Source of the DNA: Nitrospira sp. CR1.2
GTDB lineage: Bacteria > Nitrospirota > Nitrospiria > Nitrospirales > Nitrospiraceae
Reading direction: 5' to 3'
NCBI GenBank assembly: GCA_014055495.1
Contig: WIAG01000029.1
Span: 1 to 44,933, forward strand
DNA length: 44,933 bases
Shown: positions 1-44,933 of the stretch, in pieces
Numbering within the stretch: position 1 is the first letter of the stretch
How the letters are laid out: each line of letters begins with the position of its first letter
Position numbers and translations under genes: made by a program
Notes under the pieces: model-generated
Databases searched by the model: none
Told to the model about the DNA's origin: nothing
What the model saw: the letters and a program-made list of their open reading frames with translations, nothing else

Positions 1-2
1 CG

Positions 3-203
3 AATTTGTCTCTGAAAATTATCCGCGGAGGGACATCCTGCTACACAGTCGCTATGTGTGCCCAAGCCGGACACGAAGATGCAATGCTCTCCTTCAGAGA
101 TGCCTCTGTGGAAAAAATACTGAAGCTTGGCGAGTGGATCCGCAAACTCAAAGGTACGGTTAAACCACGGCTGACAGCAGCGAAGACTAGCGCTTCCAAC
201 TAA
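3..203 (+). CDS. C-terminal part of a small protein upstream of the oxidoreductase operon (partial)
   Basis: The reading frame is open from the left edge to a TAA at 201-203, so this is probably the end of a gene that starts outside the window. A TTG at position 6 could be read as a start, but it has no ribosome binding site inside the window. About 66 residues are visible. The tail is rich in Lys and Arg and the segment around the motif EKILKLGEWIRKLKG looks helical. I do not recognise a domain. It ends 43 bases before the alpha subunit. Five-subunit 2-oxoacid:ferredoxin oxidoreductases of Hydrogenobacter and Nitrospira type carry small accessory subunits (ForD, ForE), so an accessory subunit is a reasonable guess from position alone. 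Confidence 0.55.
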   Translation, partial: NLSLKIIRGGTSCYTVAMCAQAGHEDAMLSFRDASVEKILKLGEWIRKLKGTVKPRLTAAKTSASN

Positions 204-246
204 CTAAGTTCGAAGCACCTCTAACGATCGAAAGGAGGCCGAGTCC

Positions 247-1458
247 ATGGCGGAAACAAAATCCCACATCGGGGCACAGAATAAAAAGGGACAGACCTAT
301 ACAGACGCGTGGAAAATGATGCACGAGGCCCCGCGCACCCCGTCTTTTTATACCGGTAGCGAAGTGATTAAGGAAGCTTTACGGCGCGCGAGCTGCGACG
401 TCATGATCGCCTATCCGATTACGCCGCAGAGCGAGGCCGCAGCCCTCATCGGGGAGCTGTTCGCCGAGGGTTATATCGGTGACTACTTCCGCGGAGAAAG
501 TGAGTTTGCCGTCATGTCCCAATGCGCTGGAGCCGCGTTCGGCGGAGCACGCGTGTTTACAACGACGGCAGGGCCAGGAACGATGCGTGCCATGGAAAAC
601 TTCCCCATGTGGGCGGGTGCGCGTTTGCCCATCCAAATGATCGTCACGTGTCGGGGCATCAACTCTCCGCTCTCGATTCAGCCTGATACCATTGAAATTT
701 CGTATCTCCTAAACACAGGCATGCTCGTTTGGCATGCAGAAACGGCACAAGACTTTTTTGATTGGATTCTCAAAGGCTTTATGGTGTCGGAAGAACCGGA
801 AGTACATTTGCCGTTGGCGTTGTGTTGCGATGGCTTCTTCGTGACCCACACCAAAGACGTCGTCAATTTGACACCTGCCGATATGTGTCTCCCGCCTTAC
901 GATCCTTACCGCTCACCCGTCCCTTGCATGGACATGGAGTGTCCTCCGGTCCGCATGATGCGCGATCCTTTCATCATGAAAAGCAACTATATCAGCTATG
1001 CAACCCACGCTTCCTGGCAGCAGGAAATTTGGGCGGCAGTGGAACGATCTCGCAAACACACGATCAAGTGGATCAATGGCCTGGTTGATACGGAAAACAC
1101 CGATGCAGAGGTCGTCATTGTTGCTTCAGGCACCGCGGTGTCACAGGGGCGAGAGGCCATCCGTCTACTGGAGGACGAAGGTGTGCGCTGCGGGTTGGTC
1201 AAAGTGAAATCGCTCCGCCCCTGGCCAGGTGAGGAAATTCGTGAAGCCACGAAGAATGCGAAGCACATCTTTGTGCCAGAGTTTAATGTGACGGGATGGC
1301 TGGCGAAGGAAATCAAGGCCACTATTCCTAATAGCGATCGCGTACATGCCGGCCCACATGTGTGCGGCGGCATGACCATGCCACCGGAAATTATCGCTTC
1401 CGAGATCAAGACAGCTCTCGGCTTGCGTTCTGAGTCACTGGCTGGCAGAGGCAGCTGA
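247..1458 (+). CDS. 2-oxoacid:ferredoxin oxidoreductase, alpha subunit
   Basis: This is the alpha subunit of a pyruvate or 2-oxoglutarate:ferredoxin oxidoreductase, which interconverts an acyl-CoA plus CO2 with a 2-oxoacid using ferredoxin. The 403-residue protein has the PorA/KorA N-terminal pyrimidine-binding domain (YPITPQSEAA near residues 56-65, TTTAGPGTMRAMEN near 105-118). A C-terminal transketolase-like domain follows (VVIVASGTAVSQGREA). A strong ribosome binding site, AAAGGAGG, precedes the ATG by about 9 bases. Beta, gamma and ferredoxin genes follow on the same strand, so this is one operon. In Nitrospira such compact enzymes serve the reductive TCA cycle. Whether the substrate is pyruvate or 2-oxoglutarate cannot be read from the sequence, so no gene symbol is given. 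Confidence 0.93.
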   Translation: MAETKSHIGAQNKKGQTYTDAWKMMHEAPRTPSFYTGSEVIKEALRRASCDVMIAYPITPQSEAAALIGELFAEGYIGDYFRGESEFAVMSQCAGAAFGGARVFTTTAGPGTMRAMENFPMWAGARLPIQMIVTCRGINSPLSIQPDTIEISYLLNTGMLVWHAETAQDFFDWILKGFMVSEEPEVHLPLALCCDGFFVTHTKDVVNLTPADMCLPPYDPYRSPVPCMDMECPPVRMMRDPFIMKSNYISYATHASWQQEIWAAVERSRKHTIKWINGLVDTENTDAEVVIVASGTAVSQGREAIRLLEDEGVRCGLVKVKSLRPWPGEEIREATKNAKHIFVPEFNVTGWLAKEIKATIPNSDRVHAGPHVCGGMTMPPEIIASEIKTALGLRSESLAGRGS

Positions 1459-1528
1459 CATTAGTCCCGTGGAAAAACACTGAACCTAGCTATCACTTTG
1501 GCGATAGATACGCCTTGAGGAGGCATAC

Positions 1529-2431
1529 ATGAGCAAAGAGCGAATCAAAATTTCGCCGGACCTATATGACATCATGCCCTCGGACTACCAAGATTTGGTC
1601 CAGAGCGCGACCTACGGCAAAGAAGACCGTGGCTGGAAGGATATTGGAACCTCCAAGGAGCTGATCGAGCAACATTCATTGTGCGCCGGCTGCCCTGAGT
1701 CAATGGCCTTCCGGTACATTCTGGCTTCCCTTCCCAACCCGGAAGATACGGTCATGGTCGGCTCTACCGGCTGTACCAGCTTGGTGTTCCCCATGGTGGC
1801 GGTGCATAACATCCACTCCCTATTCGGCAACCAAAACGCAATTGCCTCCGGATTGAAGCGAGCACTCAGCGTGCGATTTCCGGATCGTGTCAAGGACGTC
1901 GTCGTCCTTGCGGGCGATGGTGCCACGGTTGACATCGGCCTCGACATGACCTTGCAGGCCTGGTTCCGTCAGGAGAAATTCACGACCATCTGTTTCGACA
2001 ACGAGCTGTATGCCAACACAGGTGGCCAGGAAAGCGGCCTGATGCAAAAGGGCTTCGTTGCAAAAATGGCCCCAGTGGGCAAATTATTCGACAAAGTCCG
2101 TCTTCCTGAAATTGCACGGGAGTCCGGCTGTCACTACGTAGTCAACTGCACCGTGAGCAAGCCGTCACTTGTTGAAAAGGTCATTCGGAACTCTGTCCTC
2201 ATTGCGCGTGAAATTGGACCGACCTATATCCAATTGTACACACCATGCATTCTGGAAATCGGCAAGAACAGCATGGAAGGCCTTCAGGAAATGCGCGACT
2301 CTGAAAAGCCGACTGAGCGATTCGCCTACAAAGAGTACATCAGCGAGCCCGCAAAGCAGTTCCTGGCCGAGTTGGCCGCAAAGGACAAGGAACGCAAAGC
2401 CGCCGCCAAGCAGTTAGCGGGAAAAGCTTAA
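1529..2431 (+). CDS. 2-oxoacid:ferredoxin oxidoreductase, beta subunit (thiamine diphosphate-binding)
   Basis: This 300-residue subunit carries the catalytic thiamine diphosphate site of the complex. The Mg/ThDP motif is visible as AGDGATVDIG near residues 128-137, continuing to NELYANTGGQ near 158-167. A CAGCPES motif near residue 52 supplies cysteines expected to help ligate an Fe-S cluster. The ATG is preceded by TTGAGGAGG. The gene lies 70 bases after alpha and ends 17 bases before gamma, consistent with coupled translation of a stoichiometric complex. Length and motif order fit the PorB/KorB family. Confidence 0.93.
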   Translation: MSKERIKISPDLYDIMPSDYQDLVQSATYGKEDRGWKDIGTSKELIEQHSLCAGCPESMAFRYILASLPNPEDTVMVGSTGCTSLVFPMVAVHNIHSLFGNQNAIASGLKRALSVRFPDRVKDVVVLAGDGATVDIGLDMTLQAWFRQEKFTTICFDNELYANTGGQESGLMQKGFVAKMAPVGKLFDKVRLPEIARESGCHYVVNCTVSKPSLVEKVIRNSVLIAREIGPTYIQLYTPCILEIGKNSMEGLQEMRDSEKPTERFAYKEYISEPAKQFLAELAAKDKERKAAAKQLAGKA

Positions 2432-2448
2432 GGAACCGGAGGTCGTCC

Positions 2449-3156
2449 ATGATTAAGAAGAGACTCAATATCCGCATGTCCGGACTCGGCGGCCAGGGCG
2501 CCGTCACTGCAGCGCACGTGATGGCCATGGCCGCCAACCGAGACGGAAAGTTTTCCATATCGAATCCATTCTTCGGCGCTGAGAAGCGGATGGCGCCGGC
2601 AGAAAGCTACTGCCGCATCGGGATTGAGCGGATCTACGATCGCGGAGAACTGGTGTTTCCCGATGTGATTGAAGTCTTTCACCCTCAGGTCATTACGATG
2701 GGGAAAAGCTATACGATGCCCTTCTACTCCGGTGTGAAGGAAGGCGGCGTCGTGATTATCAACTCAGCTCAGCCCCTTCTATCAGAAGAGGACATTCAGC
2801 GGCTCAAAGATCTAAATGTATCCTTATTCTACATCGCTGGAACTGAGCTTGCGATTGAAGTGGCGGGCACTGAGCTTTCTACGAACATGTCGATGATCGG
2901 CTCAGTGGCTGGTATTACCAAATGCGTCTCGATGGAAGCTCTCGATGGTGCCTTGCAGGAGCGTTTCGGGAAGAAATTCGTGGCATCTGGCGGAACGGCC
3001 TCATTGGACGAGGCGATCAAGAAAAAATTCGCCAAGAAGGAAATGTTATTGGCGAAGAACTTGGCGACCGTCAAGCGAGCCTACGAGATTGCAAGCGAAT
3101 GGGCTGAAAAGAACAAGGTCGAGTTGCGAGTCGGGAATCCCGCCGTTGCGGCTTAA
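2449..3156 (+). CDS. 2-oxoacid:ferredoxin oxidoreductase, gamma subunit
   Basis: The 235-residue protein begins with the family's hallmark glycine-rich loop (MSGLGGQGAVTAAHV, near residues 10-24) and matches the PorG/KorG domain, which binds coenzyme A in the assembled enzyme. Its C-terminal 60 residues are lysine-rich and helical and extend past the core domain. The start ATG has GGAGG upstream and lies 17 bases after the beta stop. The ferredoxin gene begins 23 bases downstream. Subunit assignment is secure; substrate is not. Confidence 0.9.
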   Translation: MIKKRLNIRMSGLGGQGAVTAAHVMAMAANRDGKFSISNPFFGAEKRMAPAESYCRIGIERIYDRGELVFPDVIEVFHPQVITMGKSYTMPFYSGVKEGGVVIINSAQPLLSEEDIQRLKDLNVSLFYIAGTELAIEVAGTELSTNMSMIGSVAGITKCVSMEALDGALQERFGKKFVASGGTASLDEAIKKKFAKKEMLLAKNLATVKRAYEIASEWAEKNKVELRVGNPAVAA

Positions 3157-3179
3157 CGAGAGAGAAGGAACCACGTCGC

Positions 3180-3458
3180 ATGTATAACGTAGCGCAAGTC
3201 ATCGACGAAAAGTGCGTGGCAAAGAAGGGCTGTCGCCTTTGCATCATGTATTGCCCAGAAGCCAACTGCTTAGATCTCAACGTCACCAAGATGGTGGCCG
3301 AAGTCACGATTGATCGCTGTAAGGGATGCGAGCTTTGCGTCGTTGTGTGCAATGCCGCCAAGCACGAAGCGATCGAGATGCAGGCCGTGAGCGCAACCGG
3401 GCAACTGATGAGCCATAAGTCCGAGTCCGCCGCCCTCGGACAAGCCTACCAAGGATAA
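3180..3458 (+). CDS. Ferredoxin-type subunit of the 2-oxoacid oxidoreductase (2 x 4Fe-4S)
   Basis: This 92-residue protein carries two four-cysteine clusters. The second is canonical CX2CX2CX3C (C47, C50, C53, C57). The first is stretched to CX5CX2CX3CP (C12, C18, C21, C25), with an extra Cys30. It should pass electrons between the catalytic subunits and soluble ferredoxin. It is the last gene before a strong terminator, which makes it the end of the operon. A serine- and alanine-rich tail of about 25 residues follows the second cluster. The widened first cluster is a visible deviation whose effect is unknown. Confidence 0.88.
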   Translation: MYNVAQVIDEKCVAKKGCRLCIMYCPEANCLDLNVTKMVAEVTIDRCKGCELCVVVCNAAKHEAIEMQAVSATGQLMSHKSESAALGQAYQG

Positions 3459-3475
3459 GCGGGCACTTCGTCTCA

Positions 3476-3510
3476 AAACCCCATGGCGTCCCACGCTATG
3501 GGGTTTTTTC
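3476..3510 (+). terminator. Rho-independent terminator of the oxidoreductase operon
   Basis: A stem of CCCCAT, one G-T pair and GCG closes on a five-base loop at 3479-3503 and is followed directly by six T residues at 3504-3509. It lies 20 bases after the ferredoxin-subunit stop codon. This is the clearest intrinsic terminator in the window. Confidence 0.88.
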
Positions 3511-3536
3511 TTGAGATGAGCACTCGAGGAGGTTCC

Positions 3537-3806
3537 ATGGAACGGGAAGACAATGTGCTCGATGAACTCCTCCGCGATATTGCGGGTCTGCTGAACGAAT
3601 ACCCCAAAGCTATCGAACGGCAAGCTGCAGCCATACATGCCAGCGGAAAAGACCCGGAACTAGCAGAAAAGCTTGTCAAGGCCGCCGATACGATGCGGGA
3701 TAGCGGAAATTTGTATCTCACCTGGGCGAAACATTTTGCGGCGCTGGCAGAAGGCAATACAGACGCCTCTTCGGATGAAGACGAGACAGACGATTTCGGC
3801 ATCTAA
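3537..3806 (+). CDS. Small acidic hypothetical protein
   Basis: An 89-residue protein with no domain I recognise. The start at 3537 is chosen because GAGGAGG sits 5-11 bases upstream; the frame is open further upstream, but that part overlaps the terminator. The body is predicted helical (two amphipathic helices around residues 8-30 and 38-70) and the last 15 residues are strongly acidic (SSDEDETDDFGI). It is soluble, with no signal peptide. It sits alone between the oxidoreductase terminator and a tRNA, so context gives no functional clue. Confidence 0.7.
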   Translation: MEREDNVLDELLRDIAGLLNEYPKAIERQAAAIHASGKDPELAEKLVKAADTMRDSGNLYLTWAKHFAALAEGNTDASSDEDETDDFGI

Positions 3807-3868
3807 AAAAGTCTCCCCCTTCGCACTGTAGTTTTGTTAGAATGTATTGTTTGTTAGTTATGCTTCAT

Positions 3869-3944
3869 TCCCCGGTAGCTCAGTTGGTAGAGCAGCCGGC
3901 TGTTAACCGGCTGGTCGCAGGTTCGAGTCCTGCCCGGGGAGCCA
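3869..3944 (+). tRNA. tRNA-Asn (anticodon GTT)
   Basis: A full 76-base cloverleaf including encoded CCA. The acceptor stem TCCCCGG pairs with CCGGGGA, the D-arm is TAGCTCAGTTGGTAGAGCA, and the anticodon stem GCCGG/CCGGC encloses loop CTGTTAA with GTT at 3902-3904. The T-arm is GCAGGTTCGAGTCCTGC. All stems pair. Confidence 0.97.
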
Positions 3945-3960
3945 ATCTATGAATACACAA

Positions 3961-3991
3961 GGGGGCTCTCGGTACATGACCGGGAGCCCCC
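3961..3991. terminator. Strong hairpin after tRNA-Asn
   Basis: GGGGGCTC, a T-G pair and CGGT pair with ACCG and GAGCCCCC around the loop ACATG, making a 13-bp stem starting 16 bases after the tRNA CCA. Only two T residues follow, but two A residues precede it. It could end transcription of the tRNA and also of the minus-strand gene that ends at 4062. Confidence 0.7.
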
Positions 3992-4061
3992 TTCCTCCAC
4001 CTGCAGCCGACCGTTTTCTTATGCTTTCAGTCCTGTCGAGGACTACCCCGAAATTGCGCCG

Positions 4062-4688
4062 CTATCGCCCGATTGACCGGGCCGCAACTCCGCTTTTCAA
4101 TACGATTTCGCAGATATGATCCAGGCGTTCGATATGTTCATAGGCCGCCCAGGGGTCACTGGCCACGGCACACACGCCGTGATTCGCTTGCCCCACGATA
4201 TCGAATTCCAAGCTTCCGTCTTTCCCGATCCCCAAACATTCCGCCGTCACATCGGCCAAATCACGAGACAACGCGGGCAGTGCAGGGACCGTAGGCCCGA
4301 CGCGAGTGTAGCGAGAAATTTCAGGGAACTCAGCACTCATCGCTTGCAAATCAATCCCCGCATACATGGCGGCAACGATATGCGTCGAATGAACGTGGAC
4401 AACAGTGCGGGTTTTTGGGGTATCCCGTTGGAGATTCCAATGCATCCAGAGTTCGCCAGAAGGCTGCTGCCCGTCGCGTACGTTGGGAACCAGCAACCCA
4501 CTTGTCGGGTCGGCGATCACCTCCAATCGCACCACGTGCTCGGGATGGACAATAGTTTTCCGCCATCCGGACGGGGTGATATACAAGTATTTCCCGTCCC
4601 GCTTTCGCATGCTGATGTTTCCGTCTCTGGTGGTAATCCACCCTCGCTCGTAGACTCGCCGCATCACATCGCCGATTGCCGTCAGCAT
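4062..4688 (-). CDS. Class II aldolase/adducin-family protein
   Basis: A 208-residue soluble metal enzyme of the class II aldolase family, which includes L-fuculose- and L-ribulose-phosphate enzymes and methylthioribulose-1-phosphate dehydratase (MtnB). The zinc ligands appear as Glu79 (QQPSGELWMH), His98 and His100 (VVHVHSTH) and His170 (GQANHGV). The N-terminal TRDGNISMR motif is the family's phosphate-binding segment. The start at 4688 is chosen because ACAGGAGGCAGGT lies directly upstream; an 11-residue longer frame lacks a ribosome binding site. MtnB is plausible by length, but no other methionine-salvage gene is adjacent, so the substrate is left open. Confidence 0.82.
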   Translation of the reverse strand: MLTAIGDVMRRVYERGWITTRDGNISMRKRDGKYLYITPSGWRKTIVHPEHVVRLEVIADPTSGLLVPNVRDGQQPSGELWMHWNLQRDTPKTRTVVHVHSTHIVAAMYAGIDLQAMSAEFPEISRYTRVGPTVPALPALSRDLADVTAECLGIGKDGSLEFDIVGQANHGVCAVASDPWAAYEHIERLDHICEIVLKSGVAARSIGR

Positions 4689-4759
4689 ACCTGCCTCCTG
4701 TAAACACGAACTCTCCAGCATCCGTTATCGGCTGCTTCCTGGGAACCCTTAAGGCATGC

Positions 4760-4799
4760 GCCCACTGCACCCATCACACGGCAAGAGTTTGCAGTGGGC
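4760..4799. repeat. 10-bp inverted repeat in the divergent promoter region
   Basis: GCCCACTGCA at 4760-4769 is perfectly mirrored by TGCAGTGGGC at 4790-4799 with a 20-base spacer. It lies in the 145-base gap between two divergent genes and could be an operator or a transcript hairpin. Confidence 0.5.
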
Positions 4800-4833
4800 A
4801 GCGACATCCGCACTTGTTTAAGATGGCGACGGC

Positions 4834-5817
4834 ATGCGTGCACTGAATGAATTCAGTCCCTCATTTGTTTTCCGCAATCCCCACGTGATGACGGTGGTGC
4901 CTCGGTACTGGCCTCGGCCGCACTGGAATCTAGAACTTCCGCACGTCACACGGTTGTTCACGACTGCACCGGACACCCAGCTCCTCGGCATCTGTCACTG
5001 GCAAGAGGATCCCACTGCTGCCCCAACGGTATTGTTGGTGCACGGATTGGAGGGCTCCGCCGAGTCACACTACATGCGCGGGATAGCCGGGAAAGCGTTC
5101 CGGGCAGGATGTAACGTGATTCGCATGAACCAACGCACATGTGGCGGCACCGATCACCTGACGCCGACGCTCTACAACAGCGGCCTCAGCGCCGACTACC
5201 GTGCCATTCTTCGCGAGTTGACCGATGCGGATGGCCTGTCACACATTTGGTTCGTGGGCTATTCGATGGGGGGCAATCTGCTCCTCAAAGCGGCAGGGGA
5301 GTTAGAGCGGTCGGAATCGGCGCTGGCTGGAATCGTGGCCGTAAGCCCCAATATCGATCCTACCCAATGCGTGGCAGCCCTAGAAACACCCAGGAACTGG
5401 CTGTATCATTCGCATTTCCTCACGAGCCTCAAAGCACGCATGCGGCGCAAATCGGCGTTGTTTCCTGGACGATGGGATGTCTCCGCACTCAGCAAGGTCA
5501 ACACCATCTCGCAATTCGATGAGATATACACCGCTCGGGATGGAGGCTATCGGAATGCCGCCGATTACTACGATCGGGCAGGCGCACGTCACGTCATGCA
5601 CAACATCGCGGTTCCCACCCTGATCATTTCCGCGAAGGATGACCCGTTCATACCGGCCTCCATGTTCGACACGCCCGCCATCAACGGCAATAAGTACGTG
5701 ACGACAGCCATACTCCGCTTCGGCGGGCATTGTGGGTTCTTCCAAAAACACAGCCAGGGGGAAGATCGGTTTTGGGCGGAAAACAGAATTGTCGAGTGGT
5801 TGGGCCTGCACCGCTGA
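4834..5817 (+). CDS. YheT-family alpha/beta hydrolase
   Basis: A 327-residue cytosolic alpha/beta-hydrolase. The triad is visible as nucleophile Ser144 in GYSMGG, an acid in AKDDPFIP (Asp269 or Asp270) and His299 in GGHCGF. The oxyanion segment is LLVHGLEGS near residues 67-75, and MNQRTCGGTD is the family's conserved MNxRGCGG-like stretch. Family members are esterases or lipases of unsettled substrate. The gene stands alone on this strand, facing away from the aldolase-family gene. Confidence 0.88.
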   Translation: MRALNEFSPSFVFRNPHVMTVVPRYWPRPHWNLELPHVTRLFTTAPDTQLLGICHWQEDPTAAPTVLLVHGLEGSAESHYMRGIAGKAFRAGCNVIRMNQRTCGGTDHLTPTLYNSGLSADYRAILRELTDADGLSHIWFVGYSMGGNLLLKAAGELERSESALAGIVAVSPNIDPTQCVAALETPRNWLYHSHFLTSLKARMRRKSALFPGRWDVSALSKVNTISQFDEIYTARDGGYRNAADYYDRAGARHVMHNIAVPTLIISAKDDPFIPASMFDTPAINGNKYVTTAILRFGGHCGFFQKHSQGEDRFWAENRIVEWLGLHR

Positions 5818-5914
5818 CCGGCTTAGTGCAAGCAGGGCCTTCGCCGTCAGACACACCAATCGCCATACGCGGATCCACAGACCCTGATGCACCGGACTGA
5901 GAGGCGACCGATCC

Positions 5915-8900
5915 TCAGGTTCTGGCCTTGACTGCCGGGCCAGGTTTGCCCAACCGTTCATCCAGTCCCAAGTGAGGCCGCGCCAGGAATGAACCCGCCA
6001 GCTTTCGGCCGTCATCATAGGCAGGTTGTGCGGCTTGCCATTCCGCGAGAGGCGGATTCACCGGGAGGTTGACCATAAACTTCGTTCCATGCCCCAGTTC
6101 GCTCAGCACCTCCACGTACCCACCATGCTCTTGCACAATTTGGTGGGCAATGGTCAGGCCGAGACCGGTCCCCTCACGCTCGCCGCTCTCATGCTTAGTC
6201 GTATAAAAGGGATCAAAGATGTGATCAAGATCCTGAGGCTCGATCCCAGGCCCGCTATCTTCGACCTCGATCTGCACCCAGGGCTCGTTCGCCGGCTTGA
6301 CCAACCGTCTGGTCCGCACCGACAGTCGCCCCCCCTGCTCGCCGCCGATCGCTTCCATGGCGTTGATGAACAGGTTCAGCAACACCTGCTTGATTTGCTG
6401 CCGGTCAAGCTTCACGTACGGCAGGTCAGCCTCAAGCTCCTTCTGAATGGTAATAGCCTTGCTGCTGGCCTTCACCTCGATAAAGTACAGGCAGGAGGAC
6501 ACCACATCATTGAGATTCTCCTGCGTCAGCTTAGGCGTCATGTAACGGGCATAGTCCAGAATTTCATGCACCAACCGTTCGATCCGCTCCACGTCTTCAC
6601 AGACCACCTGGCTGAACTGCTCCATGAACTCCACATCATCCCGTCGATCCGGCGCCAATTGCACAAACGTCTTGATCGAGGTTAACGGGTTTCGAATTTC
6701 ATGGGCGAAACCTCCGGCCATGGTCTCCAACGACCGCAGTCGGTCGGTGCGGCGCATCAGCAATTGCGAACGGCGGAGGTCCTCATACAACAATGCGTTA
6801 TCGATCGCGATGGCCGCATGTTGTGCCAGCGTTTTGAGCAGCGCCAGCTCTTCGGTGGAATACATCCCGTGATTTGCTCGGCGGCCCAAATTGCAGAATC
6901 CGACGAGCCGTTCCTTGCTGACCAATGGAATACACACCTCCGACTCCAGTCCCTTCAATGTATCCAGCAGCCCCAGATGGTCGGTATCGGCCTTATCATA
7001 TTCGATCTCTTCACGGACCATCGCCGTCTCCGTCCTGAGCAACACTCGCGGAAACTCACTCTCCATCTTGATGGGAGGCACTGCGACATCGCGTGACACG
7101 AAACCATAAGACGCGGTCAGACTGTACACCCCTTGCTCCTTATCCAGCACATACACCGATGCCGTCTTGATATTCATGACGCGGGCGAGTGTTTGTACCA
7201 GTTCTTTCGTGAGCGACTTCAGCTCCAGGATCGCGACCAAAGATCTGGAAAATTGCACCAACGTATCGTAGGCGTCATACCGTTCCCGAAAGAGTGTTTG
7301 CCCGATGGCACGCTCCACCCCTTTCTGAAGGTTGGCCAAACCGCTCGAGACGACCACAAACAATCCGAACAGCACGCCGGCCAGTAGATAATGAAACGTG
7401 CCGGTAAAAATTCGAATCACGAGCAAAATCATCATGTAGGCGGGAATCAACCCCATCAGTTTGATCGACAGCATGACCTTGGGACGGCTCGGGACGAACG
7501 AGATGTCCATGAGGTCGTATCGAGCAATCGCGTACGCCACCACCGTCACCGACAATCCCGCCAGGAGATAGCCGACCGGATAGAACCCCACACCGTAATT
7601 CTGGAGAAAGTCGAGCGAGGCCAGGAATCCCAGCGCGATGGCGACGAAGGTATATTTGAGCTGTGCGCCGAGGAGTGGGGTGGACGCGAGATGGAACCGG
7701 TACCCCTGATAGAGCCGGTAGGCGGTGAACCCGCCCCCCGTGACCACATAGGCCACCAGCCAGGGGTGGAGGAGGCCGGCCTTTGGATAGCGCCCCCAAT
7801 AATAGACATATTGACCGTCGACCAAATAGGGCGTGAAGAGCAGGCCCCAGAACAGCCCTCCGGCCAGGTAGTTCGGCAGGATCAGTCGATCCTGCACCGC
7901 CCCCCAAGCGAGCCGCTGCGCGAAGTGATAGGTCAACGCGGGCAAAAACACCACCCCCGTATAAATCACCCGCACCCACAGCAGGGCCTCATCCTCGCGC
8001 GACGCGGAGAACAACATAAAGCAACCAAACAACCAGAGGCAGGCCGCGCCGCAGACGGCACTGAAGACCGTATTGGAAGAGGAACGAGGATTGTTGCTCA
8101 GGACCCAGAAGGCGCAAATTAAAAACAGGGTCCCGGCCAGCAGCGGCGGAGTAGAATGCCCTGTCGCGCGATTGCTGAGGATGGCTCCGATGGATGTCGC
8201 CACCACGATGATCGCCAGGACGATGGCATACCCCAGGCCTTTGTTCAGCACCACACTGATGTTCATCAGGCGATACCGGACAATCGTATAGGCCATCAAC
8301 GCGGTGTACACCGTGATCAACACCGTGCCGTAGGGCAAGAGCGGAATCCCATACCACAGGGGGAAATTCGTCGCTCCGCCCGCGTATCCAATCACACTGG
8401 CCACCAGCATGTACGCATACTGATGCCGACGGATACCGTTCGCATCCCGCAAGGCCACACCCACGAGCGAGGTGGCGTACACGACGTACCAGAGGAAATA
8501 CAACAAAAACGGGTGAAAAAACGGTCCGGGTACCGGCCAGAACGCGAACGACATCGCGGGGCGCACCCCCGCAACGAACCAGGGAGTCGTATCCGCCAGC
8601 AGGAAGAATCCGGCCAACGCGTACCCGAGCTTCAACGCTCGATCATGACGTGCCGTGATATCGAGAAACGTCACCGTGTGGTGAAAATACAGGACGGGGA
8701 TGAGTGACGCGCCAGCCATGACCAGGCGCAACAGACTGACCGCGAGGTCTTTCGATTCGGTGAGCTGCCAGCCGCAGTAGAAAATGCTCCAGAAGGCGAT
8801 GCTCAGACAGTACAGCCCGTAGATGCGGTTGCGGGCCGCGGCAGGATCCCGGAAATAGACAAATAATCCGAGGCCTGTCGCAGCCAGCGCATTCACCAGC

Positions 8901-8923
8901 GCGCTGAATGCGAGCACTTTCAT
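5915..8923 (-). CDS. Membrane histidine kinase with duplicated polytopic sensor, GAF, HisKA and HATPase domains
   Basis: A 1002-residue sensor kinase. Residues 1-490 are almost entirely membrane segments and consist of two similar units. Each ends in the same kind of stretch (YTIVRYRLMNISVV near 215, and AYAIARYDLMDISFV near 465), so the histidine-kinase 7TM sensor appears duplicated. A GAF-like domain follows (about 560-720), then HisKA with the phosphoacceptor His near residue 740 in FAHEIRNPLTS. The ATPase domain has an N box (LFINAMEA), G1 (DSGPGIE) and G2 (GTGLGLTIAHQ). There is no receiver domain and no response regulator beside it. It starts 33 bases after the upstream PilZ-fusion gene stops, so the two are probably co-transcribed. 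The architecture recalls PrsK-type kinases. Confidence 0.9.
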   Translation of the reverse strand: MKVLAFSALVNALAATGLGLFVYFRDPAAARNRIYGLYCLSIAFWSIFYCGWQLTESKDLAVSLLRLVMAGASLIPVLYFHHTVTFLDITARHDRALKLGYALAGFFLLADTTPWFVAGVRPAMSFAFWPVPGPFFHPFLLYFLWYVVYATSLVGVALRDANGIRRHQYAYMLVASVIGYAGGATNFPLWYGIPLLPYGTVLITVYTALMAYTIVRYRLMNISVVLNKGLGYAIVLAIIVVATSIGAILSNRATGHSTPPLLAGTLFLICAFWVLSNNPRSSSNTVFSAVCGAACLWLFGCFMLFSASREDEALLWVRVIYTGVVFLPALTYHFAQRLAWGAVQDRLILPNYLAGGLFWGLLFTPYLVDGQYVYYWGRYPKAGLLHPWLVAYVVTGGGFTAYRLYQGYRFHLASTPLLGAQLKYTFVAIALGFLASLDFLQNYGVGFYPVGYLLAGLSVTVVAYAIARYDLMDISFVPSRPKVMLSIKLMGLIPAYMMILLVIRIFTGTFHYLLAGVLFGLFVVVSSGLANLQKGVERAIGQTLFRERYDAYDTLVQFSRSLVAILELKSLTKELVQTLARVMNIKTASVYVLDKEQGVYSLTASYGFVSRDVAVPPIKMESEFPRVLLRTETAMVREEIEYDKADTDHLGLLDTLKGLESEVCIPLVSKERLVGFCNLGRRANHGMYSTEELALLKTLAQHAAIAIDNALLYEDLRRSQLLMRRTDRLRSLETMAGGFAHEIRNPLTSIKTFVQLAPDRRDDVEFMEQFSQVVCEDVERIERLVHEILDYARYMTPKLTQENLNDVVSSCLYFIEVKASSKAITIQKELEADLPYVKLDRQQIKQVLLNLFINAMEAIGGEQGGRLSVRTRRLVKPANEPWVQIEVEDSGPGIEPQDLDHIFDPFYTTKHESGEREGTGLGLTIAHQIVQEHGGYVEVLSELGHGTKFMVNLPVNPPLAEWQAAQPAYDDGRKLAGSFLARPHLGLDERLGKPGPAVKART

Positions 8924-8956
8924 ATCAGGTACTCTGACATGGCCTGAGTCGAGTCA

Positions 8957-11686
8957 TCATGCAGCAATCGTGACATTAGCCAGGCCTTTATCGGCCACGG
9001 CAATCAGCGCTTGATTCCCGAATGTGGAATATACCCGCGGGCGTGAGACACCCGCCGCGCGCAAGAGTCCTTCGAATTCAGCCTGGTAGTGGAACTGGAA
9101 TGTGCCTTCGCCTTCGCGCTCCTTGATTCTACCAGAATTATCAAGGAGTCGACGGCCTTCCTCGATTTGATCGGGCGTCTGTGCCGTATCCACAAAATTG
9201 CGATAGATGGCCGAGAGGTCGGCGTAGGGTTTGAGGTTGGAGATCACCAGCCGCCCGTGAGGAGCCAGCACGCGCAGATACTCTCGAAGCGTCGACAAGG
9301 GATCACGCACGTACCCTAACACGAGGTTGCAAACGACACGGTCGAAGGACTGGTCGGGAAACGGCAGCGGGCTTTCTAAGTCCGCCTGGCACAGGCGCAT
9401 CGACATAGGCACATACGCTCGCAGCCCTTCGTAGAATTGTCCCTGCAGCGTCGCGCCGACTTGCTCGAAGTTGACCGTCGCCTGTGCCAACGCCGCCGGT
9501 ACGAAATCGAGTCCCACGTATTCAGGTGAAAGAAAATTTCCACGACGCGCATATCGCTGCCGGAACGCCTCATTCAGCTGGAGGAACACACCGAAGTTAC
9601 CGTTCCCGCAGCCCGCATCCAGAATCCGCTCGCCCTGGTGACAATCGCCCATCAACCGATAAAGGTGGTCCATCAGCCGCCAAAAATCCGCGACGTTCGG
9701 AATGGTCTGAAAATGTTGTAGATAGTCCTGCCAGAAGGCCACATGGTCGGATTTTCTCATCGGCCGACGCGTCTTGCTCCGCTCACGTTCCGCGCGATTC
9801 TGCGCCCCGATCTCGCGATGCGAGGGCTCCACGATCCGTTCCTGACGCCGCTCCGGCCACAACTCCTGCTGACAGCACAAGGCGATTTGGCGATAGACCG
9901 TCCGTGCCTTTCGCGGACTTTCCTGGAGGCGATGCAAGGCACCGGGGACTTCAAACGAATGGCGCAGGTTCGGACCCATCGCCTCGGACACGGACGCGAT
10001 GGAGGCCGGATCGACCCAGGCATCCTGCTCGGCATGGAACAACACGACCGGAGTCCGCAGACGCTCGGCATCGCGCTGTGTCGTGGCAACATCCGCATAC
10101 CCAGCCTGCACTGCATGCTCAAGCCAACGATCGGCATCGATCGTCAGCCCAAGGATATTCACCACGCCCTTGCACACACCGGCCAGATGCTCGCCGATGA
10201 GATCCTCCTGGTGGACCGCCTGCAATGTATGGCGGACATCCATAATGCCGTTGATCAACATCAGTAAGCGCACGTGAGAGACACGTCCCGTCACCTTGAG
10301 CGCCACGCGTCCAGCGAGGCTGGTGGCCACCAGACCGATGGGGCGACCCGGCCATCGCCCGGCCACATGATCGAGCACGGTTTCCAAATCGGTTTCCATG
10401 TCGTCAAGACGGAATTGCGTGACCAGTCCGTCGCTCTCTCCGACATGATTAACATTGTCGTATCGCACGACCTCGAAGCCGTTGCTCGCAAGGTAATAGG
10501 CCAGCGGCACATAGTCGCGCTTGCTTTCTCCATACCCCGGAGCCAAGACCACAATGGGCGCATCGTCGGCCGACGCCGTGCGCGAACGGTCATGGCACAG
10601 CACGATTCGCTCTCCTGAAACCCGGGCACATTCCGAAAACTCACTGATGACGGAAGGGCCTTCCGGTCGAGTCTCCACACCCCCGACCGGGACCTGGGCC
10701 AGTAGTTGTTCGATGACATCTTCGGCCTCCTTCGCCACCGGAAAAAACCGCACTCCCGCCAGCACAGTCCGTCCTGCCACCGGAACGCATCCAGGGCGCA
10801 CATCGGCCGAACCAGGCTTCGTCCAGACCACCTCACCGACCACGGAGCAGCGCTCGGTCGGCACGATATCCTTCGACAAGTCCCGAGGCCTGCCGGTGGG
10901 TGTCCAGCGGAGTTCAAGCTTGGAACCCAGCACATCCTCTTCGACCGAGAGGCGAACACAGGCTCCATTCGAGGTGAGATCCGTCGTCAATGCATCGGCA
11001 CACAGCCGCATACCCGTATGATTTTTGAGACTGACCTCCGTGTTCAAGCCGACGACCACCCGTGGCTGGCTCCGCCGTTCCCGACGAGCGCGTTCTGCCC
11101 CCCGCACAAGTGCCAAGCAAGCGGGAGCGGTCGGTGCGGGAGACGTCCCGGCCTCGATCAGGGCCTCCTCCTGCTCTTGGGCAACCAATGCCGCCGTTAC
11201 ACGAAGATCCGTCATTCCGGCATGCCCTTCACTCAGTAGCGCCGCCAGCACTCGCTCATCTGCGGCGCTCAGATGGACAAACTGGATGGCCAGCGTCATC
11301 ATGGACTGCCGCGTGCCCACCCCAAGCACATCCTCAGACGCACGGATGCCGCAGACCATACCCACACTTTCGAGCGCGGCGGCTTCACGTCCCAGACTGA
11401 GCATCATCTGCTGATTCAGCATCGCAGGAATCTCTGCGAGAAACTCCATCGAGAGGCCGCCGAGGCTGAGGCTCCTGGTCATCCCCCTCCACGTCTGTCC
11501 TTGAAATCGAAGCTGGGTGGGTAGGCGAAGCGTCAGGCGACGGGAGGCACGCCGCTCCGCGACGGAGAGCGACCAAGCCTCGCCTGTTTTTTTCTTCTCA
11601 GCGACTGGAACGATTCGGCTATCCTCTGACCCGTGAGGGTCGATCACAACTTTTTCGAGATTGCACGTCGCCACCTGGTTCGACAT
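8957..11686 (-). CDS. PilZ-PilZ / LuxD-like acyltransferase-thioesterase / SAM methyltransferase fusion
   Basis: A 909-residue soluble fusion. Residues ~45-155 are PilZ-like (RRASRR, then RSLSLGG). A second PilZ-like unit spans ~200-330 (RRSQPR, then TDLTSNG). Both keep the RxxxR part of the c-di-GMP motif, but the second part is altered: Ser replaces Asp/Asn in the first and Thr replaces Ser in the second. Residues ~355-605 resemble LuxD myristoyl-ACP thioesterases/acyltransferases (NHVGESDG, nucleophile Ser456 in VATSLAGR, acid in AEQDAWVDP, His585). Residues ~645-909 form a class I SAM methyltransferase (ILDAGCGNGNFG). The start at 11686 follows GGGAGGAACT; a longer frame lacks a ribosome binding site. 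The kinase gene follows 33 bases on. I infer a cyclic-dinucleotide-responsive lipid- or acyl-modifying enzyme; substrate unknown. Confidence 0.85.
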   Translation of the reverse strand: MSNQVATCNLEKVVIDPHGSEDSRIVPVAEKKKTGEAWSLSVAERRASRRLTLRLPTQLRFQGQTWRGMTRSLSLGGLSMEFLAEIPAMLNQQMMLSLGREAAALESVGMVCGIRASEDVLGVGTRQSMMTLAIQFVHLSAADERVLAALLSEGHAGMTDLRVTAALVAQEQEEALIEAGTSPAPTAPACLALVRGAERARRERRSQPRVVVGLNTEVSLKNHTGMRLCADALTTDLTSNGACVRLSVEEDVLGSKLELRWTPTGRPRDLSKDIVPTERCSVVGEVVWTKPGSADVRPGCVPVAGRTVLAGVRFFPVAKEAEDVIEQLLAQVPVGGVETRPEGPSVISEFSECARVSGERIVLCHDRSRTASADDAPIVVLAPGYGESKRDYVPLAYYLASNGFEVVRYDNVNHVGESDGLVTQFRLDDMETDLETVLDHVAGRWPGRPIGLVATSLAGRVALKVTGRVSHVRLLMLINGIMDVRHTLQAVHQEDLIGEHLAGVCKGVVNILGLTIDADRWLEHAVQAGYADVATTQRDAERLRTPVVLFHAEQDAWVDPASIASVSEAMGPNLRHSFEVPGALHRLQESPRKARTVYRQIALCCQQELWPERRQERIVEPSHREIGAQNRAERERSKTRRPMRKSDHVAFWQDYLQHFQTIPNVADFWRLMDHLYRLMGDCHQGERILDAGCGNGNFGVFLQLNEAFRQRYARRGNFLSPEYVGLDFVPAALAQATVNFEQVGATLQGQFYEGLRAYVPMSMRLCQADLESPLPFPDQSFDRVVCNLVLGYVRDPLSTLREYLRVLAPHGRLVISNLKPYADLSAIYRNFVDTAQTPDQIEEGRRLLDNSGRIKEREGEGTFQFHYQAEFEGLLRAAGVSRPRVYSTFGNQALIAVADKGLANVTIAA

Positions 11687-11719
11687 AGTTCCTCCCCCGA
11701 AAGATTGAGCGCCGGTCCA

Positions 11720-11738
11720 TTCATCGCCTGGCGATGAA
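11720..11738. promoter_or_regulatory. Palindrome upstream of the PilZ-fusion gene
   Basis: TTCATCGCC-T-GGCGATGAA is a perfect 9-bp palindrome 34 bases upstream of the start codon and downstream of the predicted promoter. It could be a repressor site or a 5' UTR hairpin. The 11687-12260 gap also holds the promoter listed next; I see nothing else clear in it. Confidence 0.4.
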
Positions 11739-11924
11739 CACAGAGTGCTCATCGTCGCCCGCTTACACATTGCGTTCCGGGCGAGGCTGGACTCTTGCAA
11801 GCGCACGAACGATTCCAGGGGGACAGGGAGAGGTCGAACGATCGAAACAGGGACGGGTCAGCGGCACACACAGCCTCAGTGTAGGCACACAGCGACCACT
11901 CAACGTGGCGTAGATTCGAAGGTT

Positions 11925-11952
11925 ATTCTAGGGAATTAGACATATTTGTCAA
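11925..11952 (-). promoter_or_regulatory. Sigma70-type promoter for the PilZ-fusion/kinase operon
   Basis: On the minus strand a perfect TTGACA (11952-11947) is followed after 16 bases by TAGAAT (11930-11925). Initiation near 11918 would give a 5' UTR of about 230 bases that contains the palindrome at 11720-11738. Confidence 0.6.
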
Positions 11953-12260
11953 CTTATCCGGCGGAAAAGGTCTTGCCCCCTACTACTATCAACCTAGTTG
12001 TTCCCTACAGGGCCGACCGTCCGTACCCTTCTGGGATGTTCCTTCGTCCGCATCGTTTCAGCCAGTCAGCCCACTGACGTGTGTCACGATCCTGACACAC
12101 ATGTCGGCACATCGGTCGTCTCATTCCCCCTCTAGTTCCCGCTCATTTCATTGCGACAGAGATGTGAGCCCGGACGCCTGCAGCGTGAGTACCTACCGGT
12201 TGCTTTGACCGCAGAGCTATGCTACCCACTGGGCCTGACCTCCACCCTGTGTACATCATC

Positions 12261-12656
12261 ATGCGGCCGACAGGCTTCAGACGTCATGCGACTCTTGTGA
12301 TCCTTCTGGCCAGCGGCCTCCAGGTCGGCTGCCAGAGTACTCTGCCTGTCACCGAAGGTTATCCCCATCAACAGCGGCTCCAGGGAAAAACGAAGCAAGA
12401 GGTGCTGACCTGTGCTGGCGTCCCCCTACAGGAGCGAGCAGAGGGACCGCTCACCATGCTCCGGTACTACAAAGAAGCGCCCCTCTTAGAAGAGTCCATG
12501 GTGGGCTCGAGGAGCAGCCGCCCGACCGTGCATCACGGCTGCTGGGCGACCGTCTTACTACGGAATGAGCGAGTCGACCAGGTCGGCTACCGCTTCGTGC
12601 CGAATTCCGTCGATGCCTCAAACGATTGCGAAGCGATCTTCGCCAACTGCCCCTAA
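12261..12656 (+). CDS. Small exported protein, possible SmpA/BamE-like lipoprotein
   Basis: A 131-residue protein with a typical export signal (basic start, hydrophobic LVILLASGL) and a Cys at residue 24 in LQVGC. The position fits a lipoprotein, but Gln at -3 is atypical, so lipidation is uncertain. The motif GKTKQEVLTCAGVP resembles the helix at the start of SmpA/BamE-like folds. Four more cysteines follow. I chose Met at 12261 because it sits directly before the signal; an upstream Met at 12219 is possible, and neither has a strong ribosome binding site. The stop TAA shares a base with the next gene's ATG, so the two are translationally coupled. Confidence 0.65.
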   Translation: MRPTGFRRHATLVILLASGLQVGCQSTLPVTEGYPHQQRLQGKTKQEVLTCAGVPLQERAEGPLTMLRYYKEAPLLEESMVGSRSSRPTVHHGCWATVLLRNERVDQVGYRFVPNSVDASNDCEAIFANCP

Positions 12657-13576
12657 TGATGCAGCGTCAACACAAGGGGCGGCGAGTTCTCCGGTTGGCA
12701 CTCCTGGCCTGCTGCCTCCCATTCCTGACCTATGGACCACCACCTGCCCATGGACTCGAAAAGTATGGTCGACCGCTCCCGTCCATGGACGAACCGAACC
12801 ACGAAACCAGGGAAGAAGAGGAAACGCTCTTCGGCGGGTACTTGCTGACGGGCGCCTTCGTGAAAAACCCCACCTTTGCCGCTAGACCGGACAATACGGG
12901 TCTGGTCGGCATGCGCCACATGCTGCATCTCGAAACAGACCTCTACAAACAATACTTGACCTTTTACACCGATCAGAACTTTTTCTCGGACCGCACCAAC
13001 GGCTGGATCACGCTATCGGAATGGGATGCCACGTTTGCCTTCACGGGGGTCATCGATCGGTTCAATTGGCGCTTGCAGTACGAGCATGATGCGCCCCTCG
13101 ACCGCCGCGGCCTCAAGCAAGCCTATGCGGACGCGCTGGTGACCGCGCGGTTTCAGGCAACCCAGGATTTCACTTGGTGGCGCCGCACGTTTCCCAATCA
13201 GAACCTTACGGCCTATGCCGGAGCCGGCTGGCTGTTTCACAACAGCCAGTACTTTGCCCGCCCGAACAACACCGGCCGCGCCCTGTTCCGTTACGTCGCC
13301 CATGCCGACCTGGATCTGTACAAAAACAAGGTCGTGCTTTATGCCGACACGAACCTGTTTACCGACCGGGAAGCGAACAATACCCTGAACCCGACGGAAC
13401 TCGACTGGATCGTGGGCATCGCCCTGCGCTGGAAGGACACGGAGCTGGCCTTCTACCGCGAAGAAGACCGGCCACTGGATCAAGCCGGGCTCGTCCAAAA
13501 GTATTATGCGGTGCAACTGCGATTCGCGTTCGATGTATCGAAGGGTGCCATGGAGCGAGTCGGTCTCAGGAGATAA
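12656..13576 (+). CDS. Secreted protein with two homologous repeats, probably outer-membrane associated
   Basis: A 306-residue protein with a signal peptide (basic QRQHKGRRVLR, hydrophobic LALLACCLPFL, cleavage near AHG). The mature part consists of two copies of a ~110-residue unit. Copy 1 begins at NTGLVGMRHM and carries DLYKQYLTFYTDQNFFSDR and APLDRRGLKQAYA. Copy 2 begins at NTGRALFRYV and carries DLYKNKVVLYADTNLFTDR and RPLDQAGLVQKYY. Alternating aromatic and polar residues suggest beta strands, as in small outer-membrane barrels. I recognise no named family. The start at 12656 overlaps the preceding stop (TAATG). A weak hairpin at 13609 separates it from the convergent pafA gene. Confidence 0.75.
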   Translation: MMQRQHKGRRVLRLALLACCLPFLTYGPPPAHGLEKYGRPLPSMDEPNHETREEEETLFGGYLLTGAFVKNPTFAARPDNTGLVGMRHMLHLETDLYKQYLTFYTDQNFFSDRTNGWITLSEWDATFAFTGVIDRFNWRLQYEHDAPLDRRGLKQAYADALVTARFQATQDFTWWRRTFPNQNLTAYAGAGWLFHNSQYFARPNNTGRALFRYVAHADLDLYKNKVVLYADTNLFTDREANNTLNPTELDWIVGIALRWKDTELAFYREEDRPLDQAGLVQKYYAVQLRFAFDVSKGAMERVGLRR

Positions 13577-13608
13577 GGCGGGAACATCGCGAGCATTGAC
13601 CTACGCAA

Positions 13609-13628
13609 TGCAGGGGCGCAACCCTGCA
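13609..13628. terminator. Hairpin between convergent genes
   Basis: TGCAGGG-GCGCAA-CCCTGCA forms a 7-bp stem between the repeat protein gene (+) and pafA (-). No T-run follows on either strand, so it is only a possible terminator. Confidence 0.35.
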
Positions 13629-13646
13629 AGGCCACCCAACTCCCGC

Positions 13647-15167
13647 TCATCCAGCATCGTGTCGGTCCGGCAATGCTGATTGCCCAGCAAGATGGCTGCG
13701 CACATCCTGCACATAGGTCCTGAACGGGTCGGCCATAAAGAAGGGCGAGGCCCCCCGCAGCTTAAAATTCGACCAATTGATAATGTAGTCGTACGAGGTG
13801 TGGTCGTCATATTCCTGCGGGGTCTCCTGTTCCGGCTCGGCCCCGCCTCCGGATAAGAGGTGACGGACCAACTCCCCGCGGCCGAACGCGCGGGTGTTTC
13901 GAGGCGGATGGTCCTGCGCGAGTTGGACAACCTTCTCCGTCGTCAACCGTGGCGCGCGCCCCTCCTCTTCAAGCCCGTAACAGAGACCCCGCTCCGGATG
14001 TAGATTGTGGTATTCGAGATCAAGGCTCTTCAACATGGGATCATCCCAGGCGACCTGCTCCGCATCCCGATAGGTGTCCAACAACCACAACTTCGAGGCC
14101 CAATCGATCCGACCCACCAGCGTCTCGTATCCATGTCGCAAATCGGCCAGGACCGATTCCCACTGAGCGAGCACCCAATCGGTTTCTTCATCCTGCCCCC
14201 GGCAATGGCGCTGCGCCGCGGCAAGAAATTGCTCCTGCACATCGATGGCAGAAATAGACTGCCCCGACTCCAGTCGCACAATCCATTGGCGCTCCGGATC
14301 ACGTGAAATGTCCTGCAACGCCTCGACCGGCTCACTGATCCCAAGTCCGCGAGGCGCCTGCCCGGCTTCGATCAGTTGCAACACCAACCCCGTAGTCCCC
14401 ATTTTCAACGCCGTGGCGTACTCGGCCATGTTCGAATCGCCGCACAGCAGATGAATACGTCGATACTGATTGGGGTCGGCCAACGGCTCATCCCGCGTGT
14501 TCACAATCGCCCGATTGTGCTGCACCCATTCGAAGAAATCGTTCACGATGTAGTCGGCCCGTTGGGAAATCTGGAACGGCACGATCGACCGGTCTTGGGC
14601 ATCCCGCAGCCCCGGCCGATGCAAAATGAGCCCGCCGATTTGCACCCACTCATTGGGATCACTGGCGCAACCGATTCGCCCGGCGCCGGTGAAAATCTGC
14701 CTGGTGACTAAGAAGGTGACCAAAGGCCCAAGCCCGCGCCTGGAGAAGGGAAACTGACGGCTCACCAGATAGTTTTCATGCGAGCCAAACGTCGCGTCGG
14801 TTTCGTGGTCGATATTATTCTTGATCAGAGACACCGTGGCGTCCAAACCCAACGCGGTGATGGCTTGTTGAATGATCCGGTCGCCGGCTCGGTCCGAGGC
14901 CACCAGATCCGCCAGCGTGGTGCATTCCGGCGACGCATATTCCAGATGCCCCATGTCGATGTAGAGCCGACCGGCATTGATCAAGAACCCGCCGTTACCG
15001 GGCGGTTCATCGTGACCGCGATGATGGAGATCGAGCAGCCCACGCCGATCCACACGAAAGATGTGATCGCGAATACGCTGGGCCACCCATGAGGGAGAGT
15101 ACTCCGGCCGATCCTGGTTCACCAGGAGGCCATACTCCGTTTCGAGTCCGAAGATACGATTCAACAT
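13647..15167 (-). CDS. pafA: Pup--protein ligase
   Basis: PafA phosphorylates the C-terminal Glu of Pup with ATP and joins it to substrate lysines. The 506-residue protein opens with the family motif IFGLETEYG and has the ATP/Mg-binding LIKNNID and GSHENYLVSR. The probable catalytic Asp lies in LYIDMG, and TRDEPLAD and GDSNMAEYATALK follow. The C-terminal PafA-type domain ends in DPFRTYV. Compared with the mycobacterial enzyme as I recall it, about 13 residues are inserted before the catalytic strand (HHRGHDEPPGN) and the usual SHPEY is HLEY. It lacks the long N-terminal loop of Dop, which separates it from the paralogue at 17182-18702. It is the last gene of the proteasome run, 9 bases after prcA. 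Confidence 0.92.
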   Translation of the reverse strand: MLNRIFGLETEYGLLVNQDRPEYSPSWVAQRIRDHIFRVDRRGLLDLHHRGHDEPPGNGGFLINAGRLYIDMGHLEYASPECTTLADLVASDRAGDRIIQQAITALGLDATVSLIKNNIDHETDATFGSHENYLVSRQFPFSRRGLGPLVTFLVTRQIFTGAGRIGCASDPNEWVQIGGLILHRPGLRDAQDRSIVPFQISQRADYIVNDFFEWVQHNRAIVNTRDEPLADPNQYRRIHLLCGDSNMAEYATALKMGTTGLVLQLIEAGQAPRGLGISEPVEALQDISRDPERQWIVRLESGQSISAIDVQEQFLAAAQRHCRGQDEETDWVLAQWESVLADLRHGYETLVGRIDWASKLWLLDTYRDAEQVAWDDPMLKSLDLEYHNLHPERGLCYGLEEEGRAPRLTTEKVVQLAQDHPPRNTRAFGRGELVRHLLSGGGAEPEQETPQEYDDHTSYDYIINWSNFKLRGASPFFMADPFRTYVQDVRSHLAGQSALPDRHDAG

Positions 15168-15176
15168 AATAACCGA

Positions 15177-16016
15177 TCAGGCAGGGCTCGCCGTACTGAT
15201 GCCGGACGGCAACAAGCCCCCCAATTCGTCGGAGCCGAGCGCGCGGTATTTCGACGAACCGGGCCCATTGCGCTCCAAGAGAATGCATTCCAAGGATTTC
15301 TCGGTCACAGTCTGCCGCACATGGGCCAGCAAGGAGTCCTTACCCGGTAGAGTCGAGGCATCCCCGGCTGTCGTATCCGCGGGCGCGAGGCCGGGAGTCT
15401 CCTCCCCTTCCGCAGCACTCGAGGCCGCTTGCGCCAGGGAACCGACGGCCCAAGCGCAGAGAGCCGTCTCAACCGCCTGCTTCAACGGGGCCTGCTCGAA
15501 GCCGGGTTGGGAGTCCAAGTACCGCCCCATCTGCGCCTGAACAGTGGCGGTCGCACCCAGCGACGCCCAACGCCGACTCTCTTCAAACGTGCCGTCGTAA
15601 TTGATGGTCAGGAACAGGTCCCGCTCCGGCCTGGTGCCTAACTCAGCGAGAAGAATCTTCACGATAAACGGCGCCTTGTAGATTTCTTCGAAGGCCTGCT
15701 TGATGGCGGGGGCCAGCCCATACTTCATCAATCGAGCGCCGGTCACATCAGACGGGGACCGGTTGAATCCCTCGATGTGCGCCATCTCCAGCAGGGAGAA
15801 CCGCAGCTTCTCCAGATCAGCCGGATGCCCCATGCCGCCAAGGGCAATGCGATCATAGATTTCATACAGCTTGGGTGTGCCACGGCTCGCCGTCAGCATC
15901 AGAATACCGTCGGCATAGGCGGACGCCACGACCGGCGCGCCTTTCGTAAACTGCTCATCGAGATAGTGCCGTCGGTTGCCGACCGCCTCGATCCACCGAT
16001 AGGGTTCTTCGTACAT
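15177..16016 (-). CDS. prcA: 20S proteasome alpha subunit
   Basis: The alpha subunit forms the outer, gating rings of the 20S core. The 279-residue protein has the actinobacterial-type alpha fold (ASAYADGILMLTASRGTPKLYEIYDRIAL, in register with the AGDRR segment of beta subunits) but no N-terminal catalytic Thr. The last ~75 residues, after SLAQAASSAAEGEETPG, are low-complexity and may be a flexible tail, as in other bacterial PrcA proteins. It ends in STASPA with no obvious ATPase-docking feature of its own. prcB ends 59 bases upstream. Confidence 0.9.
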   Translation of the reverse strand: MYEEPYRWIEAVGNRRHYLDEQFTKGAPVVASAYADGILMLTASRGTPKLYEIYDRIALGGMGHPADLEKLRFSLLEMAHIEGFNRSPSDVTGARLMKYGLAPAIKQAFEEIYKAPFIVKILLAELGTRPERDLFLTINYDGTFEESRRWASLGATATVQAQMGRYLDSQPGFEQAPLKQAVETALCAWAVGSLAQAASSAAEGEETPGLAPADTTAGDASTLPGKDSLLAHVRQTVTEKSLECILLERNGPGSSKYRALGSDELGGLLPSGISTASPA

Positions 16017-16075
16017 CAGATGTCACCTTTATCCATCATCACGCCTGTGCCGTCGCGCAGGATGAAACTCGCGGC

Positions 16076-16849
16076 TTACCGCGCGCGCAATACGTCCTGT
16101 TCATAGAGTCGTTTCAAATCGCCATCGGCAATGACACGGACACCGGCTTCGGTGATCAATTTGACCACCGGATACAGGTTCAGTTCCCGATTGACCCCGC
16201 CCGTCGCCGAGTCGAACTCCGCTGCGCTTGAGAGCAATCGTAACGCCTGAACCGTGGCCTGTTCTTCCGGCAAGGACGCCAGTGGCTGCGGGCCCCAGGT
16301 GTTCTGGTAGTGCAGGATGCCCCGGATCGTCGGCGAACCGGACCCGGACACCGCATACTCCACCGCTTCGAACTCGGCACCAAGAATGTCATAGAAATAA
16401 ATCTTGGCCGCGCCCTGCTCATGATCATACCCGGCGAAGACGGGCACAACGGCTCCAGTGCCCGCCAACGCGGCAGGCACATTCTCCTTGAGCAACTTGG
16501 ACACGGCGCGAAGCTTGCCCTCAAAACTCAACTCCTGCAGTTGCGTGCGCCGGTAGTATTTGAAGGAATGCGCCAGCACACGCACCATCTCATAGGCCGT
16601 AGCCGGAACCCCTGCGATGGCCATCACACTGTGACGATCGATCTCCAACACCTTATCGGTGCGGTCATACATCACCATGTTGCCCGCAGTCGCCCGGCGA
16701 TCCCCTGCGACCAACACCCCGTCGCGATACTTCAGAGCGAGAATCGTCGTGGCGGTCGGCACCTCAATGCCGGCAGCCGCCGCCACCGGATTCCCGAACT
16801 GATAACCCTGCTCCTTCAAGAGCTGAAAAAAATCTCCCTGCATCCCCAT
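16076..16849 (-). CDS. prcB: 20S proteasome beta subunit
   Basis: The beta subunit carries the N-terminal-threonine protease site. The 257-residue precursor has a 33-residue propeptide, then TTILALKYRDG. With Thr34 as mature residue 1, Asp17 and Arg19 fall in AGDRR and Lys33 falls in RTDKV, exactly the proteasome active-site pattern. SGSGSPTI is the conserved SGS segment and SATGG matches the D-SATGG motif. The residue before the cleavage point is Ala (TA/TT), where mycobacterial PrcB has Gly. The propeptide is shorter than in Mycobacterium. An alternative start two codons downstream is possible. Confidence 0.93.
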   Translation of the reverse strand: MGMQGDFFQLLKEQGYQFGNPVAAAAGIEVPTATTILALKYRDGVLVAGDRRATAGNMVMYDRTDKVLEIDRHSVMAIAGVPATAYEMVRVLAHSFKYYRRTQLQELSFEGKLRAVSKLLKENVPAALAGTGAVVPVFAGYDHEQGAAKIYFYDILGAEFEAVEYAVSGSGSPTIRGILHYQNTWGPQPLASLPEEQATVQALRLLSSAAEFDSATGGVNRELNLYPVVKLITEAGVRVIADGDLKRLYEQDVLRAR

Positions 16850-16984
16850 ATCTTTACCCTTTCCGACTCGATCTCCCCGTTCTTTCGGGCGGACACTGAG
16901 ATCAGGGCTTCATTGCGCGCGTCCGACGAGGGCCTTCCGAGGCCGCGCGTTGCGCGAGCAAAAGTCCTGACTGAGTGGCCAGCC

Positions 16985-17179
16985 TCACTCTCCCGTCCGC
17001 TGCCGATATCGTTCCGCCTGTTTCGGATCCACCTTGCGCATCCGCTTCAAGAGGTTGTCCTTGTCCGGCGAACCGGTGTCAGGGCGTCGCGGCCCCCCGC
17101 CTTCCTCAGACGGGCTCGGGGATTTCGGCATCGGATCACCGGGCGCCTCACGACGATCCGGCATCAACATATATCGCAT
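16985..17179 (-). CDS. pup: Prokaryotic ubiquitin-like protein Pup (UBact type)
   Basis: A 64-residue, highly charged, largely disordered modifier that is joined through its C-terminal Glu to substrate lysines and read by the Mpa coiled coils. Here it ends RQRTGE. This is the Gly-Glu ending that is ready for ligation, not the Gly-Gln of mycobacteria. The ending fits the R-[TS]-G-[EQ] pattern described for UBact in Gram-negative bacteria including Nitrospirae. The central DNLLKRMRKVDPKQAERYRQ segment is the likely Mpa-binding helix. AAAGGA lies 9 bases before the ATG, inside the end of dop; Met4 and Met6 are alternative starts. The gene lies 2 bases after dop. Confidence 0.9.
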   Translation of the reverse strand: MRYMLMPDRREAPGDPMPKSPSPSEEGGGPRRPDTGSPDKDNLLKRMRKVDPKQAERYRQRTGE

Positions 17180-17181
17180 GG

Positions 17182-18702
17182 TTATGATTCCTTTCGTTTC
17201 GTCCAGGCAGCCAGGGCGTCGGCTGGTGACGACGCGGATTCCAACAGCACCGCACAGGCTCGCACGGCATCCGGCTCAAACAGGTCGCCCATCTCCAATG
17301 TGCGCGACCGCAGTCCCCCGCTGAACTGTACCCGCTCCCACTGCATGCCGCTGATCTCTGCCGAAAACCGTCTGACACACAATCCGCGTAACCCTCCGCG
17401 GGTATCCGCAGGCCCGGCCGCCAACGCCTCCGCGATGTCGCGCTCGGTCGTCATACGCCAGGTTTTCCCTTCCGCTTCTAGCCCCAAATACAATCCACGC
17501 TCAGAGTTCACATTATGATATTCCAGATCCAAACTGGCGAGCCATGGATCCTCCCAGGTCAGCCGCTCTTCGCGCATGAACGTCTCCAACAACCACTGTT
17601 TGGTCACCCAATCCAGCTTGCCGACCAATTGGGCGCGATCCTCTTTCAGCAGCCGGAGCGTCTCTTGCCATTCGCGCAAGACCCAGTCCGCATCGGGATC
17701 ACTGCCTCCGCAGACCCGGCTGGCCGCATTCCAATATTCTTCTTGAATGGCCAAACCCGACCACGCCCGCCCATCCTTGAGTCGCATCGTCGTCTTCAGC
17801 TCTGGATCGCGCGACAGTTGTTTGATCGCCACAACCGGCTGCTCCAACTCCACGGTCGGGGCCGCGCCGCACTGCAGCAGGTCGAGCACCAGCCTGGTGG
17901 TGCCGACCTTGAGAGCGGTCGCGTATTCACACATGTTGGCGTCCCCCAGGATCAGATGCAGGCGCCGGTACTTCGTCCGATCGGCGTGAGGTTCGTCACG
18001 CGTGTTGAGGATGGGGCGATTGTGCATCGTGTCCACCCCCAGTTCCGCTTCCATGAAGTCAGCCCGTTGCGAGAGCTGGAAGGCACCAGGCACATGTCCG
18101 GACTCCTGCGCTTCCATCCCGACCTTCCCGGCCCCAGCCAAGAGCTGACGGCTGACCAGAAATGGTAACAGCCCACTGACGAGTCGAGGAAAGGGCAACG
18201 AGCGTGACACGAGGTAATTGTCGTGGCAGCCATAACTGTGGCCATGAAAATCGGTGTTGTTTTTATAGAGCTGCACATGCGCGCCGCCGAGCTGTTGATT
18301 GCGGCGGTCCGCCGCCCGCTGCACAATACGCTCACCGGCCCGATCATGGGCCAGCAGATCCTTGAGCGTGCGACATTCCGGGGTGGAATACTCAGGATGG
18401 GTATGGTCGTTATAGAACCGGGCGCCGTTCGGCAGCACCAGGTCGCTTTTCATGTCGTGAAACGAGTAGGGACGGTGGGCATCCAGCTTGGCGAAGTCGT
18501 CCTCTTCCTTGTCCTGCTGCAGACCGGAGACCCGGAACCCTCGGGCATCTTCATGCGGATCCTCGCCCCGGTAGTCCCATCGCCGTTCAAAGTTTTCGGA
18601 CAGATGCGCACGCACCAATTCCATCGACTCCTCGACCGGATCCACCGCGTCGAGGTCTTCTCTGGTGATGCCGTACTCCGTTTCAATACCGAAGAGATGC
18701 AT
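17182..18702 (-). CDS. dop: Pup depupylase (Dop)
   Basis: Dop removes Pup from substrates and, where Pup ends in Gln, deamidates it. This 506-residue paralogue of PafA starts HLFGIETEYG. It has the Dop-specific N-terminal section (RRWDYRGEDPHEDARGF and the charged Dop loop QQDKEEDDF), then NGARFYNDHTHPEYSTPE with the catalytic Asp. LYKNNTD and GCHDNYLVSRS (ATP/Mg) and TRDEPHADRTKYRRLH follow. The start at 18702 is 2 bases after the mpa stop; a longer frame runs back into mpa and is rejected. Because Pup here ends in Glu, only the depupylase activity should be needed. Confidence 0.92.
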   Translation of the reverse strand: MHLFGIETEYGITREDLDAVDPVEESMELVRAHLSENFERRWDYRGEDPHEDARGFRVSGLQQDKEEDDFAKLDAHRPYSFHDMKSDLVLPNGARFYNDHTHPEYSTPECRTLKDLLAHDRAGERIVQRAADRRNQQLGGAHVQLYKNNTDFHGHSYGCHDNYLVSRSLPFPRLVSGLLPFLVSRQLLAGAGKVGMEAQESGHVPGAFQLSQRADFMEAELGVDTMHNRPILNTRDEPHADRTKYRRLHLILGDANMCEYATALKVGTTRLVLDLLQCGAAPTVELEQPVVAIKQLSRDPELKTTMRLKDGRAWSGLAIQEEYWNAASRVCGGSDPDADWVLREWQETLRLLKEDRAQLVGKLDWVTKQWLLETFMREERLTWEDPWLASLDLEYHNVNSERGLYLGLEAEGKTWRMTTERDIAEALAAGPADTRGGLRGLCVRRFSAEISGMQWERVQFSGGLRSRTLEMGDLFEPDAVRACAVLLESASSPADALAAWTKRKES

Positions 18703-18704
18703 AG

Positions 18705-20456
18705 TTAGATAATCTGGTTCACCAACCGCTCTTCCGAGGGCCGGCCGCGCCGGAACGACGACACCCCGACGACCTGCTCCGGATGGTGATCCAGCAATTT
18801 CAGCCATTCTTCTGCCGCATCATCCGGCGGCAGCATCTCCCCTTCACGATATTCCTCCTGCACCGCGTCGAGCAGATCCTGCGTTCGGATACCGTCACCG
18901 GAGGGAGCGCCGGTCTCCGCGACCGCTCGCTCAATCGCCTTCTCCTTCGCCCGCTGCACGATCGACGAAAGAATCGCTCCGCTGACGAGATCGCCCCGAT
19001 ACAGGACTTTGTTCTGCCCATTCCTAAGCCGAATCGATAACACGCGATTCTGGTCGATACGAGAGAAGATCTGGTCCACCACCTGTTCGATGACCGCACG
19101 GCGAGCTGCCGCATGATCCTGGTTGTGTCGATCCAGCAGCTCATGATCCAGCGGCAGCGTCGCTGTCAGATAGACCGACAAAATCTCCACGGCCGCGTCG
19201 CGGGTCGGACGCGCCACCTTGATCTTCCGATCGATGCGGCCCGGCCGCAGGATCGCCGGATCGATCAAGTCCGGACGGTTCGACGCCAAAATGATCACCA
19301 CATCCTGCAGCGATTCAATCCCATCCATTTCGGCGCAAAACATCGGCACCAGGGTGTTATTGATATTGAACGATCGCATCGACCGTCTGGTGCCAAGCAC
19401 CGACTCCGCCTCGTCGATAAAAATGAACGGCAGGGCCCCTTCCTTGCGTCTCGCGCGCGCCTTGGCAAAGAGGTCGCGCACAATCCGCTCCGATTCGCCC
19501 AACCACATGTTCAAAATTTCCGGGCCCTTGATATGCAAGAACGCGCCGCTGGTCACCGGAGGATTCTTGGCCTTGCCCTCAGAAGCGGACTGCCCCTGCG
19601 ACTCCCGCACCAACTGCGACAGACTGGCAGCCGCCGCCTGCCCGATCAGCGTCTTGCCGCATCCCGGGGGCCCGTACAGAAGAAAACCCTTCGGCTGCGC
19701 AAACTGGTACTTCGAAAACGTGTCGGCATGCAGCAACGGATATTCGATCGCTTTGCGAATAGCCTCGATCGCCTGATGCTGGCCGCCGATCTGTTCCCAG
19801 GTCACGCTCGGCACTTCATCCAGCAGATGCGCGCGGGCCTGCCGGTTCTCGAATTTTTCGATGGCAATGCGGTGCGTCGGCTCAACCCGCACCTCATCGC
19901 CCGGCTTAAGGTCCGCCCCCAGCAAATCACTGGAGCGCTGCAGAATCAGCACCTGCCGCCCCATCTCCTGCTCGAAACGAATCCGACCGTCCGGCAGGAC
20001 CTCGGCGACTTTCAACACCGGCCCGTTCCGGTCATACCCGAGCGCCTTGATCACCGTATAGGCCTCGTTGACAAGGATCTGCGTGCCGATCTTAAGGTCC
20101 TCCACCGAGAGCCGGGGATCGGTATTGGCGTAATACTCCGCGCCGCCGACTACGATCCGGGCCACCCCCTCTCCCGGCAACTCCACGAGAAGGCCCACGC
20201 GATTGGCAGGCGCCGTCAGTTTGGCAACGGCCTCGTTCAGCTTCTTTAACTCACCATCACGACGGTCGTGAGTCACCGATTGCGCCATCACCACATGCCG
20301 CAATTTGTAGAGCATCTTCTGGCGGGGATCACCGTCGGGAAACGCGGTCAAACATTCGTCTATCAGTTCGATCGGATCGGCCGGCACCGCGGCATCACGG
20401 GACGGCGATTGAGGCCCCCCGGCGGCAGGCTGATCCGGATTGCGATGGTCACTCAT
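18705..20456 (-). CDS. mpa: Proteasome-activating AAA ATPase (Mpa/ARC)
   Basis: This hexameric ring ATPase recognises pupylated proteins and feeds them into the 20S core. The 583-residue protein has an N-terminal coiled coil (about 50-80), two OB-like domains (about 85-215) and one AAA domain. The AAA domain shows Walker A GPPGCGKT near residue 260, Walker B FIFIDEAES near 345, and ASNRPDLIDPAILRPGRIDR. The C-terminus reads SEERLVNQII. It lacks the GQYL-type tail by which mycobacterial Mpa docks into the proteasome, and also lacks an HbYX motif. Core docking may therefore differ here. The gene is followed within 2 bases by dop. Confidence 0.92.
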   Translation of the reverse strand: MSDHRNPDQPAAGGPQSPSRDAAVPADPIELIDECLTAFPDGDPRQKMLYKLRHVVMAQSVTHDRRDGELKKLNEAVAKLTAPANRVGLLVELPGEGVARIVVGGAEYYANTDPRLSVEDLKIGTQILVNEAYTVIKALGYDRNGPVLKVAEVLPDGRIRFEQEMGRQVLILQRSSDLLGADLKPGDEVRVEPTHRIAIEKFENRQARAHLLDEVPSVTWEQIGGQHQAIEAIRKAIEYPLLHADTFSKYQFAQPKGFLLYGPPGCGKTLIGQAAAASLSQLVRESQGQSASEGKAKNPPVTSGAFLHIKGPEILNMWLGESERIVRDLFAKARARRKEGALPFIFIDEAESVLGTRRSMRSFNINNTLVPMFCAEMDGIESLQDVVIILASNRPDLIDPAILRPGRIDRKIKVARPTRDAAVEILSVYLTATLPLDHELLDRHNQDHAAARRAVIEQVVDQIFSRIDQNRVLSIRLRNGQNKVLYRGDLVSGAILSSIVQRAKEKAIERAVAETGAPSGDGIRTQDLLDAVQEEYREGEMLPPDDAAEEWLKLLDHHPEQVVGVSSFRRGRPSEERLVNQII

Positions 20457-20572
20457 ACTCGTCCTCCGGCTGTTTCAACTCCGTTCATCCTAACAGGTTG
20501 TGGAGAAGCTGCGCCAGCAACAGACCAACCCCTTTTTCACCGGGTGCGGGTTCCAGCTAAAATGCCTGCCGT

Positions 20573-21712
20573 TCAATTCACAGCCTGCAACGTCACCGTC
20601 GCCTGCAGACGCCGATTGCCGCGCGCGTATTCGATTGTGACTTGGTCACCGACCTTGTGTTTTTCCATCTCATCCATCAGCTCCGCCACAATCTCCACCG
20701 GCTTGCCGTCCACGGCCACAAGAATGTCGCCCAGTTCGACGCGCCCGCCCATGGTTTCCCGCGCGCCACGCAAGCCCACCCGCTCCGCGGCGCTCCCGCG
20801 GCCGACCTTTCCGATAATCACGCCCTTCACACCCCACCGTCTCGCCATCGCATCGGGAACCAGGGAAATGCCCAACCCAGGCCTGATCAGTTTGCCATGC
20901 TTGATCAGCTCAGGCACGATGCGATTCACCGTATCGACCGGCACCGCAAACCCGATCCCGGCAAACGCGCCGCTGGGACTGACGATCTGAGTATTCACGC
21001 CGATCAAGCGTCCGGCACTGTCCAGCAGCGGCCCGCCGGAATTGCCCGGGTTGATGGCGGCATCGGTCTGGATCACCCCTTCAATGGTCCGATTGCTCAT
21101 CGATTTGATGGTCCGTCCCAACGCGCTCACCACCCCGGTCGTCAGGGTATGGTCGAGACCGAACGGATTGCCGATCGCCAACACTTTTTGCCCGACGCGC
21201 AACGCTTGGGAATTGCCGATCGTGACCGGTTGGAGCGCCGACTCCGGCGCCTGAATCTGCAGCACGGCGAGATCGTGGTCCGGATCGGCACCAACGACCT
21301 TCGCCTTGGTTTCCGTTCGATCCGCCAACGTCACCGTGATCGCATCCGCCCCATAGATCACGTGGTAATTGGTCACGATGTGCCCTTGCCGGTTCCACAC
21401 AAACCCCGTGCCGGACCCTTGCGGCACCTCAAACACGTTGAACGACCAGGGATCGCGCTGCATGGACGTGTTGGCAATGAAGACGACCGATCGAGCCGCC
21501 CGGTCGAAGACAGCAATCGTGGCCTGCTCCTCCGCACTGAGCTCGGTCGGAGCAGCCGAGTGCACAGGCAGGAGTCCGTTCGTTTCCGCGGCAAGGACGC
21601 GCGCGGATGGTACGCACAGTGTCACCCCCATGCCAACGAGTATATTCAGCCCCACCCATCGACAGGCGCGCCACCCTGTACGCCGCTCTGTGCGCCTTTC
21701 GTTCACTGACAT
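20573..21712 (-). CDS. HtrA/DegP-type periplasmic serine protease with PDZ domain
   Basis: A 379-residue trypsin-like protease for envelope protein quality control. A signal or anchor segment (VGLNILVGMGVTLCV) ends near ARVLAAE at residues 38-43. The catalytic triad is complete: His117 (TNYHVI), Asp147 (DHDLAVL) and Ser225 (GNSGGPL). One PDZ domain occupies about 280-375 (RPGLGISL, VELGDILVAVDGKPV). The yjbQ-like stop codon touches this ATG (TAGATG), so the two are coupled. The gap to mpa is 116 bases. Its place at the head of the proteasome genes suggests shared expression of extracytoplasmic and cytoplasmic proteolysis. Confidence 0.93.
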   Translation of the reverse strand: MSVNERRTERRTGWRACRWVGLNILVGMGVTLCVPSARVLAAETNGLLPVHSAAPTELSAEEQATIAVFDRAARSVVFIANTSMQRDPWSFNVFEVPQGSGTGFVWNRQGHIVTNYHVIYGADAITVTLADRTETKAKVVGADPDHDLAVLQIQAPESALQPVTIGNSQALRVGQKVLAIGNPFGLDHTLTTGVVSALGRTIKSMSNRTIEGVIQTDAAINPGNSGGPLLDSAGRLIGVNTQIVSPSGAFAGIGFAVPVDTVNRIVPELIKHGKLIRPGLGISLVPDAMARRWGVKGVIIGKVGRGSAAERVGLRGARETMGGRVELGDILVAVDGKPVEIVAELMDEMEKHKVGDQVTIEYARGNRRLQATVTLQAVN

Positions 21713-22135
21713 CTATTCACCCATGAACTGTAAGACCAGCTCCCTCGTCCGCGCGCGGGTATCGAAGTCCAGCACGACCACCTGCTGCCAAGTCCCCAGC
21801 ACCAGCGCTCCGTCGTTGAACGGGATCGTGAGAGACTGTCCCTGCAACTGCCCGCGCAGATGACTATGGCCATTGTCTTCTCCCGCATTTCGCTGATTGT
21901 GCTGCCACTGAGGGTCGGCAGGAATCAATCGTTCCCAGATCGCTTTCGTATCGGCTCGAATGCCGGGTTCGTCCTCGATGATCAGGACGGACGCGGTCGT
22001 ATGCTTGATGAAGATCGTCACAATACCCGCGCGCAGCTGCGTCCCCTCAAGCGCCGCGCGCAGCCGGTCGGTGATGTTGTCCGCCTGGCAATGGCCCTGC
22101 ATGGTGACTCGCATCGACACAGACTTAACCGCCAT
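21713..22135 (-). CDS. YjbQ/UPF0047-family protein
   Basis: A 140-residue soluble protein of the YjbQ family. Some members have weak thiamine-phosphate synthase activity and others are of unknown role. The conserved HTTASVLIIEDE, NGHSHLRGQL and LVLGTWQQVVVLDFD motifs are present, including the histidines of the putative metal site. The ATG at 22135 lies inside the 3' end of the HD gene, with AAGGAG 8 bases upstream. An open frame extending to 22558 is a shadow of that gene and is rejected. It directly abuts the protease gene downstream. Confidence 0.9.
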   Translation of the reverse strand: MAVKSVSMRVTMQGHCQADNITDRLRAALEGTQLRAGIVTIFIKHTTASVLIIEDEPGIRADTKAIWERLIPADPQWQHNQRNAGEDNGHSHLRGQLQGQSLTIPFNDGALVLGTWQQVVVLDFDTRARTRELVLQFMGE

Positions 22136-23012
22136 CGAGTGACTCCTTATCGGTACGGCGTAAATAGGCGCGCTCACTCGCGGTGAGTGCCCGCCCCCTG
22201 GCCTGCGCCAAGACTGCGTCGAACACACCTTCCGCCGCAAGTTCACACAACGTCCGCACCACCGGACGACTGATGATCTGTTCCTGTTGCAGCCGGGACA
22301 GGTAGGCAAAGGCCTCGGACAGATCTTCGCGCCGCCGCACGTAGTAGTCGCGCCCCCGGCGTTGATTGCTGTACGCCTCGAACTGTTCGCAGGCAACCAG
22401 AATTTCCGCCAGCTGGCGCACCCAGAGTTGCGCGCCCTCCAATTTTTCAGGATAGTAGTAGTACAGCATGATCCGGCCCATCCACGGCGCCCAAGTGATC
22501 CCGAGCTCACGCAAGACTGGTTTGACCACCCGCAGTCGTGCCGCCAGTCTCCGCGCATAACCCAGCCGCATTTCTACTTGCGCGCAGGCCCACGAATCGA
22601 GCGTGATCCCGTCCCCCTCCATGGCCGTACGATAGCGAGCGACAAACGCTTCGGTTTCGCGGCCGTATCGGGTCTCGGGGAAACGGGCTCTCCATTCACG
22701 CGGTCTGGTCGGGATGTCGTGGGCGCGTGCCCAGGACCAAATCCGGCCGAACAGACGCCGGTCGAGTCCGGCGCGCCCCAGATCGTGCAGGAGGCACGCG
22801 ATCTGATAGTGCCTCACGCGGGCGGGTGGATGCCCCAATCGCTCAGCCACCGCCGCGCACATACGCGCCGTTCTCACCGCGTGGGGGCAGTCGTAGCCCT
22901 TGATCATTCGACCGGGGCGGCGCGGGTCGGGGTAGTCGTAGAGTCGCAGCAACTGAGAAGCAAGGGTTCGCGGCACAAGCAAGGGAGGAAGGGTAATACG
23001 TGAATTGGCCAT
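22125..23012 (-). CDS. HD-domain protein (putative metal-dependent phosphohydrolase)
   Basis: A 295-residue soluble protein. An HD-type metal site is suggested by His in GYDCPHAVRTARM, the pair in ACLLHDLGRAG and a later region rich in acid and His residues. The C-terminal half, helical and rich in Arg and Tyr, has no domain I recognise. The frame is open to 23069 from a TTG, but that would start upstream of the -10 element proposed at 23053-23058, so the ATG at 23012 is preferred although its ribosome binding site is weak. It overlaps the yjbQ-like gene by 11 bases. Substrate unknown: HD proteins act on nucleotides and cyclic dinucleotides among others. Confidence 0.75.
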   Translation of the reverse strand: MANSRITLPPLLVPRTLASQLLRLYDYPDPRRPGRMIKGYDCPHAVRTARMCAAVAERLGHPPARVRHYQIACLLHDLGRAGLDRRLFGRIWSWARAHDIPTRPREWRARFPETRYGRETEAFVARYRTAMEGDGITLDSWACAQVEMRLGYARRLAARLRVVKPVLRELGITWAPWMGRIMLYYYYPEKLEGAQLWVRQLAEILVACEQFEAYSNQRRGRDYYVRRREDLSEAFAYLSRLQQEQIISRPVVRTLCELAAEGVFDAVLAQARGRALTASERAYLRRTDKESLDGG

Positions 23013-23052
23013 GCAGGTGTGGGACCGCGGGCTCGACGCGTTCGAGCTCGGC

Positions 23053-23082
23053 AGAATATCGTTCAGCAAAAGAACGTGTCAA
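23053..23082 (-). promoter_or_regulatory. Sigma70-type promoter at the head of the HD-to-pafA run
   Basis: On the minus strand a perfect TTGACA (23082-23077) is separated by 18 bases from TATTCT (23058-23053). Initiation near 23046 gives a leader of about 34 bases to the ATG at 23012. No comparably good promoter is obvious inside the run, although the 116-base gap before mpa could hold one. Confidence 0.55.
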
Positions 23083-23173
23083 GCAGGCCGCCGCAGGGGC
23101 GGAGGATTTCCTCGCACTGGGGGTGAGGCTTTGTTATTCTGGCCTTGAGGCCGATCGACCAGGGGAGGAAATC

Positions 23174-23794
23174 ATGCGGATGACTCGTACCATGTACATC
23201 CTGGCCTGCAGCGCGGGTCTGCTGCTGGCAGCCACCGTCGCTCCCGCGTTCGCCCTCGATCAGCTGGTCGATGTGACCGGCAAAGTCACCCCCTTCATCA
23301 CCCTGCGCAGCCGCGATAATTTTTCAAGCGAGTACCGGTACGATGTCACGGTCCGCAACGTATCCCCCGATCCGTTCGTGGCCGATTCCCTCATCGTCGT
23401 GCTGGACCACATCACGAATACCGCCGGCCAGGATCGTGAGAATTTGACGGGGGAATCGCTCCTCACCAGAATGGAAATCATCGGCCAGGACGGTACGACC
23501 GAGGACGGCAAGCCGTTCTTCCGCGTCCCGCAGGGATCCGGGCCGGACCTCACTCCGAACAGTGAGAGTTTGCCCGTATCCGTCCGTATCCGAAATCGCG
23601 ACTATGTCGCCGTCTTCACGCCGGCCTTCCGGGTGATGGGACAAAAGCGCGAGCCGCCCAAACAGAAACATGCCGCCGGCGCTGCCGCTACCCAACCACC
23701 GCCGAATAAGGCCACCACGGACAAACTCATCCAATTGCTGATCAAAAAGGGTGTGATCACGGCAGAAGAAGGACGGCTCCTGCACCAACCATGA
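23174..23794 (+). CDS. Secreted protein of unknown function
   Basis: A 206-residue protein with a clear signal peptide (MRMTRTMYILACSAGLLLAA, cleavage near AFA). The next ~115 residues look like a beta-sandwich (KVTPFITLRSRDNF, YDVTVRNVSPDPF, LPVSVRIRNRDYVAVF), similar in appearance to periplasmic adhesin or Ig-like modules. A Lys/Pro/Gln linker leads to a short C-terminal helix pair (KLIQLLIKKGVITAEEGRLL) that resembles SHOCT-like oligomerisation tails. The start is set by GGGGAGGAA 4 bases before the ATG; earlier in-frame codons lie in the divergent promoter region. The HIT gene overlaps its stop codon. Confidence 0.75.
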   Translation: MRMTRTMYILACSAGLLLAATVAPAFALDQLVDVTGKVTPFITLRSRDNFSSEYRYDVTVRNVSPDPFVADSLIVVLDHITNTAGQDRENLTGESLLTRMEIIGQDGTTEDGKPFFRVPQGSGPDLTPNSESLPVSVRIRNRDYVAVFTPAFRVMGQKREPPKQKHAAGAAATQPPPNKATTDKLIQLLIKKGVITAEEGRLLHQP

Positions 23795-24240
23795 CCGACA
23801 CCGGCTGCAAAGCCTGTCTCGGCGCCTGGCCCCGACAGGACCACTTCATCGCCGACTGCGGCCTCACGAAGGCCTATCTCCACGACGACCAGTTCTTTCC
23901 AGGCTGGACTGTGCTCGTCTTGACGCACCACGCGACGGAACTCTTCCACCTCTCCCGCGACGCACGCAGTCGCCTCATCGAAGAAGTCGCCCAGGTCGCC
24001 GCCCTCCTGGCCGAGGAGTGGCACGCGGTGAAGATCAACTATGAATTGCTGGGCAACCAGCTGCCTCATATCCATTGGCATCTGATCCCGCGCCTGAGCC
24101 AGGACCCGGCCCCCCTCGAACCGGTCTGGCGTATCGCACATGAACCGGTCCGGCTGGAAGGCAATGCCCTCGCCTCCATGATCGACCGTCTCAAAACGCG
24201 CTGGCCGTCGTACGATGTCGACAGGCCGCCACAGGCCTGA
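23791..24240 (+). CDS. HIT-family protein (nucleotide hydrolase/transferase)
   Basis: A 149-residue soluble protein with the histidine-triad motif LPHIHWHLIPR (His93, His95, His97). HIT proteins hydrolyse dinucleoside polyphosphates or nucleotidyl adducts, with the middle His of this motif as nucleophile. Two N-terminal cysteines (CKACLG) may form part of a zinc site, as in Hint/Aprataxin-like members. The ATG overlaps the previous stop (ATGA), so it is coupled to the secreted protein although no common function is obvious. Confidence 0.88.
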   Translation: MTDTGCKACLGAWPRQDHFIADCGLTKAYLHDDQFFPGWTVLVLTHHATELFHLSRDARSRLIEEVAQVAALLAEEWHAVKINYELLGNQLPHIHWHLIPRLSQDPAPLEPVWRIAHEPVRLEGNALASMIDRLKTRWPSYDVDRPPQA

Positions 24241-24258
24241 GTCGATCGGCGCACACCG

Positions 24259-24921
24259 ATGTCCGCACCAGCACCCACACCGGATACCACGACGCCCCGG
24301 ACGTTTTCGCAGACGGTAATCCGAACCGTCCCCTTGCACCTGCTGGCGTCCATCGTCGTGGTCGGCGGATGCGCCTTGTATTCCAGCACCTCCATGGCAG
24401 GGCGTGGCCTCTGGGCACTTGTGGGCAGTTGGTCGCTGACGGCGCTCTCCCTCATGATCGGCGGGGCCGGCGGAATCCTGGCCGGACTCTTAGACGCCGC
24501 CCAACAGACGGTCGAACGGGTGGAGCAACAACTCCGAGCCTGGTTGCATACCCTTCCCGCCGCCGTACGAGTAGACGGCACAACAGGCCGCCCCGTCGAC
24601 AGCGTGCGCGCGGAATACGAAACCCTGGTCGAGCAATGGGCCACTCGAACCGGCGAGCGCCTGCGACTTCCTCGCTGGTTGGAGACGCTTATTCGCACAG
24701 CCCTGCGCGGGATCATCGTGGATCGATTCATTGACTCGTGCAAGGAGCGCGGCCTCAGTCTCGTCGCCCCTCAGGAGTTTCGAAACTGGTTGCTGGCCGA
24801 AGGAGTCAGTCTTGGGTTCATGCCGATTCACGATCAACTGTCCTGGTGGCGCTATCTCGTGATGGGCCTGTTGGGACTGCTCGCCTCGGTCAGCCTGCTC
24901 CTCACGCTGCTCCCCACCTGA
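24259..24921 (+). CDS. Membrane protein of unknown function
   Basis: A 220-residue protein with two N-terminal membrane segments (HLLASIVVVGGCALYSS near 27-43 and SLMIGGAGGILAGLL near 64-78). A ~110-residue soluble loop begins with a helix (DAAQQTVERVEQQLRAWL), and a C-terminal membrane segment (RYLVMGLLGLLASVSLLLTLL) ends at the terminus. No conserved catalytic motif is visible and I do not recognise the family. It follows the HIT gene by 18 bases and may share its transcript. Confidence 0.7.
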   Translation: MSAPAPTPDTTTPRTFSQTVIRTVPLHLLASIVVVGGCALYSSTSMAGRGLWALVGSWSLTALSLMIGGAGGILAGLLDAAQQTVERVEQQLRAWLHTLPAAVRVDGTTGRPVDSVRAEYETLVEQWATRTGERLRLPRWLETLIRTALRGIIVDRFIDSCKERGLSLVAPQEFRNWLLAEGVSLGFMPIHDQLSWWRYLVMGLLGLLASVSLLLTLLPT

Positions 24922-25036
24922 CCCCCACCCGTCGAATGCCTCACGCGAGAGATTCTCCATTCAGATCCCGTGGAATTTTCCCCCCATCTATGTGTATATA
25001 GAGCGATCGTCTTCACGTGGAGGCCTGTCAGCGCCT

Positions 25037-26368
25037 ATGTGGTTGCAACGCGTCGCTTTTGGACGGTGGGTCCTGCTCATCACCGTCACGTTGCCGCTCC
25101 AGTCATTACCGGTCGGTGCGCAAGACGAGACATCTTCGAGTCCGACAGTCGAAACCGTCCAAACCGAATCGTCGACCTTTCAACCGCCGCCGGCTGACAG
25201 CACCCCGCAGGAAGCCGTTCGAGTCGAGCCGCTTCCGAGCGAACCTTCCCCCCTTCCGGAACCGTCGGGCGTTCCATCCGCACCGGTTCCGTTGACGCCC
25301 CTCGAGGTGCTGGCGGACGCTCGCCGAGCTCTGCATGCCGAACCGGACGCCCAGGAACCACGGCTCACGCTGGGGCGCACACTCTTCCAACTGGGCGATA
25401 CCGACGGCGCCATCGACGAATACCGGACCGCCTTGCGCTTTCATCCCACGGTGGCGCAGGCCCATTTGGATCTCGGCACGGCGCTCATGGCCAAACAAGA
25501 CTGGCGAACCGCCATGACGGAGCTGCAGGAAGCGGCTCGCTTGGATCCCACCCTCGTGCAAGCCCATTACAGCATGGGCACGATTCACTACACCCGCGGC
25601 AACATTCCATCCGCCATCAAGGCCTACCAGGAGGCGTTGCGGCTGAAGCCGGATTTCGCCGAAGCCCATTACCGTCTAGGGTTGGTCCTGAAAATGGCCG
25701 GGCGCGACAAGGACGCGGCGCAGGAGCTGGAAGCGGCCGCACTGGCCGGTCTCGCCAAGGCGCAGTACTTCCTGGGAAACGCGTATCGCTCGGGGCAGGG
25801 GGTTGAAAAGAGTCAGCTCATGGCCATCACCTGGTGGGCGCAGGCCTTCGAACAGGGGTTGCCGGAAGCCTCGCAGGCGCTGACCCAGCTCAGACGGCTG
25901 GCGGCAGTGAAGGGTAACCTACAGACGAAACAATCGAAGGCGGCATCTGAGGCGTTCAAGAACTATTGCGACCAACTCTGGTTGGATTTTCCCGATCTCG
26001 ACCGGGAGCAGCCGGCACAAACCGTCGGGACCACGCTCCTCAATCAAGGGCGCACCGCCGAGGCCCTCCCGGTACTGTTGCGTGAAGCCTATGCGCTCAA
26101 TGAGATTGCCCATGCGACCCTGGTGCAACTCTATGAACAGGGGCTCGACGGCCAACTCCCGCCCCATGGCCAGTGGATTCTGAGTTACCTGGAATCGACC
26201 GCGGCCGACGGCGCCATCCCATCCCGCATGGCCCTCGCTCGAATCTACGCCAAAGGCCTGGGCCTGGCCCCGGATCTCGCAAGGGCCAAAAGCTACCTGA
26301 AAGGTCTCCCACGGGAGGAGGTCAAACGCCTCCTCGAGGACGTCGCACCCGAGCCGCCGAAACCGTAG
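25037..26368 (+). CDS. Exported TPR and Sel1-repeat protein
   Basis: A 443-residue protein with a signal peptide (FGRWVLLITVTLPLQSLPVGAQ). A Pro/Glu/Thr-rich linker of about 60 residues follows, then at least four TPR units (for example DTDGAIDEYRTALRFHP and GNIPSAIKAYQEALRLKP). Sel1-type repeats come last (AQYFLGNAYRSGQGVEKSQ and ARIYAKGLGLAPDLARAKS). Such proteins are periplasmic scaffolds. The start at 25037 is 13 bases after GGAGG, a rather long spacing; a Met 45 bases upstream is an alternative. It ends 13 bases before the sigma54-activator gene, so the two are probably co-transcribed. Confidence 0.82.
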   Translation: MWLQRVAFGRWVLLITVTLPLQSLPVGAQDETSSSPTVETVQTESSTFQPPPADSTPQEAVRVEPLPSEPSPLPEPSGVPSAPVPLTPLEVLADARRALHAEPDAQEPRLTLGRTLFQLGDTDGAIDEYRTALRFHPTVAQAHLDLGTALMAKQDWRTAMTELQEAARLDPTLVQAHYSMGTIHYTRGNIPSAIKAYQEALRLKPDFAEAHYRLGLVLKMAGRDKDAAQELEAAALAGLAKAQYFLGNAYRSGQGVEKSQLMAITWWAQAFEQGLPEASQALTQLRRLAAVKGNLQTKQSKAASEAFKNYCDQLWLDFPDLDREQPAQTVGTTLLNQGRTAEALPVLLREAYALNEIAHATLVQLYEQGLDGQLPPHGQWILSYLESTAADGAIPSRMALARIYAKGLGLAPDLARAKSYLKGLPREEVKRLLEDVAPEPPKP

Positions 26369-26381
26369 CCGCGACCATCGC

Positions 26382-29096
26382 ATGAGCACCGCCACCCGCT
26401 TGTTCGTCAGGAATATCTGGCTGCAGGCTCTGGTCTTGGCTGTCTCCGCCCTCCTTGTGAGCGTACTGATCTGGACGGCAGCCCCAGCCACGTTCCACGC
26501 GATCGAATGGGCTCCGTACGACACCTGGATCCGACTCCGCCCCCATCCGGCACCCGATACACACCTGCTCCTCGTCAGCAGAGACCCGGCCAGCGACCGT
26601 CAGTTCGGCACGGGCCAATGGGATCGCAGCCTCCTCGCCGGCCTCATCAGCGCACTGCACGATGCCGGCGCAACCGCCGTCGGGATCGATATTCCGCTCG
26701 ATCTCCCGAGCCCGCCCAACCTTGGCGGCGCCGTCAGCGACGCGCTGCTGATCGAAGCGGCCAAGTCGGCCGGCACTGTCTCTTATCCGGCGATGCCGGC
26801 CCCGGCTGTCGAGCAAGAGGAACTTCCGCCGATGGGGCCGCCGCAACACCTCGTGCCGGGGAAAAGCACGCTGCTCCCGGTGCTCGATCTCGATCGAGTG
26901 GTGCGTCGCGCCTCGCTCTATCATGGCAATGGATCGGCTGAGCTTCCCTCCTTGGGCCTCTCGCTGGCCGCCCGCTTCTGGCAGGTTCCTCTTGAACGTA
27001 TTGAACGGCGCTCCGGCTCCCTGCGGCTACCTCAGGCACAACGAGGGGGCGGCGCCACGGCCGACGTGACCATTCCTATCGATCGTCATGGGCATCTGCT
27101 GCTCAACTTCGCCGGACCGCAGGCCCTGGCGCCGTTCCCGTCCGCCACGATCCTTGAGCTCTCCCGACTGATCGAACAGAAGAACAACGACCGCCTCGTC
27201 GCCTTGGTCAACGGCAAAGCGGTCCTCTTGACGACTCAACCACGCCCTCAACCGGAACGGGCACTGCCTTCCGGTGAAGACACGACCGACATGCTGTTAC
27301 AAGCGCAACTCCTGCACACGCTCCTGACCCAGGACTGGATCAAGGAACTGAGTCCGTGGCAGCGCGGCGCCGTCGCATTCGTCCTCTCCATCGGCGCAGC
27401 TTGGGCTGCCTTCCGGTGGACCGATTGGAGAGGGATCGCGCTGGGCGTAGGCTTGCTGCTCGTCTATCTGGCGATTGCCATGATCAGTCTCGCCCACCTC
27501 CGATTGATCCTCCCCTTCGTGACGCCGCTCACCGCTGCCCTGTTCGTGCTCGTGGCCGGCAGTCTACTCGGCCAGATGGTCGCGACTCGACGCCTGGTGC
27601 TGCTCGAACAAGACATGTTGTCGGTCCAGCAACACCTGGTCGCCGTGCGGGAAGCACTGATCTATCAAGAAACGGCCGTGGAGAGTTTGGAGGAAGACCT
27701 CGAGTCCGCTCGCACCAGCATGTCCCATTCCGCATCCAAAGCCGCCGAATCGGCCACACTCGCTGCCGACCTGCAACGCATGCTCGCCGCGGCGCAGGCG
27801 CAGGAAGAAGCGACAAGGCGACGGATGGATTCGCTTGAAGGGCAACTGCAGAACCTGCGGGCCGCCACGATCAGCGCAGCACCCCTGGGGAATGCCGAGC
27901 AGGAGCAATTACGGCGGGAATGCGAACAATCCGGGATCGTCACCAATGACCCGGTGATGCTCACCATGTTTCGCGATCTCAAAAAAGGAGCCCGCTCGCC
28001 GGTGACGGTCCTGATCACCGGCGAAGCAGGAACCGGCAAAGAGCTCTGTGCCCGCGCGGTGCATCGATTGAGCCCCCGCGCCGCCAAGCCCTTTATAGCC
28101 GTAAACATGGCGGCCATCTCCCCCGAGCTCTTCGAAAGCGAACTCTTCGGCCACGTGCGCGGCAGCTTCAGCGGCGCACACGCGGATCGCAAAGGCTATT
28201 TCGAACTCGCTCATCTTGGCACCATTTTTCTTGACGAGATCGGGGACCTCCGCCTCGACCACCAAAGCAAGCTCTTGCGGGTGCTGCAAGACCGCACCTT
28301 TTATCGAGTCGGCGCCACCAGTCCCACGACGGTCGATGTCCGTATCGTCGCCGCCACCAACAAGGATTTGCAGCGCGGCGTTTCCGAAGGATGGTTTCGC
28401 GAAGATTTGTACTTTCGGCTCAAGGGGCTCGTCCTGCACCTGCCCCCCCTCCTGGAGCGCATGGCAGACATTCCACTCCTGGCTCAAGCCTGCCTGCGAG
28501 AGGCCGCACAGAAGAGCCATCACCCCCCGATGCAGCTGTCACAGGAAGCCCTGGCGGCGCTGACGGCACAATCGTGGAAAGGCAATGTGCGGGAATTGCG
28601 TCAGTGTCTTGAACAGGCAGGGGTCCTGGCCGAGGGGGCGCTCATCACGGCGGGCGATCTCCGGCTGCTCGGTACGTCGACATCGGTGGCGGGCGCGCCC
28701 ACCGCAACACCGTTGTTGCCGGATCCCGCCGGCGACCTGGCCGTCTTGAACCAATTGCGGCGGAACCGCTTCGACATGCAGGCCACGGCCAGGGCCCTGG
28801 GTTGGGACCGCAGCACCGTCACCCAACGACTCAAAGGGCTCTGCTTCCAAGCACTTGTGGAATCGGAGGGAGACCAGGCCAAGGCCGCCTCGGCCCTGGC
28901 GGGAGACCCTTCACTCTTGCGCACCATCGAGCTGAAACTGATGGACTACAGGGCACACCTCATGGACACCATCGCGCCTTTCGCCGATGCGGACGAGGCG
29001 CTGGCCGACTGCAAACGGCGATTCAAGAACCTCCCCGAACGACACTTCAAGTCCGTCGAAACCCTCGTGCGGCGACATTTCCAGTCACAGGCCTAG
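26382..29096 (+). CDS. Membrane-bound sigma54-dependent activator with CHASE2-like sensor domain
   Basis: A 904-residue one-component regulator. An N-terminal membrane anchor is followed by an extracytoplasmic CHASE2-like domain (about 30-320, with FHAIEWAPYDTWIRL and GATAVGIDIPLDLPS). Two to three membrane helices span about 325-400, then a coiled coil (about 405-490). The AAA+ sigma54-interaction domain has Walker A GEAGTGKE near 547, Walker B GTIFLDEIGDL and WKGNVRELRQ. The sigma54-contacting loop reads GSFSGA instead of GAFTGA. A Fis-like HTH lies near 795-820 (ATARALGWDRSTVTQRL), followed by an unusual ~80-residue helical tail. There is no receiver domain, so it probably senses an envelope signal directly. 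The OmpA, VIT/vWA and sortase genes follow. Confidence 0.88.
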   Translation: MSTATRLFVRNIWLQALVLAVSALLVSVLIWTAAPATFHAIEWAPYDTWIRLRPHPAPDTHLLLVSRDPASDRQFGTGQWDRSLLAGLISALHDAGATAVGIDIPLDLPSPPNLGGAVSDALLIEAAKSAGTVSYPAMPAPAVEQEELPPMGPPQHLVPGKSTLLPVLDLDRVVRRASLYHGNGSAELPSLGLSLAARFWQVPLERIERRSGSLRLPQAQRGGGATADVTIPIDRHGHLLLNFAGPQALAPFPSATILELSRLIEQKNNDRLVALVNGKAVLLTTQPRPQPERALPSGEDTTDMLLQAQLLHTLLTQDWIKELSPWQRGAVAFVLSIGAAWAAFRWTDWRGIALGVGLLLVYLAIAMISLAHLRLILPFVTPLTAALFVLVAGSLLGQMVATRRLVLLEQDMLSVQQHLVAVREALIYQETAVESLEEDLESARTSMSHSASKAAESATLAADLQRMLAAAQAQEEATRRRMDSLEGQLQNLRAATISAAPLGNAEQEQLRRECEQSGIVTNDPVMLTMFRDLKKGARSPVTVLITGEAGTGKELCARAVHRLSPRAAKPFIAVNMAAISPELFESELFGHVRGSFSGAHADRKGYFELAHLGTIFLDEIGDLRLDHQSKLLRVLQDRTFYRVGATSPTTVDVRIVAATNKDLQRGVSEGWFREDLYFRLKGLVLHLPPLLERMADIPLLAQACLREAAQKSHHPPMQLSQEALAALTAQSWKGNVRELRQCLEQAGVLAEGALITAGDLRLLGTSTSVAGAPTATPLLPDPAGDLAVLNQLRRNRFDMQATARALGWDRSTVTQRLKGLCFQALVESEGDQAKAASALAGDPSLLRTIELKLMDYRAHLMDTIAPFADADEALADCKRRFKNLPERHFKSVETLVRRHFQSQA

Positions 29097-29223
29097 CCCG
29101 CAAGATTCATGACCGCTTCTGCTGCAATCGCGGATTCGCCGCTGCGACAAGCTGGCATTCGGCCATGACCCGTGGCGATCGGGGAACCCACGCTGCCGTC
29201 GAAGCCTGACGCCCTTCGGCCTG

Positions 29224-29243
29224 ATGCGGGGCGAGCCCCGCAT
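29224..29243. terminator. GC-rich hairpin after the sigma54-activator gene
   Basis: ATGCGGGG-CGAG-CCCCGCAT forms an 8-bp stem with a tetraloop, 128 bases after the activator stop. There is no T-run, so termination is uncertain. The 29097-29501 gap also holds the promoter candidate at 29346. Confidence 0.4.
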
Positions 29244-29345
29244 GCCCCCCACGCCACGCACCAACCACTGATTCCCCGCAACACCATCATCAGCACAAGT
29301 CATTGTTTCATCATCGTTTTTCGACACGAACCTCACAGACTCGCC

Positions 29346-29361
29346 TGGCCTCACGCTTGCT
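29346..29361 (+). promoter_or_regulatory. Candidate sigma54 (-24/-12) promoter
   Basis: TGGCCTCACGCTTGCT matches the sigma54 consensus TGGCACG-N4-TTGC. The GG at 29347-29348 and GC at 29359-29360 are correctly spaced, and TTGCT forms the -12 element. Transcription would start near 29372, giving a ~130-base leader before the ompA-like gene. It lies just downstream of the gene for a sigma54 activator. Confidence 0.5.
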
Positions 29362-29501
29362 CTAGGCACCGGCCGACGGCGGGCAACCCGGCAGGAAGGA
29401 GGTGAGCATCACACCGCCGCCCCCCGGCACCGGGAAGTCGAAGGATCGATCAACCACCAACAGGCCGCACGAGTCGGCCGTGACACAAGGAGCACGTCAT
29501 C

Positions 29502-30320
29502 ATGCAGAAAGCCCCCACAGCCACTGTCAGCGCAGGACCAGTCGCCCCGACCATCATGGGACCGGAGAAGGATATGAAGGACGTCTACATCTTGAGCGGA
29601 TTGGTCGGCTTCCTCGCCATCGTCGTCGCCGCCTTCTGGTACTACTCCCAGGCAGATGAGGCCGCCCATAGCAGCCGTTCTACAGAAGCACTGAACAGCG
29701 CCCAGGTCTCCCAGGTGCTCCAGAACTCGACCGAGCACGTACCGGTCTCCGCTCCCCTCCCAACCACCAGCGTCGAAACGACCCCGCTGGCAAGCCGAAG
29801 CACGGACATCCTGCACGACGACATCGCATTTGAAGTCGGCCGCAAAGGGTTGACCGACGAGGGCAAGGCCGCCTTGCTACGCCATGCGGAGTTCCTCAAG
29901 GGCGAACCAGACTGGGGTGTATTGGTCCAGGGCTATACCGATCAACAGGGCTCGATGAGCTTTAACAAGATCCTCGGCCTCAAACGTGCTGAAACCGTGA
30001 AACAACAGCTCATCGCGCTGGGCGTGCCGGAAACGGCGATTCGCACCGTCAGCCTGGGTGAGGAAGGCGCCCTCTGCATCGACAAGAGCGACGTCTGCCG
30101 CCGGATGAACCGCCGGGTACACCTGGAGATGCGAAAGATCGGCTTGGAGCACATGGTGAGTGCGCCCCTCGCCACTGAAGCCCTCACCGACCCACTCGCC
30201 GACAGCGTCGACCGTTCCAGCGAGACGGAGACTGCCGGTCCGATCGGTGAGACCCCGGACTTCTCCTCCGCCGAAACCGACCCCGCAACGACATCGGTCG
30301 AACCGAGCACCGGCAACTAA
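29502..30320 (+). CDS. OmpA-family protein with N-terminal membrane anchor (PdsO-like)
   Basis: A 272-residue protein. One membrane helix (VYILSGLVGFLAIVVAAFWYY near 28-48) is followed by a linker and an OmpA C-terminal-like peptidoglycan-binding domain (about 110-210). The domain contains VQGYTDQQGSMSFNKILGLK and RAETVKQQLIALGVP, then RRMNRRVHLEM. A ~55-residue acidic Ser/Thr-rich tail ends the protein. AAGGAG lies ~10 bases before the ATG. OmpA-like proteins of this anchored type accompany the 'proteobacterial dedicated sortase system', where the member is called PdsO. The target and sortase genes directly downstream support that reading. Confidence 0.82.
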   Translation: MQKAPTATVSAGPVAPTIMGPEKDMKDVYILSGLVGFLAIVVAAFWYYSQADEAAHSSRSTEALNSAQVSQVLQNSTEHVPVSAPLPTTSVETTPLASRSTDILHDDIAFEVGRKGLTDEGKAALLRHAEFLKGEPDWGVLVQGYTDQQGSMSFNKILGLKRAETVKQQLIALGVPETAIRTVSLGEEGALCIDKSDVCRRMNRRVHLEMRKIGLEHMVSAPLATEALTDPLADSVDRSSETETAGPIGETPDFSSAETDPATTSVEPSTGN

Positions 30321-30339
30321 TGGCCGAGCGGAACGCGCT

Positions 30340-30366
30340 CCGGGAAAGACCTTCCGTCTTTCCCGG
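30340..30366. repeat. 11-bp stem-loop between the ompA-like and VIT/vWA genes
   Basis: CCGGGAAAGAC-CTTCC-GTCTTTCCCGG is a perfect stem-loop 20 bases after the ompA-like stop and 52 bases before the VIT/vWA start. With no T-run it is more likely an mRNA processing or attenuation element than a full terminator. Confidence 0.5.
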
Positions 30367-30417
30367 GCCATCCGGCGGTCGCGTCATCGTCATCATTCCA
30401 GACCATACGAGGATCAC

Positions 30418-32553
30418 ATGCTTGCGACATGTCCGACTGTCCAACGACTGCGAGTCGGTGGGTTCGCCGCCCGCCTGATGCTGTGCACCTTACTCTCCCT
30501 TGCCGGAGTTTCGGCGCCGCCCCCTGCGGCCCAGTCCGCCGAACCACTCGCCACACTGACGACCGGAGTCATTCCCACCATCGGGCTGAATGACGTCACG
30601 GAAGGAGCGCTCCTCTTCCGCACCGGCCAGACAGGCCGTTACATCCCGGCCCCCATCCTGAACACCGACGTGCAGATCGTCGTAACCGGCACCATCGCCC
30701 GCGCGACGGTCACACAGGAATTCACCAACCCCAGCACACGCAAGGGCGACTGGCTCGAAGGGATCTATGTCTTTCCGCTACCGGAAACTGCTGCGGTCGA
30801 CCAGCTGCGCATGAAGGTCGGCGAGCGCACGATCGAAGGACAGATCAAGGAGCGGAACGAGGCCAAGCGAACCTACGAACGGGCCAAGGAGCAAGGGAAA
30901 CGAACCAGTCTGGTGGAGCAGGAACGTCCGAATATCTTCACGACCTCCGTGGCGAACATCGGACCCGGCGAACGGGTCATCGTCGAGATCGAGTACCAGG
31001 AGACCGTCCGATATGAGAACGGACAGTTCCAACTCCGTTTCCCGATGGCGGTGGGACCGCGCTACATCCCCGGCACACCGGTGATCATCGAGGGGCACCC
31101 GCCTCAAGGATCGGGCACGATGCCGGATACCGATCGTGTCCCCGATGCGTCCCGCATCACCCCGCCCGTACAAACCACGAACGAAGGGCACGTGAATCCA
31201 TTGAGCCTGTCCGTCACGCTCAGCCCGGGATTTCCCGTTGAGCACATCGCGTCTCCCTTTCACCCCATCATCACGATCCCTGACGAGGAGCATCGGTATC
31301 ACATTGCGTTGAAGGAGGAATCGGTTCCATCCGATCGCGACTTTCAACTGACCTGGCGGCAGGCCCCACGAACCGAGCCGCTCGCAACAGTCTTCACCGA
31401 GCAGAAGAACGGTGACACCTACGCCTTACTCATGCTTGTCCCCCCGACCCAGCAAGACGCCAAGACACCGCGGGTTCCGCGCGACCTGACCTTCATCATC
31501 GACACTTCCGGGTCAATGGCCGGCGCGTCGATCGAACAGGCGAGGAGTTCTTTGGCTGCAGCACTGACGCGGCTGACCGCCCAGGATCGCTTCAACATCA
31601 TTCAGTTCAACAACCAGGTCCGATCGCTCTTCGCCGCCCCGCAACCGGTGACCGCCACCACCATCAAGCAGGCCGTGCGATATACCGAACACCTCACGGC
31701 CGACGGAGGCACCGAAGTGCTGCCGGCGCTTCGACAGGCACTGAAGAGCCAGCAAGACGCCTCTCGCCTCCAGCAACTCATTCTGCTCACCGACGGTCAA
31801 ATCGGGAACGAAGAAGAACTCTTCGAACTCTTGCACCATCGTGTCGGCACCCGACGCCTGTTCACCATCGGCATCGGCGCGACCCCGAACAGTCATTTGA
31901 TGCGGAAGATGGCGGAATTCGGCCGCGGCACCTTCACCTACATCGGCAAGATCGAAGAGGTGAAAGACAAGCTGGATGGATTGTTCAAGAAACTCGAACG
32001 GCCGGTACTCAGTGACATCGTGTTGGACGGAGCCGGTTGGTCGACCCTGGAACCCTATCCAGCCGCGATCGCGGATCTGTACGAGGGCGAGCCGATCGTC
32101 CTCGCGATCAAAGCCGCCTCACTCCCCGAGCAGGCGGCAGTGCGCGGGAAGGCGGGAAACATCCCATGGACGCTTCCGGTCTCCTTTCAACCTGCTGCGG
32201 CGCAGGGTGGACTTTCCATCAATTGGGCCAGGCAGAAAATATCGGCCCTCATGGATGAGACCTACAAGGGCCATCCCGACGACGCCGTGCGCAAGGCGGT
32301 GCTCGATGTCGCGCTGTCGCATCACCTCGTCAGCCGGTTTACGAGTCTGGTCGCCGTGGATGTCACACCGGCCAGGCCGACCGATGCACCGGCCGAACAA
32401 GATCGCGCCATGCATCCGGCGCGCGCGCAGGAGCACGCGCTGCTGGCCGGCCTGCCGAAGACGGCAACCGGTGTGCAGTGGCACATCCTACTGGGATTGT
32501 CGGCACTTCTCTCTGCCGCACTGTTGTGGAAACTCAGGACGACGGCCGGATGA
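30418..32553 (+). CDS. VIT and von Willebrand A domain protein with C-terminal sortase signal
   Basis: A 711-residue surface protein and the probable sortase substrate. It has a signal peptide (LMLCTLLSLAGVSAPPPAAQSA) and a VIT domain (about 55-185, with ATVTQEFTNPS and GDWLEGIYVFPLPE). The vWA domain (about 355-530) has an intact MIDAS motif, IIDTSGSMAG near residue 360. The C-terminus has the order of a sorting signal: LPKTATG at about 679-685, a hydrophobic helix (WHILLGLSALLSAALLW), then KLRTTAG. This matches 'marine proteobacterial sortase target' proteins. The start at 30418 follows GAGGAT; an upstream GTG in the same frame overlaps the ompA-like gene and is rejected. The sortase ATG overlaps this stop codon. 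Confidence 0.9.
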   Translation: MLATCPTVQRLRVGGFAARLMLCTLLSLAGVSAPPPAAQSAEPLATLTTGVIPTIGLNDVTEGALLFRTGQTGRYIPAPILNTDVQIVVTGTIARATVTQEFTNPSTRKGDWLEGIYVFPLPETAAVDQLRMKVGERTIEGQIKERNEAKRTYERAKEQGKRTSLVEQERPNIFTTSVANIGPGERVIVEIEYQETVRYENGQFQLRFPMAVGPRYIPGTPVIIEGHPPQGSGTMPDTDRVPDASRITPPVQTTNEGHVNPLSLSVTLSPGFPVEHIASPFHPIITIPDEEHRYHIALKEESVPSDRDFQLTWRQAPRTEPLATVFTEQKNGDTYALLMLVPPTQQDAKTPRVPRDLTFIIDTSGSMAGASIEQARSSLAAALTRLTAQDRFNIIQFNNQVRSLFAAPQPVTATTIKQAVRYTEHLTADGGTEVLPALRQALKSQQDASRLQQLILLTDGQIGNEEELFELLHHRVGTRRLFTIGIGATPNSHLMRKMAEFGRGTFTYIGKIEEVKDKLDGLFKKLERPVLSDIVLDGAGWSTLEPYPAAIADLYEGEPIVLAIKAASLPEQAAVRGKAGNIPWTLPVSFQPAAAQGGLSINWARQKISALMDETYKGHPDDAVRKAVLDVALSHHLVSRFTSLVAVDVTPARPTDAPAEQDRAMHPARAQEHALLAGLPKTATGVQWHILLGLSALLSAALLWKLRTTAG

Positions 32554-33137
32554 CTCGGCGTCGACTGGGGGACCGACTCCTGACGGGATTGATGGTGAGC
32601 CTGCTCGCCATCAGCCTCTGGCAGATCGGGGAAGGATCCTGGATGGTGGCGAAGGCCAGGCTCGCGCAGTATCTACTGCAGCGGGCCTGGACCCGCGCGC
32701 TGGCGGGTGAGCGTACCCCGAAGCCCTGGCCTTGGGCAGACACCTGGCCGGTCGCACGCCTGCAAGTGAAGCGGCTGTCGGTGGATGTGATCGTCCTGGC
32801 AGGCGCCTATGGACGCACGTTGGCCTTCGGGCCCGGGCATGTCGGTTCAAGTGCACAACCCGGGAACCCCGGCACCGTGATTCTCGCAGGCCATCGGGAT
32901 ACACATTTCCAGTTTCTCCAACAGGTACGTCTCGACGACCGCGTGGATCTCACCGGCACAGACGGACACACGGTTCATTATCGCGTCACGGACCAGCGAG
33001 TGTTGGATGCGCGGCGGGATGGAATTCCGATGGTAGGAGACGGCCAGGAGGTGGTCTTAGTGACCTGTTACCCCTTTGACGCCGTCACGCCGGGCGGTCC
33101 GCTCAGATACGTGGTACGGGCCGAGCGCATAAATTGA
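32550..33137 (+). CDS. Sortase of the class found in Gram-negative dedicated systems
   Basis: A 195-residue transpeptidase. An N-terminal membrane anchor (LLTGLMVSLLAISLWQIG) precedes the sortase barrel. The catalytic residues are His115 (ILAGHRDTHF), Cys173 (LVTCYPF) and Arg186 (GGPLRYVVR). It would cleave the LPKT-A signal of the protein encoded immediately upstream and transfer it to an amine acceptor. The start ATG overlaps the target stop (ATGA), so enzyme and substrate are translated together. Single-substrate sortases of this kind (class GN) occur beside VIT/vWA proteins and OmpA-like proteins. A longer frame reading back into the target gene is rejected. Confidence 0.92.
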   Translation: MTRRRLGDRLLTGLMVSLLAISLWQIGEGSWMVAKARLAQYLLQRAWTRALAGERTPKPWPWADTWPVARLQVKRLSVDVIVLAGAYGRTLAFGPGHVGSSAQPGNPGTVILAGHRDTHFQFLQQVRLDDRVDLTGTDGHTVHYRVTDQRVLDARRDGIPMVGDGQEVVLVTCYPFDAVTPGGPLRYVVRAERIN

Positions 33138-33156
33138 GGAGATCGAACGGCGCTGC

Positions 33157-34536
33157 CTATCCCGCGATCTTTCGATCGGGTGACTCATCCGGCAGATCAG
33201 GCGCCGTCGCGCTGTGGGCCTGACGATCCTGCACCGCCCCGTGCTTCGCCACAACCAGCCGGAGCGACTGGACCTCCACCATCCGCCATCGCGTAACGGC
33301 CAACACCCCCCACAACAGCAACGCACCCAGCACGTAGTGGGAGAGCAGGAGTTTCTCCACCAATCCTCGTGAACCGGTTCCCTCGGCAAATGTCACCGGC
33401 GGCGTAAGCAGTACCGTCGCGACCACGACCGCCGCAAGCCATCCGCCGCGATCAGGCATCGGCAGGCGGTTTCCTGCATACAACGACAACGGCAACAACA
33501 GGAAGAGGTAGTAGTGGGTCCAGGAAATCGGGCTGATGAGCAGCGCGAGGCATAACACCATCGACAGTTCAACATACATGGCTTCCCGATGCCGCGTGCC
33601 GGGGCGACGCAGAAACAAGAGGCACGAGAGTCCGACCAGCAGGGCCGCACCGAGTCGTCCGGTCATCCGGATATCCGGGGACATCGCCACCGGCGTCCAA
33701 TCGTACAGACGCGCATCGTCCTGCAATCGCAGCAACACCCCTTCGATCGATTGCACATTAAAGGCCGTGAGTCCCTTATCGGACAGAGGTTGAATCACCT
33801 CCCGATACCAGGCCACATGGCTGGCCAAGCCCGCATACCAGAGGGAGAGGGCGGAGATCGTCGCCAGGGTGAGCCCGTATCCGAACGCGGCGCGCCACTG
33901 CCGCATCCCGACAAAATAGACGCCGAACAACAGCAGCGGAAGTTTGATGATCGCCGCCAGCGCAAAACAGGCCCCCGCGCTTCGTTCCCAGCCGCGATCC
34001 AGACAGACCACCCCAGCGACCAGCACCAGCAACGCGCCGTGCGTCAGGTTCCCTTCCTTCAAGCTGTATACCAGCGGCCCGTTCATCGCAAACAGCAGCA
34101 GGATGGCCCATCGTCGCGACCGGTCCCGATCGGTCATGCTCCACAGCAAGAGCACGGTCACCGCCAGGCCGACCAGCGACAACGCGACAAACAGCCACTG
34201 CGCGTGTCGAAGCGTCAGCCGGGAGAACGGGGTAAACAGCAACGCCACGATCGGAATGTTGACGAATCCACAGACCGGCGTATCCCAACACCGCCTGAAG
34301 AGCCGGGGAAGGTCTTCGATGATGGCACGCCCGGCGGGGTAATAGGCTACGTTGAAATCGGAAAATGGCACGGAGGGCTCGGAAAGACTCCAGGTCCAGA
34401 GCCAGAGCCCGACTGCTCCGAGGCCCAGCACGAGGCGCGGTTCGCGGCGAACGTGGGGAGACCGGAAGGCGCCCCACCACAAGAGGCTCAGCGCGAGAAC
34501 TCCCGCATAAAACATCAGGGTGGCCAACAGGGGCAT
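33157..34536 (-). CDS. GT87-family polytopic membrane glycosyltransferase
   Basis: A 459-residue protein with about ten membrane helices and the GT87/DUF2029 signature FSDFNVAYYPAGRAII near residues 58-73. KEGNLTHGALLVLVAG and SWTHYYLFLLLPLSLYAG follow. Family members (for example mycobacterial mannosyltransferases) use polyprenyl-phosphate sugars and act on the outer face of the membrane, with an Asp in the first loop as the catalytic candidate. A charged ~45-residue cytoplasmic tail ends the protein. It is convergent with the sortase gene (19-base gap) and divergent from the membrane/glycosidase fusion. Confidence 0.85.
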   Translation of the reverse strand: MPLLATLMFYAGVLALSLLWWGAFRSPHVRREPRLVLGLGAVGLWLWTWSLSEPSVPFSDFNVAYYPAGRAIIEDLPRLFRRCWDTPVCGFVNIPIVALLFTPFSRLTLRHAQWLFVALSLVGLAVTVLLLWSMTDRDRSRRWAILLLFAMNGPLVYSLKEGNLTHGALLVLVAGVVCLDRGWERSAGACFALAAIIKLPLLLFGVYFVGMRQWRAAFGYGLTLATISALSLWYAGLASHVAWYREVIQPLSDKGLTAFNVQSIEGVLLRLQDDARLYDWTPVAMSPDIRMTGRLGAALLVGLSCLLFLRRPGTRHREAMYVELSMVLCLALLISPISWTHYYLFLLLPLSLYAGNRLPMPDRGGWLAAVVVATVLLTPPVTFAEGTGSRGLVEKLLLSHYVLGALLLWGVLAVTRWRMVEVQSLRLVVAKHGAVQDRQAHSATAPDLPDESPDRKIAG

Positions 34537-34738
34537 TCGATGCTATCGGCAGAACGTCCCCGCAACTTGATTGCTACCACCATGGGAGCCGGTCCTTGTA
34601 GGACTCTTCCTCGCGGGCCTCAGAATGACTCGGGTTCGTGGCCTCCCTGCTTCAGTCGCGGAGCGAATTGTCCGATCTGTCATTGCAACCTTGCGTTTAT
34701 TCGTGCCCGAGCCCGCCCTCAACAGATCTGAAATCAGC

Positions 34739-37700
34739 ATGGTCATCGACGGAAATACCGCACGCGCGCTCCCCTGGCCGGATCCGGATGAGTCATCGTT
34801 CCCGCCGGCACCGGACCCGTCACCGGCCGCCGAGCCTCATCAGAAACAGGCGCTCCTCAGTGTGGCCGATTGGCTCATCGCCGCGTGCCTGGTCTTGTTC
34901 GTCGGCGTCGCCTCGACGGTCATCGCCGGGAGTCTTCCTTCGTTTCTTCTGCATTCGATGGATTTTTGGTTCGAGGCCGATACGATTCGAGAAGTCTCCA
35001 ACATGATCTCCACGACGGACGACCATTCTCGCACCTCTGTCCATCCCCTGTTCTCCCTGCTTGCGTTTACGCCCGTCTTTCTCGTCAAGCACCTGTTCGA
35101 CATCCCCGCGTTGCAAGCGGTGCTGTATGTCACCGGACTCCTCGGCGGCCTGTGGAGCGGAACCCTCTTCCTGATGCTGCGGCTGATGGGGTGCAGACCG
35201 CTCGATGCCGGCCTCTTCACCCTGCTCAGTCTCTCCAGCGCATCGGCGATCTTCTGGCTGCCCGTCCCGAACTCCTATACCTGGGGCTCGTGGACGATCA
35301 TGTCGGCGCTGATCGTGCTGCTGGTGGCCGAACAGCGCCGCTTGGGAGGCACCGCCTACGTGGTCGCCAGCGCCTTGACCCTGAGCATCACCGTGACCAA
35401 CTGGATGAGTGGGCTCTTGGCCACGGTGGCGCGGTGGCCCTTGAAACAGGCCATCCAACTGTCGATCAACGCCTTCTGTCTGGTGGTGCTCCTGTGGGGT
35501 GCGCAGAAATTCATCTTCCCGTCCGCAGAGTTTTTCATCGGAAGCCGGAAGGAAGCCACGTGGGTCAATCACCCGCAGTCCGGACAGATGCAGCACATTG
35601 CCGCGTCGTTTGGGTTGCATACGCTGGTCGCCCCGGCCGTGCGACTCATGGACGACGACGGGTATATTCAGCATGGAGACGATTCCTTCCGTCTCTCCCA
35701 ACGCCTCGCCTTTCAATTCTCCGCACCGGGATCCGGCGGGCTGCTCGGTCTTACAGCCGTGGGATTGTGGGCGGCCCTCCTGCTGATGGGGGTCTGGAGT
35801 CTCATGACCGTGAACCGGCAGTGGCGATTTCGGGCGGTCCTGACGGCGATGCTGCTGTTCGAGTTCTCGCTGCACATGGTCTATGGCGAAGAAACGTTTA
35901 CGTACAGCATGAATTTTCTTCCCCTGCTCATCGCGGTGACCGCGTTCGGTACCTTGGGGCGACGACGCCCTTGGGTCTTGGTGCTGGCCGGTGCCCTCAC
36001 CCTCTGCGCGGGGCTCAATAACTGGCAGCAGTTTCGTGAGTCGGTCGAGCTGGCCACGCACTTCACCCCGCAGCGCGAGGCCATGCTCGATCAGATGCAG
36101 AAAGATCCTGGACGACCATGGCCCAGATCGGTCGGGCATATCCCACTGGCCGTCCCTGGGTCTGCGGAAGCCGACCACGCCTACCACGAACCAGGAGGCG
36201 ACTTCAGTCCGCAGACGCCCAGTTTCGGCGTCTCGTTGTGGTTGTGTGACAACCAAGGACGCCCCCTCGTCACCAGTCAAACCATGCCGCTGACGGAGAT
36301 TCACCAGACCTTCGAACCCTCTGCACATCCAGACGTGCCCGCGATTGCGACCAAGACTCCCTATTACGATGCCTCCTGGTCCAGACTCGACGCCACACAC
36401 TGGGAACTGCGGTTCACGCATCATAGTTCCCACCGACCGGCGATCCTCATTCGAAGCGTGGGACCGGCCGGTGGGCCAGTCACTGAATTGCAGCGAGACG
36501 GGAATGAGGTCACCGTGAACCGTCGGTGGGTGATCCGTGTGACGCCTGCCCCCGCCGACATTACCTTGGGGGACGAAACCGGCCCCCAAGGGTTGAGCGC
36601 CCGCTCCTCTGCCTCGACCTGGAAGGGATCCTCCGGTTGGGGATATGCCCGTGTGACGCTCGCGGCCGATTCCGACCAACGGGAACAGGAATTCAGACTC
36701 GTGCTGGAGGACAGGCGCGTGCCGATCGAGATGCAACGATACTACCGACCGGTTCCGGAAGCGGTTCACGTCGACCTGCCCGAGCCGCAATTCCAAAAGT
36801 CCATGGATGCTCAGCGCTCCCATCTCATGATGGGGTTGATCAGCGGAGAAACCAGACCGGGAGATCCCACGGTCTTCGTGCGCGCCTGGCAGCGTCAAGG
36901 CGCCTATATCACGGCAGCCCTGTCGCGAGCAGGCGATCCACACGTCGGTTGGGTGCTTTCACGATTCCTGGCCACCCACGACTTTGCCGGAGGGGCCGGC
37001 CCGGAAGCCGACGCACCGGGTCTGGCGATCTGGGCCCTCACGGAATCGGCGGCCTATCTGGCGGACTCGCGCCATGATCAATGGCTCTGGCCGCATATAC
37101 TCAGAAAAGCCAAACTAATCGAGGATATGCTGCACGCACGCGGACCGATTGTGACACCATTTGTCGTGCCTTCCCCCTACGATCTCCTGCATGGGCAACA
37201 GGTACGGATGAACGTACTCGCCAAACCGGCCCGTGAGGGGGTGATCGTCGGCCGCATCGGACATCAGTGGCCCTCGCTCTACGTCAATGCCGTCAGCTAC
37301 CGTGGGTTGGTCGCTGCGGCGGAATTTGCGGATCGGCTCGGCAAACATCGCCAAGCCGCCGCATGGAACGACGAGGCCAGAACCTTGCTGGAGACTTGGC
37401 TGCGCGTGAACGTGAACAGGCCGGCTCATTTCGACCAGTCATCGATACGGCACGCCTCCTTCACGGTCCCCACCCCACAGCGGAACCCGTTATCACAACC
37501 AATGACCACGTACAGACCCGCTCCGGATCATCTGACGATTGCCGGAGCGTTGACCAGGGCACACCGCCTCCTGAGACTGGGCCGGCCAGAAGAGGTGTGG
37601 GACACCCTTCACCATGTGTGGGGACACCAGGCGTCCCCGGGGTTGTTTACCTGGGAAACCACGAGGGCGACGACAGACGATGTCGCCGATGGCTGGCAGT

Positions 37701-38029
37701 ACGTACGAGGCTGGCGTGACCGGACGACGGTGTCGCCGGACTATGAGACGGCGGCCTTGCTCCTGTTATTGCAGCAGGACATGCTGGCGTATCTCGACAC
37801 CGAGGTCGCAGAGTCACCGGTCGTCATCGGCGCGGGAATTCCTTCGAACTGGCTCTCGCAGCCGCTTGCTGTGTCGAATCTCCTGCTCCCCGGCGGCTCG
37901 ATCACCTGGACATGGGACGGGCACGGGATGCACGTCACGCTCAAGGGGCCAATCCGGAACATCAGGCTGGGCTCAGCCTTTCCCCCGGGAACGAGAGTCT
38001 CCATCACGCACGAACCGCTACCCGGGTAA
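34739..38029 (+). CDS. Polytopic membrane protein fused to a six-hairpin-glycosidase-like domain
   Basis: About 1096 residues. The N-terminal 40 are Pro-rich and soluble. Residues ~40-440 hold eight to ten membrane helices with a first outer loop HSMDFWFEADTIREV, reminiscent of C-type or PMT-like glycosyltransferases. Residues ~440-680 are beta-rich and extracytoplasmic. Residues ~690-1010 look like an alpha/alpha-toroid (GYARVTLAAD, then repeated helices with TTDDVADGWQYVRGWRD near the end), followed by a beta tail. I infer synthesis or trimming of a surface glycan together with the divergent GT87 gene. The start is uncertain: in-frame TTG at 34571 and ATG at 34628 are upstream, and none has a good ribosome binding site. 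The 3' end overlaps the convergent RND gene by 12 bases. Confidence 0.7.
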   Translation: MVIDGNTARALPWPDPDESSFPPAPDPSPAAEPHQKQALLSVADWLIAACLVLFVGVASTVIAGSLPSFLLHSMDFWFEADTIREVSNMISTTDDHSRTSVHPLFSLLAFTPVFLVKHLFDIPALQAVLYVTGLLGGLWSGTLFLMLRLMGCRPLDAGLFTLLSLSSASAIFWLPVPNSYTWGSWTIMSALIVLLVAEQRRLGGTAYVVASALTLSITVTNWMSGLLATVARWPLKQAIQLSINAFCLVVLLWGAQKFIFPSAEFFIGSRKEATWVNHPQSGQMQHIAASFGLHTLVAPAVRLMDDDGYIQHGDDSFRLSQRLAFQFSAPGSGGLLGLTAVGLWAALLLMGVWSLMTVNRQWRFRAVLTAMLLFEFSLHMVYGEETFTYSMNFLPLLIAVTAFGTLGRRRPWVLVLAGALTLCAGLNNWQQFRESVELATHFTPQREAMLDQMQKDPGRPWPRSVGHIPLAVPGSAEADHAYHEPGGDFSPQTPSFGVSLWLCDNQGRPLVTSQTMPLTEIHQTFEPSAHPDVPAIATKTPYYDASWSRLDATHWELRFTHHSSHRPAILIRSVGPAGGPVTELQRDGNEVTVNRRWVIRVTPAPADITLGDETGPQGLSARSSASTWKGSSGWGYARVTLAADSDQREQEFRLVLEDRRVPIEMQRYYRPVPEAVHVDLPEPQFQKSMDAQRSHLMMGLISGETRPGDPTVFVRAWQRQGAYITAALSRAGDPHVGWVLSRFLATHDFAGGAGPEADAPGLAIWALTESAAYLADSRHDQWLWPHILRKAKLIEDMLHARGPIVTPFVVPSPYDLLHGQQVRMNVLAKPAREGVIVGRIGHQWPSLYVNAVSYRGLVAAAEFADRLGKHRQAAAWNDEARTLLETWLRVNVNRPAHFDQSSIRHASFTVPTPQRNPLSQPMTTYRPAPDHLTIAGALTRAHRLLRLGRPEEVWDTLHHVWGHQASPGLFTWETTRATTDDVADGWQYVRGWRDRTTVSPDYETAALLLLLQQDMLAYLDTEVAESPVVIGAGIPSNWLSQPLAVSNLLLPGGSITWTWDGHGMHVTLKGPIRNIRLGSAFPPGTRVSITHEPLPG

Positions 38030-41000
38030 CGTCGTTCCCGCCGACAGGGCATCAGCCCGGTCACCATTCTGCCCCCCAGGCTCTCCGGCGACTGCAGTTG
38101 CGGAGGAGTTCGGACGCCGCCGATAGCGATGCAGCAATTGGTACAACACCGGCAACACGAAGAGAATCAAGACGGCCGAGGTCAACATGCCGCCCACCAC
38201 CACCCGCGCGAGCGGCTGCTGCGACTGCGCGCCGATCCCGTTCGCCACCGCGGCGGGCAAGAGCCCGATGGCCGCAGCCAGCGACGTCATCAGGACCGGC
38301 CGCATCCGGACTTCCGCGCTTTTCATGATCGCTTCGCGAACCTCCCATCCCTCACGCAGGAAATCCTGCATGCGGCTGATGAGAATCAACGCGCCCTGCA
38401 CGGCGACACCGAACAGCGAGATAAATCCGACCGCTGCAGAAATGCTGAAATGGGTGCCCGTGACCAACAGGGCCAGCACCCCGCCGACGAGCGAAAAGGG
38501 CACCGCCGCGAGCACAAGCAAGGCGTCTCGAAAATTGTTCAACACCAGATAGACCAAGATCAAAATCAATCCCAGCGTGATCGGCACGATCTTGGCGAGA
38601 CGGGCTTTTTCCTCCTGCAGCTGATCGAATTCGCCATGCCATTCGATTCGATACCCTGCCGGCAACTGGATCTGCTGCTCGATCCGCTGCTGTGCGTCCC
38701 GCACGGTGCCTTCCAAGTCACGGCCGCGGACGCTGAACTTGATCGGGATATACCGCTCGTTATTCTCGCGGTACACGATGAAGGCGCCGGTCTGTTCAGT
38801 AATGGCCGCCAATTGCTTGAGCGGGATACGCGCGCCGTCCGGCGTGCTGACGACGATATTACCGATCGACTCGATGTCCTTGCGGAACTCGGGAAGAAAG
38901 CGGACGACGAGGTCGAACCAGCGCTCGCCCTCGTAGATCTTGGTCACGGTCTGCCCGCCGATGGCGGCCTGCACGACATCGTTGACGTCATCGACCTTCA
39001 ACCCATACCGCGCGCATTCTTCACGATTGACCTCGATCACCAGATTGGGCTGTCCCAGTAGGTGCAGCACCCCCAGGTCCTTGACCCCCTGCACCTCCTT
39101 CATCACCGTCTCGATCTGTTTGGCCAGCTGCTCCAACGTCTGCAGATCGCTGCCGTAGAGTTTGACGGCGTTCTCTCCCTTCACGCCGGACATCGCTTCC
39201 TGTACGTTGTCCTGGATCGCCTGGGAAAAGTTGAAGGTCACCCCGGGAATCACGCCCAACCGTCGTTCGATCTGATCGATGAGCGCCTTTTTCGTCGGGA
39301 CCTCGGCCCGCCATTCCTTGAAGGGTTTCAACGTGACGAGAAATTCGGCGTTGAAGAAACTGGTAGGGTCGGTCCCGTCGTCGGGTCGTCCCAGTTGCGA
39401 CGCCGCGCTGATGACTTCCGGAAACTGCCTGAACACGCCGCGAATATCCGTCACCAGGCGAGCGGCCTGTTCGAACGAAATATCCACCGGCAACGTCGTG
39501 CGCATCCAGATGTTGCCTTCTTCCAACGCGGGCATGAATTCACCGCCGATGAACGGCACCGCCGCCATCGCCACCACTAAAACCGCCACCGCAATCCCGA
39601 CCACCAGCCATTCACGGCACAGCCCCCAATCCAACAGCGCCATATACCGCCGGCTCAAACACTCCACCACCGCCGTATCCCGCTCCTTGATGGTGCCGGT
39701 CAGCAGCAGCGAACACAAGGCCGGCGCCAGGGTGAACGCCATGAGCAAGGCCCCGCTCAGCGCGAACCCGTAGGTCAGCGACATCGGAGCAAAGACCTTT
39801 CCCGGCACCCCGGTCATGGTGAACAACGGCAGGAACGCAATCACAATAATGGTAGTGGCGAAAAAGATCGGACGGCCGACCTCGCGCGCCGCCCGCATCA
39901 CATGCATGGGCACCGTCACGCCCTGCGAAGACTTGTGTGCGAGATGGTAGAAAATGCTCTCGACCATGATAAGGGTGGAGTCGACGATAATGCCGAAATC
40001 CACCGCGCCCAACGAGATCAGATTCGCCGACTGCCCGCCGAGCACCATCATGCCGAACGTGAACAACAGCGCCACCGGTACGGTCAATGCGACGATCATC
40101 GCCGTGCGGAAGTGGCCCAGGAACACATAGAGGATGATCGACACCAGCACGACCCCCGCGATCAGGATATCGATGACCGTCTCAATGGTCGTGTGAATCA
40201 ACACCGTGCGGTCATAGAAGGTCTTGATGTGGACCCCCTTCGGCAGCTTGCGGGCATTGAGGTCCTCCACCTTCTCATGCACCTTGTCCAACACCGATAG
40301 GGCCTTGGCTCCACGCTGCAGTAAGACGACGCCTTCCACCACGTCGTCCCGATCGTCGATGCCCACCTTGCCCAACCGCACCCGCGACCCGATACTGGTC
40401 TTCCCGAGATTGCGGATAAAGACCGGCGTGCCTTCCTTCTGCGTGACGACCGTATTCGAAATATCGTCGAGCGTCTTGATCAGGCCCATGCCCCTGATAT
40501 TGAAACTCTGCTCCCCCATCGTCAGGTAGTTACCCCCGACGTCGGTGTTGCTCTTGGCAAGGCCGTCCATGACCTGATCGAGGGTGACGTTGTAGCTCAT
40601 GAGCTGGCCGGGGTCCAACTCGACGTGATATTCCTTGGTCGTGCCGCCATAGGTACTCACATCGATCACTCCGGGGACCCGTTTGAATTCGCGCCGGATC
40701 TGCCAATCCTGTATCGTCTTCAGGTCGGTCAGCGACACGTGGTCGCCGGTGAGTTCGTAACGAAAGATTTCGGCGATGGCGGACCAGGGTGAGATGGTCG
40801 GTTGCACGTTCTGGGGCAACACGGTGAGTTGCAACCGGTTGAGGATTTCTTGTCGATCGCGAAAATAGTCGGTACCGAAATCGAAGTAGACTTTGATATC
40901 GCTGAGTCCGAAGATCGACAGGGAGCGGATTTCCGTCAACCCCGGCATGCCCTGCAACGCAATCTCAATGGGCAACGTAATGGCCCGCTCCATTTGCTCA

Positions 41001-41173
41001 CCGGACCAGCCGGGATGTTGCGTGATGACTTCGATCATCGGCGGCGAGGGATCGGGATAGGCGACCACGTCCAAAATGTGGAAGGCATAGAGGCCGCCGA
41101 ACAGAAGGGCCAGTCCGGCAAGACACACCATGAACCGTTGCGCCAGGGCAAACCCTACCAGCCGCTCAATCAT
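38018..41173 (-). CDS. RND efflux pump, HME (CzcA/CusA) type
   Basis: A 1051-residue inner-membrane proton antiporter with the full RND layout: one helix, a large periplasmic domain, six helices, a second large periplasmic domain and five helices. The TM4 motif DFGIIVDSTLIMVE (about 393-406) has the DFGxxxD...E acids typical of heavy-metal pumps. The N-terminus shows YPDPSPPMIEV, the segment that in metal pumps reads DVTPVQVQI. GGGAGAA precedes the ATG. No membrane-fusion or outer-membrane partner is encoded nearby, unusual for a tripartite pump, so partners must lie elsewhere. The substrate is not readable from the sequence. Confidence 0.9.
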   Translation of the reverse strand: MIERLVGFALAQRFMVCLAGLALLFGGLYAFHILDVVAYPDPSPPMIEVITQHPGWSGEQMERAITLPIEIALQGMPGLTEIRSLSIFGLSDIKVYFDFGTDYFRDRQEILNRLQLTVLPQNVQPTISPWSAIAEIFRYELTGDHVSLTDLKTIQDWQIRREFKRVPGVIDVSTYGGTTKEYHVELDPGQLMSYNVTLDQVMDGLAKSNTDVGGNYLTMGEQSFNIRGMGLIKTLDDISNTVVTQKEGTPVFIRNLGKTSIGSRVRLGKVGIDDRDDVVEGVVLLQRGAKALSVLDKVHEKVEDLNARKLPKGVHIKTFYDRTVLIHTTIETVIDILIAGVVLVSIILYVFLGHFRTAMIVALTVPVALLFTFGMMVLGGQSANLISLGAVDFGIIVDSTLIMVESIFYHLAHKSSQGVTVPMHVMRAAREVGRPIFFATTIIVIAFLPLFTMTGVPGKVFAPMSLTYGFALSGALLMAFTLAPALCSLLLTGTIKERDTAVVECLSRRYMALLDWGLCREWLVVGIAVAVLVVAMAAVPFIGGEFMPALEEGNIWMRTTLPVDISFEQAARLVTDIRGVFRQFPEVISAASQLGRPDDGTDPTSFFNAEFLVTLKPFKEWRAEVPTKKALIDQIERRLGVIPGVTFNFSQAIQDNVQEAMSGVKGENAVKLYGSDLQTLEQLAKQIETVMKEVQGVKDLGVLHLLGQPNLVIEVNREECARYGLKVDDVNDVVQAAIGGQTVTKIYEGERWFDLVVRFLPEFRKDIESIGNIVVSTPDGARIPLKQLAAITEQTGAFIVYRENNERYIPIKFSVRGRDLEGTVRDAQQRIEQQIQLPAGYRIEWHGEFDQLQEEKARLAKIVPITLGLILILVYLVLNNFRDALLVLAAVPFSLVGGVLALLVTGTHFSISAAVGFISLFGVAVQGALILISRMQDFLREGWEVREAIMKSAEVRMRPVLMTSLAAAIGLLPAAVANGIGAQSQQPLARVVVGGMLTSAVLILFVLPVLYQLLHRYRRRPNSSATAVAGEPGGQNGDRADALSAGTTLPG

Positions 41174-41299
41174 ATTCAGCTTCTCCCTGTGCTACCTCTC
41201 GCCCACGTTCGAGCCATCCGCGCGAAACGAGGCACCCTGCGACCGGACCCGGATGAAGACGGCGTCGACAGACGACCCATCAGAACGGCGTTTGGCAGA

Positions 41300-41638
41300 C
41301 TATAGTCGATAGACGGAGAGTTCTGACAGCAGGTCGCCGGTCGGCGGCGGTGCGTCACCGGCACGGCAGGGAACGGAGGAGTGGTTCGCGGACGCCAGAA
41401 CGGACGGGCTCGCGGGACCTGCTGCTTCAATGAGAGCCTTGGTCGTCGCCTCATCCCGCAACTCATCTACGTCGAGTTCGGTCGCCAGCTGGACATCGAC
41501 CGGTCCCCCGCGCGGTTCGTTCTGGAGGCCGAGCGGTTCGGCCCACGAAAGACCGGCGACGATAATCCAAGCGAGCAAGAGCACAAGCACGTGTTGGCCC
41601 AGGCGTGAAGATGGACGCGGGGGAGGGGTGACGTTCAT
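41300..41638 (-). CDS. Small exported hypothetical protein upstream of the RND pump
   Basis: A 112-residue frame with a signal-like helix (LGQHVLVLLLAWIIVAGLSWA near 16-36) and an acidic, low-complexity remainder (ATELDVDELRDEATTKALIE) containing one cysteine. It ends 126 bases before the pump gene on the same strand. I chose Met at 41638 because it directly precedes the helix; no strong ribosome binding site is seen, and an alternative start lies 24 bases upstream. Many Nitrospira RND loci carry short leader proteins, but I cannot assign a family. It may not be a real gene. Confidence 0.45.
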   Translation of the reverse strand: MNVTPPPRPSSRLGQHVLVLLLAWIIVAGLSWAEPLGLQNEPRGGPVDVQLATELDVDELRDEATTKALIEAAGPASPSVLASANHSSVPCRAGDAPPPTGDLLSELSVYRL

Positions 41639-41882
41639 AGGAGCGGGTGACGATGTGCGCAAACACTCCAGACCAAGCGATGTTGGCGCAGAGTATCACA
41701 GGCGCCATGCGCCAACAAGACGGCACGTGACGCCTCTTTCTCTTCAGCAGAGGCGGGAAACGGGAATGGAGCGTACGCGTGCGAGGAGCGTCTGTGCGTC
41801 AGACACGGGACGCGATGATGGACCGAGGCCCAACGGCCCTGCTTGAATTGCCGGCGCTCCCCTGGTGTGCTAGGGTCCGCGC

Positions 41883-43268
41883 ATGTCGGGGTCGGTTCAA
41901 TCGTTCACGCTGGTGACTGTTCCCGGCGGCACGCGTATGCTCGGTCATCTGCGGGCGTTCAAGACCAGCCCATTGGAGACGATGGCGGGGTGGTGGCGTG
42001 AACACGGCGATGCGCTCCGCTTCAGACTCGGCCCCAAGGTGATCCATCTGCTCAGTCACCCGGACTTGGCCGAAGTCGTCCTGATCCATCAAGCCGATCG
42101 CTTCGTCAAAGTGTACGATCCCCGGCGACCCTCCGGTCTCTCGCTGGTCCTAGGCAACGGGTTGGTGACCAGCTCGGGAGAGATCTGGAAGCGGCACCGG
42201 CGCATCATCCAGCCGATTTTTCACCGTTCCCGCATGGCGGCGATGGCCGACCGGATGGTCGAGGTCGGCGAACAACGCCTTGCCGATTGGGCCACACACG
42301 CAGGACAGCCCGTCGACATCGCCGCCGAAATGATGCAGCTGGCCCTGGAAGTCATCTCTCAAACGATGTTCACCACCAGCATGGCGCACCACATCGATCG
42401 GATCAGCCAGTCGTTACGCGTGAGCCTGAGATACGCGTTCGATTCGTTCCATAATCCGCTGCGCCTCCCCCTCTGGGTGCCGACGGCGCACAACCGGGAG
42501 TTCCGCGCCGCGATGCACTTTCTCGACGGGCTGATCTATGAACTCCTTGCTGAACGGCGCCGGAGCGGCGCGCGCCACAACGATCTGCTCGACCTGCTGC
42601 TGCAGGCTCGTGACGAGGAGACGGGCACTGGGCTCAGCGATCAAGAACTGCGCGACGAAGCCCTGACCATTTTCGCCGCCGGGCACGAAACGACCGCCAA
42701 CGCGCTGGCCTGGACCTGGTACCTGCTCGCCACCCATCCGGAAGCGAAGGCGCGCTTTCATGAGGAAGTGGATCGCGTGCTTCAAGGGCGCCCCCCGAAC
42801 GCCGGGGACCTTGCGCACCTGCCCTATACCCGCGCGGTGTTCGATGAGGCACTTCGGCTCTATCCGCCCGCCGTCGCCATTCAGCGCAAGACCACCATCC
42901 CCGTCGCCATCGGCGACATCGCGCTTCCCGCCGGGGCAATCGTGCTCGTGAGCGTCTATAACCTGCACCGGCATCCGGACTGTTGGCCGGAGGCCGAGCG
43001 GTTTCTGCCGGAACGTTGGTTGGGCGGCGAACGCCCGGAGGTTCGATACGCGTATCTGCCGTTCGGCGCGGGACCGCGAGCCTGCGTCGGGACCCAGTTC
43101 GCGACCGTCGAAGGGCCGCTGCTCCTCGCGCTGATCGGCCGTCGTTACGATCTCCACCTGGCTCAGGAGCGCGTCGAACCTGAACTCATGGTCACCTTGC
43201 GACCCAAGGGCGGCATCCGGATGACCCTTCACCCACGACACGACGTACCGGCCGGATCGCCGGGCTGA
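41883..43268 (+). CDS. Cytochrome P450
   Basis: A 461-residue haem mono-oxygenase with all hallmarks in order: I-helix oxygen-binding AGHETT near 265, K-helix ExxR in DEALRLYPP, PERF-like FLPERW, and haem-ligand Cys401 in FGAGPRACVG. There is no membrane anchor, so it is a soluble bacterial enzyme, resembling fatty-acid or alkane-hydroxylating families. No ferredoxin or reductase gene is adjacent, and it must borrow electron donors from elsewhere. It stands alone, between the pump region and the toxin-antitoxin remnants. Confidence 0.95.
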   Translation: MSGSVQSFTLVTVPGGTRMLGHLRAFKTSPLETMAGWWREHGDALRFRLGPKVIHLLSHPDLAEVVLIHQADRFVKVYDPRRPSGLSLVLGNGLVTSSGEIWKRHRRIIQPIFHRSRMAAMADRMVEVGEQRLADWATHAGQPVDIAAEMMQLALEVISQTMFTTSMAHHIDRISQSLRVSLRYAFDSFHNPLRLPLWVPTAHNREFRAAMHFLDGLIYELLAERRRSGARHNDLLDLLLQARDEETGTGLSDQELRDEALTIFAAGHETTANALAWTWYLLATHPEAKARFHEEVDRVLQGRPPNAGDLAHLPYTRAVFDEALRLYPPAVAIQRKTTIPVAIGDIALPAGAIVLVSVYNLHRHPDCWPEAERFLPERWLGGERPEVRYAYLPFGAGPRACVGTQFATVEGPLLLALIGRRYDLHLAQERVEPELMVTLRPKGGIRMTLHPRHDVPAGSPG

Positions 43269-43379
43269 GGGCATCAGGCACGAGCCACGCGAGTGATGGC
43301 AATCACAAGGGCCGGGATTCGAACCACCGGCACAGGCGAGGCCGCGAGGAGAATACTCGAATAGCGTGGGGCCGAGCGG

Positions 43380-43601
43380 TCAGGCAGGCGGAATGACCTT
43401 CTCTTCGTCAATTGTCCGACCCACATATTCAAGCGCGGCAGAGACATCGAAGGCGGTCAATTCGGGGTATGCGTCAACAATCCTGGCCACGGTATAACCA
43501 CCGGCCACCATCCCGACAATGTTCTTGACCATAATACGGGTGCCGCGAACCGTGGGCTGCCCACTGCAGATTTTGGAATCGACAACGATGCGATCATCCA
43601 T
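43380..43601 (-). CDS. DUF433 antitoxin-like protein, orphan copy
   Basis: A 73-residue protein of the DUF433 family, which act as DNA-binding antitoxins partnered with PIN-like toxins. The conserved motifs IVVDSKICSGQPTVRGTRI, MVKNIVGMVAGGYT and AYPELTAFDVSAALEYV are intact. GAGGAA precedes the ATG. It is nearly identical in layout to the copy at 44514-44735, and the similarity runs from the stop codon back through about 65 bases of upstream DNA. No toxin gene follows here, so it is probably a duplicated copy that lost its partner. Confidence 0.85.
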   Translation of the reverse strand: MDDRIVVDSKICSGQPTVRGTRIMVKNIVGMVAGGYTVARIVDAYPELTAFDVSAALEYVGRTIDEEKVIPPA

Positions 43602-43910
43602 GACAGTTCCTCGCTGACTATCCTGCGGCTCCCGCAAGGCTAGGGAGTGACACCGGCCCAGTCAAGATAGGCCGCGCAGGTAATTCCCAGATGTACACAT
43701 TCGCCTCACGATATGATGGAAATGTATACGCCTATTCGCATCATTTGCTGGAATGAAACAGGTTCCACAAGTGTGGCAGGGCATAGAGACGGATCAAAGA
43801 ATGACCCTGGAGAGTCGCGACACATGCACTTGCGATGACACTGGCAGAATTGAGGGGTGAGAGCAACGGTGTCGTAAACCGCCAACAGGTTGATTCGTCG
43901 GGGATATTTG

Positions 43911-43955
43911 TGGAGCCGGCGAGTGGAATCGAACCACCGACCTGCGGTTTACGAA
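43911..43955 (-). pseudogene. 3' half of tRNA-Thr (CGT), probable attachment site
   Basis: Read on the minus strand this is an intact 3' half of a tRNA. It contains anticodon loop TTCGTAA, 3' anticodon strand ACCGC, T-arm GGTGG-TTCGATT-CCACT, acceptor strand CGCCGGC, T and CCA (CCA at 43913-43911). The sequence 5' of the loop (ATCGC) does not pair with ACCGC, so the match stops exactly at the anticodon loop. The same 11 bases, TCGTAAACCGC, recur inverted at 43872-43882. Precise loss of the 5' half is what tyrosine-recombinase integration leaves. The 43638-44140 gap contains no credible gene; short frames there read through this tRNA sequence. Confidence 0.7.
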
Positions 43956-44140
43956 GCGATCCCGAAGTAATTTCTCCACCTCATTCCACAACACAAAAAC
44001 ACACAGAAGACCCTGATCCACCATTGGGTTAGGTGGGCGGTGCTTCGTCCTGTGGTGTTGTGCCTAAAACCGCCGAAAACGGTCTCGACGGTTACACTTT
44101 TGGTTACACTGCACGCCTCGCTTTTTGCGGGGCGTGCAAC

Positions 44141-44521
44141 CTATTGGGGTCGGGTCCGCACGCGGATTCGAGAGCGGTCTACGATGATGAGAGACGTGGT
44201 GAGTTCAGCCTCGGTGACCTCACTGAGCAATCGTCCCAAAGCCTGTTCGGTTTCTTCGATCGTTGTCGGCCAAACCCGAAGGCGCACAATGCCATGGTGT
44301 CGCTGTGCTGGAAATGAACGGCCATCAGCGAAGTCTTCATCGAAGGTCACCACGACAGCGCTCTGTTGTTGCGCCCACGCGAAGACCTCTTCATCAGCCT
44401 TCCCGGACAATCCTACATCGCCGGTGTGGAAGACGGCCCACGTCGGCTTCAACAGCTTCAGCCAGGAAACGACGGCTTGGGGAACATTTTGGTCGAGCAG
44501 GATGGTCAACCGGTCAGGCAC
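44141..44521 (-). CDS. PIN-like toxin of the DUF5615 family
   Basis: A ~126-residue protein with the mut7-C/DUF5615 PIN-like pattern: LLDQNVP near the start, KADEEVFAWAQQQ, then VVVTFDEDFAD, and a C-terminal RLRVWPTTIEETEQAL. The acidic residues in LLDQNVP and DEDF are the putative metal ligands of an RNase. GTG at 44521 is preferred because it overlaps the antitoxin stop by 8 bases; a TTG at 44545 is possible. Partner DUF433 lies immediately upstream. The pair forms a toxin-antitoxin operon. Cellular target unknown. Confidence 0.8.
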   Translation of the reverse strand: MPDRLTILLDQNVPQAVVSWLKLLKPTWAVFHTGDVGLSGKADEEVFAWAQQQSAVVVTFDEDFADGRSFPAQRHHGIVRLRVWPTTIEETEQALGRLLSEVTEAELTTSLIIVDRSRIRVRTRPQ

Positions 44522-44735
44522 GCGGAATGACTTTCTCTTCGTCAATCACCTGGCTGGCATACTCAAGCGCGGCAGTGACATCGTTGTTGGTTAATTCGGG
44601 GTACGCCTCAATGATCCCAGCCAGGGTATAGCCACCGGCCACCATGCCGAGAATGTTTTTCACCATAATGCGGGTGCCCCGAACCGTAGGCTTTCCGCTG
44701 CAGATGTTTGGATCGACAACGATACGATCTTCCAT
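44514..44735 (-). CDS. DUF433 antitoxin paired with the PIN-like toxin
   Basis: A 73-residue protein with IVVDPNICSGKPTVRGTRI, MVKNILGMVAGGYT and AYPELTNNDVTAALEYA, the DUF433 helix-turn-helix-like fold. GAGGAA precedes the ATG at 44735, and a 20-bp perfect palindrome lies 13 bases further upstream, which is where an autoregulated operator would be. The toxin gene overlaps its stop codon, so the two are translationally coupled. A longer frame to 44924 runs through the operator and the IS-like repeats and is rejected. Confidence 0.87.
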   Translation of the reverse strand: MEDRIVVDPNICSGKPTVRGTRIMVKNILGMVAGGYTLAGIIEAYPELTNNDVTAALEYASQVIDEEKVIPRA

Positions 44736-44748
44736 GACGAGTTCCTCA

Positions 44749-44768
44749 CTGACTAACCGGTTAGTCAG
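44749..44768. promoter_or_regulatory. 20-bp perfect palindrome, probable toxin-antitoxin operator
   Basis: CTGACTAACCGGTTAGTCAG is a perfect palindrome immediately upstream of the antitoxin ribosome binding site. The corresponding place before the orphan copy keeps only one arm (ATAGTCAG, near 43615-43622) and holds a different, shorter inverted repeat instead. Confidence 0.65.
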
Positions 44769-44810
44769 CCTAAGGCTAGGAGGTTCCAGGTGTCCTGTCA
44801 AGATAACGTA

Positions 44811-44871
44811 TTGCGCCGTGTAAAATCTTACTCTGGGACAGATCGTTGCGCCATTTGTAAATCTTACCCTC
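44811..44871. repeat. Two direct repeats, possible left end of an insertion sequence
   Basis: TTGCGCC-g-TGTAAAATCTTACTCT at 44811-44834 recurs as TTGCGCC-att-TGTAAATCTTACCCT at 44846-44870. Multiple short repeats beginning TGT, next to the start of an open frame, resemble the ends of IS21-type elements. The element itself is outside the window, so this remains tentative. Confidence 0.4.
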
Positions 44872-44907
44872 CAGCCCTGCATGGTGCGGGGCCGAAGGAG
44901 GGTGCGG

Positions 44908-44933
44908 ATGGAGGCACGTGGCATGGCGCGACG
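44908..44933 (+). CDS. Start of a gene running off the right edge (possible transposase)
   Basis: ATG at 44908 is preceded at 6 bases by GAAGGAGGG, a very strong ribosome binding site. Only nine codons (MEARGMAR and one cut codon) are visible, too few to identify. Its position beside the IS-like repeats suggests the first transposase gene of an insertion sequence, but this is a guess from context. Confidence 0.4.

Follow-up and report, generated by a model that had tools for sequence, protein, structure and literature searches.

On the minus strand of the window, the 44,933-nt stretch of DNA analyzed here, lies a gene (8957..11686) whose 909-residue product combines four domains in one chain. 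Pfam finds in it two PilZ domains, an Acyl_transf_2/LuxD domain (PF02273), and a methyltransferase domain (Methyltransf_31/11), and a frame check found it open from the ATG at 11686 to the stop at 8957. The single-chain PilZ-PilZ-LuxD-like-methyltransferase fusion described in the first-pass annotation is thus borne out. Assembly error, a danger raised there, did not materialize: copies 65 to 89% identical recur across numerous separate genomes, some of them complete chromosomes, so that the fusion is neither chance nor an artifact of assembly. By a close-relative scan, the host organism is a Nitrospira. The fusion gene is surrounded by a sensor kinase gene, a YheT-like hydrolase gene, and a Pup-proteasome cluster. 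This bacterial proteasome cluster, at 13647-20456, has two Pup-ligase/Dop paralogues, a beta subunit, an Mpa/ARC-type ATPase, and a divergent alpha-like subunit that scores below the Pfam cut-off.

Upstream of the fusion gene, on the same strand, is a near-consensus sigma-70-type promoter (11925..11952; TTGACA at 11952-11947, a 16-nt spacer, and TAGAAT at 11930-11925), which does not vary across an alignment of 12 close orthologues. Two GTCA-n6-TGAC inverted repeats (12064..12103), conserved upstream of the promoter, are possibly a transcription-factor operator. The 5' leader of ~240 nt (11687..11924) contains a predicted helix and an almost invariant 41-nt element (11777-11817). The helix has slight support from covariation (three pairs) and would cover the Shine-Dalgarno sequence; the leader may be a regulatory RNA. 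A known riboswitch was rejected as a candidate, since an Rfam search of the leader gave no match at gathering scores; a genome-wide regulon was likewise set aside for the 41-nt element, which has exact matches only at the fusion locus. An N-terminal extension of the protein to an upstream GTG at 11806 was also considered, but that frame breaks in some orthologues. We therefore assign the GTG to the leader, with no conserved N-terminal extension, and regard the conserved upstream stretch as a DNA or RNA element.

The middle domain (9761..10660; residues 343-642) is an alpha/beta-hydrolase domain. Profile, PDB sequence, and fold all place it nearest, among known families, to LuxD, the myristoyl-ACP thioesterase/acyltransferase. 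Residues 377-601 match PF02273 at 78.4 bits (E 7.6e-22; gathering score 20.3 bits), ahead of the generic Hydrolase_4 profile (E 7.5e-19), so that placement in a generic hydrolase family far from LuxD did not occur; a homologue from the same order, P0004, reaches 115.3 bits. The PDB sequence search returned the LuxD structure 1THT at E 3e-14, with the next hydrolase at 4e-4. Fold comparison, which used an AlphaFold model with a mean pLDDT of 75 for the whole protein and values in this domain mostly above 80, also placed 1THT on top (Z 31.5, against 28.4 for the next best; 283 of 293 residues aligned), with a shared near-full-length fold and catalytic Ser-Asp-His at 18% identity. The motifs named at first pass are present, HVGESDG at 414 and ATSLAGR (Ser456), as are the acid, in EQDAW (Asp555), and the His, in LHRL (His585). 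With a full triad and the top match in all three comparisons, the LuxD-like identity proposed there stands. However, the domain is not LuxD itself, because it scores 79.8 bits against the NCBIfam NF052253 equivalog cut-off of 420 and there is no luxCDABE operon. Unlike LuxD, it is joined to PilZ and methyltransferase domains and has no luxCE or luciferase context. A search of plasmids with the fusion matched only single-domain methyltransferases and one lux-cassette LuxD.

The remaining catalytic domain (8987..9754; approximately residues 645-900) is a class I SAM methyltransferase, with the Pfam match at residues 683-823 and a SAM motif, LDAGCGNG, that is conserved in homologues. Its substrate is not readable from the fold, because many small-molecule class I enzymes nearly tie at Z 18 to 21; in the comparison with fatty-acid O-methyltransferases, the NCBIfam Mtf2 score of the fusion is only 17.4 bits, against a cut-off of 400. 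Escherichia coli YnbC is, like the window protein, an alpha/beta hydrolase fused to a methyltransferase, but its domains (Methyltransf_20 and Hydrolase_4) differ and it gave no significant BLASTP alignment to P0001. With no specific similarity by BLASTP or Pfam, YnbC was rejected as the parent of the fusion.

Both PilZ matches, at 35.6 and 28.5 bits, exceed the PF07238 cut-off of 22.5 bits. The first-pass annotation held that both were altered in the D/NxSxxG half of the motif. This is correct for the first domain (11234..11557; residues 44-151), which keeps RRASRR and reads S-L-S-L-G-G in the second motif, with Ser in place of Asp/Asn, but not for the second (10694..11080), recovered in a profile search of the genome. 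There, RRSQPR and DLTSNG are close to canonical, because orthologues have DLSSNG or DLSTNG and the window carries a single Ser-to-Thr change. Among other homologues, one from the distant family (below) has a single, fully canonical PilZ domain (KRFSTR and DVSDRG), the same-order homologues P0004 and P0005 have lost or degenerate motifs, and in Nitrospira G141 the second domain is missing its core. Binding of c-di-GMP by the fusion is, on these motifs, plausible here and perhaps ancestral, not universal. Nor would c-di-GMP control be general, because the PilZ motifs are degenerate in P0004 and P0005 and because some of the enzymes that take the place of the fusion in related loci carry no PilZ domain. 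Profile searches of the window's genome gave 29 PilZ and 58 HATPase matches; PilZ domains within long proteins occur only in the fusion and a paralogue, both directly upstream of a kinase gene.

The kinase gene (5915..8923, minus strand) begins 33 bp downstream of the fusion gene and encodes a 1,002-residue sensor histidine kinase with two HisKA_7TM regions, a GAF domain, HisKA, and HATPase, with all catalytic boxes intact. All 11 sampled genomes of the genus Nitrospira have the fusion, each time followed immediately by the kinase, and the pair recurs in a second family of the order (two genomes) and in a distant family (three genomes). Across the three families, the genes flanking this short form differ, and each of the 16 genomes has the kinase gene immediately downstream, so that the partnership suggested at first pass proves to be strictly conserved. 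The close-relative scan with the fusion found only Nitrospira, and the wider survey of genomes covered Nitrospirota. Adjacent to the window pair there is no response regulator, exporter, or quorum regulator. For the HisKA_7TM region, a literature search that took in few subscription journals returned few papers: a census of two-component systems in archaea, a review, and a Leptospira study on another subject.

The window's own genome (C127) also carries a long paralogue (L046:7943-12232). Proteins of this form, which occur in the wider family and have ~1,400 residues, comprise a receiver, a PAS domain, a kinase-like remnant, two PilZ domains (both canonical in this copy), a dead LuxD domain, and a methyltransferase, and their genes are followed by those for a GAF kinase, an NtrC-type regulator, and a receiver-HD protein. 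The second PilZ motif is canonical in 14/14. Ser456, Asp555, and His585 are kept in 18/18 active-form homologues (from Nitrospira, the second family of the order, and the distant family), whereas the alignment shows the triad lost in all 14 long paralogues, with Ser always replaced by Asp and His gone; the alignment can therefore tell live from dead enzymes. The long paralogue may be a pseudoenzyme receptor.

Among known systems, the window kinase is close to PrsK of the PrsK/PrsR system (PEP-CTERM/exosortase), which shares its HisKA_7TM and GAF domains. Identity with PrsK was rejected: the TIGR02916 score is 144 bits against a cut-off of 300, and the kinase falls in a separate clade. In a quick kinase tree, computed without bootstrap and with several near-copies among its rows, the window kinase belongs to a 21-row clade (SH-aLRT 99) in which 19 kinases have an enzyme gene directly upstream and 2 have no adjacent enzyme. 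The PrsK clade of the same tree has such an enzyme in 0/13 rows; PrsK-type loci have sigma-54 regulators or EpsI instead. Four enzyme-paired kinases (L063, L118, L119, and L139) lie outside the 21-row clade, on long branches, and two kinases within it, L047 (paired with a fusion) and L076, have degenerate catalytic boxes.

Six kinds of enzyme occupy this upstream slot in the clade: LuxD-methyltransferase, KASIII, acyl-ACP reductase, aldehyde dehydrogenase, HMG-CoA reductase, and methyltransferase. Many carry PilZ domains. Directly before HisKA_7TM kinases we found FabH-like PilZ-KASIII fusions (L052:7932-9497 and L063:9618-11159), acyl-ACP-reductase-like genes (PigE/TIGR04058) with degenerate PilZ domains (L072:5929-7695 and L073:5837-7621), and HMG-CoA reductase genes (L082:8670-10043 and L151:1002-2369). 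Other slot genes encode PilZ-acyl-ACP reductase, acyl-ACP reductase, aldehyde dehydrogenase, PilZ-methyltransferase, or methyltransferase. G143 lacks the LuxD domain and has, where the fusion would stand, a receiver-PAS-PilZ-methyltransferase gene, a PilZ-KASIII gene, and a kinase of the same layout; in G131, from another family, a PilZ-KASIII protein 47 to 49% identical is encoded directly before a HisKA_7TM kinase. Most of the slot enzymes are ones that work on acyl thioesters or transfer methyl groups. HMG-CoA reductase is an unexpected partner, with no obvious role in an acyl signal. Since the putative receptor class in Nitrospirota stays the same while the slot enzyme varies, it would be the pairing that defines the class, with exchangeable chemistry. 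The acyl-type signal hinted at in the first-pass annotation is favored by these loci, because related kinases adjoin other enzymes of acyl-thioester chemistry. Searches of the literature, again with few subscription journals covered, found no paper with both "PilZ domain" and "3-oxoacyl-ACP synthase" and none that joins "PilZ," "acyl-ACP reductase," and "histidine kinase." It is probable that these loci form a family of exchangeable acyl-enzyme/HisKA_7TM-kinase cassettes, of which we found no description in the literature searched.

We propose that the fusion and the kinase constitute a synthase/receptor pair. The LuxD-like domain would accept an acyl chain carried by acyl-ACP or acyl-CoA, hold it on Ser456 as an acyl intermediate, and release or transfer it; the fused methyltransferase would then cap the acyl product with a methyl group from SAM, e.g., as an ester. 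In the membrane, this product would be detected by the HisKA_7TM region, which we take as the likely receptor, of the kinase from the same operon; it might act between cells. c-di-GMP would tune the fusion through the second PilZ domain and perhaps the first. We put the probability of this reading, in which the fusion makes an acyl-derived and probably methylated ligand, the kinase senses it, and the second PilZ domain brings in tuning by c-di-GMP, at about 0.5. For the cassettes in general, the simplest common explanation would be that each supplies its own kinase with an acyl-derived ligand, and the adjoining of kinase relatives to other acyl-making enzymes suggests an undescribed family of fatty-acid-derived signaling systems.

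The fusion could instead be a regulatory scaffold, a c-di-GMP- and ligand-binding regulator that contacts the kinase and for which catalysis is dispensable, as the dead long paralogue with its receiver domain may be. The long paralogues do keep the LuxD domain despite loss of the triad in 14/14, and they do so with a canonical second PilZ motif and beside a kinase, an NtrC-type regulator, and a receiver-HD protein. The window form, however, retains both the triad and the SAM motif in each homologue from the three families, which speaks for selection on catalysis; a scaffold is improbable. Very improbable indeed is that the fusion and the kinase are co-transcribed yet functionally unrelated, given that they are adjacent in 16/16 short-form genomes from three families with different flanking genes and that the slot still holds an enzyme when the type of enzyme switches.

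More serious, though we still consider it unlikely, is sensing of the intracellular lipid state, in which the slot enzyme is metabolic, serving acyl-ACP or lipid turnover and methylation, and the kinase monitors the state of the membrane or of acyl groups within the same cell, with no dedicated signal molecule. This would accommodate general enzymes such as aldehyde dehydrogenase and HMG-CoA reductase in the slot, the membrane-embedded HisKA_7TM region, and a locus with no adjacent exporter or quorum regulator. PilZ domains and mutual exchange before one receptor clade, however, are not expected of housekeeping enzymes. The synthase/receptor reading can also be widened, and here we are doubtful: an undescribed Nitrospirota superfamily of acyl-derived signaling cassettes might combine a HisKA_7TM-GAF receptor kinase with an exchangeable, often PilZ-gated synthase, c-di-GMP gating the synthesis of a cell-cell signal, and the Nitrospira duplicate, a dead enzyme fused to a receiver domain, would serve as a receptor for both that signal and c-di-GMP.

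In soils, waters, and sewage works, where they live mostly as flocs and biofilms, Nitrospira are drivers of nitrite oxidation. If the synthase/receptor reading is true, the conserved pair would be a self-contained means of making and receiving an acyl signal, perhaps with c-di-GMP as its gate, and would offer a direct way to ask how these bacteria decide on floc formation; synthase/receptor-kinase signaling would also extend to a new phylum with new chemistry. Because enzymes are exchanged before one kinase clade, the match of receptor and ligand is directly testable; the prediction for each cassette is that the ligand is the product of its own enzyme.

The Nitrospirota cassettes resemble known synthase/receptor-kinase quorum pairs, with enzymes that differ, are exchangeable, and are often fused to PilZ. 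In CqsA/CqsS and LqsA/LqsS, synthase and kinase are encoded in one locus and the ligands are acyl-CoA-derived hydroxyketones (PMC3376566). These pairs are like the window pair in that a membrane receptor kinase is encoded with the enzyme for an acyl-derived ligand, but CqsA and LqsA are PLP enzymes, and the window kinase has HisKA_7TM and GAF domains. In the Phc system, the methyltransferase PhcB and the kinase PhcS share a locus and the signals are 3-hydroxy fatty acid methyl esters (PMC8578825). Ralstonia PhcB/PhcS is like the window pair in that the gene for a SAM methyltransferase lies directly beside that for a sensor kinase, and its acyl methyl ester signal is the model that we propose for the window. 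The gene order is of the Phc type in that the methyltransferase-bearing gene adjoins the sensor kinase gene, although the window pair is without adjacent response regulators. To our knowledge, PhcB has neither a LuxD nor a PilZ domain. A Paraburkholderia graminis conjugative plasmid (L162:5443-9818) carries a methyltransferase-kinase-regulator-regulator cluster in phcBSRQ-like order that is not annotated as such. The methyltransferase in a Paraburkholderia plasmid locus of this order, a possible PhcB, is 28% identical (E 7e-21) to the slot methyltransferase of G130, which is not the window enzyme.
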